A DNA stretch of 64,000 bases, taken from positions 1 through 64,000 of the forward strand of contig NZ_FUID01000078.1 in assembly GCF_900163635.1 (NCBI RefSeq), in the 5' to 3' direction. Within the stretch, counting starts at the first letter, position 1. Each line of letters opens with the position of its first letter. This stretch comes from Leucobacter sp. 7(1) (GTDB lineage Bacteria; Actinomycetota; Actinomycetes; Actinomycetales; Microbacteriaceae). This document shows, piece by piece, positions 1-64,000 of this stretch. The notes beneath the pieces are model-generated. The model was not told where the DNA came from. It searched no databases and saw nothing but the letters and a program-made list of their open reading frames with translations. The position numbers and the translations under genes were made by a program.

Positions 1-40
1 GGGCCCAGGGGAGGACCCAGGGGAGGGAGAGAAATGCTCC
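1..40. other. window edge, short direct repeats
   Basis: Noncoding as far as can be seen. It holds two close copies of a GACCCAGGGGA-like sequence and lies just downstream of the leftward SDR gene, so it may be part of that gene's 3' region. Confidence 0.3.
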
Positions 41-736
41 CTAGATGCGGTGCAACTCCCGGCGGGGGCGGACCGCGACGTCGGTGAGCTGCACATCGGC
101 GGGGGCGTCGACCACGAAGCGCACCGCGCGGGCCACCGAGCTCGGCTGCACGTAGTTCTCCGGGTGGTACGCCTCCGCTGGGATCAGCCCACGCAGCATC
201 TCGGTGTCGGTCTGACCAGGCGCGACGGTCGTGACGCGGAGGAAGTGCGGCTCCTCGTCGATGCGCAGCACATCGGCGAGACCGCGCAACGCGTGCTTGC
301 TTGCGGTGTACACAGCGCTTCCGGCCGCCGGCTGCGTGCCCGCGCCGGATCCGATGAAGATCACGGTGCCCCTGGCGGCGCGCAGCAGGGGAAGCGCAAA
401 CCGGGTGAGTGTCGCGGGAGCGGTCACGTTGATTGCGAAGTGAGCGGCCCAGTCTGCGGGAACTGCCGCGTCGACCCGCAGCGACTGTGCAATCGCCGCG
501 GCGTGCACGATCACGTCAAGCCGGTCGATGCTCGCCATCCGCGCCGCGAGTGTGGCTTCATCGGTGAGGTCGAGCTGCCAGATCTCACCGTCAGTGTCGG
601 CGGCCACGGCGGCGAGCCGTTCGGCGTTACGGCCCACCAGGATCACGCGGTGCGTGCGGCTGAGATCCCGCGCGATCTCGGCCCCCATTCCGCCGGACGC
701 TCCGGTGACAAGCGCGGTGGGGCGGGCAACTGACAT
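41..736 (-). CDS. SDR family NAD(P)-dependent oxidoreductase
   Basis: Classical short-chain dehydrogenase of 231 residues, close to the usual 240-250, and probably cytosolic. The cofactor-binding TGASGGMG lies at residues 11-18. The catalytic set is Ser130 and the YTASK motif with Tyr143 and Lys147. The usual NAG motif reads HAA at 78-80. The ATG start at 736 follows a strong AAGGAG ribosome-binding site. The AraC-type regulator gene lies 69 bp upstream on the same strand and may control or be cotranscribed with it. The substrate cannot be told from the sequence. Confidence 0.9.
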   Translation of the reverse strand: MSVARPTALVTGASGGMGAEIARDLSRTHRVILVGRNAERLAAVAADTDGEIWQLDLTDEATLAARMASIDRLDVIVHAAAIAQSLRVDAAVPADWAAHFAINVTAPATLTRFALPLLRAARGTVIFIGSGAGTQPAAGSAVYTASKHALRGLADVLRIDEEPHFLRVTTVAPGQTDTEMLRGLIPAEAYHPENYVQPSSVARAVRFVVDAPADVQLTDVAVRPRRELHRI

Positions 737-805
737 GAGGAACTCCTTGGAGCCGAAGCTGTCGAAATTGTCGGCGCGGGAACCCCCCGCCGGTCACCGC
801 ACAGC

Positions 806-1648
806 CTACGCGTCGGCCGCCGCAGCTTCGGCCCGTGCGCGACTGCGGTACTCACTCGGCGTGACCCCGAGCACCGCGCGAAACTCGGTCGCAAAGTGCG
901 CGTGGTCGGCGTAACCCAGCTCAGTCGCAAGCGCGGCAAGACTCGACGCCGGTCCCGCCGCGGTTGCGCCCGTGCCGTCATGCCGAAGTCTCTCAGCGGC
1001 TTCCTGCAGCCGCCGGCGGCGGATCATCGAGTGCAGGGACAGGCCAAAGAAGCGTTGAGCCACGCGCTGGAGCGTGCGAGCCGAGGCATGGAGCCGTTCG
1101 GGAAGTTGATCTGCCCGAGTGAGCGCCGGGTCTCCCAGCGCGTCCGCGAGCGCGTTCGCAAGCCTGCCTTCCGTGCCCACCGGCGGAACGACGGAGGCCA
1201 CCCACGCAGACAGCGCGGTCACGGCGGTCGCGCGCCGGTCTTCGCCGGACTGCGCCCGATCCGTCATCGCCGCGACGACCTGGGCGTGCAACGCAGCCGC
1301 AGACACGGGTGCAGCCGCGTCGCGCAGCGCCGCGGGATCCGGCAGCAGCGCCGGCACCGCGGCCGGCCGCAGCAGCGCGCCTACGGCCCAGCCGGTCCCG
1401 GTCAGAACACGCTCGGAGCGCCGGGTGGGCGGCCCGACAACGGTGACGCCCGCGGGTTCGACGACGAGATTGCAGGCGGGAAACGGGAGGATCTCCTGGC
1501 GGGATGCGACACCGTCAGGGAGCGACCACTCGGGGATCCAGAACCATCGGACGCGGTCAGCCAAATCGGGGGTGGGGAGTACTCGATGAAAGGAGGGAAG
1601 CCGGTCGGGGTAGAGCACACCGCGCCGGTTCGTGGGATCTTCACCCAT
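806..1648 (-). CDS. AraC family transcriptional regulator
   Basis: 280-residue regulator. The C-terminal part (about 155-270) carries the two helix-turn-helix units of the AraC family: one with TLQRVAQRFFG, the second with LATELGYADHAHFATEFR and the family signature GVTPSEYR. The N-terminal half looks like the small-molecule-sensing domain seen in DUF6597-type AraC proteins. I chose the ATG at 1648 because AAGGGGG lies just before it and homology-like sequence begins there; a longer frame to 1792 has no such support. It is divergent from the VOC gene and upstream of the SDR gene, its likely targets by inference. Confidence 0.85.
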   Translation of the reverse strand: MGEDPTNRRGVLYPDRLPSFHRVLPTPDLADRVRWFWIPEWSLPDGVASRQEILPFPACNLVVEPAGVTVVGPPTRRSERVLTGTGWAVGALLRPAAVPALLPDPAALRDAAAPVSAAALHAQVVAAMTDRAQSGEDRRATAVTALSAWVASVVPPVGTEGRLANALADALGDPALTRADQLPERLHASARTLQRVAQRFFGLSLHSMIRRRRLQEAAERLRHDGTGATAAGPASSLAALATELGYADHAHFATEFRAVLGVTPSEYRSRARAEAAAADA

Positions 1649-1713
1649 TGCACACCCCCTTCTGCGCACCCGCATGTGGCGCAAATCTGCAAGCGCGTGC
1701 CTCGCGCCGATTT

Positions 1714-1719
1714 TACGCT
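1714..1719 (+). promoter_or_regulatory. -10 box of a leaderless promoter (VOC gene)
   Basis: TACGCT is followed by six bases and then the ATG of the VOC gene, and there is no usable Shine-Dalgarno sequence. This spacing places the transcription start on the ATG itself, the leaderless arrangement common in actinobacteria. Confidence 0.5.
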
Positions 1720-1725
1720 GGGACC

Positions 1726-2229
1726 ATGACTGCTCCAGAGAACCGCGCCGCACACGGTGCCCACACGACCCACGGCCGCCCGAATGGCGCATCCTCCCTC
1801 ACCCCATTCCTCGTGATCCCGGGCGCGAAGGAGGCGATCGTGTTTTACCGTGACGTCTTCGGGGCCCGTGTGGTTGACGTCACTGAGATGGGTGGCCGCG
1901 TGGTCCACGCGGAGCTTGCCTTCGAGCGGGGCCACTTGCAGCTGGGTGAACCGCTGCCTGATTACAACCTGGTCACGGCACCCGCGGGCGACGACGATTG
2001 CTACTCGATGGGAATCTACGTGCCCGATGTGGACAACGTGGTGGATCGCGCGATCGCCGCCGGGGCGACGCTCCGTGAGCCCGTCAGCGACTTTGTCTCG
2101 GGGGACCGCTACGCGAGCGTGCGGGATCCGTTTGGCGTGCGTTGGTCGGTCATGACCCGGGTCGAAGACCTCTCAGAGGAGGAGAGCGCCGCCCGGGTGC
2201 AGGCATGGAGCGCTGCCGCCGGAGGCTAG
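1726..2229 (+). CDS. VOC family protein (PhnB-like)
   Basis: 167-residue protein of the vicinal oxygen chelate (glyoxalase/bleomycin-resistance) superfamily. The repeated beta-alpha-beta-beta-beta pattern is visible: FLVIPGAKEAIVFYRDVFGA near residue 27, then MGIYVPDVDNVVDRAIAAGA and the closing DPFGVRWSVMTR. This resembles the PhnB/YxaE-like subgroup, whose substrates are mostly unknown. The first 25 residues are a low-complexity His/Ala extension. The start is the ATG at 1726, preceded by a leaderless -10 box. It is divergent from the AraC regulator gene, which may regulate it. Confidence 0.85.
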   Translation: MTAPENRAAHGAHTTHGRPNGASSLTPFLVIPGAKEAIVFYRDVFGARVVDVTEMGGRVVHAELAFERGHLQLGEPLPDYNLVTAPAGDDDCYSMGIYVPDVDNVVDRAIAAGATLREPVSDFVSGDRYASVRDPFGVRWSVMTRVEDLSEEESAARVQAWSAAAGG

Positions 2230-2789
2230 CCCACAGCGTCGGGTGCCGTGTGGAGGTGTAGTCGCTCGCCGGCGGCGTTGAAGATGCTGATCACCTCGGC
2301 CCGGCCCGCGCCGTCCGCGCGCATGCGGTGCGGGGTGGCGGTGTCAAATTCGGCGGCCTCGCCACTTCCCAGGATCAGGGTCTGCTCGCCCAGTTCGAGG
2401 CGGAGGTTCCCCGACAGTACGTAGAGCCACTCGTGGCCGTCGTGCACCTGCTGCGGGCGTTCGGGCGCGTCCGGGTGGTAGGTGATCTTGAACGCGCGCA
2501 CCTCGGAGGCTTCGCGCGTCAGCGGCGCGATCGTCAGGCCGTCCCGGGTAACGGAGGTGCGGCGCACTCGGGGGTCCTGGTCCTGTGGGGCAAGAAGATC
2601 GTCGACGCGGATCCCGAGCTGCCTGGTGAGTGGCAGGAGTAGCTCGAGGCTGGCCTGACGCTTCCCTGACTCGAGGCGGGACAGTGTGCTGGGTGAGAGG
2701 CCGGCGCGACCCGCGAGCTCATCGAGTGTCCACCCGCGGTGCTGCCGGGCGGCGCGGAGCCGCGGCCCCAGCTGTGTCAGTTCATCCAC
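2226..2789 (-). CDS. XRE family regulator with C-terminal cupin domain
   Basis: 187-residue transcription factor. Residues about 8-62 form a Cro/C1-type helix-turn-helix (LAGRAGLSPSTLSRLESGKR), and about 100-170 a cupin_2 sensor with the His-containing HDGHEWLYVLSG strand. I chose the GTG at 2789 because AAGGAG lies five bases before it; an ATG at 2813 in the same frame lacks a site. It is divergent from the thioredoxin-reductase-like gene and methyltransferase gene and probably regulates them and itself from the 65-bp gap. Its 3' end overlaps the VOC stop by 4 bp in convergent orientation. Confidence 0.88.
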   Translation of the reverse strand: MDELTQLGPRLRAARQHRGWTLDELAGRAGLSPSTLSRLESGKRQASLELLLPLTRQLGIRVDDLLAPQDQDPRVRRTSVTRDGLTIAPLTREASEVRAFKITYHPDAPERPQQVHDGHEWLYVLSGNLRLELGEQTLILGSGEAAEFDTATPHRMRADGAGRAEVISIFNAAGERLHLHTAPDAVG

Positions 2790-2842
2790 GACCACTCCTT
2801 GCCATTTTCGCAAACTCGATTGCGATTATTGCACAAGTGGCG

Positions 2843-2848
2843 CACGAT
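2843..2848 (+). promoter_or_regulatory. probable leaderless promoter of the flavoprotein gene
   Basis: CACGAT lies six bases before the ATG at 2855, and TTGCGA lies about 17 bp further upstream as a -35 candidate. The 65-bp gap also holds TCGCA/TGCGA half-sites that could bind the divergent XRE regulator. Confidence 0.35.
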
Positions 2849-2854
2849 GGGAAC

Positions 2855-3823
2855 ATGACGAACACACACTATGACGCCGTTGTGCTGGGGGCCGGGGCTG
2901 CTGGCTTGAGCGCCGCTCAGGCGCTCGGGCGTTCGCTCCGCCGCACCCTGGTCATCGATGCGGGGGCCCCGCGCAACCGCTTCGCCTCCCATATGCACAA
3001 CGTGCTCGGCCTGGACGGCACGCCTCCGCTCGAACTTGTCGCCCGTGGCCGCGCTGAGGCCGAAGTCTACGGTGTCGAATTTACCGAGGGTACGGTCTCG
3101 GCGGTCACCGGGCACGGCGACGTGACCCTCGAACTCGCGCCGGATCAGCAGGGCACCGTCCGCCGGATCGAGACACGAGCGTTGATCGTCGCAACAGGCG
3201 CGAGCGATACGCTTCCGGACGTCCCGGGGCTCGCCAACTACTGGGGGAGCACCGTGCTCCACTGCCCCTACTGCCATGGCTGGGAGGTGCGCGGCTCGCG
3301 CCTCGCGGTGCTCGCCGCGTCGCCCCTCGCCCTGCACCAGGCCACACTGATCCGACAGTGGAGCGAACACCTCACCGTGTTTAGTGCCGCGCTGGGAGAA
3401 CTTGCTCCCGACATTGCTCGCGCACTCCAGGTCCGGGGCACCGTCATCGAGCCGAGTCCCGTCACCGAGGTACTGGGAGACGGGGCTCGTGTCACCGGAA
3501 TCCGCACCGCCAACGGGGCGGACCACGAAATCGATGCGATCTTCACGATGGGCGCGGTGACCCCGCACGATGGCTTTCTTGCCGGACTCAACCTTGCCCG
3601 CACGGAAACCCCCGTCGGAGACTTTCTCACGGTTGATCCCGGGGGACGCACGAGTCATCCGCGGATCTGGGCGGCCGGCAACGTGGTGAACCCGATGGCG
3701 ACAGTGCCGATCGCGATGGGCGCGGGAGCGCAGGCTGGCGGATCCGCGAACTACGCGCTCGTGGAGCTCGACGTGGCGGCCGCGCTCGCCGCCGATGCCG
3801 TGCGATCCGGAGGTGCAGCGTGA
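2855..3823 (+). CDS. NAD(P)/FAD-dependent oxidoreductase, thioredoxin-reductase-like
   Basis: 322-residue flavoprotein with the FAD-binding GAGAAG at residues 12-17, a redox-active CPYC pair (Cys137 and Cys140) and the second FAD motif AAGNVVNP near the C-terminus. The segment where classical TrxB has the NADPH GxGxxA motif reads VLAASPLALHQA, without the glycines, so this is probably a TrxB-like relative and not the housekeeping thioredoxin reductase. It overlaps the next gene by GTGA, so the two are translationally coupled. Start ATG 2855 follows a leaderless promoter. Function is likely thiol or disulfide chemistry under control of the XRE-cupin regulator. Confidence 0.87.
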   Translation: MTNTHYDAVVLGAGAAGLSAAQALGRSLRRTLVIDAGAPRNRFASHMHNVLGLDGTPPLELVARGRAEAEVYGVEFTEGTVSAVTGHGDVTLELAPDQQGTVRRIETRALIVATGASDTLPDVPGLANYWGSTVLHCPYCHGWEVRGSRLAVLAASPLALHQATLIRQWSEHLTVFSAALGELAPDIARALQVRGTVIEPSPVTEVLGDGARVTGIRTANGADHEIDAIFTMGAVTPHDGFLAGLNLARTETPVGDFLTVDPGGRTSHPRIWAAGNVVNPMATVPIAMGAGAQAGGSANYALVELDVAAALAADAVRSGGAA

Positions 3824-4518
3824 GTTCCCAGGGGTCCGACGCGCCGAAGGCGTTCTGGGAGGACCGCTACGCGGGCAGCGAGCGCGTGTGGTCGGGGCGG
3901 GTGAACCAGACGCTTGCCGAGATCGTGGAGTCGCTCCCGGTGGGCCGCTCACTCGATCTCGGATGCGGTGAAGGGGGTGACGTGCTGTGGCTTGCCCAGC
4001 GTGGGTGGGACGCGACGGGAATGGACCTCTCGGAGACCGCGATTGCGCGCGCAACACGCGCTGCCGCGGAACACGGCCTTGTCTCCGCGAGCTTCGTTGC
4101 CGCGGATCTCGTGGACTGGTCGCGGGACCCAGGTCGCATCGAATTTGACCTGATCACCGCCAGCTTTTTCCAGTCGCCCGTTGCGCTGCCGCGGGAGCAG
4201 ATCCTCCGGGCCGCGGCTCACAGCGTGGCACCTGGTGGGCACCTGGTGCTCGTGGCGCACGCCGCTCCACCGAGCTGGGCCGCACACGAGCACGGCGGCG
4301 CTGGCGGGCACAGGCCCGGGCACGGGCACGGGCCGCAGGACTTCCCGACGCCGGAGTCCGAGCTCGCAGCGCTCGATCTGGACCCCGCGAGGTGGGACGT
4401 GCTCGCCGCCGACGTGCGTGAACGGGCGGCGACAGCTCCAGATGGCTCGCCCGCCACGCTGCTCGACTCGGTTGTCGTGGCACGCCGGCGTGACGCTACT
4501 CAGCAACCTCTTGCCTGA
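3820..4518 (+). CDS. class I SAM-dependent methyltransferase
   Basis: 232-residue methyltransferase with the SAM-binding motif I SLDLGCGEGGD at about 44-54, an acidic motif II (TGMDLSE) and the post-motif region FDLITASFFQSP. The start WEDRYAGSERVWSGRVN resembles TehB/thiol-methyltransferase-like enzymes. An unusual His/Gly-rich insertion at about 155-172 (HEHGGAGGHRPGHGHG) lies before the last strands and could bind metal. The GTG start overlaps the flavoprotein stop by 4 bp. Pairing of a CPYC flavoprotein, this enzyme and an XRE-cupin regulator recurs in actinobacteria as far as I recall; the substrate is unknown. Confidence 0.88.
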   Translation: MSSQGSDAPKAFWEDRYAGSERVWSGRVNQTLAEIVESLPVGRSLDLGCGEGGDVLWLAQRGWDATGMDLSETAIARATRAAAEHGLVSASFVAADLVDWSRDPGRIEFDLITASFFQSPVALPREQILRAAAHSVAPGGHLVLVAHAAPPSWAAHEHGGAGGHRPGHGHGPQDFPTPESELAALDLDPARWDVLAADVRERAATAPDGSPATLLDSVVVARRRDATQQPLA

Positions 4519-4669
4519 GTGTCAGCTGAGTGTTACTCTCCAATCCACCCGGCAGTGACGGCGGGGGAACACTCCCGCGCAGTGTCGGTCCGCACTGGGC
4601 ATCATCACCGCACGACCCGAGACGGTCGGACGGATCCGCCCTGCGGAACAACCAGGGGGAGAACGAACC
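4519..4669. other. intergenic promoter region of the surface-protein locus
   Basis: 151 bp with no gene. The only clear signal is the ribosome-binding site GGGGGAG, nine bases before the ATG at 4670. GGGGAACACTCCCG around 4563 is a small imperfect hairpin. No convincing -35/-10 pair stands out. Confidence 0.4.
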
Positions 4670-5341
4670 ATGCAGACCACACAGCGGCCGTCAGGCCGGA
4701 CCCGGAAAATTGCCGCGATCGCGGCGGGTGCCCTCGTCGTTGGCCTCGGGGCCACATACACACTCGCGTCGTGGAACGACTCCGAGTGGGTATGGGGCGG
4801 CGCGGACGGTGACCCGAACGTGGGCACGAGTAAGTTCAACGTGCAGCAGAACACCTCGGTTCCCTACGTGGGGACGTCGTGGGGCGACTTCGACGTGAAC
4901 CCGGGTGATGAGCTCACGTTCACGGCGGGTGCACTAACGCTCTCGCCGAGTGACACGATTTACGCGCCGGTGGCGTTGCGGACAGGCACGGATTCTGTGG
5001 CCGGTGACGTGGAGCTCCAGGGCGCAGTTGCCGCCGCGGGGATCACTGTGTCGGATGCGGGGGATGAGCTGTGGAACGCCATTCGCGCCACCGTGTACAC
5101 GTCCGCGGGCGCAACACCGCCGGCGGCGTGCACGGCCGCAGGCGTGGGCGATGCCACGTGGACCGCGATCGTCACGAATGCACCGTTGAGCACCGTCGCG
5201 AGCGGGGAGCAGACGCTCAGCGCAGAGGCCGGGTCGACGCAGCACTACTGCTTTGCGCTGACTCTTCCGGCGGGATCGCCTGACACGCTCCAGGGGCGCA
5301 CCATCGCCCCCGCTTGGGAGTTCGCCGCCACCTCCAACTAG
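4670..5341 (+). CDS. alternate-type signal peptide domain protein (SipW-dependent, TasA-like)
   Basis: 223-residue secreted protein. Residues about 12-34 are a hydrophobic leader (KIAAIAAGALVVGLGATYTLA) ending in SWNDSEW, the hallmark of signal peptides processed by SipW-type peptidases. The mature part is rich in Thr, Ala and beta-strand-like segments and has two Cys pairs at most; there is no LPXTG or lipobox. The next gene encodes the matching SipW-type peptidase. By analogy with Bacillus TasA/TapA it could form extracellular fibres or a surface layer, but this is inference; sequence similarity to TasA beyond the leader is not evident. Confidence 0.85.
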   Translation: MQTTQRPSGRTRKIAAIAAGALVVGLGATYTLASWNDSEWVWGGADGDPNVGTSKFNVQQNTSVPYVGTSWGDFDVNPGDELTFTAGALTLSPSDTIYAPVALRTGTDSVAGDVELQGAVAAAGITVSDAGDELWNAIRATVYTSAGATPPAACTAAGVGDATWTAIVTNAPLSTVASGEQTLSAEAGSTQHYCFALTLPAGSPDTLQGRTIAPAWEFAATSN

Positions 5342-5419
5342 GGCGCTTGTGCAGTCGGGTCCGTGGGCATGACCTCCGGATCCTGCAGCGGTCGGGCCTG
5401 AGCGGGGAGGGGGAAACGC

Positions 5420-5941
5420 ATGGCGCGACGGGGTTTCGCGATTCTCGGGACGACAGCGATCGTTGCTGCGGTCGTCGCGCTCGCGGCCTGGGGAGTCCTC
5501 ACGATAACCGCCGGGGCGACGCTTGTTGTGTTCCGCACGGGCTCGATGGCTCCGGCGATCCCGCAGGGAGCGCTCGCCGTGTCGTTTCCCGTCGCGGCCG
5601 AGGAAATTCAGGTGGGTGACGTCGTAACCGTGCAGCGTCCGGGTGAGGACCTCCCGGTGTCGCACCGAGTCATCGAGGTGCGTGCGGGATCCGACGCAAC
5701 AGTGTCGCCGCCGATCCCGCGGAATGCCCGCGAACTTGTCATGCAGGGCGACGCAAACGCGCAGCCCGACATGCGTCCGGCCGTGGTGCGGGACGCACGT
5801 CGGGTTGTGTGGTCCGCACCCGGCGCGGGCACCGCGCTGATGATGCTGCAGAGCCCGATTGGCCTCGGGGGCATGGTGGTGGGTGCTGGCGCGCTCACCA
5901 CCTGGGCGTTCTGGCCGCGACGATCGGGGGCGGAAGCGTGA
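5420..5941 (+). CDS. sipW: SipW-type signal peptidase I
   Basis: 173-residue membrane peptidase. A TM segment at about 8-37 precedes the catalytic TGSMAP (Ser42) and SHRVIEV (His82). The His in place of Lys marks the Ser-His dyad type found in SipW, archaea and the ER. A GDAN box follows at about 111, and a second TM at about 148-168. It has a strong GGGGAGGGGG ribosome-binding site and lies 78 bp after the alternate-signal-peptide gene. It overlaps the next gene by GTGA. Its likely substrates are the three neighbouring exported proteins. Confidence 0.93.
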   Translation: MARRGFAILGTTAIVAAVVALAAWGVLTITAGATLVVFRTGSMAPAIPQGALAVSFPVAAEEIQVGDVVTVQRPGEDLPVSHRVIEVRAGSDATVSPPIPRNARELVMQGDANAQPDMRPAVVRDARRVVWSAPGAGTALMMLQSPIGLGGMVVGAGALTTWAFWPRRSGAEA

Positions 5942-6726
5942 GCGCAACACGGGTCCACCGAACGCGCCTCGCGGTGTGGGCGCTTCTCGCGGCGTCACTC
6001 TGCGCACTGCTGTGGGGAGCTGCGCTCACCGCGGATCGGGCCTGGGCGACGTATCGGGTGCTCACCGAGACAGGCCGCCCGGGGTATCTCATGCTGAGCG
6101 TGGACGATCGCACGCCGACCTGGGCCACACTGGCACCGGGCGAGTCCACACAGTGGCTCGTGCGCGTCGATCTCGCCGGGGCACCCGAGGGGCGGCTTTC
6201 GCTCGAACTCGATGCCGAGGGGCGACTCGTGTCCGTGGGTGGCTTGACGGCGGCCGTGGTCTCCTGCGCGCGACCCTTTACCGGGAATCCCGGATCTCTC
6301 GCTTGCGAGGCGGGTGCTGTGACCGTGTTGCAGACCACCGCGCTGCGGGATCTTGCTCCGCTCCGGTCGCAGGTCGCGCTTGCCGCGCTCCGGGCAGATA
6401 CCCCGCGTCACCTGCTGGTGACGATCACGGTTCCGCCCGAGGCGTCGCGCACCGAGATTGCTGGTGCGGTCGCCCGGGTCGGAGTGGGATTGCACGCAAG
6501 CGGGGACAGCTCCGGACGGCCGCCGACAGTCCCGCCCGGGAGCGATCCGAGCGAACCATCGGCCCCGCCTCCGTTCGCACTATCGCACGGGGAGGCGGGG
6601 CGGTTGAGCGTGACCGGCACGGATCTGGGCGCACTGGGGCTCATGGCCGTGGGACTGCTCGGCCTCGGCACAGCCCTCCTGCTGGGGCGCCGGAGCACGT
6701 CAGCGTATCCCGGGGGTCAGTCATGA
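5938..6726 (+). CDS. membrane-anchored protein of the SipW locus
   Basis: 262-residue protein not assigned to a named family. It has an N-terminal hydrophobic segment (about 10-36) followed by DRAWATYRV, an extracellular-looking domain with two Cys (about 100-125), a Pro/Ser-rich stretch (about 190-215) and a C-terminal TM (about 228-250) ending in GRRSTSAYPGGQS. This is a type I-like topology without a sortase motif. The GTG start overlaps sipW by 4 bp, and its own stop overlaps the next start (ATGA), so it belongs to the operon. It may anchor or nucleate the secreted proteins; this is inference from position. Confidence 0.75.
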   Translation: MSATRVHRTRLAVWALLAASLCALLWGAALTADRAWATYRVLTETGRPGYLMLSVDDRTPTWATLAPGESTQWLVRVDLAGAPEGRLSLELDAEGRLVSVGGLTAAVVSCARPFTGNPGSLACEAGAVTVLQTTALRDLAPLRSQVALAALRADTPRHLLVTITVPPEASRTEIAGAVARVGVGLHASGDSSGRPPTVPPGSDPSEPSAPPPFALSHGEAGRLSVTGTDLGALGLMAVGLLGLGTALLLGRRSTSAYPGGQS

Positions 6727-8546
6727 CGCGCCGCCGCGGGGTGCGGCTGGCCATCGCCAGCGCAGTGGCGGCCTGCGCGCTGCTGCTGCAGGGCGTCGGG
6801 CTGACAAATGCGAGCTGGACCGATCCCGAGTGGGACCAGGCCCTGCTCGGGACCACCGACTGCGGTCCCGCGGCGACGGGAGTCGCGAGCCGGGGCGAGG
6901 GCCGCGTGCTCAGCGGCGCGATCCTCGGTGCCAACCTGGACACGCTTCTTGCGGCACGCGGGGTGTCCGTGACGAACAACGGTGCTCGTGATCTGCACGC
7001 CCCAGCTTCGGCGCAGCCCGTTGCGGGGAGTCCACAAGGGTGGGCCGATCCCCTAAACGTGGCGTTGCTCAATGACGCGCTCGCGCTCGAACTCACGAGC
7101 GCCCTGCAGCTTCCCCTCGCGGCCGGCTCCGGGGCGGCAGGACAATTCAGCCAGGCCGAGAACCGGGGGCACGCGGCGGCCGCCTCCGGATATCTGACGA
7201 GTAGCGGCGGCATCAACCTTGACGGGGCCCCGGCCGGCTACCCGAACCTCGCAAAGCTGCAGCTCTCGCAGGTGCTCGGCTCCTTGAACCATCAAGTGGG
7301 TACGTTGCTCCCCGGGATCACGGATGTCTCGCTGACTGCGGGAGCGGTGGCGGGGCGGGCGGATCTGGATGCCTGCGACGCCGCCTGGACCGGGCTGCGC
7401 AGCGGTGCCTCGGGCAACCTCTCGCGGGACTACCTGACCTCGCACGTGTCGCTTGACGTCACCTCCCCCACAGTGGGGGCACTCGTGACCGGCGTGACGA
7501 ACACCGTCACCACCCTGGAAACCGCGGTGAATGGGATCGCGGGAAATGCGGGGGTGACAAACGCCATCGCGACGGGCGTGACCGGGCTCCTGAACGGATT
7601 GATCGGGGGGAACAGCGGCTCGCTGAGCCTCGGCAACATCACCGTTGGCCCGGTCACCGCAACGGTCAACACGGCACCGCTCCGAACCTTCATCGCGGCC
7701 CCGTTCGGGGACCCAGGGGGGATCCTCACCGTGCGCCCGGGCAACGGTACGATCAGCGTGAACACCACGGCGCTGCTCGCGGCCGCCTACCCGGGGAGCT
7801 ACGGCAATGGGCTGAACGGCCTCGCGCCCAACACGAACCCGCTCGCGGATCCCGCAGTGCTCACGACGCTGACAAATGTGCTGACGCAGACGCTCAGCGC
7901 TTGGATCGCATCCATCAACACGATGCTCACCCAAACGATCAATGGAGTCGCGGTGAATGCCGCCGTCGTGATCGACCTCCGGGCGAAGATCCTCATCACG
8001 CCCTGGATCCACATCGGCACAATTCAGGCGAGCACCTCCGGCACCCTCGCGCAACTCCTGACCCCGGGAAACACTTCGACGACCGCCTCGATCACCCTGC
8101 TGAAAGACCTAGGACTTGTGGCGGATCTCGTCAACGGACTCCTCAAGCCAGTGCTGAACAGCCTCGTGACGGGCCTGATCGGCGGGCTCGGAGGGGTGGT
8201 GGGGAACGCGATCGAGGCGGTGCTTGGGACGCTGCGGGTGCTCCCGGTCGCGGTGTCGGCGTTGGCGACCCCCATCATCACCGCGGTCACCACGCTGTAT
8301 AACAGGCTGTTCATCTCCGGCATTGTTGCGCTCACGGTCAATGCCCAAAACGACCCCTTCACGGGTGGCCCCGAGCCGCCGGAGTGGGCCGCGCTGCCCG
8401 CAGGGCGCTATGACGTGGCTGCCCTGCGCATCGGGGTGCTCGATGCGGTGGGTGGGCTCGGTGTTCGGCTGTACCTCGGACGAGCCTCGGTGGGCCCCGG
8501 ATGCACGGCGGCGCAGGTCGCGAGCGGAGGATGCGCCGGGTACTAG
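6723..8546 (+). CDS. choice-of-anchor G family-like surface protein
   Basis: 607-residue secreted protein. The leader (about 7-33, IASAVAACALLLQGVGLTNA) ends in SWTDPEW, again the SipW-type cleavage context. The body is rich in Leu, Gly, Asn and Thr with repeated hydrophobic helices (VNGLLKPVLNSLVTGLIGGL) and resembles actinobacterial choice-of-anchor G proteins, although the C-terminal anchor is not recognisable here. The C-terminus has Cys residues (VGPGCTAAQVASGGCAGY) that may form a disulfide. ATG at 6723 overlaps the upstream stop. Probably the main structural component of the locus. Confidence 0.75.
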   Translation: MTRRRGVRLAIASAVAACALLLQGVGLTNASWTDPEWDQALLGTTDCGPAATGVASRGEGRVLSGAILGANLDTLLAARGVSVTNNGARDLHAPASAQPVAGSPQGWADPLNVALLNDALALELTSALQLPLAAGSGAAGQFSQAENRGHAAAASGYLTSSGGINLDGAPAGYPNLAKLQLSQVLGSLNHQVGTLLPGITDVSLTAGAVAGRADLDACDAAWTGLRSGASGNLSRDYLTSHVSLDVTSPTVGALVTGVTNTVTTLETAVNGIAGNAGVTNAIATGVTGLLNGLIGGNSGSLSLGNITVGPVTATVNTAPLRTFIAAPFGDPGGILTVRPGNGTISVNTTALLAAAYPGSYGNGLNGLAPNTNPLADPAVLTTLTNVLTQTLSAWIASINTMLTQTINGVAVNAAVVIDLRAKILITPWIHIGTIQASTSGTLAQLLTPGNTSTTASITLLKDLGLVADLVNGLLKPVLNSLVTGLIGGLGGVVGNAIEAVLGTLRVLPVAVSALATPIITAVTTLYNRLFISGIVALTVNAQNDPFTGGPEPPEWAALPAGRYDVAALRIGVLDAVGGLGVRLYLGRASVGPGCTAAQVASGGCAGY

Positions 8547-8562
8547 CCCGGCGGGCACACAC

Positions 8563-8603
8563 GCCTCGGCCCTCCGGCTCGCAGTGAGCGGGAGGGCCGA
8601 GGC
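8563..8603. terminator. bidirectional terminator between convergent genes
   Basis: Perfect 13-bp stem (GCCTCGGCCCTCC at 8563-8575 with its complement at 8591-8603). The loop itself contains a GCTC/GAGC mini-stem around GCAGT. It serves the surface-protein operon on the left and aspS on the right. Confidence 0.8.
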
Positions 8604-8620
8604 GGTTCTGGATCCGAACC

Positions 8621-9964
8621 TTACGGGGTGAGGCGGTTCGGGCCGCGGAAGAGGTAGGTGACCTCGCGGATCGATGACTGCTCGAGCATCAGCATCAGCA
8701 CGCGGTTCAGGCCCATGCCGAAGCCGCCGTGCGGCGGGACGCCGTAGCGGAAGAAGTCGAGGTAGAAGCTGAGCTCGGCCGGGTCCATGCCCTTGTCGCG
8801 GGCCTGCGCCTCGAGGACCTCGATGCGGTGCTCGCGCTGCGCGCCCGTCGAGATCTCGGTGCCGCGGTAGATCAGGTCGTAGCTCTTCGTGAGGTTCGCG
8901 TCGTCCTCGTGGCGCATGTGGTAGAACGGGCGGATCGACGAATCGTAGTCCGTGAGGAAGACGAAATCGCTGCCGTGCTCTTCCTTGGCCCACGCCGCGA
9001 TCTGGCGCTCACCCTCGGGGTCCATGTCGGCGTCGGCGCGAGGTACCTCGTAGCCGCGGGCCTTGACAAGCTCCTTCGCCTCGGCGAGGGGGATGCGCGG
9101 GAACGGACGCGAGGGCACGGTGATCTCGATGCCGAAGAGCTTCTGCACCTCTTCGCCGTGCTTCTCCTGCACCGCGGTGAGGCCGGCGACGATGAGCTCT
9201 TCGTGGAGCTCCATGACATCCTCGTGGGAGTCGATCCAGCTCAGCTCCGTGTCGATCGAGGTGAACTCGGTCGCGTGGCGCGAGGTGAAGGAGTGGTCGG
9301 CGCGGAAGGCGGGACCCACCTCGAAGATGCCGCCGAAGCCTGCGGCCTGCGCCATCTGCTTGAAGAACTGGGGGCTCTGTGCCAGGAACGCCTGCCCCTC
9401 GAAGTACTCGACCTCGAAGAGCTCGGCGCGCGACTCGGATGCCGATGCCATGAGCTTCGGGGTCTGGATCTCGATGAAGCCGCGGTCCACCCACACGTTG
9501 CGCAGGGCATGGAGGAAGGTTGTCTGGATGCGGAACACGAGGTTCTGCTCCGGGCGACGCAGGTCGAGGAAACGCCAGTCGAGACGCACATCGATGTTCG
9601 AGTCGTCGGCGACCGGGTTATCGGGGAGCGACTTCGTGACGACCTCGATCGTCTCGATCTGGATCTCGACGCCGCCGAGCTTCACGCGCTCGTTGTGCTG
9701 CAGCTCGCCCACGACGGTGACAAAGGTGCCGTGTGTGAGCTCGGAGATCGTCGTGGTGCGGGGCACCAGGATGTCGGAGCGCGGGTTCTCAGGATCAGCC
9801 TCGCGCAGCACGCCGCCGTTGACAAGCTGCACCGCCCCGGACTCGTCGCGGAGCACCACGAACTGGACGTAGCGCTGATCGCGCACCTTCTCTACCCAGC
9901 CGGAAACGCGCACGGTTCCGTCTTCGCGTGCGGCCAGGTCCTTGATTAATACGCGCTCAGTCAC
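8621..9964 (-). CDS. aspS: aspartate--tRNA(Asp/Asn) ligase, archaeal type
   Basis: Class IIb aminoacyl-tRNA synthetase of 447 residues, which charges tRNA-Asp. An N-terminal OB-fold (VRVSGWVEKVRDQRYVQFV) is followed by the catalytic core with motif 2 (FRADHSFTSRHATEFT) and motif 3 (GFGMGLNRVLMLML). It is much shorter than the typical bacterial AspRS of about 590 residues because the GAD insertion is absent, so it is the archaeal/eukaryal form. Such enzymes may be non-discriminating and feed GatCAB; that is not testable here. I prefer the GTG at 9964, which lies six bases after a TAGACT box; a GTG at 9970 is in the same frame. Confidence 0.95.
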   Translation of the reverse strand: MTERVLIKDLAAREDGTVRVSGWVEKVRDQRYVQFVVLRDESGAVQLVNGGVLREADPENPRSDILVPRTTTISELTHGTFVTVVGELQHNERVKLGGVEIQIETIEVVTKSLPDNPVADDSNIDVRLDWRFLDLRRPEQNLVFRIQTTFLHALRNVWVDRGFIEIQTPKLMASASESRAELFEVEYFEGQAFLAQSPQFFKQMAQAAGFGGIFEVGPAFRADHSFTSRHATEFTSIDTELSWIDSHEDVMELHEELIVAGLTAVQEKHGEEVQKLFGIEITVPSRPFPRIPLAEAKELVKARGYEVPRADADMDPEGERQIAAWAKEEHGSDFVFLTDYDSSIRPFYHMRHEDDANLTKSYDLIYRGTEISTGAQREHRIEVLEAQARDKGMDPAELSFYLDFFRYGVPPHGGFGMGLNRVLMLMLEQSSIREVTYLFRGPNRLTP

Positions 9965-9970
9965 CCCCAC

Positions 9971-9976
9971 AGTCTA
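9971..9976 (-). promoter_or_regulatory. -10 box of leaderless aspS promoter
   Basis: TAGACT read leftward, then GTGGGG, then the GTG start at 9964. No Shine-Dalgarno sequence is present. Confidence 0.5.
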
Positions 9977-10037
9977 GTCGTGCTGGGGCGGTGCTCCTCG
10001 TGCGGGCCGGGAAGCCCCTCTGGCATAAGCTGTAATA

Positions 10038-10048
10038 ATGTGTCACAT
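10038..10048. promoter_or_regulatory. candidate operator upstream of the amino acid ABC operon
   Basis: ATGTGTCACAT is a perfect palindrome around one central base. It overlaps an AT-rich TAATAAT stretch (10033-10039), the best -10 candidate in the gap between aspS and the ABC operon. A regulator binding here would block transcription. Confidence 0.4.
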
Positions 10049-10129
10049 CATTTGGAGTGATGGATCGTGTTTTCTACGCTGACACCATTGCCCCGGGGAC
10101 GGCCCGGGACCACACCGAAGGACACACTC

Positions 10130-11011
10130 ATGGCACGCATCGCTCGCACCACCCTCTTCGTCGGCGCCCTCGCCGCGCTCGCGATGGGGGCGAGCGGCTG
10201 CGCGGCGAGCGCCCCGGCGGCGGAAGCCTCCGGTGCGGGGGAAAACGCGCCGCAGACCCTGCTTGTGGCGACCGGGGCGTCGCCCAAGCCCTTCACCTTC
10301 CTTGATGAGAACGATGAGCTGACGGGGTACGACATCGAGATCCTGAAGCTTGTGGATGAGGCGCTGCCGGATCTGGAATTCGAGTTCCAGGTCGCGGAGT
10401 TCCCCGCGCTGTTCGCGGGGCTCGACTCCGGGCGCTTCAACATCGTCGCGAACAATCTCTCAGCCACCGAGGAGCGGCGCGAAAAGTACGCTTTCAGCGA
10501 CCCCTACATTGAGGCACAATTTGGTCTCGCGCTGCCCGCCGACTCGGAACTCGCGCAGGCAACCTCGATCAGCGATCTCGCTGGAAAGCGGACCTACGGT
10601 GAGCCGGGGCTGAACTTTACGAAGATCCTCGAGGCCTACAACGAAGCGAACCCGGACACCCCGATCCAGATCGAGTACACCGAGCTGGATCTGCAGTCCC
10701 AGTACAAGCAGCTCGCCACCGGCGGCGTGGACTTCATCTTCAACGACAAGGTCGTGTACACCGGGTACAGCGCGGGGTTGCCGCTGGAGTTCGTGCAGCT
10801 CGACGGTGCCAAGCTTGTTGAGGACTTCGGCACGAACCTGTTCTCGGCGTATGCAATCTCGAAGCAGACACCGGACGTCGACCGGGTTGTCGAGGAGATC
10901 AACGGTGCACTCGCTGACCTCGCCGCGGACGGCACGCTCACCGAACTGAGTGAGCGCTTCTTCGATGGTCTGGACGTGTCGCCGAAGACGGCGCCGGCCA
11001 GCAGCAACTAG
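10130..11011 (+). CDS. amino acid ABC transporter substrate-binding lipoprotein (cystine-type)
   Basis: 293-residue periplasmic-type binding protein of SBP family 3. The lipoprotein signal peptide ends at Cys24 (MGASGC). The opening of the mature domain, LLVATGASPKPFTFLDEN, and LTGYDIEILKLV are typical of polar amino acid/cystine binders such as TcyA and TcyK. The ATG at 10130 has GAAGGA seven bases upstream. It is the first gene of an operon with its permease, ATPase, a monooxygenase and an acetyltransferase, which suggests a sulfur-containing amino acid derivative as ligand (inference). Confidence 0.9.
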   Translation: MARIARTTLFVGALAALAMGASGCAASAPAAEASGAGENAPQTLLVATGASPKPFTFLDENDELTGYDIEILKLVDEALPDLEFEFQVAEFPALFAGLDSGRFNIVANNLSATEERREKYAFSDPYIEAQFGLALPADSELAQATSISDLAGKRTYGEPGLNFTKILEAYNEANPDTPIQIEYTELDLQSQYKQLATGGVDFIFNDKVVYTGYSAGLPLEFVQLDGAKLVEDFGTNLFSAYAISKQTPDVDRVVEEINGALADLAADGTLTELSERFFDGLDVSPKTAPASSN

Positions 11012-11028
11012 GGCGGGCACCGCACCCC

Positions 11029-11820
11029 GTGGACACAATTATCGATTTCCCGGCGATTGGGCAGTACGCGCTCGATCTGCTGCCCTACATCCCGATCACG
11101 CTCGCGCTCAGCATCGTCGCCACGGTGCTGGGCACGGGCCTCGGGCTGGGGATCGCGCTCATCAAGCTGGCGCGCGTGCCGGTGCTGAGCCAGATCAGCG
11201 CGATCCTCGTCTCGTACCTGCGTGGGACCCCGCCGATCGTGCAGTTGTTGCTCAACGTGAACGCGGTCCCGATCGCGGTGCTCTACATCAACCACACGTT
11301 CGGAACGAACTGGAATGCGCTCGCGCTCTCGCCGTTCCTCGTCGCGGCGTTGACGTTCGCGCTCATCGAAGCCGCCTACAGTTCCGAGACGATCCGCGCG
11401 GCACTGCTCTCGGTGGATCCGAAAGAGGTGGAGGCCGCGCACGCGCTTGGTATGACTCCGTGGCAGACACTGCGCCGCGTCACCGTGCCGAACGCCACCG
11501 TGGTCGCGTTCCCCACCCTGGTGAATCACTTCATCGGAATGCTGAAGCAGTCCTCGCTCGCGTTTGTCGTGTCGATCGTCGAGATCACGGCGTACGCGAA
11601 GATTCTGGGCGGGCGCGACTACCGCTTCTTCGAGGCCTACCTTGCGACGGCAATTATCTACTGGGCGCTCACCGTGATCGTCGAGCAGATTGCTCGCCGT
11701 GTGGAGCGGGCGCTGGCGCGGCCACGTGTTCCCGCCGCGGGCCGACGTGCGCGTCGCGTCGCGTCGTCGTCCCGGCCTGCGACGGTGCCCTCGCGCCCGA
11801 CGACGGAGGTGACCGCATGA
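11029..11820 (+). CDS. amino acid ABC transporter permease
   Basis: 263-residue inner-membrane subunit of the HisM/TcyB family with about five TM helices. The cytoplasmic EAA loop that docks the ATPase reads EVEAAHALGMTPWQTLRRVTVP at about 137-158. The last 30 residues are an unusual Arg/Ser/Pro-rich tail (RVPAAGRRARRVASSSRP). The start is GTG 11029, 17 bp after the binding-protein gene. Its stop overlaps the ATPase start by ATGA. Confidence 0.9.
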   Translation: MDTIIDFPAIGQYALDLLPYIPITLALSIVATVLGTGLGLGIALIKLARVPVLSQISAILVSYLRGTPPIVQLLLNVNAVPIAVLYINHTFGTNWNALALSPFLVAALTFALIEAAYSSETIRAALLSVDPKEVEAAHALGMTPWQTLRRVTVPNATVVAFPTLVNHFIGMLKQSSLAFVVSIVEITAYAKILGGRDYRFFEAYLATAIIYWALTVIVEQIARRVERALARPRVPAAGRRARRVASSSRPATVPSRPTTEVTA

Positions 11821-12578
11821 TCGCGCTTGAACAGCTCTCGAAATCGTTCGGAGATCGGGTGATCCTCGACCGGCTTGATCTCGAGTTCGTCGACGGTGGC
11901 GTGACCGCGATCGTCGGCCCCTCCGGTGCAGGCAAATCCACGCTGCTGCGCTCCGTCAACCTGCTGGAGCGGCCGGACGCCGGGCGGATCGTGGTGGATG
12001 ATCTGACTGTCGACGCCGCGCACGCGGCCCGCGCGGATGTGCTCGAACTTCGCCGCCGCACCGCGATGGTGTTCCAACAGTTCCAGCTCTTCGCCCGAAA
12101 GACCGCCGTGGAGAACGTTGCCGAAGGGCTCCGCGTGGTGCGCGGGCTCAGTCGCGCTGACGCGGAAGCCGCGGCCCTCGCGCAGCTCGACCGGGTGGGG
12201 CTCGCGGGACACGCCACGCACTACCCGGCCCAGCTCTCCGGCGGTCAGCAGCAGCGGGTGGGCATCGCCCGCGCGCTCGCGATGGAACCGCGCGTGCTCC
12301 TCCTCGACGAACCCACGAGTGCGCTGGATCCGGAACTCGTCGGGGAAGTGCTCCAGGTGATCCGTGAGATCGCGGCTGCCGGGCAGACGATGGTGATCGT
12401 CTCCCATGAAATGCACTTCGTGCGCCAGATCGCGGATCGCGTCACGTTCCTCGAGGGCGGACGCATCGTCGCCGACGAGCCGCCTGAGACGTTTTTTGGC
12501 CCGACCGCGAGCGAACGCACGCGATCTTTCCTCCGCGAGTACCACCTCGCCCGCGGTGGCCCCGAATACCAGATTTAG
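11817..12578 (+). CDS. amino acid ABC transporter ATP-binding protein
   Basis: 253-residue ABC ATPase of the GlnQ/TcyC type. Walker A GPSGAGKS lies at 34-41, the Q-loop in VFQQFQLF, the signature is LSGGQQQR and Walker B is LLLDEPTSALD, followed by the H-loop in VSHEM. It energises uptake of the ligand of the 10130 lipoprotein. It is coupled to the permease by a 4-bp overlap, with the monooxygenase gene starting 17 bp downstream. Confidence 0.94.
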   Translation: MIALEQLSKSFGDRVILDRLDLEFVDGGVTAIVGPSGAGKSTLLRSVNLLERPDAGRIVVDDLTVDAAHAARADVLELRRRTAMVFQQFQLFARKTAVENVAEGLRVVRGLSRADAEAAALAQLDRVGLAGHATHYPAQLSGGQQQRVGIARALAMEPRVLLLDEPTSALDPELVGEVLQVIREIAAAGQTMVIVSHEMHFVRQIADRVTFLEGGRIVADEPPETFFGPTASERTRSFLREYHLARGGPEYQI

Positions 12579-12595
12579 AGTTCGGGAGAACACTC

Positions 12596-13690
12596 ATGAC
12601 AATCACCCAGACCCCCGCCCGACCGCTGCGCAACCTCGGCTTCATCCATCTCGTTCCGTTCGACCGCAATGATCCCGGAAAGGGTCTGCGCGAGGGCGTC
12701 GAACTGTTCCGCTACGCGGAGGAGCTGGGCCTCGACAGCGGCTGGGTGCGCACCCGCCACCTGCAGTACGGGCTGCCCTCGCCCGCCGTGTTCTTTGCGG
12801 CCGTGGCGCAGCACACCGAGCGGCTCGGCCTGGGCAGTGCCGTGATCCCGGTGGGACACGAGAACCCGTTCCGCCTCGCCGAGGATCTGGGCACCGCTGA
12901 CGCGCTCTCGGGTGGGCGTGTGCTTGCCGGGGTCAGCGTCCACCCGCCCGGGTACTCCGACGCGACAAACGATCTTGTGCATGACACGGGGTGGCGTGAG
13001 GAGGACTACGGCTACGGGCGGATCGAGCGGCTGCGCGAACTGCTGGACGGCCACGCCGTCCGCGAGGTGCCCGCCTACAACGGCATCGGCGGCGACATTG
13101 ACTCGGAGCGCGTCGAGCCGCACAGCCCCGGGCTTGCCGGTCGGCTGTGGTACGGCGGCGGATCACTGCGTTCGGCCGAGTGGGCGGGCCGATCCGGCCT
13201 GAACTGGCTCGTCAGTAACATCAGCACCACAACCGACGGAGACCTCGACTTCGGCCGTGTGCAGCGCGCGCAGATCGATGCATACCGCGCCGCGCACCCG
13301 GCCGGGGATGCCGCCCGCGCCTCGGTTGCCCGCGTGATCGTGCCGACCGACGGCGCGACACCGGAACAGGTCCGCAAGTACGAGGAATACGCCGCAGCCC
13401 GCACCCCGCGCACGGAGCAGGTGCACGGCGGCAAGACGATCATCGCTCGCGATGTGCTGGGCTCCACACAGCAGATCGTGGACTTCATCCGTGAGGACCT
13501 CGCGTTCCAAGCGGCTGACGACTACCTCTTTGAGCTCCCGTTCGAGTTCGAGCTCGCTGACTGGAAGCACATCCTGCACCAGCTGGCGACGGAGATCGGG
13601 CCCGCGCTCGGGTGGCAGCCGGGCGGTGCTGGTGCGAGCGATGCCGGTGGGACCGGTGTCGGCGCGGATCCGGCGCGGAGTGCCGCGTGA
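12596..13690 (+). CDS. LLM class flavin-dependent monooxygenase
   Basis: 364-residue luciferase-like oxidoreductase. The family's TIM-barrel pattern is visible: FIHLVPF at the start, ELFRYAEELGLDSGWVRTRH, LGLGSAVIPVGHENPFRLAEDLGTADALSGGRVLAGVS. These enzymes use FMNH2 and O2, and members near cystine-type importers act on C-S bonds (the CmoO/YtmO group). Start ATG 12596 follows GGGAG (TTCGGGAGAACACTC). It overlaps the GNAT gene by GTGA. A Gly/Ala-rich C-terminal tail of about 25 residues lies outside the fold. Confidence 0.88.
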   Translation: MTITQTPARPLRNLGFIHLVPFDRNDPGKGLREGVELFRYAEELGLDSGWVRTRHLQYGLPSPAVFFAAVAQHTERLGLGSAVIPVGHENPFRLAEDLGTADALSGGRVLAGVSVHPPGYSDATNDLVHDTGWREEDYGYGRIERLRELLDGHAVREVPAYNGIGGDIDSERVEPHSPGLAGRLWYGGGSLRSAEWAGRSGLNWLVSNISTTTDGDLDFGRVQRAQIDAYRAAHPAGDAARASVARVIVPTDGATPEQVRKYEEYAAARTPRTEQVHGGKTIIARDVLGSTQQIVDFIREDLAFQAADDYLFELPFEFELADWKHILHQLATEIGPALGWQPGGAGASDAGGTGVGADPARSAA

Positions 13691-14241
13691 GCACACACGA
13701 AGCGCCCCCCGCATCCGAAGCGCTCGCCGAGGTGCGGGTCCGGGCAGCCGTGAGCGCCGATTTTGCGGCAATTGATGCCCTCATCGACTCGGCCTATGCG
13801 CATGATTACGGTCCCCGCACGGGCGGCACCGATCCCATGCACCGCGCCGCGGAGCGGGCCCGGGAACATGACGTGTGGGTGGCGGTGGATGCGGCGGGCA
13901 CGTATGTGGGGAGTGTGACAACTCGGCGACTCGGGGGCCCGCCCCTGCACGAGGACGTCGCTGACGACGAGCTGGACCTGCGCCTGCTGGGTGTGTCCCC
14001 GGCGGCGCGGCGGCGCGGGGTGGCCGCGAGCCTGATGCGGGATGTCGCGGCGCGGGCCGAGGCACAAGGCTGGCGCGCGGTTGTGCTGAAGACCGCGCCT
14101 GATATGCGCGGAGCGCACCGCCTATACGAGGCGCTGGGCTATGCACGCCAGCCTGAGCGTGACGGGCTGTGGATTGGTGGGAAGAAAGTGATTGAGCTGT
14201 TCAACTACGCGCTGCCGCTCGGTGTTCTGCGGGACGCGTAA
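13687..14241 (+). CDS. GNAT family N-acetyltransferase
   Basis: 184-residue acetyltransferase. The acetyl-CoA pyrophosphate loop (motif A) is RLLGVSPAARRRGVAASLM with RRRGVAA, and motif B is GAHRLYEALGYAR. The GTG start overlaps the monooxygenase stop, so the two are coupled. In Bacillus subtilis a GNAT (SnaA) in a comparable importer-monooxygenase operon N-acetylates S-(2-succino)cysteine before oxidation; the same role is proposed here by context. Confidence 0.88.
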   Translation: MSTHEAPPASEALAEVRVRAAVSADFAAIDALIDSAYAHDYGPRTGGTDPMHRAAERAREHDVWVAVDAAGTYVGSVTTRRLGGPPLHEDVADDELDLRLLGVSPAARRRGVAASLMRDVAARAEAQGWRAVVLKTAPDMRGAHRLYEALGYARQPERDGLWIGGKKVIELFNYALPLGVLRDA

Positions 14242-14263
14242 CCTGCTGGCCACCCAGCCCTGG

Positions 14264-14269
14264 TAGCAA
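14264..14269 (+). promoter_or_regulatory. -10 box of probable leaderless promoter (MurR/RpiR gene)
   Basis: TAGCAA then seven bases then ATG 14277. A GAGGG in the spacer is too close to the start to act as a normal ribosome-binding site. Confidence 0.4.
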
Positions 14270-14276
14270 CGAGGGT

Positions 14277-15233
14277 ATGACTTCGGTGATCACACCCCCG
14301 CTCGGCGGTACCCGGGCCCTGCTGCAGTCCCTGGCACCCTCGTTGGTGCCGAGTGAGCGTCGTGTCGCTGAGGTGTGCATCGAGGACCCCGAGTTCGCTG
14401 CCGCTGCCTCGGTGGCGGCGCTCGCGCGGCGGGCCGAGGTGTCGCCTGCGACAGTGGTGCGGGCCTGTCAGAAACTCGGCTTCGACGGGCTCCCGCGGCT
14501 TCGCGACTGCCTACGTCGCGACCTGGGGGCCGCCGCGGTGCGGCGCACCGTCGGACTCGACGCCACACCGGAGGTGCCGGGCGGCGCGGCCGGGGCACCC
14601 GCGGAACACCCGGTGGCACACGTGTTCACGCGCGCAATGGCCGGTATTCAGGGCGCGCTTGGCGCGCTCGATCTCGATGCGTTCGACGCCGCGGCGGGCG
14701 CGATCCGGGAAAGCAAGCGCCTCCTGATCATTGGGAACGGGGCCTCCCTGCCGTCCGCGCAGTCCGTCTCGCTGCACTTTCTCTCGAGTGGGAAGGTGTG
14801 TGAGTGCCCGGTTGACATCGTGACCCAGCACATCGCGGCGAAGCTTCTGGGCCCGGGGGACGTGTGTCTCGCGGTGAGCGATAGCGGAATGAACGCGTTT
14901 ACGCTCCGATCGGCCCGGCTCGCGACCGAGAATGGCGCGACCGTGATTGCGATTACGAGCTATGCCAAATCGGAGCTGGCCCAGATCGCGGATTATGCCC
15001 TGGTGGCTGGGGCGGACTTTCATTTCTGGAACGACAGCACAGTCACCGGCAATATCGTGCAGGTCTTGCTGCTCTCAGCGCTGCACGCCGCGGCGATTGC
15101 GCACACACCCGGAGCGGAGCGCGCTCAGGCGGCAACCTTCGATGAGGTGCGGTCCATGATTGCCGACACGTCCGATGGCGCGTCCGATGGCACGTCCGAT
15201 GGCACGGAGGCGATCCGGCGCGGAGGCACCTAA
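14277..15233 (+). CDS. MurR/RpiR family transcriptional regulator
   Basis: 318-residue regulator: an N-terminal RpiR helix-turn-helix (about 20-95, VAALARRAEVSPATVVRACQKLGF) and a SIS phosphosugar-binding domain (about 125-260, LLIIGNGASLPSAQS and AVSDSGMNAFTLRSA). The C-terminal tail contains a threefold repeat of SDGA/T encoded by a 12-bp tandem repeat (15171-15206). It probably senses a phosphorylated sugar or polyol. It lies between the cysteine-type cluster and the phosphodiester-type cluster; the large inverted repeat before the latter and the SIS domain favour the latter as target. Confidence 0.9.
   Translation: MTSVITPPLGGTRALLQSLAPSLVPSERRVAEVCIEDPEFAAAASVAALARRAEVSPATVVRACQKLGFDGLPRLRDCLRRDLGAAAVRRTVGLDATPEVPGGAAGAPAEHPVAHVFTRAMAGIQGALGALDLDAFDAAAGAIRESKRLLIIGNGASLPSAQSVSLHFLSSGKVCECPVDIVTQHIAAKLLGPGDVCLAVSDSGMNAFTLRSARLATENGATVIAITSYAKSELAQIADYALVAGADFHFWNDSTVTGNIVQVLLLSALHAAAIAHTPGAERAQAATFDEVRSMIADTSDGASDGTSDGTEAIRRGGT
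15171..15206 (+). repeat. 12-bp tandem repeat, three copies
   Basis: TCCGATGGCRCG repeated three times in frame at the 3' end of the MurR/RpiR gene, encoding Ser-Asp-Gly-Ala/Thr units. The first copy differs by one base. Confidence 0.8.
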
Positions 15234-15329
15234 GCGCATCGGTTTACCTCCCGGGGCACGAGTGTTCGCGTAGGCGGCCATCACCGTTCACTGTGCGGTC
15301 CTGAGGGGTTCACCTGCGCCGCGCATCCT

Positions 15330-15375
15330 GGAATCACACGTTTCCTGAAGTGGGAAACCTGGGAAATTCGATTCC
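15330..15375. promoter_or_regulatory. nested inverted repeats, candidate MurR/RpiR operator
   Basis: GGAATC at 15330-15335 pairs with GATTCC at 15370-15375. Inside it, GTTTCC at 15340-15345 pairs with GGAAAC at 15353-15358. The element ends 14 bp before the ABC ATPase start and just upstream of its GGGAGG ribosome-binding site, a good position for repression. The preceding gene encodes a MurR/RpiR regulator, and RpiR sites often contain GAAA/TTTC half-sites. Confidence 0.55.
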
Positions 15376-15389
15376 ATGGGAGGTGGCCG

Positions 15390-16571
15390 GTGGCCCGGCT
15401 TGTACTCAACCAACTCACCCGCTCGTTCGGCGACGTGACCGCGGTCGACCGGATCTCGCTCGACGTTGCCGACGGGGATTTTCTCGTGCTGCTCGGGCCG
15501 TCGGGGTGCGGCAAGACCACCCTGCTGCGCATGATCGCCGGGCTGCTCGAGCCGACTGGCGGCAGCATCGAGATCGACGGCACCGACATCACCGGCCTGC
15601 CGGCTCGCAAGCGGGACCTCGCGATGGTCTTCCAGAGCTACGCGCTGTACCCGCACCTGAGCGTCGCGAAGAATCTCGCCTTCCCGCTGCGCGTGCGCGG
15701 CACCGCGAAATCCGAGATCACGGAACGGGTGAGGGTCGCGGCTGAGTCCGTGGAGATCGGGCACCTGCTCGACCGCAAACCCAAAGAGCTCTCCGGGGGA
15801 CAGCGTCAACGCGTCGCCGTCGCCCGGGCGCTGGTACGCGAGCCGCAGGCCTTCCTCATGGACGAGCCGCTATCGAACCTCGACGCGAAACTGCGCACTG
15901 CCACCCGGCAGGAACTCGCGGCGCTGCACCGCACGCTCGGGGCCACTTTTGTCTATGTCACCCACGATCAGGTCGAGGCCATGACGATGGCGACAAAAAT
16001 TGCGCTACTCAACGGCGGCAGACTCGAACAGTTCGGCACCCCGGAGGAGCTCTACGACACCCCCAGTTCCGTGTTCGCGGCCGGCTTCCTCGGATCCCCC
16101 GCCATGAACCTCATGGACGCAAGCCTCACCACTACAGCGGGCACGATTTCGGTCCTCGCACCGGGCATCGAGGCGATGCTGTGGCCGGGTAGCACCCCGG
16201 AACGCGAGATCGTCGTCGGCGTGCGCCCCGAACACCTGCGTGTGCACGCCGGAGGCGCTCCCGCCGCGGTGCCGACCGCCGGGATAGCGCTCCGCGGCAC
16301 CGTTGAGCTCGTCGAGAACCTTGGACGGGAACAGCTCGTGCACTGCACCGTCGGTGAGGATCGGGTGACCGTCGCGTGCGACCGGGACGCGCAGTGGCGG
16401 CCGGGGGAGCTCGTTGTCCTCGACGCGCCCAGCGCGCACGTGCATCTCTTCGACCGTGCGAGCGGCCGCCGGCTCGAATGGCAGCCCGACGCCGACGCGG
16501 TCCCGAGCGCGAACACGGAGCTCCCGATCGGGGCTCTGCGCTCCGCTTTGCTCGGCGCCACCCAGCCGTGA
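15390..16571 (+). CDS. ABC transporter ATP-binding protein, UgpC/MsmX type
   Basis: 393-residue ATPase of carbohydrate/glycerol-phosphate importers. Walker A GPSGCGKT is at 36-43, then the Q-loop MVFQSYALYPHLSV, signature LSGGQRQR, Walker B AFLMDEPLSNLDAKLR and H-loop VTHDQ. The C-terminal third is the TOBE regulatory domain (IVVGVRPEHLRVH). Start GTG 15390 follows GGGAGG. It heads an operon with a binding protein, a phosphatase, a phosphodiesterase and two permeases; putting the ATPase first is unusual but complete. Confidence 0.93.
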   Translation: MARLVLNQLTRSFGDVTAVDRISLDVADGDFLVLLGPSGCGKTTLLRMIAGLLEPTGGSIEIDGTDITGLPARKRDLAMVFQSYALYPHLSVAKNLAFPLRVRGTAKSEITERVRVAAESVEIGHLLDRKPKELSGGQRQRVAVARALVREPQAFLMDEPLSNLDAKLRTATRQELAALHRTLGATFVYVTHDQVEAMTMATKIALLNGGRLEQFGTPEELYDTPSSVFAAGFLGSPAMNLMDASLTTTAGTISVLAPGIEAMLWPGSTPEREIVVGVRPEHLRVHAGGAPAAVPTAGIALRGTVELVENLGREQLVHCTVGEDRVTVACDRDAQWRPGELVVLDAPSAHVHLFDRASGRRLEWQPDADAVPSANTELPIGALRSALLGATQP

Positions 16572-16576
16572 TCCTG

Positions 16577-16636
16577 CCCGCTGTCTCCCTTCCCGCTGTC
16601 TCCCTTCCCGCTGCATCCCTTCCCGTTATCTCCCCG
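16577..16636 (+). repeat. 15-bp tandem repeat, four copies
   Basis: The unit CCCGCTGTCTCCCTT is repeated four times between the ATPase stop and the binding-protein start; copies 1 and 2 are identical, 3 and 4 have diverged. It is noncoding and pyrimidine-rich on this strand. Confidence 0.85.
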
Positions 16637-16654
16637 CTCCCGAAAGGTTCCCCC

Positions 16655-18013
16655 ATGCGTTTCCGCCGCCCTCTCCTCGCAACCGCGCTCGCGCTTGCCG
16701 CGGTGATCCCGCTCGCCGCCTGTTCCTCCGGGCCGGCAGTCTCCGAGTCTGCCGCCAACGTGGTCCCTGAGCTCGGTCCCGACGAACAGGTCGAGATCGT
16801 GTTCGAGAGTTACAACCTCACGCAGGCCGGGGTCTGGACCGACACCGTGAACCAGCTCGTCTCCGAGTTCGAGGAGGCTCACCCGAACATCACCGTGAAG
16901 GCACAGCCCACCCAGGGGGCCGCGGCTGCCGCCGGCAACTACGTCGGCAGCGTCCAGACCCAACTGCTCGCAGGGAACCCGCCGGACGTGGCCCAGCTCA
17001 CCTACGATGCGCTCGAGTACACGGCCACCCAGCTCGGGGCCAAGCCGCTCGCCGACATCGTCAGTGCCGAGGAGCTTGAAGCAGCCTTCGAGGGCGAGAA
17101 CCCGATGCACCCGAACGCACGGGTGCTCGCGGACTGGGAGGGCAAGACCATCGGAATGCCGTATGTGTTCTCCACCCCGGTGCTGTATTACAACGCCACC
17201 GTGCTCGAGGCGGCCGGAATCAGCGGCACCCCCGATCTCAGCACCTGGGACAAGGTCGAAGAGGTCGCCCTCCAGGTGTCGCAGTCCACGGGCAAACCCG
17301 CACTCGACATTGCGTGCACCGTGAAGGGCGGCAGCTGGTGCATGCAGGGACTCTTCAAGCCGAACGGTGCTGAAGTGCTCTCGGAGGACCGCTCCACGAT
17401 TGAGTTCGGGTCTCCTGAAGCCGTGGCCGTGGTCGAGCGCTTCGCAGAGATGACCGAGGCGGGCGCAATGCGCAGCTCCGACGCGGCGGCGCAGATGGAG
17501 GGCCTCGTGAAGGGGGACACCGCGATGATCCTCACGACCTCCGCGCTGCAGGGCATGTTCATGCAGGGGGCGGCCGCGGGCGGCTGGACGCTTGCGGCCG
17601 CTCCGATGCCCGCGTTTGCAGACCACGAAGCCGTGCCGACAAACTCCGGCTCCGCGCTATTTGTCCTGAGCGAGGATCCGGCGAAGCAGCGCGCGGGCTG
17701 GGAACTCATCAGGTTCCTCACGAGCGACCGGGCCTACGAACTGATCACGAGCCAGATCGGCTACCTGCCGCTGCGTACCGGCCTGGTCGAAGAAGGCGGA
17801 GTGCTCGCCGACTGGGCCGCCGCGAACCCGCTTGCGCAGCCGAACCTGGATCAGCTTGACCGGCTCCAGCCGTGGGTGTCCTACCCCGGAAACAGCTACG
17901 TCCAGGTCGATGATCTGCTCGCGACTGCGATCGAGGAGGTCGTCTACTACGGCAAACCTGCCGAAGCCACGATGACCGAGGCCGCGGACCGCGCTCAGGA
18001 ACTGATCGGCTAG
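16655..18013 (+). CDS. extracellular solute-binding lipoprotein, UgpB-like
   Basis: 452-residue SBP family 1 protein. The signal peptide ends in LAAC with the lipidated Cys at residue 23. Family features are VNQLVSEFEEAHPNITVKAQ, LAGNPPDVAQLTYDA, the hinge segment GMPYVFSTPVLYYN and the C-terminal AGWELIRFLTSDRAYE. GAAAGG lies before ATG 16655. The overall pattern resembles binding proteins for sn-glycerol-3-phosphate and its diesters. The ligand is inferred from the neighbouring phosphodiesterase and phosphatase. Confidence 0.9.
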   Translation: MRFRRPLLATALALAAVIPLAACSSGPAVSESAANVVPELGPDEQVEIVFESYNLTQAGVWTDTVNQLVSEFEEAHPNITVKAQPTQGAAAAAGNYVGSVQTQLLAGNPPDVAQLTYDALEYTATQLGAKPLADIVSAEELEAAFEGENPMHPNARVLADWEGKTIGMPYVFSTPVLYYNATVLEAAGISGTPDLSTWDKVEEVALQVSQSTGKPALDIACTVKGGSWCMQGLFKPNGAEVLSEDRSTIEFGSPEAVAVVERFAEMTEAGAMRSSDAAAQMEGLVKGDTAMILTTSALQGMFMQGAAAGGWTLAAAPMPAFADHEAVPTNSGSALFVLSEDPAKQRAGWELIRFLTSDRAYELITSQIGYLPLRTGLVEEGGVLADWAAANPLAQPNLDQLDRLQPWVSYPGNSYVQVDDLLATAIEEVVYYGKPAEATMTEAADRAQELIG

Positions 18014-18067
18014 CGCTCCCGCGCCCTGCAATCCACACTCCGCTGACGCGAGAACTCAGGAGAAACC

Positions 18068-18853
18068 GTGCACCACCCCACCACCACCGCAGCCCCGAAC
18101 GTCGGCGCTGCGATCCCCATCGAGGGCACTCACAACTTCCGCAGCACCGAGGGATACCCCGGCACGGCCGGCAGCATCCGACCCCGCGGGCTCTTCCGCT
18201 CCGACGCACTGCACCGCGTCAGCGCCGCCGGGAAACACAAGTTCAGCGAACACGGCATCGTCCGTGTGATCGACCTTCGATCCGACGAGGAACTGGCGCA
18301 GGCCCCCACGGTGTTCAGCGCCGCCGACGTCGAAACGATCCATCACCCGATCTTCACCGACGCCACCCTTCCCCTGAACGGTGGCTTGCTTTCCCTCGGC
18401 TCGCTCTACCGCCACATCGTCACCGAGCGGGCGGAGCGGCTCGCCGCCGCGGTGCAACTCATCGCCGATGCTCCCGAGGGCGGCGTGCTCGTGCACTGCA
18501 CTGCGGGGAAGGACCGCACCGGCCTCGTTGTCGCCGCGGCGCTCGCCGCAGTGGGGGTGTCCCGGGAACAGATCGTTGCCGACTACGCCGCGAGCGCCGA
18601 CAACCTGGCCGGGGAGTGGGCGGACAACATGCTCGCCGGCGCGGCCGCACAATTCGGCGTTCTTGACGCGGACATTCAGGAACTCATTACTGGCAGCCCC
18701 GCCGACGTGATGGCCGTAACGCTCGACTATGTGGAGCAGCAGCTCGGTGGATTCACCGATCTGCTCCATACGAACGGCCTCGACGCGGCCGGGCTGGATC
18801 GGCTGCGTAACCGCCTGATCGGCCCCACGCTGACGCCCTCGATCGCCCCCTAG
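18068..18853 (+). CDS. tyrosine-type (dual-specificity-like) phosphatase
   Basis: 261-residue cysteine phosphatase. The P-loop HCTAGKDRTG has Cys144 and Arg150, and the general acid is probably the Asp in IFTDAT near residue 98. The Lys and Asp inside the loop (AGKD) are shared with mycobacterial MptpB, which acts on phosphoinositides. No signal peptide is seen, so it is cytosolic. GTG 18068 follows AGGAG. Its place inside a solute-uptake operon suggests removal of a phosphate from the imported compound, not protein signalling; this is inference. Confidence 0.88.
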   Translation: MHHPTTTAAPNVGAAIPIEGTHNFRSTEGYPGTAGSIRPRGLFRSDALHRVSAAGKHKFSEHGIVRVIDLRSDEELAQAPTVFSAADVETIHHPIFTDATLPLNGGLLSLGSLYRHIVTERAERLAAAVQLIADAPEGGVLVHCTAGKDRTGLVVAAALAAVGVSREQIVADYAASADNLAGEWADNMLAGAAAQFGVLDADIQELITGSPADVMAVTLDYVEQQLGGFTDLLHTNGLDAAGLDRLRNRLIGPTLTPSIAP

Positions 18854-18887
18854 CGCCCTCCTCACACAGTACGAAAGGACCTTCAGT

Positions 18888-19781
18888 ATGACCTCGCAGC
18901 ACCCGCCCGTTGAGCACTTCATCCTGCACCTCAGCGACACCCATTTTGTTGGCACCGACGAAAAGCTCCACGGCGTCATCGATAGTGACGCGAATCTTCG
19001 CCGCCTGTTCGAGGACTTCGCCCGCTCTCAGGCCCGCCCCGATGCGATCGTCTTCACCGGTGATCTCGCGGACGCCGGGCAAGAAGACGCCTACCGACGG
19101 CTTCGCGCCATTGTCGAGCCTGCAGCGGCCGCCATCGGCGCGGAGGTGATTTGGGTGATGGGAAACCATGACACCCGCACGCCGTTCCGCCAGCTTTTGC
19201 TCGACTCGGACGCGGGGGAGGAGAGCGTCGACATGGTGTCCGACATCCGTGGACTCCGGATTGTCGCGCTCGACTCCACGGTGCCCGGTGCGCACCACGG
19301 TGAGATCACCGAGGAGCAGTACGCCTGGCTCGCGGAAGTCCTCGCAGAGCCCGCTCCGCACGGCACCCTGATCGCGCTGCATCACCCACCAGTACCGTCT
19401 CTGATCCGCGGGATGGAGTTTGTGGAGCTGGCCGATCAGCAGCGCTTCGCGGACGCGATTGCGGGCACCGATGTACGGGGTGTGCTCGGTGGGCACCTCC
19501 ATTTCACTACCTTCAGTGAGATTGGCGGAGTGCCCGTGTCGGTGGCATCAGCCACCTGCTACACGCAGGACCTGAACGTGGAGCCGGGAGGCATGCGTGG
19601 CCAGGACGGAGCGCAGGGTTTCAACCTTGTGCACCTGTACAACGACCGCGTGATGCACACCGTCGTCCCGATCGGCGAATTCTCGACCGTCTACGAGGTC
19701 ACCGCCGAGCAGATGCGGTCCTTCGCATCGATGACCGTCGACGAGGCAGCCGCCGCCATAGCCCACAACGCCGGCCACTAG
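18888..19781 (+). CDS. metallophosphoesterase, GpdQ/CpdA-like phosphodiesterase
   Basis: 297-residue calcineurin-like enzyme with a binuclear metal site: SDTH (Asp17, His19), GD (Asp59), GNHD (Asn93, His94), the LHHPP His at about 165 and the GGHLHF pair at about 203. This is the class III phosphodiesterase pattern shared by the glycerophosphodiesterase GpdQ and cAMP phosphodiesterase CpdA. No signal peptide. GAAAGGA precedes ATG 18888. Within this importer operon, cleavage of an imported glycerophosphodiester is the likelier role; cAMP hydrolysis cannot be excluded. Confidence 0.88.
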   Translation: MTSQHPPVEHFILHLSDTHFVGTDEKLHGVIDSDANLRRLFEDFARSQARPDAIVFTGDLADAGQEDAYRRLRAIVEPAAAAIGAEVIWVMGNHDTRTPFRQLLLDSDAGEESVDMVSDIRGLRIVALDSTVPGAHHGEITEEQYAWLAEVLAEPAPHGTLIALHHPPVPSLIRGMEFVELADQQRFADAIAGTDVRGVLGGHLHFTTFSEIGGVPVSVASATCYTQDLNVEPGGMRGQDGAQGFNLVHLYNDRVMHTVVPIGEFSTVYEVTAEQMRSFASMTVDEAAAAIAHNAGH

Positions 19782-19862
19782 TCCACTCCACGCGCTTCGC
19801 TGACCAGATCGGATTCTCGGTTGTTCACCCAGGTACTTTCCCCTCAAGAGCCAGCGGAGTCT

Positions 19863-20795
19863 ATGGAGACCGCGGAGGCCGCTCGTGCGGCCTCCGCGGC
19901 CCCTCGAACGGCCCGACGCCGCTTCGCACTGGCCCCGTATCTCTATGTGCTTCCCGCCACGGCACTGCTCATCGTGTGGACCTACCTGCCGCTCGCGCAG
20001 ACCTTCGAGCTGTCGTTCTTTGACTGGAACCTGATCCCCACGCAGCCGAAGCAGCCCGTCGGCTTCGCCAACTACGCCACGGTGCTCTCGCTCCCCGAAT
20101 TGCACCAGGCGCTGTGGAACACGCTGATCTATACCGTTGCGTTCCTCGGGGTTTCGGTGGCCCTTCCCGTCATCTTCGCCCTCCTCTCGCGGCAGGTCGC
20201 GGGCCGGGCGAAAACCGTCTACCAGGCGCTCATCTTCGTCCCGTTCCTCGTGACCCCGGTGGCCACGAGCGCGATCTGGCGTTGGATGTTCGCCCCGGAA
20301 GGGGGCACGATCCCCGCGGTGGCGCGGACCCTGGGCATCGAGCTGGGGAACGTGTTCCGTGAGCCTGACTCCTCGCTCTGGGCAGTCGTGGTGATCGTCG
20401 GCTGGCAGATGCTCGGCTTCGGGGTACTTGTCGTCTCCGCCGGGCTCGCCGGAATCAGCCCGGACTACGGCAATGCCGCCGCCACCGATGGTGCAACGGC
20501 AGCGCAGATCACGCGCAGGATCACGCTTCCGCTGCTCTCCCCGACGCTCGTGTTCCTCGGGCTCATGACGATCCTGCTCTCCGCCCAGTGGACGTTCCCC
20601 ATCATTGATCTCGCCACGCAGGGCGGGCCAGGCGGATCCTCCACGAACATCTACTACCTGCTCTACCAGTTCGGGTTCCGGAACTTTGACGCGGGGCTGT
20701 CCGCGGCCGCCGGCACCGTGTTCTTCCTCGGATTCGGGCTGATCGCGTTGCTGTTTGTTGAGCTCTCGGAACGACTGAGCTTCCATGACAACTAG
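19863..20795 (+). CDS. carbohydrate ABC transporter permease, UgpA-like
   Basis: 310-residue integral membrane protein with six predicted TM helices starting at YLYVLPATALLIVWTYLP (about residue 38). The EAA motif that contacts the ATPase reads GNAAATDGATAAQITRRITLP. The ATG at 19863 (GCGGAG upstream) is preferred; a TTG at 19821 in frame has no ribosome-binding site. It pairs with the next gene to form the channel. Confidence 0.88.
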   Translation: METAEAARAASAAPRTARRRFALAPYLYVLPATALLIVWTYLPLAQTFELSFFDWNLIPTQPKQPVGFANYATVLSLPELHQALWNTLIYTVAFLGVSVALPVIFALLSRQVAGRAKTVYQALIFVPFLVTPVATSAIWRWMFAPEGGTIPAVARTLGIELGNVFREPDSSLWAVVVIVGWQMLGFGVLVVSAGLAGISPDYGNAAATDGATAAQITRRITLPLLSPTLVFLGLMTILLSAQWTFPIIDLATQGGPGGSSTNIYYLLYQFGFRNFDAGLSAAAGTVFFLGFGLIALLFVELSERLSFHDN

Positions 20796-20861
20796 CCCGA
20801 CCGGGGCACCTGCCCGGCACCCTCAGAAGCCCGTTTCCCCCGTCGCGAAGGATCTCCGCTC

Positions 20862-21764
20862 ATGACGTTCACGCTCGTCGCACCGCAGCACCTGGAAACA
20901 CCCGCCACCGCGACCCTCATCGACTCCGCCGTACGGGCCGTGCGCGGTGCCCGACGCCGGAAGCGGCTGGGGAACATCCCGGCGCACGTCATCATGACGG
21001 CGCTCGCGATCATCTCGGTATTCCCGATCTACTGGATGTTCGTGACGGCGTTCCGCCCGGCCGACGAGATGCTGTCAACGAACCCGTTCCCGGGCCCGTT
21101 CAGCCTGGAAAACTTTCAGTACGTCTGGGATACGATCCCCATCCTCGGAATGCTGGGGAACACGTTTGGAATGGCGCTCGTGCTCGCGGTCGGGCAACTG
21201 CTCGTGGCGATCCTCGCCGCCTACGGCTTCGCGCGGTGGAGCTTCCGCGGGCAGAAAATTCTTTTCCTGCTCTTCGTAGGTTCCTGGCTCGTCCCGTTCC
21301 AGGTGACAATGATTCCGAACTACGTTCTCATCTCGAAGATGGGCTTGCTCAATACGATTCTTGGCGTGATGGTGCCGCAGCTCGCCACGGCGTTCGCGGT
21401 GATGCTGCTTCGTCAACACCTCGAATCGTTTCCGAAGGAACTCCTCGACGCGGCCGACATGGACGGGCGAGGCCCGTGGCGGACGCTGTGGGAGGTGGTG
21501 GTGCCCAATCTTCGGCCTGCGCTCGCCGCGCTCGGCATCATGCTCTTCATCAACGCGTGGAACGAGTACCTGTGGCCGTCGCTGATCATGCAACAGTCCA
21601 CTGACCTCATCCAGGTCGGCATTCGAGGGTTCATGGGGGCCGAGGGCAATAACTGGGGCGCGATCATGGCAGCAAGCGCGCTCGCCTGCCTCCCGATCTT
21701 CGGAATCTATATCTTCCTGCAGCGCTATGTGGTGGATGCGTTCGTCCGTTCCGGACTGAAGTAG
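20862..21764 (+). CDS. carbohydrate ABC transporter permease, UgpE-like
   Basis: 300-residue permease with an N-terminal cytoplasmic stretch of about 45 residues, then six TM helices (first VIMTALAIISVFPIYWMFV). The EAA loop is ELLDAADMDGRGPWRTLWEVVVP. AAGGA precedes ATG 20862. Last gene of the operon; a small hairpin follows its stop. Confidence 0.91.
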   Translation: MTFTLVAPQHLETPATATLIDSAVRAVRGARRRKRLGNIPAHVIMTALAIISVFPIYWMFVTAFRPADEMLSTNPFPGPFSLENFQYVWDTIPILGMLGNTFGMALVLAVGQLLVAILAAYGFARWSFRGQKILFLLFVGSWLVPFQVTMIPNYVLISKMGLLNTILGVMVPQLATAFAVMLLRQHLESFPKELLDAADMDGRGPWRTLWEVVVPNLRPALAALGIMLFINAWNEYLWPSLIMQQSTDLIQVGIRGFMGAEGNNWGAIMAASALACLPIFGIYIFLQRYVVDAFVRSGLK

Positions 21765-21766
21765 CG

Positions 21767-21780
21767 CCCGCGCTCGCGGG
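21767..21780 (+). terminator. weak hairpin after the permease operon
   Basis: CCCGCG, two-base loop, CGCGGG directly after the stop codon, followed by a G-rich run and no T-tract. A weak terminator at best. Confidence 0.35.
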
Positions 21781-21798
21781 TGGGGGCGGTGAGGCGGG

Positions 21799-21829
21799 CT
21801 TCCGGCTGACCTGACTTCCGGCTGACCTG
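21799..21829. repeat. 15-bp direct repeat, two copies
   Basis: CTTCCGGCTGACCTG occurs twice with one base between the copies, in the gap between the permease gene and the DUF222 gene. The rest of this 163-bp gap (21765-21927) shows nothing else. Confidence 0.75.
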
Positions 21830-21927
21830 GCTGCTGACTGCTGGCATTTTGACGCGCCGGGGCGGGCCATGTCTGGGTCTGGGCCGGGTCTGGGATGAGC
21901 GAGGCGCACTCGTGGGCCCGCGGGCAT

Positions 21928-23592
21928 TCAGAACGGGTGTGCGGCGTTCGGGGTTTCGGCCGGTGGTGTCGGCCGTTCGTTTCGGGGCCGGGGTGGTGCC
22001 GGGTCGGTGCTGAATCTGACTCGGCTGGGTGGTCGGTCGATCGTGACGCGGCCGGTGGGGCTCACCCATTTCAGGGTCCCGCCCGGGAGCTGGCTGAGTT
22101 TCCAGTCACTGTGGTGCTTCAGGGTGTGGTGGGCCCGGCACAGCAGTGCGAGGTTTGCGGTCGTGGTAGGTCCGCCGTCGCTGGCGGCGATGGTGTGGTC
22201 GATGTCGCAGCGGTGCGCTGGGGCTCTGCAGGCGGGGGCGCGGCAGTGGAGGTCTCTCGCGGTGATGCGGCGCTGCATTTCCGGGGTGGGGGTGTATCTG
22301 TTGACGGCGAGGACGTCTCCGTCGGGGTTTGTGAACACGCCTTCCCATACGGGGGTGGCGTGGGCGACGCGGGCGGCTTCTGACGCGGGGATGGGTCCGT
22401 TGCCGACGAGTTCCGCGACCGGGGCTGGGCGCGGGGTTATGGGGTTGGTCGTTGCGCGTGTGGTGGGGCGTCGGCCGAGGTCCGCGAAGGGGCGTGCTGG
22501 GTCGAGCTGCCTGCCGGGATCGGGTGGCGGTGGTGGTTCCGGGGCGGTGTCACTCGTGTCGCCAGTGCGACCCTCGAGCACGCTCACCGGGACAATGACC
22601 TGCACCTTCGCGTGGATTTCTGGGCCCGCGGCGGGAACATCGTCGGTGGTGCCGGTGAGGAGGAGATCGCGGAGGACATCGGCGCGGACTGCGTCCCGGG
22701 AACGGTGCGGGAGGGCGGTGCCATCTGACGGGTCCGTGGTTGGGGCAGCACCATCAACGGGGCCGGTGCCCCCGGTGTTTGCCGTGTCCCCGGTGCCCGC
22801 CGTGCCCAGTGCGCCCCCGAACGCGTTGATGTCTCCGGCGGCGCCTCCATCACCTGCAGCACCGTGGTCACCGGGAACACCGACAGCGCTTCCCTGTGCG
22901 GCTGTTTCCGTGGCGGCGTCCGCGGTGCGGGTGGCGGCTTCTTCCTGGATGGTGGCCCGCGCGATGCGTGTCACCCGGTCATAGATCGCGTGTGCTTCGA
23001 CAGCGGGGAGGAACGCGACAAGTTCCGCCATCCCCGCATCCAGGTCCCGCACCCGCACACAGCGGCGCGTGCTGGCTTCTTGGTGTCGTTCCTCGAGGGT
23101 GTGCTCCGCATACCGGGCGGCGAGAGCCCGTGCGATGGGGCGGAGCCTCGTGGGGGTTTCCTGGCGGGCGTGCACGAGCACTTCCGCCTCGTACACGCCG
23201 CGACGTGCCGCGTCTGCGGGGAGGTCCCCGGTAACAAAGACTGTGCCGGCGTCGGTGATGACGCGGGCGTGGTCCAAACTAATCCGCCCAGCCTGAACCT
23301 CACGCAGTGTGGGGGTGTAGTGAGAAGTGAGAGAAGACGCAAGATCCAGGAGCCGCTCAACAGCGGTTTCACTCCGGGAGAGGGCCGCGGCAAGTTCTAA
23401 GCGCAGGGCCCGGTACCCAAGTTCCTGGCCCGCCCCGGGTGAGGTGCTGACGACCGCGTCGAGGGCGTCAGCAAGGACAGTGACGCGTTCCGCATCGAGT
23501 GCCCGTTGGTGCGTCTCGATCGTTTCGAGTCGGCTCACCGCGTGTGCGACGCGGTGGCGCTGCGCGGGGGTGAACTCTCCATTGGCGGGCAT
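21928..23592 (-). CDS. DUF222 domain-containing HNH endonuclease
   Basis: 554-residue protein of the actinobacterial DUF222 (REP13E12-like) family. The N-terminal DUF222 region covers about 20-230, followed by a Gly/Thr/Ala-rich variable linker (about 225-300) and a C-terminal HNH nuclease at about 455-505 with CRAPAC, CDIDHTIAASDGG and LALLCRAHHTLKHH. Zn-type Cys residues and the catalytic DH are present, so it looks active. These proteins are multicopy in many actinobacteria; their role is not established. ATG 23592 is the chosen start. There is no partner gene. Confidence 0.88.
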   Translation of the reverse strand: MPANGEFTPAQRHRVAHAVSRLETIETHQRALDAERVTVLADALDAVVSTSPGAGQELGYRALRLELAAALSRSETAVERLLDLASSLTSHYTPTLREVQAGRISLDHARVITDAGTVFVTGDLPADAARRGVYEAEVLVHARQETPTRLRPIARALAARYAEHTLEERHQEASTRRCVRVRDLDAGMAELVAFLPAVEAHAIYDRVTRIARATIQEEAATRTADAATETAAQGSAVGVPGDHGAAGDGGAAGDINAFGGALGTAGTGDTANTGGTGPVDGAAPTTDPSDGTALPHRSRDAVRADVLRDLLLTGTTDDVPAAGPEIHAKVQVIVPVSVLEGRTGDTSDTAPEPPPPPDPGRQLDPARPFADLGRRPTTRATTNPITPRPAPVAELVGNGPIPASEAARVAHATPVWEGVFTNPDGDVLAVNRYTPTPEMQRRITARDLHCRAPACRAPAHRCDIDHTIAASDGGPTTTANLALLCRAHHTLKHHSDWKLSQLPGGTLKWVSPTGRVTIDRPPSRVRFSTDPAPPRPRNERPTPPAETPNAAHPF

Positions 23593-23871
23593 GGGGGGAG
23601 TTCACCATGGACCACTGACATTCAGGCCCCGACAACAGGGGGTTTCAGGGGGGAATAATTCTGAGATGAAGGAACCCCTGGTGGTCAGGGTGAAAAGTTT
23701 TTGGAGAAAGTTTCCGCCCCCAAATCCCGAGGCTTGCGGCCCTGGGGCAGGCCCGGGCAAATGGACATCGGCACCCGTTCACCAACGCGCAGGAGATTCA
23801 CGACTACGCAGGAGATTTCGGCCCGGATCCGGCACCAGGGACGAGAATCTCCTGCGGAAATGTGCGCGGCG
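23593..23871. other. intergenic region with repeats
   Basis: 279 bp without a credible gene. It is less GC-rich than its surroundings (GAAAAGTTTTTGGAGAAAG near 23690). The only structure is the 11-bp motif listed separately. Confidence 0.5.
23788..23856. repeat. 11-bp motif, two direct copies and one inverted
   Basis: CGCAGGAGATT occurs at 23788-23798 and 23807-23817, and its exact complement AATCTCCTGCG at 23846-23856. The second and third copies can form a hairpin with a 28-base loop just after the HdeD-like gene, so it may act as a terminator or a regulator site. Confidence 0.6.
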
Positions 23872-24438
23872 CTAGTCCTCGACGATAATCGTGGTCTGCT
23901 CGACACGCGCCTTTCGCATGCCGATCGCACCCCAGATCAGTGATCCGCCGAACACAAGCATCGCGATGCCCGCGCAGAACGCGACAATCCCCAGCGCGGT
24001 TGCCGGCCAGATGAGCGCGAAGATGCCGCCGAGGATGGCGAGCACTCCCGGTACGATCAACCAGCCGCTGCGCGCCCCGCCCGCCCGCGCACTGAACGCG
24101 ATCCACACCACACCGATCAGGATCATGGTCGCCCCCACGAACACCACGAGCGCCTGCACAGTGAACTCGGCAAACACGATTGCCAGCAGTCCAGCCACGA
24201 GGAACAGGGCCCCCACGACGCGCGAGGCCGCCGCAGGCCCCGGACGGACGAGCATTGCCAGCCCGTTTGCCATCAGAGCAATGCCAAAGATCACGGCCAG
24301 GATGTTGCTCGCCGTGACAAACGGCCAGACCACGAGGCCGACTCCGGCCAGCAGCACCACGATTCCGACGGTGAGCACGGCCGCCCACGGGGCACGACGG
24401 GGTTCGGCTCTGATAATCCTGATATCCGGCTCGTTCAT
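23872..24438 (-). CDS. HdeD/DUF308-like membrane protein
   Basis: 188-residue integral membrane protein with about six TM helices arranged in pairs (AVLTVGIVVLLAGVGLVVW, ILAVIFGIALMANGLAML, VVGALFLVAGLLAIVFA and so on), the pattern of the HdeD acid-resistance/DUF308 family. The N-terminal 20 residues are charged and cytoplasmic, and the tail (RKARVEQTTIIVED) is also charged. The ATG at 24438 has AAGGAG five bases upstream; a longer frame to 24477 lacks a site. Function in actinobacteria is unknown. Confidence 0.82.
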   Translation of the reverse strand: MNEPDIRIIRAEPRRAPWAAVLTVGIVVLLAGVGLVVWPFVTASNILAVIFGIALMANGLAMLVRPGPAAASRVVGALFLVAGLLAIVFAEFTVQALVVFVGATMILIGVVWIAFSARAGGARSGWLIVPGVLAILGGIFALIWPATALGIVAFCAGIAMLVFGGSLIWGAIGMRKARVEQTTIIVED

Positions 24439-24479
24439 GGCCACTCCTTCACCTGTGCGTGAGTGCCAGTATCCCACGC

Positions 24480-25280
24480 TCAGGCCGCCCGATGCCGCCC
24501 AATGGGGATGATCAGCGGTGTGCGCGAGACCGGATCCTGGATGACCTGGCAGTCGAGATCGAAGACATCGCGGACGAGCTCGGGACGGAGCACGTCCGCG
24601 GGGGTCCCGGCACCTCGAATACGGCCATCACGAACAGCGACGAGCTGGTCAGCGTAGCGTGCGGCGAGATTCAGATCGTGGAGCACGAGCACGACTGTCG
24701 TCCCGCGCTCCCGATTCACGGTGCGCACAAGGTCGAGGACCTCCAGCTGATGTGTGACGTCGAGATATGTTGTCGGCTCATCGAGCAACAGCACCTCGGG
24801 CTCCTGCGCCAACGCCATGGCGATCCACACACGTTGGCGTTGGCCTCCCGAAAGCTCATCGACGGGGCGATTCGCGAGATCTGCAGTCCCGGTCGCGGTC
24901 AATGCTTCAGCGACGACCGCAGTGTCCCGGGCGCTCCACCGCGCAAATCCGCCCTGGTGCGGGTGCCGGCCTCGCCCCACAAGGTCCGCGACAGTGATCC
25001 CCTCGGGTGCCGACGGGCTCTGGGGAAGCAGCCCGAGCACGCGGGCAAGCTCCTTCGTGGGTGTGGCATCGACGGCGCGACCGTCGAGCAGCACCGCCCC
25101 CGAATGTGGCTTGATCAGTCGCGCACAGCTGCGCAGCAGTGTGGATTTACCACAGCCGTTGGGCCCAACGATTGCGGTGACACGCCCAGGTGCAAAGTCG
25201 AAATCCAGGCCGGCAATAATGTGACGATCACCGTAGGCGATGCCCAGGTCTCGGGTGGACAGTTGTCGCTGGGGCGTCAT
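24480..25280 (-). CDS. iron-siderophore ABC transporter ATP-binding protein
   Basis: 266-residue FepC/FhuC-type ATPase: Walker A GPNGCGKS near residue 39, signature ELSGGQRQRVWIAMALAQ, Walker B VLLLDEPTTYLD, H-loop VLHDLNLAARYAD. It drives uptake of ferric siderophore. ATG 25280 overlaps the upstream permease stop (ATGA), so it is translated with it. Last gene of the iron operon. Confidence 0.93.
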   Translation of the reverse strand: MTPQRQLSTRDLGIAYGDRHIIAGLDFDFAPGRVTAIVGPNGCGKSTLLRSCARLIKPHSGAVLLDGRAVDATPTKELARVLGLLPQSPSAPEGITVADLVGRGRHPHQGGFARWSARDTAVVAEALTATGTADLANRPVDELSGGQRQRVWIAMALAQEPEVLLLDEPTTYLDVTHQLEVLDLVRTVNRERGTTVVLVLHDLNLAARYADQLVAVRDGRIRGAGTPADVLRPELVRDVFDLDCQVIQDPVSRTPLIIPIGRHRAA

Positions 25281-26332
25281 GAGCGGGCCCCTTTCCGATT
25301 GAGTTGGATCAGGAGGAGGATCAGGATCGGAGCACCGAGCACGCCGGTGACGATCCCGACCGGCGTGCGTCCGCCAAACAGGTACTGGCCCGCAAAGTCC
25401 GCAGCGAGCACCAGGAGCGCTCCGGTCAGTCCAGCAGGGAGCAGGAGGGAGGTGCCCGGGCCAGCCAAGCGCGCCGCGATCGGACCGGCCATGAACGCAA
25501 CGAACATGATCGGCCCGCAGGCCGCAGTGGCGAATGCGAGAAGCACAACCGCGGCAACGATGAGCCCGATCCGACTGCGGGTCACGGTGACCCCCAGGGC
25601 CTGCGCTGTCGCCTCTCCCACACGCAAGAGTTCAAGCTCCCGCGTGCGGCTCAGCAGGACTGGCACGGCAACGAGGCACGCGATTGCGAGCGGCAGCACG
25701 CTCTCCCAGCTCGCACCACCCAGACTCCCTGTGAGCCACTGCATGGCGCGCTGGATGTCCCACTCCACGGCGCGCGCCAGCATGTATGAGGTGACGCTTT
25801 GCAGGATCGCGGCCGTGCCGATCCCGATCAGGATGAAGCGCATGCCCGTGAACCCGCCACGCTGCGACAGCAGAAAGATCGCGAGCGCCGTTGCGAGCGC
25901 GCCGGTAAGCGCAAGCGCCGAGCTGAACGTCTCGTTCAGCCCCAGCACGATAATGCCGAACACGGCTGCTGCGCCCGCTCCCGCCGCAATGCCGAGGATG
26001 TCTGGCGAAGCGAGAGGATTGCCGAGCAGCGTTTGGAACGTGGTGCCAGCGATCCCGAGCGCGAAGCCCGCAAGCACGCCGAGGGTGGCCCGAGGCAAGC
26101 GGAGCTCCCCGACCGTGAACACCGCGCCGCCCTGAGCCTGCCCAGTTACAACACCCCAAACCTGATCAAGTCCGTACACCGTGCGCCCCAGCGTCACGCT
26201 CGCCACAAATGCGAGGAGCAACGCAACAATCAGGATCGCGATGACAATCCCGCGCCGCCGTGCCCGCTGCCGCCGTCCAGCGACAACCAGCTCGGTCGCG
26301 GACGCCTGCGAATCCGGTACGCGCGCGCTCAC
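25277..26332 (-). CDS. iron-siderophore ABC transporter permease (second)
   Basis: 351-residue FecCD-family permease with about nine to ten TM helices. Family features are RLPRATLGVLAGFALGIAGTTFQTLLGNPLASPDILGIAAGA and the ATPase-contact region ALGVTVTRSRIG, plus GPIMFVAFMAGPIAARL. GTG 26332 overlaps the upstream permease stop by GTGA; frames further upstream have no site. Forms the channel as a heterodimer with the next gene. Confidence 0.92.
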   Translation of the reverse strand: MSARVPDSQASATELVVAGRRQRARRRGIVIAILIVALLLAFVASVTLGRTVYGLDQVWGVVTGQAQGGAVFTVGELRLPRATLGVLAGFALGIAGTTFQTLLGNPLASPDILGIAAGAGAAAVFGIIVLGLNETFSSALALTGALATALAIFLLSQRGGFTGMRFILIGIGTAAILQSVTSYMLARAVEWDIQRAMQWLTGSLGGASWESVLPLAIACLVAVPVLLSRTRELELLRVGEATAQALGVTVTRSRIGLIVAAVVLLAFATAACGPIMFVAFMAGPIAARLAGPGTSLLLPAGLTGALLVLAADFAGQYLFGGRTPVGIVTGVLGAPILILLLIQLNRKGARS

Positions 26333-27348
26333 AGCGATCCCACCCGGGTACGCCGCACGATCCAGATGAGGAACGGCGCGCCGATGAGCGCGGTGACAAC
26401 TCCCACTTCCACGTCTGCAGGGCGGGTAATGAGTCGGCCGGTCACATCCGCCGCCACGAGCAACAGGGCTCCGCCGAGCGCGGACAGAGGCAGTAGCCAC
26501 CGGTGGTCAGGCCCGAACAGCGCACGGCACACGTGCGGCACCAAAAGCCCCACAAATCCGATCGGACCCGCGACTGCAGTCGCCGCACCGCAGAGCACGA
26601 CGGCGGCGATCCCCGCGAATGTACGGGTCCGCATGACCGACTCCCCCAGCCCCGTGGCGACGTCGTCGCCGAGCGCAAGCGCATTCATCCCCCGGGCAAG
26701 CAGGGCGCACAGCACCGCACCCACGAGGAGCCCGGGAAGGAGCACCCCAATGCTTTCCCAGCTCGCCCCACCCACACTTCCGACCCGCCAAAACTGGAAG
26801 GTGCGCAGCAGGTCGACACGGGGCAGCATGATCGCGTTCGTGAGCGACACGAACGCGGCACCGCACGCGGCACCCGCGAGCGCTAAGGCAAACGGGCTCC
26901 GGCTGCTCGCAGATACACCGCGCTGGCCGAGCCCGCCGATGACGTACACGGCCACCGCGGCGACTGCTGCTCCCGCGATGGCGAGGGCCATCAGCGCAAA
27001 CGGGCGGTGCAGTCCAAAGAAGCTCAGTCCCATCACTACCGCGAGCGCCGCTCCTGTGGAGACGCCCAGGATTCCGGGCTCCGCCAACGGGTTGCGCGTG
27101 ATCGCCTGCATGGTGGCACCGGAGAGCGCGAGGGCTGCCCCGACAAGCACTGCCAACACCGTACGCGGGACCCGCTTCACGACCGCTGCGGAGTCAACAG
27201 TGCTGGCGTCTCCACGCAGCCCCGCCAAGACCTCATCGATGCCCACGATGCGCGCGCCGAGCGCAATCGAGCACACGCAGAGCAGCGCGAGCACCGCGCA
27301 TCCCAGGAGCAGCCAGGCGAGCGGGTGCCGCCGAGCCGCCGCCGTCAC
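26329..27348 (-). CDS. iron-siderophore ABC transporter permease (first)
   Basis: 339-residue FecCD-family permease. RVPRTVLAVLVGAALALSGATMQAITRNPLAEPGILGVSTGA is the conserved N-terminal block, and GPIGFVGLLVPHVCRALFG the C-terminal one. GTG 27348 overlaps the substrate-binding gene stop by 4 bp. It partners with the permease encoded just downstream. Confidence 0.92.
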   Translation of the reverse strand: MTAAARRHPLAWLLLGCAVLALLCVCSIALGARIVGIDEVLAGLRGDASTVDSAAVVKRVPRTVLAVLVGAALALSGATMQAITRNPLAEPGILGVSTGAALAVVMGLSFFGLHRPFALMALAIAGAAVAAVAVYVIGGLGQRGVSASSRSPFALALAGAACGAAFVSLTNAIMLPRVDLLRTFQFWRVGSVGGASWESIGVLLPGLLVGAVLCALLARGMNALALGDDVATGLGESVMRTRTFAGIAAVVLCGAATAVAGPIGFVGLLVPHVCRALFGPDHRWLLPLSALGGALLLVAADVTGRLITRPADVEVGVVTALIGAPFLIWIVRRTRVGSL

Positions 27349-28385
27349 TCTGCAGCCGCGGCGAGCACGCCGAAGTACTCGTCGATTCCCCAACCAATCG
27401 ACAGCGGCGAGGGATTCGCGGACGCTGCCAGTGGCGTGGAGTCTTCGAGGATTGCGATCCGACCCTCCGCGATCGCGGGGATCTGGGCGAGGAGCGGATC
27501 GGCCTGGAGCTGCGCAGCAAGCTCCCCGTCCGGATCACCGTACGTCACGAACACGTCCACGTCTGCGAATCGGTCGGCGACGTCCGAGCTCAGTTCGAGG
27601 TAGAACTCCTCCGTGCGTGCGCTCTCAGTCTCGACAACCTCAGGCTGCGGCAAGCCGAGCCCTGCGAGGAATCCAGGGCGCGTGTCGTGCACTGTGTAGA
27701 AACCGATCTTCGACAGATCTGAGGGGTTCATGAACGCGAAGAGGATCTTTTGATCCGCGAGTGTCGGGTGCGCCGCGAGTGATGCGTCGACGGTGTCTTC
27801 AAGTTCTGCAACGAGCTGCTCGCCCTCGGCTTCGAGACCCAGTGCGGTGGCGTCGAGCCGGATCATGTCGGACACCGAGGTACCCCAGGGTGTCTCAGGG
27901 TACGCAACCACAGGGGCGATCTTCGAGAGTGTGTCGTAGTCTTCTTCACTGAGACCGGAATACGCCGCGAGGATCACGTCGGGGTTTGTGTCCGCGACAG
28001 CCTCGAAATCGATGCCGTCAGTTTCGTCGAAGAGCACCGGAGTCTCGGCATCGAGCTCAGTCAGGCGACCCTCGACCCACGGCAGGACACCATCGATCCC
28101 GCCGTCATCTCCCCAGGTTGCCTTACTCATCCCGACCGGCACGATTCCGAGCGCGAGGGGCACCTCGTGGTTGGCCCAGGCAACCGACGCTACGCGCTCC
28201 GGTGCTTCCGGGATCGTGGTTGTGCCAAATGCGTGCTCGATTGTCACGGGGAACTCGGCGCTCCGTGGGACGCTCTGCGCGCCGCCCGCGTCCTCTTCCG
28301 GACCGCCTGTCGCCGAGCACGCGGCCAGCGGAAGAGTGCAGAGGGCAATGGCTGCGGCGGAAGCGAGCAGGCGAGAAACGCGCAC
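27345..28385 (-). CDS. iron-siderophore ABC transporter substrate-binding lipoprotein
   Basis: 346-residue FecB/FepB-like binding protein. The signal peptide ends in LPLAAC, lipidated Cys at residue 23. The mature domain opens with FPVTIEHAFGTTTIPEAPERVASVAWANHEVPLALG, the usual periplasmic-binding fold of class III proteins, and has DVILAAYSGLSEEDYDTLSKIAPVVAYP. GTG 28385 follows GAAAGGA at five bases; an ATG further upstream in frame would place the signal peptide too far inside. First gene of the operon, preceded by an iron box. Confidence 0.92.
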   Translation of the reverse strand: MRVSRLLASAAAIALCTLPLAACSATGGPEEDAGGAQSVPRSAEFPVTIEHAFGTTTIPEAPERVASVAWANHEVPLALGIVPVGMSKATWGDDGGIDGVLPWVEGRLTELDAETPVLFDETDGIDFEAVADTNPDVILAAYSGLSEEDYDTLSKIAPVVAYPETPWGTSVSDMIRLDATALGLEAEGEQLVAELEDTVDASLAAHPTLADQKILFAFMNPSDLSKIGFYTVHDTRPGFLAGLGLPQPEVVETESARTEEFYLELSSDVADRFADVDVFVTYGDPDGELAAQLQADPLLAQIPAIAEGRIAILEDSTPLAASANPSPLSIGWGIDEYFGVLAAAAE

Positions 28386-28458
28386 GAGAGTCCTTTCAGG
28401 GCGACCGATCCGGTCAAGCATGGGTCGCGCGAACGTCTCGCGCGCCACATCACATGAT

Positions 28459-28475
28459 GGTAAGGCCAACCTTAG
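28459..28475 (-). promoter_or_regulatory. DtxR/IdeR-type iron box
   Basis: Read on the operon strand the site is CTAAGGTTGGCCTTACC, a near-palindrome close to the DtxR/IdeR consensus TTAGGTTAGSCTAACCTAA. It lies about 75 bp upstream of the siderophore-binding lipoprotein gene and predicts repression when Fe(II) is plentiful. Confidence 0.75.
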
Positions 28476-28510
28476 TTGTCAAGTACGCTCCGCAATGATC
28501 GGGCAGATTC

Positions 28511-29461
28511 TCACTCAGGCGACGCCTCAGCCCCGCCTGCCGGCGCGGGAATCTCGGCGATCGCGCCACCGGCCTGCGGGTGGAAGCGAGCCAGTCCCAC
28601 CACACCGATCACGGCAACCACTCCGGAGAGGGCGTACGCGACCACGGCCCACGCGGGCGCTCCCGCCGCCTCGTGCAGCACCACGATCCCGATCAACACG
28701 GCCACAATGGGGTCGATCACAGTGAGGCCGGCGACCACAAGGTCGGGCGGCCCCGACGAGTAAGCGTTCTGCACGAACACCATACCGAGCAGCGCTCCGA
28801 CAAGGAGGGCTGCCACACAGACCCAAGTGAGCCACTCGAACTCGCCCTGCTGCAGCCGCCCGATCACTGCCTTCGCAAAGGTCGCAACGAAGCCGTACAG
28901 CACGCCGGCACCCACAATGTACATGAGCGCGAAACCGCGATGCCGGAAGGCGAGAAACAGCGCAAAGGCGATCACAAGAACGATTCCGTAGGTCACGAGA
29001 ATCGTCATGAGCTTCGCATCCGTGACCGGCTGATCACGGGCGGTAAAGGCGGCGATCGTCACGAACGCGACAATCCCGAGCACCGCGAGTCCCAGGGACG
29101 CCCGCACCCGTTTTCCCAGGTGCACGCCACTCATTCGGGAATTCAAGATCGAGGTGATGATCAGTCCGGCAACACCAATGGGCTGGACGATGATCAGCGG
29201 GGACAACGCCAGCGAGCCGATCTGAAACAGCACCGCCAGACCCAAGAGCACCGTACCCACGACCCAGGAAGGTCGGGTCAGGAGGCTCCTGATGTGGGCC
29301 CAGGAGAGTCCGGACCCGGCGCTCTCCCCCACAATTCGCTCGACCTTGTTCAGGCCGCGAGACTGGTACTGCGCGCCAAAGGCGAGCAAGCCAGCCCCGA
29401 TGAGGGCTAGCGGAATGCCCAGGAACTGTTTCGGATCGAGCTCGCTGACGTGTTCGATCAT
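28511..29461 (-). CDS. DMT superfamily transporter (NIPA/EamA-like)
   Basis: 316-residue membrane protein with about nine TM helices. [14 protein letters not shown] after the first helix and [22 protein letters not shown] resemble the NIPA-like branch of the drug/metabolite transporters, which in eukaryotes moves Mg2+. The second half has [19 protein letters not shown], a typical EamA-type segment. ATG 29461 overlaps the gmk stop (ATGA), placing it at the end of the pyr-gmk run. The substrate cannot be assigned. Confidence 0.8.
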
Positions 29462-30429
29462 GCCCGCGGGGATTCCCCGGCCGCGGCGGGGATGCCACCG
29501 CGCATGATCTCGACGAGGCGAGCCGCTGCAAGCGGCACCTCGTCGTTCACGATGACCTCGTCGAACTCTTCCGCGGCCGCGAGCTCGATCTTTGCGGTCT
29601 CGAGACGGCGTGCGCGTTCTTCGGAATCTTCGGTGCCGCGGCCGACAAGCCGGTTCACGAGTTCATCCCAGCTCGGCGGTGCAAGAAACACGAGGCAAGC
29701 CTCGGGCATGCTCGCCCGCACCTGCCGCGCACCCTGCAGGTCGATCTCCAGCAGCATCAGTTCACCGGCCTCGGCCGCAGCGAGCACGGGGCCGCGTGGC
29801 GTCCCATAACGGTACTTGTTATGCACCGTCGCCCACTCCAGCAGCTCGCCAGCGGCAAGCATTCGGTCAAAGCCCTCGTCGGAGACGAAGAAGTAGTGCT
29901 CGCCCTCGACTTCACCGGGCCGCGGCGCACGCGTCGTTGCCGACACTGACAGCCGCACCTCGGGATAGTGCTCCCGAATGTACGCCGCCACCGTGCCCTT
30001 ACCCACCGCTGTGGGACCGGCCAGCACCGTAAGCGGCGGGCGACCCGCGCGGAGCTCCGCGCCCGTGCGCGCGCGCACGAAACGTTCGAGACGCTCGCGC
30101 TGCAGCACCCCCAAGCCTCCGAGCCGCTTTCGCTCGGAGATATCGAGCTGCTCACGCACTCGTTCCGCTTTCACCACGCCGATCGCGGGGAAAGAAAGGA
30201 GGAAGTCGGTGATCCGCAGCGTTGCCGCGGGGGTCCCGTCCTCATCCGCCTGCGCCAGGACACGCAGTGGCGATACCTCACCACTGCGCAGCCGACGCTT
30301 CAGATCCGCGCGCGCCTGACGCGCCGCAATCGCGGCCCGGTTTGCCGCCACACGATCCACCGTGGGCATGTCACGTGCCGCGCGGTTCTCTGGACTACTC
30401 ATCTGGTCTCCACTCGTCATTTCTCCCAC
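29458..30429 (-). CDS. gmk: guanylate kinase with N-terminal actinobacterial IHF domain
   Basis: 323 residues, about 120 more than a normal guanylate kinase. Residues about 25-125 look like the actinobacterial integration host factor (mIHF): basic helices, then [22 protein letters not shown] and [20 protein letters not shown]. The kinase follows, with P-loop GPTAVGKGT at 138-146, [21 protein letters not shown] for GMP binding and [13 protein letters not shown]. It phosphorylates GMP to GDP; the added domain should bind DNA. GTG 30429 follows AGGAGG; ATGs at 30420 and 30402 are alternatives. Confidence 0.92.
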
Positions 30430-30453
30430 CAGTGTGCCCCTCCTAACAGGGTG

Positions 30454-31307
30454 TCACACCGTGAGCGCCGTCGCCACGGCTTCGGCCCGATCGCGCACCC
30501 GCGCGTCGAGCCCCTGTGCGCCTCCGCTGAGGACGCTGCGTGATTCGTTGGCGAGCAGCGCCCACCCGAGACCACCGAAAATCGCCCCCGCATCTTCGAT
30601 TCGGGCGCCCTGGGCACCAAAGCCGGGTGCGAGCACCGGCAAGGCCGGGCGAGCGGGGGGCGCGGACACGTCGATCCCGAAGTCCGCGAGCCGCAGCGTC
30701 GCCCCGAGGACCACACCGACCGAATTCACGTGATCATCGGCGGGGTTCCCGGCGGCCAGCGCGTCCTGCACCATCGCCTGCGCGATCGTGCGGCCGTCCG
30801 CGCGCACAGCTTGCTGCACGTCACGGGCTTCGGGGTTCGAGGTTGCAGCAAGCACAAACAGCCCCTTTCCGTGGTCCTGCACGTAGCCAAAGGCGCCGGC
30901 AAGACTCCCGAAGCCCTGGTACGCGGTGACAGTCATGGCGTCGGCTTCGAGCGGCGAGCCGGGCCGCAGCCACGCGTCTGCGTACGCCGCGAAGCTCGTG
31001 CCAATATCGCCACGCTTCACATCGGCGACCACAAGGACCCCGGCCTCTCGCGCATCCGCGAAGATGCGCTCAAGCGCCACGAACCCAGCGGAACCGAACC
31101 GCTCGAAAAATGCGATCTGCGGCTTCACGCAGGCCGCTACGCCGGCGGCGGCCGCGATCACATCGCGGCCCATCCGCTCGGCCCCGGCCGCATCGTCGGG
31201 GAGCCCCCAATCGGCGAGCAACGGCGCGTGGGGGTCAATCCCCACGCACAGGTGCCGCTTCGCGGCGAGTTCCGAGGCGAGCCGGGTGCCGAACGGAATC
31301 GCGCTCA

Positions 31308-31308
<1 letters not shown>
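30454..31308 (-). CDS. pyrF: orotidine-5'-phosphate decarboxylase, type 2
   Basis: 284-residue enzyme for the last step of UMP synthesis (OMP to UMP). LCVGIDPHAPLLADWG near the start and the catalytic VADVKRGDIG mark the longer mycobacterial/type 2 form (about 280 residues against 230 in E. coli). LAATSNPEARDVQQ and VLAPGFGAQGA line the phosphate site. ATG 31308 overlaps the carB stop by one base. Part of the PyrR-controlled operon. Confidence 0.95.
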
Positions 31309-34613
<3,305 letters not shown>

Positions 34614-34618
34614 ACTTC

Positions 34619-35827
34619 TTAGGCTCCCTGAATTGTGGTGTCGGCGGCTGCGGCGCGGTCTTGGACCAGGGCGCGGAAGCGATCGAACAGGTAGAAGGCG
34701 TCGTGCGGGCCGGCGGCGGCCTCAGGGTGGTACTGCACCGAGAACGCGGGGATGTCGAGGCACTCAAGTCCCTCGACAACCTGGTCGTTCAGGCTGACAT
34801 GGCTCACCTGTACGCGGCCGAAGCCCTCGGGTGAATCCACGGTCCCCTCGATCGGCACGTCCACGGCGAAACCGTGGTTCTGTGCGGTGATCTCGACCCG
34901 ACCGGTGCGCTTATCCATGACCGGCTGGTTGATCCCGCGGTGGCCGAAGGGCAGCTTGTAGGTGTCGAAGCCGAGCGCACGGCCCAGCAGCTGGTTGCCG
35001 AAGCAGATCCCAAAGTACGGCACGCCGTCGCGCAGCAACGCGCGCAACAGCTCCACGTGGCCGGTGCTTGCCGCGGGATCGCCGGGGCCGTTCGAGTAGA
35101 ACAGAGCGTCGGGCGCGAGCGCGCGGATCTCCTCGAGCGTGGTGCTCGCGGGCAGAACGGTCACATCGAAGCCGTGATCCGCCAGGTAGCCGACTGTCGC
35201 GCGCTTGATGCCGAGATCGAGTACCGCGATGGAGCCCACCCGGTCGACGCCCTCGGTGACAGGCACCTCGTAGCGCTCCGGCGTGGTGACCTCTTCGGAG
35301 AGGTTCTTCCCCGCCATGCCACCCTGCTCGCGCACGAGGGCCAGCTGATCCTCGTCGGAGAGCGTGAAGTCGGGCCCCGAGAACACGCCTGCGCGCATCG
35401 CGCCAGCGGAACGGATCTTCCGCGTCACCGCACGCGTGTCGACGCCGGAGATACCGACAACCCCGTCACCGACGAGGTCCTCGTCGAGCGAGCGCTCGGC
35501 GCGGAAGTTCGAGATCCGGCGCGCTGGGTCGCGGACCACAAAGCCGGACACCCAGATCTTGCGCGATTCCATGTCCGTGTCGTTGACGCCCGTGTTGCCA
35601 ATGTGCGGCGCCGTCATCAACACGATTTGGCCGGCGTAGGACGGATCCGTGAGCGTCTCCTGGTAGCCGGTCATGCCGGTCGAGAAGACGACCTCGCCAA
35701 GCGTGCGTCCGGTGGCACCGTAGGCTCGTCCGGTGTAGCGCGTGCCGTCCTCAAGTACGAGCACCGCGGCACCCTGGGTAGCCGCGGAAACTGGCGGTAC
35801 CGTCACTTCGGTCGTATTCGTGGTCAC
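34619..35827 (-). CDS. carA: carbamoyl-phosphate synthase small chain
   Basis: 402-residue glutamine amidotransferase subunit. The N-terminal CPSase_sm domain is seen in [18 protein letters not shown] and [19 protein letters not shown]. The class I GATase domain has the nucleophile Cys in [12 protein letters not shown] and the His in SVQYHPEA. It releases ammonia for CarB. GTG 35827 overlaps the upstream membrane-protein stop (GTGA). It is in the usual actinobacterial place between that gene and carB. Confidence 0.97.
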
Positions 35828-36378
35828 GCGTCCTCCTGGGTCGTGGTCTGAGTGGTTGTGTGTGCGGTGCCCGGTACGAGCACCGCCGTGATTGCGTCCG
35901 CGAAGCGCTGCTGCTCCGCCGGATCCGCGAATCGAAAACTGGATTCGACCGGTCGCCCGGCCTGCGTGCCGGAACCCGCGAGCTGCCACTGCAGCAACGA
36001 GAGCCCATCCCGTTCGACTGCCTTGCCCACGCGGCCCGATGCCGTCCCGGTGCCGCGAAGTTGGGCCCGCGGGATCAACACGGGGGCCTCCCCCGTGACC
36101 GCCACGGAAACGCCGTCACCGCGGACGATCACCTCAGCGAAGCCCTTGTAGCGCAGGCCGGGCACCGCAACGCGCTCGAGGGGCGCACCCTCGGGCGTCG
36201 TGGACACATAGCTGGCGCGCGGGAAGCTGGCGAGTACCTCGCCGGACAGCGGCACCCCCGCGATGGCTGTGGTGTCACGCGCGTCGCGCCGCGTTCGCCC
36301 GCGCCACGCGATCCACATGCCGGCAAACGCCAGGATGGCGATCGCTGACATCATGATGATGAAGCTTGTGCGACTCAT
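35824..36378 (-). CDS. membrane-anchored PH-like protein of the pyr operon
   Basis: 184 residues: one N-terminal TM (about 5-25, [20 protein letters not shown]), then a soluble beta-rich domain with [23 protein letters not shown] and LLQWQL, which resembles bacterial PH-like domains. A protein of this type sits between pyrC and carA in other actinobacteria (for example Rv1382 in Mycobacterium tuberculosis). Its role is unknown; the position suggests a link to pyrimidine synthesis, or simple conservation of synteny. Both ends overlap neighbours by 4 bp. Confidence 0.85.
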
Positions 36379-37774
36379 GAAACAACCTCCGTGGTGTGGT
36401 CCTGGCGAGCCCCCGCGGCGAGGGCGGCAGCGGCCACCGTTGCGGTGTCAACGAGTTCCCCGCCGTCGACGGTGAGGTAGCCGCGGCGCATCGTGAAGGC
36501 GATCCGGCCGGGCAACTCCATGCCGAGATAGGGCGAGTTGCTGCTCAGTCCCTGTAGCCTGTCGAGATCGAACGTGCTCGAACCGCTCGGATCGACAAGC
36601 ACGAGGTCCGCGGGCTGGCCCACTGCAAGCTCGGTCGGGTGGCCTGCAAGACCGCCGATCTGCGCGGGGCGCTGTGAGAGCAGCGTTTCGAGTTCAGCCC
36701 AGCTCGTGTGCCCCTCGGCGACAAGCGTGAGGAGCGCGATCGGGAGCGCGGACTCAAGCCCGACCATCCCGAACGCGGCGGCATCCCACTCGCACTCTTT
36801 CGCCTCGATCGGGTGCGGGGCGTGGTCTGTGGCGATGATGTCGATGACCCCATCGGCGACAGCCTGCCGCAGCGCCCGCACGTCGGCCTCGCGCCGGAGC
36901 GGGGGGTTGACCTTGTACCGAGCATCGTAGCTGCGCACAAGTTCCTCGGTGAGGATCAGGTGGTGCGGGGTCACCTCGGCGGTGACCTGCACGCCGCGCG
37001 CCTTCGCCCACCGCACGACCTCGACAGAGCCCGCCGTGGACAGGTGGCAGATGTGAAGCCGGGCGCCCGTGTGCTCGGCGAGCAGCACGTCGCGGGCGAT
37101 GATCGATTCTTCCGCGACGGCGGGCCACCCCTTGAGACCGAGCTCACTCGAGAGCGCACCCTCGTTCATCTGCGCCCCCTCGGTGAGGCGCGGATCCTGC
37201 GCGTGCTGCGCGATCACACCACCGAAGGTCGTCACGTACTCGAGCGCGCGGCGCATGAGCATGGGGTCGTGGACGCATTTGCCGTCATCCGAGAACACGC
37301 GGACCTGAGCGCGCGACTGGGCCATCGCGCCAATCTCACTGAGCTTTTCGCCCGCGAGGTCTTCGGTGACCGCACCAATGGGGCGGACCGTGGCGTAGCC
37401 CGCGGCGTCGCCCAGCGTCTGCACCTGTTCGACCACACCCGCCGTGTCCTGCACAGGCAGGGTGTTTGCCATCGCGAATACGCTCGTGAACCCACCGGCC
37501 GCAGCCGCTCGCGTTCCTGTGAGGACGGTTTCCGACTGTTCAAAGCCGGGCTCGCGCAGGTGCGTGTGGAGATCGACGAGACCGGTCAGCGCAACAAGAC
37601 CGTCAGCCTCGATGACGCGCTCCCCCGGCACTGCGACGAGCCCGGTGCCACGCTCGACGATCGTGCCGTCGACAACACGCAGGTCCACAGGTTCAGCCGA
37701 CGCAAGCTCGGCACCGCGCTCGGTGAGCGACGCGGCAAGGCGCGCACCGCGGATCAGGAAGCCTGGCTGTGCGG

Positions 37775-37778
<4 letters not shown>
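36375..37778 (-). CDS. pyrC: dihydroorotase
   Basis: 467-residue amidohydrolase, third step of pyrimidine synthesis. Metal ligands are visible in [18 protein letters not shown] and ATDHAPH, and the VTPHHL segment carries a further His. The length and motif order fit the class I (long) dihydroorotase of Gram-positives. The last 60 residues include the family's [19 protein letters not shown] strand. Both ends overlap neighbouring genes by ATGA. Confidence 0.96.
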
Positions 37779-39365
<1,587 letters not shown>

Positions 39366-39386
39366 AAAGAAAAGCTGTTCCTCCCC

Positions 39387-39392
39387 AGCATA
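39387..39392 (-). promoter_or_regulatory. -10 box of the pyr operon promoter
   Basis: TATGCT read leftward, between the nusB terminator and the PyrR hairpin. It predicts a start near 39380 and a leader of about 53 nt. A GGGAG near the predicted start could pair with the CTCCC arm of the PyrR hairpin as an alternative fold. No good -35 is visible. Confidence 0.5.
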
Positions 39393-39398
39393 GCGGAT

Positions 39399-39452
39399 CC
39401 CGGAGCGAATCCCGGCCACACGACTCCTCGTGGGACCGGGATTCACTCCGGG
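39399..39452 (-). terminator. terminator after efp-nusB
   Basis: A 17-bp stem with one mismatch (39399-39415 with 39436-39452), GC-rich, directly downstream of the nusB stop codon. Confidence 0.7.
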
Positions 39453-39468
39453 AGCGCAGTGCAGGTTC

Positions 39469-39885
39469 TTAGTTTCGGGCGTGGTCCGCGACGCGGCCCA
39501 GCACTCCGTTGACAAAGCGACCGGAGTCGTCTGTCGAGTATTCCTTTGCGAGTTCCACGGCCTCGTCAATGGCGACGGGCGTGGGCACCTCGGCATTGAA
39601 CAGAATCTCCCAGGAGGCCAGGCGCAGCAGCGCCCGGTCCAGGTGCGGCATCCGCTCCAGGGTCCAGCCCTGTGCGTAGCTCGTGATCAGCTCGTCGATC
39701 TCATCGCGGTGGTCGCTCACCCCGTCGACAATCTCGCGCGCGTACAGCCACGAGGCAGCTCGATCGGGCTCGCTCGCGGCGCGCTTCGATTCAGCGTTCA
39801 CGATCACGGCGATTGATTCGCCGCGCAGATCAGCCTGGTACAGCATGTCCAGGGCGCGCTTGCGCGCCTTTGTCCGTGCCGACAA
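39469..39885 (-). CDS. nusB: transcription antitermination factor NusB
   Basis: 138 residues, all-helical NusB fold: ARTKARKRALDMLYQADLRGE at the start with the Arg-rich boxA RNA-binding face, DRALLRLASWEILFN and VAIDEAVELAKEYSTDDSGRFVNGVLGRV. It binds S10 and boxA in rRNA operons. The start is TTG 39885, two bases after the efp stop; no other start keeps the conserved N-terminus, and translation is probably coupled to efp. Confidence 0.94.
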   Translation of the reverse strand: MSARTKARKRALDMLYQADLRGESIAVIVNAESKRAASEPDRAASWLYAREIVDGVSDHRDEIDELITSYAQGWTLERMPHLDRALLRLASWEILFNAEVPTPVAIDEAVELAKEYSTDDSGRFVNGVLGRVADHARN

Positions 39886-39887
39886 GG

Positions 39888-40451
39888 TTAGTCGTTGACC
39901 CGGCCGAGGTAGTCACCCGTGCGGGTGTCAACCTTGACCTTGGTGCCGGCGTTAAGGAACAGCGGAACCTGAATCTCAGCACCGGTCTCGAGCGTTGCGG
40001 GCTTCGTGCCACCCGTGGAGCGGTCGCCCTGCAGGCCGGGTTCGGTGTAGGTCACCTCGAGCACCACGGATGCGGGCATCTCGAGGTAGAGGGGCTCACC
40101 ATCGTGGAGGCCGATCTGCACCTGCTGGCTCTCCAGCATGTAGTTGGCCGCGTCGCCGACGACAACCGAGGAGACCGTGATCTGGTCGTAGTCGGTCTGG
40201 TCCATGAATACGAAGTCTGCGCCGTCCTGGTACAGGTACTGGAAGTCGCGGCGGTCGACGTTTGCGGTTTCGATCTTCGCGCCCGCGTTGTAGGTCTTAT
40301 CGATGATCTTGCCGGAGACAACGTTCTTCTGCTTGGTCCGAACGAACGCGCCACCCTTGCCCGGCTTCACGTGCTGGAACTCGATCACGCTCCAGAGCTG
40401 GCCAGCCTCCTTGATCACGGTGCCGTTCTTGATGTCGTTCGAGGATGCCAT
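39888..40451 (-). CDS. efp: elongation factor P
   Basis: 187 residues in three beta-barrel domains. The tip loop that enters the ribosome reads [10 protein letters not shown], with the Lys of PGKG in the position that is modified in some bacteria. It rescues ribosomes stalled at polyproline. ATG 40451 follows GGAG. A TAGAAT -10 candidate lies at 40503-40508, predicting a leader of about 45 nt. Confidence 0.97.
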
Positions 40452-40658
40452 GCAGGGGTTCTCCGGATTCTGTGAGGTACGAGCGCTGAAGTGCGCCGAA
40501 TCATTCTACACCCGCCGCCGAGAATCCGATTTCGCGCCGCATGAGGGAACCAAAGGCTCAAAACTGGCATTTCGAGGGGATGCACAATCGTTCGCCCGGG
40601 AACCTCGGCCCCATGGCATGCACCCCACAACTCCCGCCCGCTACACACGTCGCTCCCC

Positions 40659-40664
40659 TAGGCT
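40659..40664 (+). promoter_or_regulatory. -10 box of leaderless promoter (thioesterase)
   Basis: TAGGCT, then CGCTCC, then ATG 40671. No Shine-Dalgarno sequence. Confidence 0.5.
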
Positions 40665-40670
40665 CGCTCC

Positions 40671-41237
40671 ATGCACATGATCTTTCGCACCCTCTGGCAC
40701 CAGTGGTTCGTGGGGCGACGCGGCCCCCGGATCGGCTTCGGCGACATGAGCCGCTCACGGTTCCGGGTGTGGCCCACCGACCTCGACCTTTTGCGGCACA
40801 TGAACAACGGCAAGTACCTCTCAGTTATGGACGTGGGTCGCTTCGACTTGATCCAGCGCAACGGCACCTGGGATGTGATGACCCGCGAGGGCTGGTATCC
40901 AGTCGTGGTGGGCCAGACAATCTCCTACCGGAAATCCCTGAACCCGTGGCAGCGCTTCTGGATCGAATCGAAGATCCTAGGCTTTGACGAGCAGGCCGTG
41001 TACATGGAGCAGCGTTTCGTGCGTCCCGACGCGCAGCGCCGACCGGAAATCTACGCACGGGCGATCGTGCGGGCGCGTATCCTGCGCCGCAGTGGCGGCG
41101 TCGTGCCGGTCCCGGAAATCCTTGAGAAGACCGGTGCCCGCGCCGAGGACTTTCACGTGCCCGAGGAGATCCTCGCCTGGGGGCAGAACACCCGACTCCC
41201 TTCGACGCGCGCCGAGGCCGTCAGCAGCTGGGACTAA
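40671..41237 (+). CDS. acyl-CoA thioesterase-like hotdog protein
   Basis: 188-residue protein with the 4HBT-type hotdog pattern: RFRVWPTDLDLLRHMNNGKYLSVMDVGRFDL, where Asp and the HMNNGKY segment form the active site, then a strand WYPVVVGQTISYRKSL. It resembles the thioesterase-like proteins related to THEM6. Hydrolysis of an acyl-CoA is the family's activity, but the substrate is unknown. Start ATG 40671 fits the leaderless promoter; ATG 40677 is next in frame. It ends 11 bp from the convergent gene. Confidence 0.82.
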   Translation: MHMIFRTLWHQWFVGRRGPRIGFGDMSRSRFRVWPTDLDLLRHMNNGKYLSVMDVGRFDLIQRNGTWDVMTREGWYPVVVGQTISYRKSLNPWQRFWIESKILGFDEQAVYMEQRFVRPDAQRRPEIYARAIVRARILRRSGGVVPVPEILEKTGARAEDFHVPEEILAWGQNTRLPSTRAEAVSSWD

Positions 41238-41248
41238 GCCGCGAGACG

Positions 41249-42100
41249 CTATGCCAGCGGCGGGCGCGCCCCGAGGTGCGGGCCTTGATTGCCGATCTCC
41301 CGGCAGGTGATTCGGATGACCTGCTCACCCGCGTCATACACGTGGCGCGCGGCGAGCCTGCCGCCCTCGACGGTCCCGGCGAGCCAGGTAAACGTTCCCG
41401 TGTCCACGGGTTCGTCGCCGCCAGTGATCCGCATCAGTTGCAGCATGAGCATTTCCGGGAGCGACACGTGCGGGCCGTGCGCAAACCCGAGCCCCAGCAC
41501 GCTCGGCGTGGACCCCGCGGGCACGAGCCGCAGCGTCCAGCGCAGGGTTGCTCCGGTCCTGTCGCGCTGCACCACACTCGGGATCGCTATTGCGGACTCG
41601 GGGATGCTGTCAAGCTCAGAGAACCCGCGCTCTGCTTCAGCCCCAAACACGAGCGGTGTTGCCCCCGGCCCATCAGCCAATACCGCGGGGTGCGCGAGCG
41701 CCGCCGCGGCGAAGGCGGAGCGCCACCGAGCGGCACCCAGCCCATACGGTGTGGGCACCGGAGTGAGCTCGGGCTGTGCTGCGAGCAGGGTTCCCAGATG
41801 CAGGAGGTCCACTCCCGCGGCGGCGAACGCCTCCGGCTCCGGCACCGACGCTCCGAACAGGGCGGCGACACGGTGGGCCGCGCGGAAGGCGGCCTCGAAG
41901 CGCTCGGTCACCGCAGCGTCGCCAATCGCACCGAACGCAGCACCAGCGTGGAGTGCTCCCGCTTCGCGATCGAGCCACGCGTCAAACTCCGCGCGGGGTG
42001 TCGGCATGGAGCCCGACCCTGCGTCGTACCGTTCTGCGAGCGCCGGATACAGCGCGCGGATGAGGCGCAGCTGTTCCGTGGCGTGTGACTGTCGTTCCAT
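41249..42100 (-). CDS. hypothetical protein downstream of the VWA gene
   Basis: 283 residues, not recognised. It has no TM or signal peptide. The N-terminal half is Ala-rich and helical (FEAAFRAAHRVAALFGA), the C-terminal half appears beta-rich (TLRWTLRLVPAGSTPSVLGLGFAHG, GTFTWLAGTVEGGRLAARHVYDAGEQVIRITCREIG). It lies 46 bp after the VWA-protein gene on the same strand and probably forms part of the MoxR-VWA module. GAGG precedes ATG 42100. The opposite strand also has a long open frame, but this one has the better protein-like composition. Confidence 0.65.
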   Translation of the reverse strand: MERQSHATEQLRLIRALYPALAERYDAGSGSMPTPRAEFDAWLDREAGALHAGAAFGAIGDAAVTERFEAAFRAAHRVAALFGASVPEPEAFAAAGVDLLHLGTLLAAQPELTPVPTPYGLGAARWRSAFAAAALAHPAVLADGPGATPLVFGAEAERGFSELDSIPESAIAIPSVVQRDRTGATLRWTLRLVPAGSTPSVLGLGFAHGPHVSLPEMLMLQLMRITGGDEPVDTGTFTWLAGTVEGGRLAARHVYDAGEQVIRITCREIGNQGPHLGARPPLA

Positions 42101-42146
42101 GTGCCTCGGGATCCCCTACTCAACGTGACGGTGGTGCTGATGCTCC

Positions 42147-44039
42147 TCACGGTAGCTCATCCACGATCACCGTGCTCAGTGTCTCCGCGAGGCGCGCAGG
42201 ATCGTCGACCCGACGGCCGTCCGGAGCGTAGCGGTTGGTCATCTCGTCGCTGCCGAAGCCACAGCCCACGACCCGCACGCCGAGCTGCCGGAGTGCGCGC
42301 AATTCGCGGGCGGCCGCGACCGGATCGTTCGATCCACCGTCGCTCATGAGAAAGACGATGCGCCGACGTTGCTGTCCGTCCCCCTCCTCGCCACCGACCG
42401 CACCCAGCTGTTCCGCCGCTGCCCGGAGCGCCGCCCCATCATTGGTGGAGCCCTGTGGAGTGCGGATCGCCGCGTCGAGGCGGCGACGAACCGCATCGTC
42501 GAGACCGCTTGAGAGCGGCTTCACAACTTCCACCTCGGCGTCGAACACGAGCAACGCCGTGCGCACGTCGAGCTCAAGACTGCTGCCCAGAGCGCGTTCG
42601 GCGTGCTGCACGTCCCGCTCCACCCCGCTGAGCGCCTCGAGCAAAATCAGCATTGCGTCAGAGGCGGCGGCCGCGATCCGCCCCTGCATCGACGCGGATC
42701 GATCGATCAGGAACACGTAGTCGGTGTTCCCGGCGCGACGTGTCGGGCGGGGGCGGGAAACACGGCGACGGTACGCACGCGGCCGAGCTACCCCGGCAAG
42801 GACCTCGGCGATCGCTGCGGGCAGCGCATCGGTCGCGAGTTCGTCGCCCTCGGGCTCCGCGCGGCGGCTCAGCGCCGGGCGGCGCGCCACACGCTCAGCG
42901 ATGACCCTGGACCACACTTCGCGCATCGCTTCGATGGCGGGCGCGAGCACTGCGGCCCGGCTTCGGTAAGCCGCGAGCGCCGTGCTGCCACCCCGGGCGT
43001 CCCCGCCTCCGGCGCTCCCCGGGTCCCGGTCATCGTGCGCCGCGTCGGCGACGGCTTCAAGCCCCTGCTCCACGATGCCGTCGAGCAGCGCGCCGGACGC
43101 CGGCATCGGGGTGTTCAGTATCGACTCAACAAAGCCCGCGTGTTCGGCAGCAAAGAGGTCCGCCCCCTCGGCGGAATCGCTTCCCTCACCGGGTCGCGCG
43201 CTCTCCTGCTCATCCGCTGAAGCCGCGTCAGGAGCAGCATCCGACTGATCCGGCGCATCGCCTGGTGACGCGTCGGCGCCGGCCGCGCCTGCCCCGGTCT
43301 CAAGCGCCGACCCGGAATCTCCGGGATCCGGATCTGCTCCGTCACCCGCCACGTCGAGACCGCGGTCTGCCGCATCGCGCGCCCGCAGCGCGTCATAGCT
43401 CGGAAGTAAGAGGGCCAGCGCGCGTTCAGTGCGCTGCAGCGCGGATCGGCTGGGGTCCGGCGCGAGTACCCGTCGCAGCGGGTCGAAACTCCCGTCGCCC
43501 CGCGCCGCGAGCTGGGTGAGTTCGTGCTGAACCTCGGGGTCGACGTCGATCACCGCACCGGCGTCACCGATTCCCGCGGATCCGCCGCGGCGTAGAATCT
43601 CCGTCACCCACTGCAAGTGTCGCGGCAAGGACCGCACCTCAGCTGGCAGGCCGCGCGCGAGCGCCACTGCGAGCGGTTCCCGCAGCCCGGGGAACGCAGC
43701 AATAAGCTCCGCTGCCGATTGCAACCGGAGTACGGCGCGCAGCAGCGGTTCGGTTTCGGGTCGGAGGGCCGCAATCGATCGGACACGGCGCGCTCGCGTG
43801 GCCTCGGTGAGTTCACTGCGCGGACCTTCCCACAGATGCAGCAGCGCAAGGGCGACGGCCTCCGTGTCCCCGTGACCGCGAGTTCCGTACCATCCGAGCC
43901 CGACGCGAAGTGTCCCATCCACGAGTTCCCACTCCGCTTCTTCGGTCACCTCCACGGGTACGCCGAGGACCGCGCCCGCCGCGTGCAACCGAGCACGCAG
44001 CTCGCCCCGGCGCTGTGCCTCACGCTCTCTCGAGTCCAT
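42147..44039 (-). CDS. VWA domain-containing protein (MoxR partner)
   Basis: 630-residue cytosolic protein. The von Willebrand A domain covers about 435-630, with the metal-ion site FLIDRSASM (DxSxS), TNDGAAL and FLMSDGGSNDP. Upstream lies an Ala/Asp/Glu-rich, acidic linker (about 235-300) and a helical N-terminal half. Proteins of this kind (CobT/YehP/ViaA-like) work with MoxR AAA+ ATPases in complex assembly or activation. The ATG at 44039 is leaderless (TAGGGT six bases upstream) and divergent from the MoxR gene. Confidence 0.87.
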   Translation of the reverse strand: MDSREREAQRRGELRARLHAAGAVLGVPVEVTEEAEWELVDGTLRVGLGWYGTRGHGDTEAVALALLHLWEGPRSELTEATRARRVRSIAALRPETEPLLRAVLRLQSAAELIAAFPGLREPLAVALARGLPAEVRSLPRHLQWVTEILRRGGSAGIGDAGAVIDVDPEVQHELTQLAARGDGSFDPLRRVLAPDPSRSALQRTERALALLLPSYDALRARDAADRGLDVAGDGADPDPGDSGSALETGAGAAGADASPGDAPDQSDAAPDAASADEQESARPGEGSDSAEGADLFAAEHAGFVESILNTPMPASGALLDGIVEQGLEAVADAAHDDRDPGSAGGGDARGGSTALAAYRSRAAVLAPAIEAMREVWSRVIAERVARRPALSRRAEPEGDELATDALPAAIAEVLAGVARPRAYRRRVSRPRPTRRAGNTDYVFLIDRSASMQGRIAAAASDAMLILLEALSGVERDVQHAERALGSSLELDVRTALLVFDAEVEVVKPLSSGLDDAVRRRLDAAIRTPQGSTNDGAALRAAAEQLGAVGGEEGDGQQRRRIVFLMSDGGSNDPVAAARELRALRQLGVRVVGCGFGSDEMTNRYAPDGRRVDDPARLAETLSTVIVDELP

Positions 44040-44045
44040 GCACTC

Positions 44046-44051
44046 ACCCTA
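44046..44051 (-). promoter_or_regulatory. -10 box of leaderless promoter (VWA gene)
   Basis: TAGGGT read leftward, then GAGTGC, then ATG 44039. Confidence 0.5.
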
Positions 44052-44161
44052 GCGCTGGGGTCGGGGGCCACCAGCACGGCACAGGCGTGGCCGTCGCCAT
44101 CTGGGCTGCACCGCGCCGGAAGAGCATTCATGCATCAGACTTGGGCACTACCGGAGCATCT

Positions 44162-44176
44162 ATGCATGATATGCAT
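44162..44176. promoter_or_regulatory. AT-rich palindrome between VWA and MoxR genes
   Basis: ATGCATGATATGCAT is a perfect palindrome around GAT; another ATGCAT lies at 44130-44135. In such GC-rich DNA this stands out as a possible operator serving both divergent genes. Confidence 0.4.
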
Positions 44177-44230
44177 TGAAGTGCGTCGGTCCGCGGGGGC
44201 CGCCGCACGAACTCCAAGAGCCACTGCACA

Positions 44231-44314
44231 CACCACGGCCCGCACCACGGCCCGCACCATGGCCCGCACCATGGCCCGCACCACGGCCCGCACCACTGCT
44301 CGCGCCACAGCCCG
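44231..44314. repeat. 12-bp tandem repeat, seven copies
   Basis: Unit CACCACGGCCCG. Copies 1, 2 and 5 are identical, 3 and 4 have one change, 6 and 7 have two or three. It lies in the 317-bp noncoding gap between the VWA and MoxR genes, ending 30 bp before the MoxR -10 box. Confidence 0.9.
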
Positions 44315-44343
44315 AACCGGCCCGGCACAGCTCACCCGAGTGA

Positions 44344-44349
44344 TAGCGT
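44344..44349 (+). promoter_or_regulatory. -10 box of leaderless promoter (MoxR gene)
   Basis: TAGCGT, then seven bases, then ATG 44357. Confidence 0.5.
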
Positions 44350-44356
44350 GACAATC

Positions 44357-45850
<1,494 letters not shown>

Positions 45851-45859
45851 GCGACCGGC

Positions 45860-45948
45860 AGAACCGACCCGTTACTACATAACCGACCCGTTACTCGCAG
45901 AGGCTTCCGCGAGTAACGGGTCGGTTGTGTACTTGGGGGGTCGGTTCT
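45860..45948. terminator. nested bidirectional terminator
   Basis: Perfect 18-bp stem (45881-45898 with 45909-45926, ten-base loop) enclosed by a second perfect 11-bp pair (45860-45870 with 45938-45948). The left side carries a 15-bp direct repeat AACCGACCCGTTACT (45862-45876 and 45881-45895). It lies between the convergent MoxR and DUF1684 genes. Confidence 0.8.
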
Positions 45949-45972
45949 GTGGGGCGGAGCGAGGCTACCGTC

Positions 45973-46845
45973 CTACGCCTCGTACGTCAGCACACGGGCC
46001 ACGTCGTGCTCGGGCTTCTTCTCGCCGGCGAGCACCTCAAAGTCGAGCGTGTTCTGCGCGGGCGGCAGCGGACAGGTCACGAAGTTCGTGACCGCGCAGG
46101 GTAGCGCGTGGGCGTAGTTGAAGTCGATGAAGTCAATACGTCCTTCCCCGTCCTCCGAGAATTGCAGCTCGATGACGCGGCCCGCACCGTAACTGATCGG
46201 TCCGCTCGTGCGGTCCCGCACGTGCGCAACGGGTTGCACGCCGTGGGCGGCGTCCTTCCCAATGAGGACAAGCTCATACTCAGCCCCCTCGTGCGCGAAG
46301 GCGAGCGTGCCGATCTGCGTTGTCGTCTCGCGCACGCCGGTCTCGACAGTGACCGCCTCAACATCGTTGCGCTCCGCCGGCGTGAACACCGCCGGGATTC
46401 GCCAGGCGGGATCGTAGTCGAAGGCGGTCAGCCCGATCTCCGAGGCACCCACCGAGACATGCGGGTCGCGCACGCGCACCCCGAGGATCCGGTCCCCCGC
46501 GTCGTTCGTGCGCGGCACCGTTTCAACCTCGCGATCGCCGAAATAGACGGGCACACTGCCACCGTGACCGTAGGTCTGATTGCGGCCAGTCGGGATCTCG
46601 ACCGGGCCCGTCGGGTACTCGCCGTTCACCGACAGGTTTGGCCCCGCGGCCGGCGGGGTGAAGATCACGCGGCCGTCAGCGACGGCCCAGGTGCCGGGGA
46701 GTCCGTCGAGCGCCTTCTCCGAGGTGCCCTCGTGCAGCCAGTACTGCGCCACAAGCGCGGTCCAGCCATAGGGCCGTGTCAGCTCCGCGACTCGGGTGTG
46801 GCGCCACTCGCGCCATTGCCCTGCCAGATGCTCAGTCGTCGGCAT
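45973..46845 (-). CDS. DUF1684 domain-containing protein
   Basis: 290-residue cytosolic protein. The DUF1684 pattern is visible: YGWTALVAQYWLHEG, FGDREVETVPR, RIDFIDFNYAHALPCAVTNFVTCPLPPAQNTLDFEVLAGEK. Proteins of this family are common in actinobacteria and halophilic archaea; their function is unknown. The ATG at 46845 follows AAGGAG and overlaps the upstream stop by one base. It is the last gene of the nitrate/sulfonate-type ABC operon. Confidence 0.86.
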   Translation of the reverse strand: MPTTEHLAGQWREWRHTRVAELTRPYGWTALVAQYWLHEGTSEKALDGLPGTWAVADGRVIFTPPAAGPNLSVNGEYPTGPVEIPTGRNQTYGHGGSVPVYFGDREVETVPRTNDAGDRILGVRVRDPHVSVGASEIGLTAFDYDPAWRIPAVFTPAERNDVEAVTVETGVRETTTQIGTLAFAHEGAEYELVLIGKDAAHGVQPVAHVRDRTSGPISYGAGRVIELQFSEDGEGRIDFIDFNYAHALPCAVTNFVTCPLPPAQNTLDFEVLAGEKKPEHDVARVLTYEA

Positions 46846-48269
46846 TACTGCTCCTTCGTTCGTGGGGAAAGTTCGGTGGGGTGTGCCGCGGTGTTGGCAG
46901 CGACGGTGTTGGCAGCGACGGTGCGCCGCACAAACGCGCACACCTCGGCAAAGGAATCCGCACTCGCCCGAGCGTTGCCCCAGGGGGTGCCGCCGTTCGA
47001 GTAGCTCACCCCGGAAACCGGGTGTGTACGGGCGATCTCGGTGCTCGGCAGGTGCGGGATCGTGATTCCGTGACCCGCATCAACGTAGTCGAGGTGTTGT
47101 CGTTCGGCGGCGTGCCCGTGACGGGCAAGCGTGTCAAGGGCGAGCCGCGACGCGTAGCTCGACGGCCAGGCGCGATCGTCAAGCCCAGATACGCAGAGCA
47201 CCGGTCCCGGAAACTGTTCAATGGGGATCCGGCTCGCACGGGCGAGGTCCCGGTCATGCAGCCCATCGACGTAGACGTCAGAGTGCCGTGCGGGAGGCGG
47301 TGCATCGTTCCAGGGTTGCCAGGTGACACCCGCGTTGTTGTGCCAGAGGTACTCAAGCGGTTCTCCGTCAACGGTCCAAGTGGGGCCGTCCCAGCCGTCG
47401 GCTGGGTCGGCGGCACCCTGCGCGCCAAACACAAACGCGCCCGGCACAAACGCGACCGCGCCAAGAATCTGCTCGGGGAACCGGGAGGCGAGCAGCAGCG
47501 TCAGCTCGCCGCCGCGCGACTGCCCGCTGACAAGCGGCGCACCGCCGAGCGGATCGAGTTCGCGCTGCGTCCAGGCAAGCGCACGCTCGAAGTACTCGAG
47601 CGGCGTGCGCGAGATGAAGTGCGACAGGCCGGGCGCGCGGAAGTAGCCGAGCGCGAGCGCCTGAATCCCCGCCGCGGCATAGAGGGCCGCCCGAGCCTCG
47701 TTGATCCCGCCGCCGGAGCCGTTCATCACGATGATCGTCGGGAACGGGCCGCGGCCCACCGGTCGGAAGACCGTGCCGACGAGGCCGTCCTCACGCAATT
47801 CGGTGCGGGTCACGCCAGCGGCAAGCAGGTGCTGCTCTACGCGCACTTCGGACGCGGTCTCGGGGCCGGAAGACGCCGGCACAGCCGCACCCGGGGCAGC
47901 ACTCGCGGGCGTATCGAGGACGCCTGTCCCGGGTTCGCCCCACGCGCGCAGCCGCGTCACGAGCGGGACCGTGACGTCCTGCGGTTCGGAACTGCCGCCG
48001 TGCGCGGTCACCCGCGCCTGCGCCCAGAATAGCCCCATCGCATCCGGCACCCGGAAGTCGCCTGAGACCGGCGCAGACGCGTCGAGATCGACAGCACCGT
48101 CGGCGTCGACAAGGTAGCTCGCCTGCGCGGCCCAAGTTTCGGCACCACGGACGGTTTCCGCGCGGAGCGTGACAAGCGAGCCAGGTACCGCACCGGCAAC
48201 GCTGATCCGCCGCCGCTCGGAGAGCAGCCCGGATTCCGGGCTGACAGTGAGGTGCGGCGCCGCGTTCAT
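46845..48269 (-). CDS. acyl-CoA thioester hydrolase/BAAT-like protein
   Basis: 474 residues. The N-terminal ~100 form a beta-sandwich like the BAAT/Acot N-domain (LTVSPESGLLSERRRISVAGAVPGS, VTLRAETVRG). The rest is an alpha/beta hydrolase with nucleophile elbow SGQSRGG, an oxyanion-side MNGSGGG and the catalytic His in DAGHGI. Family members hydrolyse acyl-CoA or conjugate acids to glycine or taurine. A 15-bp repeat near the 3' end encodes TVAANTVAANT. ATG 48269 overlaps the upstream gene by 4 bp. Confidence 0.86.
   Translation of the reverse strand: MNAAPHLTVSPESGLLSERRRISVAGAVPGSLVTLRAETVRGAETWAAQASYLVDADGAVDLDASAPVSGDFRVPDAMGLFWAQARVTAHGGSSEPQDVTVPLVTRLRAWGEPGTGVLDTPASAAPGAAVPASSGPETASEVRVEQHLLAAGVTRTELREDGLVGTVFRPVGRGPFPTIIVMNGSGGGINEARAALYAAAGIQALALGYFRAPGLSHFISRTPLEYFERALAWTQRELDPLGGAPLVSGQSRGGELTLLLASRFPEQILGAVAFVPGAFVFGAQGAADPADGWDGPTWTVDGEPLEYLWHNNAGVTWQPWNDAPPPARHSDVYVDGLHDRDLARASRIPIEQFPGPVLCVSGLDDRAWPSSYASRLALDTLARHGHAAERQHLDYVDAGHGITIPHLPSTEIARTHPVSGVSYSNGGTPWGNARASADSFAEVCAFVRRTVAANTVAANTAAHPTELSPRTKEQ
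46890..46919 (-). repeat. 15-bp tandem repeat, two copies
   Basis: Two identical copies of GGTGTTGGCAGCGAC (plus-strand) in frame near the 3' end of the BAAT-like gene. Confidence 0.8.
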
Positions 48270-49261
48270 CGCTGTGCTCCGCTCGCGAGAGCGCGAAGTG
48301 CCGCAAGACTCTCAGTCGTGACGGTGACCTGGCCGCTCGGCGCGGACTCCCCGAACGGAAGCGCGTCGAAACGGGCGGGAACGTGCCCACCCGCCGCGCG
48401 CCAGTCCGCGGCCAGCTGGACGCTATCGAGCGCCGCACTGTCGCCACCCGCACGAGCCGGATCGAGCGCGAGCACAAACGCGCCGCGGCCACTCGCGGGC
48501 GCTCCCGCCGGTCCGCGGCCGCCCACGGCGATCCCGGCGATGATCTCAACGAGAAAGCCGCCGAGAGAGCCCAGCAGGCTCTCTGGCAGGATCGTAGCGA
48601 CATGTCCGGCGTCGAGCGCAGGCTCACCCGCCGCGTCGAGCGCGATCCCCGCGGGAAGCGGCGTGCCGCGGTTGCGATGAGCCGCCAGAGCTGCCTGTGT
48701 GATCGGCGCGGTCGCGAAGTCCGCAACGAGTGGTGCCTCAGCTGCACGCGGTGCCGCGACCGCGAGCGGGTTGGTCCCGATTGCCGGAGAAGTGCCGCCC
48801 CACGGCGCGACCTTTGCCGGTGCCTGAGCGGCGACGAGTGCAACTGCACCGTCTGCTGCGAGGTCGCGCGCCGCGAAGCCGAGGATACCGAGGGCCCCCA
48901 CGTTGCGGATTCCAACGACGCCGACGCCGTGCGTCCGCGCGGCAGCTCCTGCGAGTCGCGTGGCTGTCGCCAAGGCGAGTGGGCCAGGCACGCCGGTGGC
49001 ATCGAGCGCCGCGATCGGTGCCGGAACCGGGGAATCTGCGGCCGCGCCGACCGGGGCGGCCATACGCTCCAGATCTCGCAGCAGCATGGCGACGCCGAAC
49101 CCGGGCAGGCCGAGCTGCTCCGCCTGGGTGAGCCACAGGGCGGCCCGCTCAGTGTCCGCGTGCGTCGCCCCGGTCGATCCGGCGTCGCCGGTCGCGGCAA
49201 CGAGGGCAACGACAAGGGCCCGGTGCAGCTCCCCAGCGGGGAGCGTATTTGTGTCCTGCAT
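48266..49261 (-). CDS. Ldh family oxidoreductase (malate/L-sulfolactate-type)
   Basis: 331 residues of the Ldh_2 NAD(P)-dependent dehydrogenase family. THGVGVVGIRNVGALGILGFAARDLA, IGTNPLAVAAPR and the C-terminal VILP-like ILPESLLGSLGGFLVEIIAG match the family. Known members oxidise 2-hydroxyacids such as malate, ureidoglycolate or sulfolactate. Given the adjacent sulfonate-type importer, a sulfolactate-like substrate is attractive but unproven. No clear strong ribosome-binding site at ATG 49261, 17 bp after the permease stop. Confidence 0.85.
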   Translation of the reverse strand: MQDTNTLPAGELHRALVVALVAATGDAGSTGATHADTERAALWLTQAEQLGLPGFGVAMLLRDLERMAAPVGAAADSPVPAPIAALDATGVPGPLALATATRLAGAAARTHGVGVVGIRNVGALGILGFAARDLAADGAVALVAAQAPAKVAPWGGTSPAIGTNPLAVAAPRAAEAPLVADFATAPITQAALAAHRNRGTPLPAGIALDAAGEPALDAGHVATILPESLLGSLGGFLVEIIAGIAVGGRGPAGAPASGRGAFVLALDPARAGGDSAALDSVQLAADWRAAGGHVPARFDALPFGESAPSGQVTVTTESLAALRALASGAQR

Positions 49262-49278
49262 GGTGAACGAGTCCCCGC

Positions 49279-50115
49279 TCAGTACTTCACCCAGGGGACC
49301 ACACGACGCTCGATGAAGCCCTCAAGCGAGGTTGCGGCGTAGCCCAGGATTGAGATTGTCACGATGCCCACGTACATCTTTGACACCGCGAAAGTGGACC
49401 AGGAACTCCAGATGAGGTACCCAAGCCCGCTTTGGGAACCCACGAACTCGGAGGCGGCGATGATCACAAAGGCCCCGCCCGTGGCGAGTTTGAGCCCCGT
49501 GAAGATCGAGGGCAGCGCGTACGGGAAAGACACAGTGAACCAACGCTGCACGCGTGTCGCCCCGTTCGCCTGCGCGACGTCGTTCAGCAGCGGCGGCGTC
49601 TGCATGACCCCACTCATTGTGTTGAAAAACAGGTAGAAGAACACGCCGATGGCGACGATCACGTACTTGCTCGTCTCGCCCAGCCCAAAAATGAGCAGCA
49701 GGAGCGGGAAGATCGCGACCTTCGGGATCGGGAGCAGGCTCGCAAAGATCGGTTCGAGCAACTGGCGTAGCGGGCGCACGGAGCCCAGCAGGACCCCCAA
49801 TAGCACGCCCGGTACAGCTCCCAGCACAAAGCCAATGAGAATACGAGAGAGTGTCATCGCGGTGTGCTCGAGCAAAACCCCGTCGAGCAGCATCTTTACA
49901 AACGTCTCAATGATTGAGCTCGGTGCCGGGAAAAACCGGACGTCAAGCACCCCAACGCGGCTCAGCAGTTCCCAGACCAAGATCAGGAGGATGGGCGTGT
50001 ACGGCCCGATCCGGCGCGTCCAGCGCGAGCCCTTCTCCTGCTGCACGGCCGCGGCGAGCTGACGCTCGATATCGGCCGGGACGGCGGGGACACCCGCCTG
50101 CGCTTCGGCGCTCAC
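49279..50115 (-). CDS. nitrate/sulfonate/taurine-type ABC transporter permease
   Basis: 278-residue SsuC/TauC-like permease with about six TM helices after a charged N-terminus. PILLILVWELLSRVG is the first helix; the ATPase-contact loop is DVAQANGATRVQRWFTVSFPYALPSIFTGLK; LATGGAFVIIAASEFVGSQSGLGYLI is the family's C-terminal signature. GTG 50115 overlaps the ATPase stop by 4 bp. Confidence 0.91.
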   Translation of the reverse strand: MSAEAQAGVPAVPADIERQLAAAVQQEKGSRWTRRIGPYTPILLILVWELLSRVGVLDVRFFPAPSSIIETFVKMLLDGVLLEHTAMTLSRILIGFVLGAVPGVLLGVLLGSVRPLRQLLEPIFASLLPIPKVAIFPLLLLIFGLGETSKYVIVAIGVFFYLFFNTMSGVMQTPPLLNDVAQANGATRVQRWFTVSFPYALPSIFTGLKLATGGAFVIIAASEFVGSQSGLGYLIWSSWSTFAVSKMYVGIVTISILGYAATSLEGFIERRVVPWVKY

Positions 50116-50876
50116 GCGGCCTCCTCCTCGTCGGGCTGCTGCTCGAGCAGATCCCACAATTGCACAGTGATCTCGCCGTAGCGGGGATCCCGCCGGAGCT
50201 CCTTGATATCCCGGGGCCGGCCGAACGGAATTTCGATATCGGCGATAATCCGGCCAGGCCGATGCGACATGACCACCACCCGATCCGCGAGGGTCAGCGC
50301 CTCATCGACGCTGTGCGTGATGAACAGCACGGACTTCGAGGTCTGTTCCCAAATCCGCAGCAGTTCCTGCTGGAGCGCGACGCGCGTCTGCTCGTCAAGT
50401 GCACCGAACGGCTCGTCCATCAGGAGCACATTGCCGTCATCCGCGAGCGCCCGCGCCACCGAGGTGCGCTGACGCATGCCACCCGAAATCTGCGACGGGA
50501 AGTAACTCGCAAAGTCGGTGAGCCCCACGAGCTCCAGCAGCTCGGCGACCCGCTCACGCCGCTGTGCCTTCGGGACCCGCCGAAGTTTCAGCGGGTAGGC
50601 GACGTTTTCGGCCACGGTGAGCCAGGGAAAGACGCCGTGCTCCTGGAACACGACTGACGGGCGACTCTGGGTCTCCACGGTGCCCAGGCTCGGCTGTTCG
50701 AGCCCCGCCGCCACGCGCAGGAGCGTGCTCTTGCCACAGCCAGAGGGGCCGAGCACACACACGAACTCGCGTTCGGCGACCTCGAGCGAAACGTCCTGCA
50801 CGGCCACGAGCACTTCACCGCTCGCCTCCGCGTTAGGGAACGCTTTCCAGAGGTTCCGGATTGAGATGCCCGTCAT
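50112..50876 (-). CDS. nitrate/sulfonate/taurine-type ABC transporter ATP-binding protein
   Basis: 254-residue SsuB/TauB-like ATPase: Walker A GPSGCGKS, Q-loop VVFQEHGVFPWLTV, signature ISGGMRQR (the SGGMxQR form is typical of this subfamily), Walker B VLLMDEPFGALDEQTR, H-loop ITHSVDEAL. Overlaps both neighbours by 4 bp. Confidence 0.94.
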   Translation of the reverse strand: MTGISIRNLWKAFPNAEASGEVLVAVQDVSLEVAEREFVCVLGPSGCGKSTLLRVAAGLEQPSLGTVETQSRPSVVFQEHGVFPWLTVAENVAYPLKLRRVPKAQRRERVAELLELVGLTDFASYFPSQISGGMRQRTSVARALADDGNVLLMDEPFGALDEQTRVALQQELLRIWEQTSKSVLFITHSVDEALTLADRVVVMSHRPGRIIADIEIPFGRPRDIKELRRDPRYGEITVQLWDLLEQQPDEEEAA

Positions 50877-51934
50877 TTGGCGTCGGTGTCCGAGGACTCC
50901 GCGGCGTCGCCCGCCTGCGCCACGGCGTCGGCGAGAATGTCCGCGCGGAAGATGTCCTTGATCGAGGACTTGCCCTCAAATTCGAGGGTGTCGCGATCCC
51001 GGAAGAACTGTTCCTGGCGCTCCACATCGCTCCAGTCGATCGCACCCTCGGGGTCCTGCACGGTCAGACCGATAGACGCAAGCGTCTCCACCGGGAGCTC
51101 CGTGTACTCGGCGATGATCTCCTGCGATGCGGGATGGTTCCAGCCGCCGGCCTCGAGCTCCTGAACGGCGCGGAGATACGCCGCGGTGAACGCGGTGACC
51201 GCCTCCGGGTACTTCTCGACGTACTCGGTGTTGAACGCGAGGGCACCGAGCTCAACGCCGGCCTGGTAGCTGACGTCGAGCAGCTCGTGCCCGATCTTCT
51301 TGTCCGTGATCGCGGAGGAGATCGGTTCGATTGTCCAGCTCGCGTCGATCGAGCCGTTCGCGAGGGCGGGAGGAATGTCGCCCGGGGTGAGGTTCACAAG
51401 CTCGACATCGTCAAGGCTGAGCCCCACCGATTCGAGGGCGAGGTTCACGGAGTAGATACCAAAGCCGCCATCACCGGGGATGCCGATCTTCTTGCCCTTC
51501 AAGTCCTTCGCGTCGGTGATCCCGGACTGTTCCGAAGCCATGAGCGGTGCCGGGTTCTTCCCCTCTTCGGGGATTCGTGAGACGCTCGCGATCACTGAAA
51601 GTGAGGCACCCGCCTCGGTGGCGTTGAACAGGCCCGCACCCCAGGTCGCGCCGCCGGCGGTGATGCTGCCAGTGCTCACCTGCTGGTACGTCTCCCCCGA
51701 GCTGCCGCTCTTCGAGATCAGTTCTACGTCGACCCCGGCGTCCTCGAAGTACCCCTTCTCCTCCGCGAGGAAGAACGGTGCATAGTCGGCGTACGGTGAG
51801 TACAGGAAGGTGATCTTCGGCGCATCGGCGACGTCACCGCTGCCCTCGGGCGCGGCGCCCGTGGCGCAGCCGGTGAGCAGAGCGGCACCGGCGATGAGCG
51901 CCAGACCTCCAGTGAAACGACGACGAAGACTCAT
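50873..51934 (-). CDS. nitrate/sulfonate/taurine-type ABC substrate-binding lipoprotein
   Basis: 353 residues. The signal peptide ends in LLTGC (Cys at about 23). The mature NMT1/SsuA-like domain begins ITFLYSPYADYAPFFLAEEKGYFEDAGVDVELIS and includes LKGKKIGIPGDGGFGIYS and GDIPPALANGSIDASWTIEP. The ligand could be an alkanesulfonate, taurine or a thiamine precursor. ATG 51934 has GGGAG seven bases upstream. First gene of a six-gene operon. Confidence 0.91.
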   Translation of the reverse strand: MSLRRRFTGGLALIAGAALLTGCATGAAPEGSGDVADAPKITFLYSPYADYAPFFLAEEKGYFEDAGVDVELISKSGSSGETYQQVSTGSITAGGATWGAGLFNATEAGASLSVIASVSRIPEEGKNPAPLMASEQSGITDAKDLKGKKIGIPGDGGFGIYSVNLALESVGLSLDDVELVNLTPGDIPPALANGSIDASWTIEPISSAITDKKIGHELLDVSYQAGVELGALAFNTEYVEKYPEAVTAFTAAYLRAVQELEAGGWNHPASQEIIAEYTELPVETLASIGLTVQDPEGAIDWSDVERQEQFFRDRDTLEFEGKSSIKDIFRADILADAVAQAGDAAESSDTDAK

Positions 51935-51979
51935 GAGGGGCTCCCGGAAATTCACACACGTGCCGGCCCTGTTGCCGGT

Positions 51980-52022
51980 CATTCCGCCAATCTATCGGGT
52001 TGGCGTTTCGCTGTGCGGAATG
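51980..52022. promoter_or_regulatory. nested inverted repeats upstream of the sulfonate-type operon
   Basis: CATTCCGC (51980-51987) pairs with GCGGAATG (52015-52022), and inside it CGCCAA (51985-51990) with TTGGCG (52000-52005). A TAGATT -10 candidate (leftward) lies in the centre. Good position for an operator; no regulator gene lies nearby. Confidence 0.45.
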
Positions 52023-52089
52023 CGCCGTCACATTCGGTCACACCGCGCGCGGCTGCCACCCCCGGCTGTCGCCCCGGCTGCGGCCCCCC

Positions 52090-52160
52090 GAAACGACCCC
52101 AAAACCACGAAACGACCCCAAAACCGCGCGATTTCGCGTGATTTCGGGGTCGTTTCGTGG
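52090..52160. terminator. nested terminator downstream of aroB
   Basis: Perfect 15-bp stem (52105-52119 with 52146-52160) whose 26-base loop contains CGCGATTTCGCG. The left side has a 17-bp direct repeat (52090-52106 and 52109-52125). It ends nine bases before the aroB stop codon region and has the same build as the element at 45860-45948. Confidence 0.75.
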
Positions 52161-52168
52161 CTCAGGGG

Positions 52169-53278
52169 TCAGTTGGCGATCTCCTGGTACGCGAACTGCA
52201 GCATCGAATCGTCGACGCCGGCGAGTACGCGCGGCTTCCCGATCTCGTCGAGCACGATGAAGCGCAGCATCCCGGCGCGAGCCTTCTTGTCGCGCTGCAT
52301 CGTCGCGAGCAAGCCGGGCCAGCGGCCGGCCGGGTAGTTCAGCGGCAGCGTCAGCGAGGACAGGATCGCACGGTGACGGTCGACCGCGGCATCCGAGAGT
52401 GCACCGGCCATGCGGCCGAGCTCCGCGGCGTACATCATGCCGATCGAGATCGCAACGCCGTGACGCCACTGGTAGCGCTCCGCGTGTTCGATCGCGTGGC
52501 CGAGTGTGTGGCCGTAGTTCAGGATCTCCCGCAGGCCGCCCTCGCGGAAGTCCTCGGATACGACGCGAGCCTTCACCCCGATGGCGAGTTCAACAAGGCG
52601 GCGGAACTCCGCCGACGCCGGATCCGTCGCCCGGTCGACGTCGGCTTCGAGCAGATCAAGGATCTCGGGTTCGGCGATGAAGCCGCACTTCGCGATCTCC
52701 GCGAAGCCCGCGAGGATCTCGTTGCGTGGCAGGCTGGCCGCGAGGTCGAGGTCACAGATGACGCCGGTGGGGGCATAGAACGTACCCACGAGGTTCTTCC
52801 CCTCGGTGGTGTTGACGCCGGTTTTGCCACCCACGGATGCGTCGACCATGCCAAGCACGCTTGTCGGGATCTGCACCAGTGAGACCCCGCGCAGCCACGT
52901 CGAGGCCACGAAGCCCGCGAGGTCGGTGACGGCACCGCCGCCGAGGCCAATCACGGCGTCGGTGCGCGTGAAGTCCGCTTGGCCCATGATCTGCCAGCAG
53001 AACGCCGCGACCTCGATGCGCTTGGCCGACTCCGCGTCGGGCACCTCGGCGAGGAGCACCTGTTCGTAGCGCTCCTGGAGTGCATCACGCAGTTCGGTCG
53101 CGACGCGGCCCACCGTCGGCGTGTGCACGATCAGGATCTTGGCGACGCGATCGCCGAGCACTGCGGGCACGCGGCCCAGGATGCCGCGACCCACGGTGAT
53201 CGTATAGTTGCTCTCCCCCGTGACCTTGATCTCGGTCACCGGCTGCTCGTCTGCCGCCTGTGCGGGTGCGTCGGTCAT
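52169..53278 (-). CDS. aroB: 3-dehydroquinate synthase
   Basis: 369 residues; converts DAHP to 3-dehydroquinate using NAD+ and Zn2+. IGLGGGAVTDLAGFVASTWLRGV binds NAD, and VGGKTGVNTTEGKNLVGTF, EIAKCGFI (Glu ligand) and NYGHTLGHAIEH (His ligands) form the active site. Start ATG 53278 has AGGAG at six bases; ATG 53281 directly before it overlaps the aroK stop. Last gene of the aro run. Confidence 0.97.
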   Translation of the reverse strand: MTDAPAQAADEQPVTEIKVTGESNYTITVGRGILGRVPAVLGDRVAKILIVHTPTVGRVATELRDALQERYEQVLLAEVPDAESAKRIEVAAFCWQIMGQADFTRTDAVIGLGGGAVTDLAGFVASTWLRGVSLVQIPTSVLGMVDASVGGKTGVNTTEGKNLVGTFYAPTGVICDLDLAASLPRNEILAGFAEIAKCGFIAEPEILDLLEADVDRATDPASAEFRRLVELAIGVKARVVSEDFREGGLREILNYGHTLGHAIEHAERYQWRHGVAISIGMMYAAELGRMAGALSDAAVDRHRAILSSLTLPLNYPAGRWPGLLATMQRDKKARAGMLRFIVLDEIGKPRVLAGVDDSMLQFAYQEIAN

Positions 53279-54018
53279 CATTCGCTCCTGTTCGACGGCG
53301 CGGTGTCGCCGTCTGTTCGCTTCGGTTCGCGCGTCTTCCGGAAGCTGCGCGCCCACTGGGCGACGCGGCGCGCGAGTTGTTCTTTGGTGGCACGATCGGT
53401 GCGGTAGGTCACGTCGGCGACCTCCTCGTAGAGCGGCCGGCGCTCGGCGAGGATCCGACCCCACGCCTCGGGATCGTCACGGAGCAACGGCCGGCGCTGG
53501 ATGTTTGCCGTGCGGAGCACGGCTTCCTGCGTCGTCATGAGAAGTACAACCGGGTACCCCGAGAGCAGCTCCCGCGTGCTCTCGGTCAGCACGGCACCCC
53601 CGCCGAGGGCAAGGATCCGCGCGCCCGGAGCGGCGAGTTCGGCCGCAATCACCTCGGCCTCGATCCGCCGAAACTCAGACTCGCCGTGCTTCGCGAAGAA
53701 GTCGGTGATCGCCCCGTGGGCGCGCACAAACACGGCGTCGGAGTCCACGAACGGAATGCCGAGTTCACGCGCAACGCGCTTGCCGAGGCTCGTCTTCCCA
53801 GCGGCCATCGGGCCGACAAACACGACCGCGCGATCCGGCAGCTTCGCCCCGGAGCGCCGCCGACGACGACGCCGCGGTCGTCCGCTGCCACGCGGGGACT
53901 GCGGGATCAAGCCGATGGGTTCGGTCGGGTGCTGCAGCTCCGGGGTGGTGGGCGGCGCGGGCTTCGGCGCGGCCGCGGGCGGGCCCGCGATCCGTCCGGC
54001 CCGGCGATGCCTGGTCAC
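53278..54018 (-). CDS. aroK: shikimate kinase with N-terminal extension
   Basis: 246 residues; the kinase proper starts at about 65 with P-loop GPMAAGKT at 69-76, then [11 protein letters not shown] for shikimate, GGGAVLT and RRPLLRD with the lid Arg. About 65 extra residues at the N-terminus are Pro-rich, then strongly Arg-rich ([11 protein letters not shown]). The GTG at 54018 overlaps aroC by GTGA, which supports the long form, though no internal start is clearly better or worse. The extension could bind nucleic acid or be unstructured. Confidence 0.93.
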
Positions 54019-55211
54019 GACTCGATGACGGTCGACAACCGCTCGGGGATCGCCGCGAGGTAGGATTCCAGGTTTCGCTTCGTCTCCGCAACGCTGTCGC
54101 CGCCGAACTTCTCGGTGACAGCATCCGCGAGCACAAGCGCGACCATGGCCTCAGCGACTACACCGGCGGCCGGAACCGCGGAGACGTCGGAGCGCTGGTG
54201 GTGTGCCTTCGCTTCTTCGCCAGTGGCGACGTCAATCGTCGGCAACGCATGCGGCACCGTGGCGATGGGCTTCATCCCGGCGCGTACGCGAAGTACCTGG
54301 CCGGTGGTCATGCCGCCCTCGATGCCGCCGGCACGACCGGTCTCACGGGCGATCTGACCGTCCGCGATATGCAGCTCATCGTGCGCCGCCGATCCTCGGC
54401 GGCGCGTTGTCTCGAAGCCGTCGCCAACTTCCACGGCCTTGATCGCCTGAATCCCCATGAGAGCACCGGCAAGACGCGAGTCGAGGCGCCGGTCCCAGTG
54501 TACGTAGGATCCAAGCCCGGGCGGCAGACCGTAGGCGAGCACCTCAACGATGCCGCCAATCGTGTCGCCGGACTTCTTCGTGTCGTCGACCTCCGCGACC
54601 ATGCGCGCGCTCGTTGCGGCGTCGAAGCAGCGCAGCGGATCCGCGTCGAGCGCTGGCGTGTCCGTGGGTCGCGGCAGTGCGCCGCCCGCGGGAACCGCGA
54701 TGTCGCCGAGCGACACTGTGTGGCTGACGAGCCCGATCCCCAGCTCTGCGAGGAACGCACGCGCAACAGCACCCAGGGCGACACGTGCTGCGGTTTCACG
54801 GGCACTCGCGCGCTCGAGCACGGGACGCGCCTCATCGAAGCCGTACTTCTGCATGCCTGCCAGGTCGGCGTGTCCGGGGCGAGGACGCGTCAGCGGGGCA
54901 CCGCGGCCGCGAGACTTCTCGGAAAGTTCGGTCCGCTCGGCCGACATCACCTCGGACCACTTGGGCCACTCGGTGTTGCCGATCCGGATGGCAACGGGGC
55001 CGCCAATGGACACGCCCTGGACCACACCGCCCGAGACGTTCAGCTCGTCCTGTTCGAACTTCATGCGCGAGCCACGGCCATAGCCGAGCTTGCGCCGCGC
55101 GAGGTCAGCCCGGATCTCTTCAAGAGAGACGGGGACCCCGGCGGGGAGGCCCTCGAGGACAGCGATCAGTTCGGGGCCGTGGGATTCTCCAGCGGTAAGC
55201 CAACGCAGCAT
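54015..55211 (-). CDS. aroC: chorismate synthase
   Basis: 398 residues. [23 protein letters not shown] at the start, [19 protein letters not shown], the flavin-site [17 protein letters not shown] and the SAMR-like [15 protein letters not shown] are family signatures. It uses reduced FMN to make chorismate from EPSP. GGAGG precedes ATG 55211. Overlaps aroK. Confidence 0.97.
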
Positions 55212-55216
55212 ACCGA

Positions 55217-56092
55217 CTATCCTCCCATATCGGGCGTGATTGCCGCGCGCATCGCGGCGCGCACTGCGTCTTCCTGCGTCATCGGCGTTGCCGCATCGCC
55301 GCCCCGAAAGAGGCGAATCTGCACAATCGCTTGTTCGATGAGCATTGCCGTACCTGGGTGGGCGGCCCCCCCAGCAGCCTCCCAGCGCCCCGCGAGGGGT
55401 GACGGCCACGGATCGTAGGCAACGTCGAAGAGCGGGACCCCGAAGAGGGCGTCAGGCACGGGCAGCGCGTGGCCCACCGGCCCGGGGAGCGTCGCGATGA
55501 TCAGAGTGGCATCGGCGTGGTCAAGCGCTGGATCGGCGGGGCCCACTGGCGTCACCGCACCACGCGCCGCGAGCCGATCCCGGATCGCCCCCGCCGACTC
55601 GGCGTTGCGCCCGGCGACCCACACATGTTCTGCACCAAGTGCCTGCGCCGCGAGAACGGCGGATACCGCGGTGGCACCGGTACCGAGCACCACGGTGCGC
55701 GTGGCGTCAAGGTTGGCACCGGCGATCGCGGCCGCCAGCCCGGCAACATCGGTGTTGGCCCCGTCCCAGCCGGTGCCATCGGGTCGCCGGATCAGGGTAT
55801 TCACCACACCGCTCACCTGCGCGATCGGATCCAGCGTCGTGGCGAGTCGATGTGCCGCTTCCTTGAGGGGCATCGTCACCGAGAATCCCCGCCACTCCGG
55901 CCCGCGGCCGGCGAGGAACCCCTCTAGCTCGGGCACCGCGCAGCGCACCGCCGAGTAGCGCCAGGGCAGGCCAAGCACCTCATATGCGGCCCGGTGGATT
56001 CGCGGCGACAGCGAGTGCGCGATCGGCCAGCCGAGCACGGCCAGCTGACTTGGCACCGCCAGCCGCTCCGGCACCGCCGGCCGACCCGGCAT
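55217..56092 (-). CDS. aroE: shikimate dehydrogenase
   Basis: 291 residues; [26 protein letters not shown] at the substrate site, [10 protein letters not shown] with the catalytic Lys, GANTDVAGL and the NADP-binding [17 protein letters not shown]. It reduces 3-dehydroshikimate. The first 16 residues contain a [12 protein letters not shown] repeat from an imperfect 18-bp duplication (56052-56087); the real start could lie inside it. ATG 56092 directly follows the mltG stop. Confidence 0.94.
56052..56087 (-). repeat. imperfect 18-bp duplication at the aroE 5' end
   Basis: Two tandem copies beginning GGCACCGCC on the plus strand, 15 of 18 bases identical, in frame with aroE. Confidence 0.65.
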
Positions 56093-57190
56093 TTAGCAGC
56101 CCTTCCCCGGGTTTGCCGCGCACCACTCGTTGAGCTGCCCCACGGCGGCGTCGTGCTGCTCCTGGTTCGCGCTGAACGCGGACTCCCCCGTGTCAAGGTT
56201 GATCGCCACGAAGTAAAGCCAGTCCCCCGCTTCAGGGTTCAGTGCCGCAGAGATTGCGTCGCGGCCCGGGTTCGCAATGGGACCCTTGGGCAGCCCCTCC
56301 TGCACGTAGGTGTTCCAGGGATTGTCGTCGGAGAGCGCCTCGTCGGTGGACCACACCGAGCCGTCCTCGTGCTGCCCCATGCCGTACTGCGCCGTGGAGT
56401 CCATCTGCAGTTTCATGCCCTGGTCGAGCCGGTTCTGGATGACGCGGGAGACCTTGCCGAAGTCTTCAATGCGGCCGCCCTCACGCTGGATCATTGCGGC
56501 AATGTTCAGGACCCGTTCCCGATCAGCTTCGGCCACGCCAAACTCGTCGAGGACTGCGCGCTGCTGGTCGACAAGTCGCTGGATCGCTTCGGCACCGGTG
56601 GTGTCCTCTTCGAACTCGTAGGTCGCCGGGAACAGCCACCCTTCGAGGCTGTCCACGCCAGCGGGGAGTCCAAACGCGGCAGGATCCGCGATCGCGGCTT
56701 CGAGTTCCGCGAGGGGGATGTCTGCGCCGGCCGCGATCAGCTCGATCGTCTGCCCCACGGTCTTCCCCTCGGGGATCATCGCGGTGAGCTGCATCTTGTT
56801 CGCGGGATCCTGCAGCGCATCAAGCGCGCCCTGCGAGCTCATCTGCAACTTGAGCCTGTACGAACCCGGGAGGAAGTCGACGGCGGGATCCTGCGCCAAC
56901 AGCAGTTGATAGAACGCCTCCGACGTCTTCACCACGTCTGCCTCCGCGAGGCTTGCCGCGATGTCCTCGCCGATCTCGCCCTCGGTGATCACCACGATGG
57001 TGTCGCCGGATCCGGGGCCCTCGTAGTCGTTTGTGGTCCAGCCCATCATGAGCGAAATCTGCGTGCCGAACTGGGACCACAGATAGGTTCCCGCGGCGGC
57101 GAGCCCGCCGAGCAGCACGACAGTGACGATGAGTGAGATGACGATTTTCTTGCCGGTTCCCGCTGATTCCCCACGAGTGCGTGCATTCAT
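56093..57190 (-). CDS. mltG: endolytic transglycosylase MltG
   Basis: 365 residues: short cytoplasmic N-terminus, one TM (about 15-37, IVISLIVTVVLLGGLAAAGTYL), then a LysM-like region and the YceG catalytic domain (GWLFPATYEFE, INRL-type VIQNRLDQGMKLQMDSTAQYGMG, LPKGPIANPGRDAISAALNPE). It cuts nascent glycan strands. The usual EKE catalytic segment reads MIQREGG, so one Glu is Gln (see findings). ATG 57190 overlaps ruvX by 4 bp. Confidence 0.93.
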   Translation of the reverse strand: MNARTRGESAGTGKKIVISLIVTVVLLGGLAAAGTYLWSQFGTQISLMMGWTTNDYEGPGSGDTIVVITEGEIGEDIAASLAEADVVKTSEAFYQLLLAQDPAVDFLPGSYRLKLQMSSQGALDALQDPANKMQLTAMIPEGKTVGQTIELIAAGADIPLAELEAAIADPAAFGLPAGVDSLEGWLFPATYEFEEDTTGAEAIQRLVDQQRAVLDEFGVAEADRERVLNIAAMIQREGGRIEDFGKVSRVIQNRLDQGMKLQMDSTAQYGMGQHEDGSVWSTDEALSDDNPWNTYVQEGLPKGPIANPGRDAISAALNPEAGDWLYFVAINLDTGESAFSANQEQHDAAVGQLNEWCAANPGKGC

Positions 57191-57690
57191 ACGTCGTTCT
57201 CCTCTGCGTCGGCGTGTGTCGGTGCCACAGCGCGCCCCGGCGCGGTGCCCTGAGCCCGCTCGCTGTCGAGTGCGTGCTGCAGGATCACCACCGCAGCGGC
57301 CTGATCAATGATGGATCGGGTCTGTTTTGTTTTCTTGCCGGCCTGGCGCAGCTGCCCCTGAGCCGACACTGTCGAGAGTCGTTCGTCCACGAGACGGACC
57401 GGAACGGGCCTGGCACTCGCGGCGAGCTGCGCCGCGAGGCGATCCGCAAATCCGGTCGCATCATCGGTCGAGAGCGTGTGTTCTCCGCGCATGTTCAGCG
57501 GCAGGCCCACGATCACTTCGAAGACGTCGAGCTCGCCGACGATCCCGAGGAGGCGCGCGATGTCCTCGCGAGCCTCGGGATCACGCGGCACGGTTTCGAC
57601 AGGGGTCGCGAGCATCCCGTGCAGGTCACTCCGCGCCACCCCAATGCGGGCCTTCCCCACGTCGATCCCGAGCCGCACGCCGCTACGCAC
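57187..57690 (-). CDS. ruvX: Holliday junction resolvase-like RuvX (YqgF)
   Basis: 167-residue RNase H-fold protein: RLGIDVGKARIGVA with the first catalytic Asp, VIVGLPLNMRGEH and VDERLSTVSAQGQLRQAG, then SIIDQAAAVVILQHAL with the last Asp. It is thought to act in 16S rRNA maturation or junction resolution. GTG 57690 has GGAGG eight bases upstream and overlaps alaS by 8 bp. C-terminal 20 residues are a variable tail. Confidence 0.92.
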   Translation of the reverse strand: MRSGVRLGIDVGKARIGVARSDLHGMLATPVETVPRDPEAREDIARLLGIVGELDVFEVIVGLPLNMRGEHTLSTDDATGFADRLAAQLAASARPVPVRLVDERLSTVSAQGQLRQAGKKTKQTRSIIDQAAAVVILQHALDSERAQGTAPGRAVAPTHADAEENDV

Positions 57691-60349
57691 CCGCTGCGCC
57701 TCCGATTGTGCGGCGGATCTCCGCGAGCGCCGCGTCAATCTGCGCCGGATCCGTGCCACCGCCCTGAGCGAGATCGGGCTTGCCGCCACCGCCCCCACCG
57801 AGCACCTTGGCACCCAGCTTCGCGAGGTCGCCTGCGCGCACGCCGGCGGTGCGGGCACCCTCGGTTGTCGCTGCGATCACGACGGGCTTGCCCGCGGCCT
57901 CGCCCGCGAGGACCACTACTCCGGCCTCACTCGACAGGCGTTCGCGCAGCTGCAGGGCGAGTCCACGAATGTCGTCGGCGGACCCCACTGTGCCGAGCGA
58001 TGCGGTGACCACGCGCACGTCGCCGAGCGTTTCTGCTGATGCGAGCAGCTCCGGCACGCGCTCGGCAAGCTTTGCCGCTTCGAACGCCGCGATCTTCTTC
58101 TCGGCGGCCTTGAGCTGGGCACCCAGATCCTGCACGCGGCCGATAAGTTCGGCGCGCGGCACCTTCAAGCCGCCCATGAGCTGCTGCACGATGGCGCGCT
58201 CGGCAGCGAAGTTGCGGAACGCCTCCATGCCCACCAGGGATTCAACGCGACGGTTCGTGGATCCGACCGAGCTCTCGGACACGAGGCTGATCATGCCGAC
58301 CTCGGCGGAGCTGGAGACGTGCGTGCCCGCGCAGAGTTCACGCGACCACGCACCCCCGATATCGACGACGCGGACGCGGTCGCCGTACTTCTCGCCGAAC
58401 AGCGCCATGGCACCCATCGCCTTGGCCTCGTCAATCCCCATTTCGCGGGTGACAACGTCGTAGTCGGAACGGATCGCCAGGTTCGAGATCTCCTCAAGCT
58501 CGCTCTTCGTCTCCGTCGAGAGCGCGTCGCCGTGCGCGAAGTCGAGGCGCATGTAGCCGGCCTTGTTGTAGGAGCCGGTCTGATGAGCCCCGGTGCCGAG
58601 CACGTCGCGCAGCGCGGCGTGCACGATGTGCGTGGCCGAGTGGGCCTGTGTTGCACCGCGGCGGTAGTCAGCGTCAACACGGGTTTCGGCGCGCTGATCG
58701 ATCCCGATCGTGCCGACCGTGACTTTGACTGTGTGCACCACAAGGCCGGGAACAGGCTTCTGCACGTCAAGAACCTCGGCCTCAAAACCGTCGCCCACGA
58801 TGACACCCTGATCCGAGTCCTGGCCGCCCGATTCCGCCCAGAGCGAGGTCTCGGCAAGCACAACCTCCGCGATCTCACCCTCACGGGCTTCCTGCACGGC
58901 GACACCGTCGACAACGAGGCCAAGCACGCGGCTCTCGTGGGTCAGCTCGTCGTAGCCTGTGAAGAGGGTCTCTCCGAGTCCGCGGAGCTCCTTGTAGACC
59001 GACAGGTCGGCGCGCTGGCCCTTCTTCGCCTTCGCGTCGGCCTTCGCGCGATCGCGCTGCTCCTGCATGAGCTCGGTGAACACGCCGCGATCGACAGCGA
59101 CGCCCGCTTCCTCGGCGATCTCGAGCGTCAGCTCGATCGGGAATCCGTGCGTGTCATGCAGCAGGAACGCGGTGTCGCCGGGAACCGTCGTAGCCGCGCC
59201 CTTCGCGGTCGCAACCGCGGTATCGAGGATCTGGATTCCCGAGGCAAGGGTCCGCAGGAACGTTTTTTCCTCCGCGTATGCGGCGCGCGAAATGAAATCG
59301 AAGTTCTCGGCGACCGCCGGATAGGCCCCCTGCATCGCGTCGCGCGAGACCGGGAACAGTTCAGCGAAGCTCGCCCCGTCGAAGCCGAGCAGTCGCATCG
59401 ACAGAATCACGCGACGCAGCAGGCGCCGCAGGATGTAGCCCCGGCCCTCGTTCGAGGGTGTTACACCGTCGGCGATGAGCATCAGCCCGCTGCGCACGTG
59501 ATCCGCGATCACGCGCAACCGAACGTCGTCAGCGTGGTCTGCACCGTACGTCTTCCCCGCGAGCGCAGCGGCACGGTCGAGCACCGGGCGCACCTGATCG
59601 ATCTCGTACATGTTCTGCACGCCCTGCTTGATGAACGCGACGCGCTCGAGACCCATGCCGGTGTCGATGTTCTTCTTCGGGAGTTCGCCCAGGATCGTGA
59701 AGTCGGTCTTCGATTTCACATCAGCGACCTCGTACTGCATGAACACGAGGTTCCAGATCTCGACGTAGCGATCATCGTCCGTGATCGGGCCACCGTCGAT
59801 CCCGTACTCCGGACCCTGATCGAAGAAGATCTCCGAGCACGGACCGGCGGGTCCCGGCTGACCGGTTGACCAGTAGTTCGTGTCTTTGCCGAGGCGCTGG
59901 ATCCGCTCGTCCGGCAGCGTCGAGTGCTCCTTCCACAGCGCGAAGGCCTCGTCGTCTTCTTCGTAGATCGTGACCCAGAGATCCTTCGCCGCGAACCCCA
60001 GTCCGCCATCTGCCTCGGGCGTGGTGAGCAGCTCCCACGCGTACTTGATCGCGTCCGACTTGAAGTAGTCTCCGAAGGAGAAATTGCCGCACATCTGGAA
60101 GAAGGTGCCGTGTCGCGGGGTCTTACCGACCTCCTCGATGTCGTTCGTCCGGATGCACTTCTGCACGCTCGTCGCGCGCGGGTACGGTGCGGGAACCAGG
60201 CCAGAGAGGTACGGCACGAACGGGACCATGCCCGCGACCGTGAACATGAGGCTGGGATCGTCGCTGACAAGCGATGCGGAGGGCACAACTGTGTGTCCGC
60301 GCTTTGCAAAGAAGTCGAGCCAACGGCGGTGGATTTCAGCGGTCTGCAT
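57683..60349 (-). CDS. alaS: alanine--tRNA ligase
   Basis: 888 residues, full length. Class II core at the N-terminus (IHRRWLDFFAKRGHTVVPSASLVSDDPSLMFTVAGM), the editing domain with HSATHIVHAAL at about 570 and CAGTHV at about 673 for Zn, and the C-Ala domain ending in a Gly-rich GGGGGGKPDLAQGGG motif. ATG 60349. Its 3' end overlaps ruvX. The synteny alaS-ruvX-mltG-aroE-aroC is typical of actinobacteria. Confidence 0.98.
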   Translation of the reverse strand: MQTAEIHRRWLDFFAKRGHTVVPSASLVSDDPSLMFTVAGMVPFVPYLSGLVPAPYPRATSVQKCIRTNDIEEVGKTPRHGTFFQMCGNFSFGDYFKSDAIKYAWELLTTPEADGGLGFAAKDLWVTIYEEDDEAFALWKEHSTLPDERIQRLGKDTNYWSTGQPGPAGPCSEIFFDQGPEYGIDGGPITDDDRYVEIWNLVFMQYEVADVKSKTDFTILGELPKKNIDTGMGLERVAFIKQGVQNMYEIDQVRPVLDRAAALAGKTYGADHADDVRLRVIADHVRSGLMLIADGVTPSNEGRGYILRRLLRRVILSMRLLGFDGASFAELFPVSRDAMQGAYPAVAENFDFISRAAYAEEKTFLRTLASGIQILDTAVATAKGAATTVPGDTAFLLHDTHGFPIELTLEIAEEAGVAVDRGVFTELMQEQRDRAKADAKAKKGQRADLSVYKELRGLGETLFTGYDELTHESRVLGLVVDGVAVQEAREGEIAEVVLAETSLWAESGGQDSDQGVIVGDGFEAEVLDVQKPVPGLVVHTVKVTVGTIGIDQRAETRVDADYRRGATQAHSATHIVHAALRDVLGTGAHQTGSYNKAGYMRLDFAHGDALSTETKSELEEISNLAIRSDYDVVTREMGIDEAKAMGAMALFGEKYGDRVRVVDIGGAWSRELCAGTHVSSSAEVGMISLVSESSVGSTNRRVESLVGMEAFRNFAAERAIVQQLMGGLKVPRAELIGRVQDLGAQLKAAEKKIAAFEAAKLAERVPELLASAETLGDVRVVTASLGTVGSADDIRGLALQLRERLSSEAGVVVLAGEAAGKPVVIAATTEGARTAGVRAGDLAKLGAKVLGGGGGGKPDLAQGGGTDPAQIDAALAEIRRTIGGAAGA

Positions 60350-60393
60350 CCGGGTACTTTCTACGTCTGGGTGGTGCGGGGTGGGGGTGTCGG

Positions 60394-60621
60394 TTAGGAC
60401 TTCTGTGAGAGCCCGCGGAGCGCGTCCTCAAGTTCGGCATCGGCGTCTGCTTCATCGGCCTCGGCCTCGGCCTCATAGCCCGAAGTAAACGCCCGACTGA
60501 ATTCGCTCATGCCGCGGTTCACGCGGTCAAAGAAGCGGCGTCCCTCGGTCGTCTGATTCACGAAGTGTGCGGCAATGAACCCCAATACGGCTCCGGACAC
60601 CAGCCACGTCAGCTTGCGCAT
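60394..60621 (-). CDS. small membrane protein between rpsD and alaS
   Basis: 75 residues: an N-terminal TM (about 4-22, LTWLVSGAVLGFIAAHFV), then QTTEGRRFFDRVNRGMSEFSRAF and an acidic tail (EAEAEADEADADAELED). Looks like a conserved actinobacterial protein of this locus; function not known. GGAGGA lies seven bases before ATG 60621. Confidence 0.8.
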   Translation of the reverse strand: MRKLTWLVSGAVLGFIAAHFVNQTTEGRRFFDRVNRGMSEFSRAFTSGYEAEAEADEADADAELEDALRGLSQKS

Positions 60622-60732
60622 GTCTCATTCCTCCATTCGGCGAGCAAGCACGGCACAGCCGCACCAGAAAGCAACCTCAAGCTTAGTGGGTCACACTCTC
60701 CCAGCTTTGGATATGTGTTCCCCATGAAAACA

Positions 60733-60768
60733 CCGCAGGGGCACCGAATTTCTTCGGTGCCCCTGCGG
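60733..60768 (-). terminator. terminator of rpsD
   Basis: Perfect 16-bp stem (60733-60748 with 60753-60768), four-base loop, 20 bp after the rpsD stop. Confidence 0.85.
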
Positions 60769-60788
60769 GTCAAACGGTTCGGCGCGAC

Positions 60789-61418
60789 TTAGCGGCCCGA
60801 GTAGAACTCGACCACGAGCTGCACTTCACAGGTCACGGGGACCTCAGCGCGCTTCGGGCGACGCACGAGGCGTGCCTGAAGCTTGTCGAGCTCAACCTCG
60901 AGGTAGCCCGGAACCGGGGGGAGAACCTCGGCGTGGCCGCCTGCAGCAGCGACCTGGAAGGGCTCGGTGCCCTCGGAGCGCTCCTTGACGTGGATGAGCT
61001 GTCCCGGCTTCACGCGGAAGGAGGGGCGGTCGACGATCTTGCCGTCAACGAGGATGTGACGGTGCACAACCATCTGGCGCGCCTGCGCCGTGGTGCGTGC
61101 GAAGCCTGCGCGCAGCACGAGTGCGTCGAGACGCATCTCGAGGAGCTCGACCAGGTTCTCACCGGTCAGGCCGTCCTGACGACGGGCTTCCTTGAAGGCG
61201 ATGGTGAGCTGCTTCTCGCGGATGCCGTACTGGGCGCGAAGACGCTGCTTCTCACGCAGACGCACCGCGTAGTCGCTGTCGCTCTTACGCTTGGTGCGGC
61301 CATGCTGGCCGGGGCCGTAGGGGCGCTTCTCGAGGTAGCGAGCTGCCTTCGGGGTCAGGGCAATCCCGAGCGAGCGGGAAAGACGGGTCTGTGAGCGGGT
61401 ACGCGACGTTGTCGACAC
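60789..61418 (-). CDS. rpsD: 30S ribosomal protein S4
   Basis: 209 residues. RTRLSRSLGIALTPKAARYLEKRPYGPGQHG, KQLTIAFKEARRQDGLTGENLVELLEMRLD and the S4 RNA-binding domain ARQMVVHRHILVDGKIVDRPSF. No CxxC zinc pairs at the N-terminus, so it is the zinc-free form. GTG 61418 has AAGGA five bases upstream. Monocistronic here, away from the main ribosomal operon. Confidence 0.98.
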   Translation of the reverse strand: MSTTSRTRSQTRLSRSLGIALTPKAARYLEKRPYGPGQHGRTKRKSDSDYAVRLREKQRLRAQYGIREKQLTIAFKEARRQDGLTGENLVELLEMRLDALVLRAGFARTTAQARQMVVHRHILVDGKIVDRPSFRVKPGQLIHVKERSEGTEPFQVAAAGGHAEVLPPVPGYLEVELDKLQARLVRRPKRAEVPVTCEVQLVVEFYSGR

Positions 61419-61675
61419 GTGTGTCCTTTCAGGTTTCTAGCGTTCCGCGATCCATAGCTGAATCGCGTGTTCTCTCGGCCACGCTGCGCCCGCATTCATC
61501 AGCTTTCGCTGGCAATGCACGCGACGCAGCACACCGTGTTTCGGTGAGGGAACGACCAGCGCAGAAACCCGGCTACAGGGTACCTGCCACAAGAGTTCGT
61601 CCGCAGCCAGCGACGAGCTCAGTGTTGGCCAGCGTTCAGCATATCACGGGAGCGCACCCCGGCGCGCGCCGCGCC
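61419..61675 (-). promoter_or_regulatory. long leader and promoter of rpsD
   Basis: 257 bp without a gene. A TATGCT -10 candidate at 61638-61643 predicts a leader of about 210 nt. It contains CACCG/CGGTG (61532-61546) and other short stems. S4 is an autoregulator in many bacteria, so this leader may be a binding target, but I cannot match a known structure. Confidence 0.4.
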
Positions 61676-63004
61676 CTACTCGGAGCGAGTGATCCGCCGA
61701 ATCTTCTCGAGCCGCTCCGCAACCTCACGCTCGTTCCCGTGGGCCGTCGGCGCGTAGTACTCTCGCCCCACAAGCTCATCCGGGAGGTACTGCTGCGGGG
61801 ACACCCCGCGCGGGTCGCTGTGTGGGTAGCGATACCCCTTGCCGTGCCCCATCCGTTTTGCGCCCGGGTAGTGCGCGTCACGCAGGTGCAACGGCACGAG
61901 TCCAAACCGGCCGGCCTTCACATCAGCAATGGCCGAATCGATGGCGGAGATGACGGCGTTCGATTTCGGAGCCGTGGCGATATAGATCGTTGCCTCGGCG
62001 AGCGGAATTCGCGCTTCCGGCAGCCCGACCAGCTGTGTCGCTTCGGCGGCGGCCACCGCGATCACGAGCGCTTGCGGATCGGCCATCCCGACATCCTCCG
62101 CCGCGTGCACCATGAGCCGACGAGCAATGAAGCGGGGATCCTCCCCCGCCTCGATCATGCGGGCCAGATAGTGGATCGCGGCATCCGGGTCAGAACCACG
62201 CATCGACTTAATGAACGCGCTCGTCACGTCGTAGTGCTGGTCCCCGTTACGGTCATACCGCAGGAGCGCTCGGTTCACGGCGGCAGAAACAATCTCCGGA
62301 GTGACGCGGGGTGAGTCCTCCTCCGTGTCCAGGGCGATCGCTGAGCTCGCGGCAGCCTCCAGACTTGTCAGCGCTCGGCGCGCATCACCAGACGCCAGCT
62401 GCACAAGTGCGTCAACAGCCTCGGGCTCCACCTCCACCGCATCGCCGAGCCCCCGCGGGTCTGCGATAGCGCGCCGGATCAGGTCGCCGAGCTCGGACTC
62501 TTGCAGCGGCTCCAGTGTGAGCAGGAGCGAGCGCGAGAGCAGCGGGCTGATCACCGAGAACGAAGGGTTTTCCGTTGTCGCCGCGACGAGCGTGACCCAG
62601 CCATTCTCCACCCCGGGCAACAGTGCATCCTGCTGCGCCTTGGTAAAGCGATGGATCTCATCGAGGAACAAGACTGTCGCCATCCCGTAGAGATCGCGAT
62701 CGTTGAGCGCGCGCTCCATCACGACCCGCACGTCCTTCACCCCCGCGGTCACCGCCGAGAGTTCCACAAAGCGCCGGCCGCTCGAGTGCGCGATGGCCTG
62801 GGCGAGCGTTGTCTTGCCGGTGCCCGGCGGGCCCCACAAAATCACCGACACCGCACCGCCGCCCCCATCGGTATCGGCGGCAAGCACACGCAGCGGAGAA
62901 CCCGGGCGCAGCAGGTGCTGTTGCCCCACAACCTCATCGAGCGAGCGCGGGCGCATCCGCACCGCGAGCGGCGCGGTGGCGGCCGGCATTCCCTGAGTGT
63001 CCAC
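61676..63004 (-). CDS. rarA: replication-associated recombination protein A
   Basis: 442-residue AAA+ protein of the MgsA/RarA family. Walker A GPPGTGKT at 58-65, Walker [21 protein letters not shown], sensor 1 [12 protein letters not shown], sensor 2 with DARRAL, and the C-terminal RarA part with SFIKS-like [22 protein letters not shown]. It acts at stalled replication forks. I prefer GTG 63004, seven bases after a TAGCAT box; ATG 63013 overlaps that box. Confidence 0.95.
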
Positions 63005-63010
63005 GTCCCC

Positions 63011-63016
63011 CATGCT
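63011..63016 (-). promoter_or_regulatory. -10 box of leaderless rarA promoter
   Basis: TAGCAT read leftward followed by GGGGGAC and the GTG at 63004. Confidence 0.45.
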
Positions 63017-63110
63017 AGCGACCACCGCTGACACGGGATCCTGGGGCTCCTCGCGCAGGAGCGCCGAGCAAGATACCGGTGCGAGCAGGGCCCCTTCTGC
63101 GCGCGTCCAG

Positions 63111-63138
63111 TTCGGCAGGCCGCGCACTGTGGCATAGT
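63111..63138 (+). promoter_or_regulatory. candidate promoter of the DUF349 gene
   Basis: TTCGGC (63111-63116), 16-bp spacer and CATAGT (63133-63138). It would give a leader of about 55 nt before GTG 63199. Confidence 0.35.
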
Positions 63139-63198
63139 GGAGGGGTCTATCCCGTATGGTCGGCACGCCCGGCCCACACACGTTAAGTGAGCAGAACC

Positions 63199-64000
63199 GT
63201 GAGCGAAGCGACCAACGAAACGCCCTGGGGACGAGTCGATGACGACCGTACCGTGTATGTGCGCGAGGGTGACGGTGAACGCGTGGTCGGATCTTTCCCC
63301 GACGGCACGCCCGAAGAGGCCCTCGCCTACTTCACCCGGAAGTTTGCCGACATCGAGGGTCAGGTGACCCTGCTTGAGGCCCGCATCGCGCGTGGCACCG
63401 CGGACGCCTCCGCGGCCGATTCCGTGGCCAAGCTCACGGCCCTGCTCGTCGAGCCTGCCGCAGTGGGTGACATCGCGGGGCTGCGTGCCCGCGTGGAGAA
63501 GCTCGGGTCGAAGACCGCCGAGCTCAGCGAAAAGCAGCAGGCGGAGCGTGAAGTCGCCCGTCAGGAGGCAATCGCAAAGCGTGAGGCTATTGTGACCGAG
63601 GCCGAGCGCCTCGCTGCGCAACCCGAGGCCTCAGTCCGGTGGAAGGACACGAGCCTCGCTTTCGAACAGCTCTTCACCGACTGGCAGAGCGCGCAGCGCA
63701 GCGGACCCCAGGTTCCGAAGGGGCAGGCGGACGCACTGTGGAAGCGATTCCGCACCGCACGTCAGACCTTCGACAGCGCTCGTCGCGCGCACTTCGCGCA
63801 GATGGACGCCACCAACAAGGATGTGAAGCAGCGCAAGGAGCGGATCATCGCCGCGGCCGAAGCGCTCGCCCCGAAGGGCATCGACGGCATCCCGAGCTAC
63901 CGCAATCTGCTCGAGGATTGGAAGGCCGCGGGTCGCGCCAGCCGCAAGGTCGACGATCAGCTGTGGGCACGGTTCAAGGCCGCGGGCGACGTCCTCTACC
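63199..64000 (+). CDS. DUF349 domain-containing protein (partial, 3' end outside window)
   Basis: At least 267 residues, running off the window edge without a stop. After [29 protein letters not shown] the protein is charged and coiled-coil-like, with the repeated DUF349 pattern: W-x-x-x-x-x-S/G and R/K-F ([65 protein letters not shown]). Start GTG 63199. Function unknown; in actinobacteria it neighbours rarA and rpsD often, as here. Confidence 0.88.

Follow-up and report, generated by a model that had tools for sequence, protein, structure and literature searches.

Whole-phosphodiester import has so far been described mainly for the ugp system. In E. coli, the Pho-regulated operon ugpBAECQ serves the uptake of G3P and glycerophosphodiesters; its phosphodiesterase UgpQ is a GDPD enzyme, and the operon contains no phosphatase. 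A second reference point is the agrocinopine system of Agrobacterium, in which the acc operon comprises the binding protein AccA, an ABC importer, the phosphodiesterase AccF and the phosphatase AccG, while the repressor AccR binds the phosphomonoester product (accessible text of PMC4526662). Furthermore, a solute-binding protein (SBP) of the CUT1 class that is close to UgpB binds the dinucleotide U3G, i.e. a phosphodiester, in Thermus thermophilus (accessible part of PMC12718374). For actinobacteria, a review on phosphate supply deals, in its accessible part, with ugp and with GlpQ enzymes outside the cell, and it leaves glycerol-3-phosphate uptake by Streptomyces undecided (PMC7866108).

The window analysed here, 64,000 nt of Leucobacter sp. 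7(1) (NZ_FUID01000078.1, positions 1 to 64,000), contains an importer operon of six ORFs, all on the plus strand (15390-21764), which are separated by gaps of 83, 54, 34, 39 and 66 nt. It is preceded on the same strand by the gene of a MurR/RpiR-family protein with HTH_6 and SIS domains in profile searches (14277..15233), likely the local regulator. In this order, the operon encodes an ABC ATPase of the UgpC/MalK type with TOBE domain (15390..16571), a solute-binding lipoprotein of the CUT1 class with the lipobox LAAC (16655..18013), an MptpB-like P-loop cysteine phosphatase of the Y_phosphatase3 family (PTP, 18068..18853), a binuclear class III metallophosphodiesterase (PDE, Rv0805-like, PF00149; 18888..19781) and two CUT1 permeases, one UgpA-like (19821..20795) and one UgpE-like (20862..21764). 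The ATPase has UgpC as its nearest model (429.1 bits, slightly below the cut-off of 432), and the permeases are nearest to UgpA and UgpE with scores far below the equivalog cut-offs. Hence, the UgpABCE-type importer operon with a phosphatase and a phosphodiesterase between SBP and permeases, the P-loop HCTAGKDRTG and the upstream SIS-domain regulator, all claimed in an earlier note on this DNA, were confirmed in ORFs, families and coordinates. The host is a soil bacterium. The genes for a luciferase-like monooxygenase and an acetyltransferase further upstream adjoin the cassette only in three loci (L065, L068, L072) and look like a separate operon.

With E. coli ugp the locus shares the CUT1 importer beside a phosphodiesterase and three phosphate contacts of the SBP. 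It differs in the combination of an Rv0805-like PDE with a P-loop phosphatase, in the RpiR regulator and in the glycerol contacts, which are not conserved; moreover, the Pho control known for ugp is matched here by a candidate PHO box only. The acc operon resembles it in the set of binding protein, importer, phosphodiesterase and phosphatase (accessible text of PMC4526662). The earlier note knew of no described pathway with such a set, and our literature search (titles and abstract openings, mainly open-access) likewise found no description of the exact cassette, although the acc operon shares its logic. We propose, with a probability of about 0.72, that the genes form a Pho-regulated cassette which scavenges phosphorus from an organic phosphodiester via import and cleavage by two enzymes. 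Support for this reading comes from the conservation of the cassette across two phyla in shuffled order, from the PHO-box-like repeats and from the phosphate contacts of the SBP.

The gene set was also found in Micrococcales, a further actinobacterial family, Rhodococcus and Alphaproteobacteria, i.e. in two bacterial phyla, in distant bacteria and on plasmids. Since identical genes in identical order occur in other genera, the operon association is not due to chance. Three gene orders were observed across the cassettes, with a regulator of the RpiR, GntR or TetR type. In the Micrococcales, an RpiR gene precedes the ATPase, except for L067, whose contig starts at the ATPase. The distances of SBP, PTP and PDE correlate among 22 cassettes, and in a single PDE tree the cassette enzymes belong to at least three lineages. 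Ten of the 26 Rv0805-like PDEs without a cassette gene within about 1.5 kb (L008-L033) were included in this tree, where they form one clade with the operonic PDEs outside. The PTP tree, also a single one, was not used for any inference, because its base is weakly resolved and two in-genome paralogs join the alphaproteobacterial side via a long branch. The PTP is missing at six loci (L112, L113, L117, L118, L119, L130) and both enzymes at two (L115, L116); hence, the PTP is not indispensable, which counts against the proposed reading. The SBP also has more remote relatives: the two Thermus loci (L137, L138) carry a YmdB-type enzyme, and C-P lyase genes adjoin one Thermus relative. In a group of SBPs with 35% identity, an MBL-fold enzyme occurs at three of five loci (L075, L126, L139), at L126 besides a HAD hydrolase. 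At L120 and L123 of this group, neither an MBL enzyme nor PDE or PTP was present among the neighbours scanned, so that a partner phosphodiesterase beside the SBP is not universal; none was found at locus L140 either.

The operon promoter contains GTTCAC direct repeats, seen as a candidate PHO box of three 11-nt units, GTTCACTGTGC GGTCCTGAGGG GTTCACCTGCG, the middle one degenerate (15286..15318, plus strand). Searches of the draft genome with two patterns for GTTCAY repeats of 11- or 22-nt period gave four exact places, namely this promoter, the start of phoU with a two-component system, the region upstream of pstS and a fourth, unassigned place; the reversed control patterns gave 0 matches in the same genome. 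The exact form GTTCAY-N16-GTTCAY has one other copy in the genome, at the start of phoU and the two-component system. A score of at least 10 out of 12 was reached by 17 of 27 actinobacterial cassette promoters, which are partly related to each other, and by 13 of 153 other regions upstream of genes (Fisher p 1.6e-9); the remaining 10 of the 27 scored lower. The match of the 22-nt motif at the operon promoter itself is not independent, because the motif was defined on it. A shuffle test of seven upstream regions of alphaproteobacterial cassettes and L131 was not significant (p about 0.07-0.98). A PhoB-box scan yielded scores of at least 11/14 in seven of nine cassettes from Alphaproteobacteria, versus 3.9% of 3197 controls. 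Because a TetR-type palindrome overlaps these sites and near-duplicate pairs make up six of the seven, the result was not counted. Judged by the sequence pattern, direct repeats upstream that resemble those at pstS and phoU, the operon probably belongs to the Pho regulon. A candidate RpiR operator, GGAATC ... GTTTCC-N7-GGAAAC ... GATTCC, lies strand-neutral at 15330..15375, immediately 5' of the ribosome-binding site. The consensus GTTTCCTGA-N10-TCAGGAAAC of clearer relatives had no match within 3 mismatches in the window, where only the looser palindrome is present.

For the SBP, we used the contact residues of UgpB given in the accessible part of PMC12718374: Ser143, Ser266, Tyr342 and Tyr64 for the phosphate and Glu88, Gly303 and Arg393 for the glycerol. 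The first three phosphate contacts correspond to S173, T295 (S or T throughout) and Y370; all 52 cassette SBPs, which form 38 clusters at 90% identity, retain them, compared with 5 of 25 generic CUT1 SBPs. No clear conservation was seen for Tyr64, whose alignment column is uncertain and variable, and this was counted against the proposed reading. The glycerol contacts correspond to Tyr117, Gly332 and Asp419; across the 52 proteins, the position of Glu88 is always Phe or Tyr and never Glu, Gly303 is always Gly, and Arg393 is Arg in 12. Generic CUT1 SBPs are also rarely acidic or Arg at Glu88 and Arg393, which makes the alignment less sure there. Strict UgpB membership was rejected, as the SBP reached 40.9 bits against the UgpB equivalog NF008211 (cut-off 411) and the glycerol contacts are not kept; within its own genome, this gene has the best NF008211 score (40.5 bits). 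A single-sequence search placed a maltose-type binder first and UgpB behind, which also counts against our reading. The first SBP profile included E. coli UgpB and was hence circular; rebuilt from cassette proteins without UgpB and distant relatives, it placed UgpB structures first with a slight lead over sugar binders. The 7c0f group, which we take to be structures of the U3G-binding protein from Thermus thermophilus, gave moderate matches only.

The PTP belongs to PF13350 (6.9e-49) and carries the HCXXGKDR loop of the atypical lipid phosphatases as HCTAGKDRT. HC[TSA][AT]GKDRT is present in all 37 PTP rows, in which L114 was entered twice and two rows are in-genome paralogs. MptpB, to which the PTP is sequence kin, and LipA are secreted virulence phosphatases (accessible part of PMC8027504), whereas the PTP sits in an importer operon. 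By eye, neither the PTP nor the PDE has an obvious signal peptide. Among solved structures, the class III cyclic nucleotide phosphodiesterase Rv0805 comes nearest to the PDE, over nearly the full length (7.8e-98). The entries 2dxl/2zo9, presumably GpdQ although the PDB name reads 'Phosphohydrolase', matched much more weakly (about 6e-19), and the designation 'GpdQ-like' of the earlier note had to be dropped. The metal motifs D-x-H, GD, GNHD, HH and GHxH are all present (SDTH, GDLAD, GNHD, HHPP, GHLH), while simple patterns missed at least one motif in 9 of 70 PDE rows. The scores for the equivalogs SpdA (101.2 bits, cut-off 400) and CpdA (91.2 bits, cut-off 225) stayed below the cut-offs. Rv0805 and SpdA favour 2',3'-cyclic nucleotides, and substrates of class III PDEs are not readable from sequence (accessible text of PMC4222275).

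Which diester is taken up can be narrowed in three ways, each a narrower form of our proposal. A nucleotide-type diester, above all RNA-breakdown 2',3'-cyclic nucleotides that would be imported, ring-opened by the PDE and dephosphorylated to nucleoside and Pi, is tentative but a serious alternative. YmdB cleaves cyclic nucleotides, and related SBPs adjoin YmdB-type enzymes (TIGR00282, below cut-off) or enzymes that best match the cyclic-nucleotide-degrading MBL model NF041851, again below cut-off; the preference of Rv0805 and SpdA, the U3G-binding CUT1 protein near UgpB and the invariably aromatic Glu88 position, compatible with base stacking, point in the same direction. However, PDE families overlap in substrate, nucleoside or base catabolism genes were not noticed in the cassettes, and RpiR regulators usually sense sugar phosphates. 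Ugp-like uptake of G3P or glycerophosphodiesters (GPC, GPE, GPG or glycerophosphoinositol), with the metallophosphodiesterase in place of UgpQ, is doubtful. The UgpC-like ATPase, the phosphate contacts in common with UgpB and the slight lead of UgpB structures agree with it, but the SBP scores far below the UgpB cut-off, and the replaced or variable glycerol-hydroxyl residues, in the less sure alignment there, speak against the binding of a plain glycerophosphodiester in the manner of UgpB. Furthermore, no GDPD gene was seen in 19 annotated plasmid stretches (L135 is unannotated) or among 30 neighbour proteins scanned; the three GDPD genes of this genome are all outside the cassette. Of the uptake proposed in the earlier note, diester import, cleavage and dephosphorylation gained support from conservation, promoter repeats and SBP residues, but nothing specific was found for glycerophosphoinositol.

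An agrocinopine-like sugar phosphodiester, whose phosphosugar product the RpiR protein would sense, is unlikely in our view, even though sugars are the main cargo of CUT1 transporters, the regulator has a SIS domain and acc offers a matching importer, PDE, phosphatase and product-sensing repressor. The acc parts come from other families, AccA being a peptide-type binding protein, AccF GDPD-like and AccG inositol-monophosphatase-like, and sugar catabolism genes were not noticed inside the cassettes. Outside our proposal stands a plain sugar importer with regulatory instead of catabolic enzymes, acting on protein phosphotyrosine and cAMP. Protein phosphatases do occur in the PTP family and cAMP-PDEs in the PDE family, and the maltose-type binder in the single-sequence search would fit, but co-occurrence in two phyla with several PDE lineages, the PHO-box-like promoter and the phosphate-contact residues make it very improbable. 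The most far-reaching version of the nucleotide alternative, a Pho-controlled, horizontally spread system in which a CUT1 sugar-type transporter imports whole 2',3'-cyclic nucleotides from RNA, or else short nucleotide diesters, with cytoplasmic phosphate removal and a PDE swapped several times in evolution, is rather doubtful.

From the gene content, the conservation and the motif and residue patterns, we infer the regulation, transport direction, catalytic order and ligand class of the proposed phosphodiester-scavenging cassette. Under low inorganic phosphate, a PhoP/RegX3-type response regulator would activate the promoter through the GTTCAC repeats, and the RpiR protein may add a local, probably ligand-dependent control. 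The lipoprotein would grip the phosphate group of the intact diester, and permeases and ATPase would bring the diester into the cell, where the PDE would cleave it to phosphomonoester and alcohol before the PTP strips the phosphate from the monoester and Pi enters metabolism. The ligand question is approachable with one purified protein, the SBP. If true, a Pho-linked cassette that brings along both a PDE and a phosphatase would add a route of phosphorus scavenging, and some Rv0805-like and MptpB-like enzymes would likely have a role beyond signalling and virulence.

The six open reading frames that an earlier note had claimed for an importer operon are indeed present, in a single direction and with short gaps: an ATPase (15390-16571), a solute-binding protein (SBP, 16655-18013) called a lipoprotein from its lipobox, a P-loop phosphatase (PTP, 18068-18853), a metallophosphodiesterase (PDE, 18888-19781) and the CUT1 permeases PermA and PermB (19821-20795 and 20862-21764). 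For the importer, Ugp proteins are the nearest relatives, but all its components stay below the equivalog cut-offs, the ATPase just (429.1 bits with the UgpC model, cut-off 432), the SBP and permeases by far. The PTP belongs to the PF13350 family, with three genes in the own genome, and a sequence match of 1.1e-17 relates it to MptpB. The PDE, the only one of the operonic type in this genome, had been named GpdQ-like; this needs correction, because Rv0805 is nearest (7.8e-98) and GpdQ-type entries match much more weakly (approximately 6e-19). The SIS-domain regulator noticed before the operon proved to be a MurR/RpiR gene. Upstream (10067-14241) lie an amino-acid-type ABC importer, a luciferase-like monooxygenase and an acetyltransferase, the latter two of which adjoin the cassette also in the loci L065, L068 and L072. 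After the operon, an ORF on the minus strand (21928-23592) has, by eye, a DUF222/HNH endonuclease-type look.

This cassette is conserved. In six of eight loci from genome contigs (L065-L070) it was found whole and in the order ATPase-SBP-PTP-PDE-PermA-PermB, with 97% identity between the SBPs of the window and of L. chromiireducens subsp. solipictus (L065); in L064 the contig end falls within the PDE, and L071 yields a weak, partial match to the SBP, with nothing else of the cassette exceeding 50 bits. Within the family sample, 4 of 299 genomes (our own counted) have an SBP match with at least 57% identity, and the cassette is present in all four. The class sample gave SBP matches at or below 1e-40 in 39 of 394 genomes. 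Among the 29 loci fetched from it, window aside, with flanks of approximately 1.5 kb (L080-L108), the PDE adjoins the SBP in 25, the PTP too in 11 of these 25, and neither does in four. Longer stretches (n=18) contained the complete cassette in five cases (L109, L110, L111, L122, L124), only SBP, PTP and PDE in two (L114, L125), the PDE without the PTP in six (L112, L113, L117, L118, L119 and L121, of which L121 lies at a contig end) and neither enzyme in five (L115, L116, and L120, L123 and L126 from the group of distant SBP relatives with 35% identity).

Furthermore, gene content by annotation or tblastn revealed all six genes on 10 of 20 plasmid stretches, near-duplicate pairs (L132/L146, L133/L144, L134/L145) included, namely from Arthrobacter (L127), Microbacterium (L128), Rhodococcus pyridinivorans (L131), Sulfitobacter (L132, L144, L146), Pseudosulfitobacter (L133), Agrobacterium (L134, L145) and Microvirga (L135). 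Incomplete versions lack the PTP (L130) or the ATPase (L136, L143, the latter with a split SBP), or have a shortened SBP with ATPase and usual permease pair not adjoining (L142); the Dietzia plasmid L129 carries a short hypothetical gene at the PDE slot and another PDE upstream of the regulator. The SBPs of L137, L138, L139, L140 and L141 are more distant. Three gene orders exist: RpiR-ATPase-SBP-PTP-PDE-PermA-PermB, PTP-PDE-ATPase-SBP-PermA-PermB-GntR (L131) and, in Alphaproteobacteria, TetR-PDE-SBP-PermA-PermB-PTP-ATPase. Because the set was kept through this reshuffling, we have strong evidence that its genes would serve a common function. Over 22 cassettes, the distance correlations (SBP-PTP 0.72, SBP-PDE 0.71, PTP-PDE 0.60, SBP-permease 0.93; Mantel p 0.0005 each) are as expected for genes travelling together, with host kinship alone yielding part of the signal. 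In L133:2103-17787 (Pseudosulfitobacter) and L144:1103-16787 (Sulfitobacter faviae), TniQ-TniB-Mu-type transposase modules with identical protein accessions stand on both sides, as if the cassette were transposon cargo.

A single tree of 48 PDEs, in which several long branches make the deep joins unsure, places the operonic Micrococcales PDEs on one branch with a clade of ten free-standing Rv0805-like PDEs. The f25 PDEs group separately, with weak support, and a third group comprises the alphaproteobacterial PDEs; that of L131 lies, together with that of L129, far from the rest. In L129:2850-7373 (plasmid pDK313-79), this other-lineage PDE has a PHO-box-like repeat of its own and precedes the RpiR gene; IS21 follows that gene and apparently splits it. 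Other enzymes accompany the distant SBP relatives: a YmdB-type enzyme in L138 and, by annotation, in L137, a metallophosphoesterase in L141, and an MBL-fold enzyme in three of the five loci of the 35% group (L075, L126 and L139, in the last behind the operon on the opposite strand). For the latter two, the best NCBIfam match is a cyclic-nucleotide-degrading phosphodiesterase model, below cut-off. No partner of YmdB, metallophosphoesterase, MBL or HAD type occurred among the scanned neighbours in L120, L123 and L140. One run in the actinobacterial L126 (8106-14850) combines SBP, permeases and ATPase with the MBL-fold enzyme and with a HAD hydrolase, which overlaps the ATPase ORF as called; this run may be a parallel cassette for phosphodiesters that was assembled from unrelated enzymes. 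On a Thermus thermophilus plasmid (L137:371-10585), SBP relative, permeases and YmdB-type (TIGR00282) enzyme adjoin C-P lyase phn genes, and polyphosphate kinase, Ppx and a phytase-like esterase lie near the SBP relative of L138.

The gap between regulator and ATPase contains a candidate PHO box (15286-15318) of three 11-nt units, with GTTCAC in the first and third; Streptomyces PHO boxes are described, in the excerpts of PMC7866108, as direct repeat units of 11 nt. Exact GTTCAY-N16-GTTCAY occurs twice in the own genome, in the window promoter, where the match is not independent because this 22-nt pattern was picked after viewing it, and at C50:6810-6837, which like the remaining matches is independent. 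The latter lies at the divergent starts of phoU and a sensor kinase/response regulator pair and overlaps both called ORFs at their 5' ends (6837, 6822). GTTCAY-N5-GTTCAY likewise occurs twice, approximately 95 nt upstream of the called pstS start at 12897 (C104:12992-13008) and within a called ORF of doubtful reality (C96:11677-11693); reversed control patterns gave no match in this genome. Among 27 actinobacterial promoters, including those of the enzyme-less L115 and L116, 17 scored at least 10 out of 12 and nine at least 11. Random, mostly coding stretches from the same loci reached 10 in 2.5% of 5203 cases, and other genes' upstream regions (25 of the 27 loci) in 13 of 153, four of the 12 matches listed of these 13 being cassette genes themselves; the Fisher p of 1.6e-9 is optimistic, since the 27 promoters are partly related. 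Shuffling of 34 upstream regions gave p ≤0.01 in nine actinobacterial loci and no significance in the seven regions from Alphaproteobacteria and L131. A second element, GTTTCCTGA-N10-TCAGGAAAC, precedes the ribosome-binding site, perfect in L068 and L072, near-perfect by eye in L064 and L066 and looser in the window, and may be an RpiR operator. A TGAATGAACGTTCATTCA-like palindrome upstream of the PDE in the alphaproteobacterial L132, L133, L134 and L135 is likely a TetR operator; inspection by eye showed none in L136 and L143.

What is imported? According to extracts of PMC12718374, Phaeobacter UgpB contacts phosphate through Tyr64, Ser143, Ser266 and Tyr342 and glycerol through Glu88, Gly303 and Arg393; we mapped these residues by counting along printed alignments. 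All 52 cassette SBPs, which fall into 38 clusters at 90% identity, retain the trio Ser143, Ser266 (Ser/Thr) and Tyr342, as do 4/4 SBPs from loci without the enzymes and 5/5, 2/2 and 2/2 of more distant groups, compared to 5 of 25 generic CUT1 SBPs (L039, L040, L044, L056, L057). Gly303 is kept as well, whereas the Glu88 position is Phe/Tyr in all 52 and the Arg393 position is Arg in only 12; these losses are less telling than the kept trio, since acidic residues or Arg are likewise rare there in generic SBPs. A profile built without UgpB ranks UgpB structures first with a narrow lead; a single-sequence search ranks a maltose-type binder first. The SBP thus looks like a phosphate-ester binder whose partner alcohol would not be glycerol. 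Glycerophosphodiesters as ligand match the Ugp kinship, but the changed glycerol contacts speak against them, as does the absence of GDPD genes in the stretches examined; 2',3'-cyclic nucleotides match the PDE families, and sugar diesters are in keeping with a regulator of RpiR type and with the precedent of the Agrobacterium acc operon.

Hydrolysis would follow import, because neither PTP nor PDE has an obvious signal peptide (by eye), and their chemistry suggests that the PDE would act before the PTP. As some cassettes lack the PTP, a general phosphatase could presumably do the last step there. The promoter suggests phosphate supply as the purpose. Titles and opening lines of abstracts listed by the literature searches contained no description of this cassette. 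It is real and conserved, belongs to the importer-plus-phosphodiesterase kind, is probably under Pho control and would probably serve to scavenge phosphodiesters.
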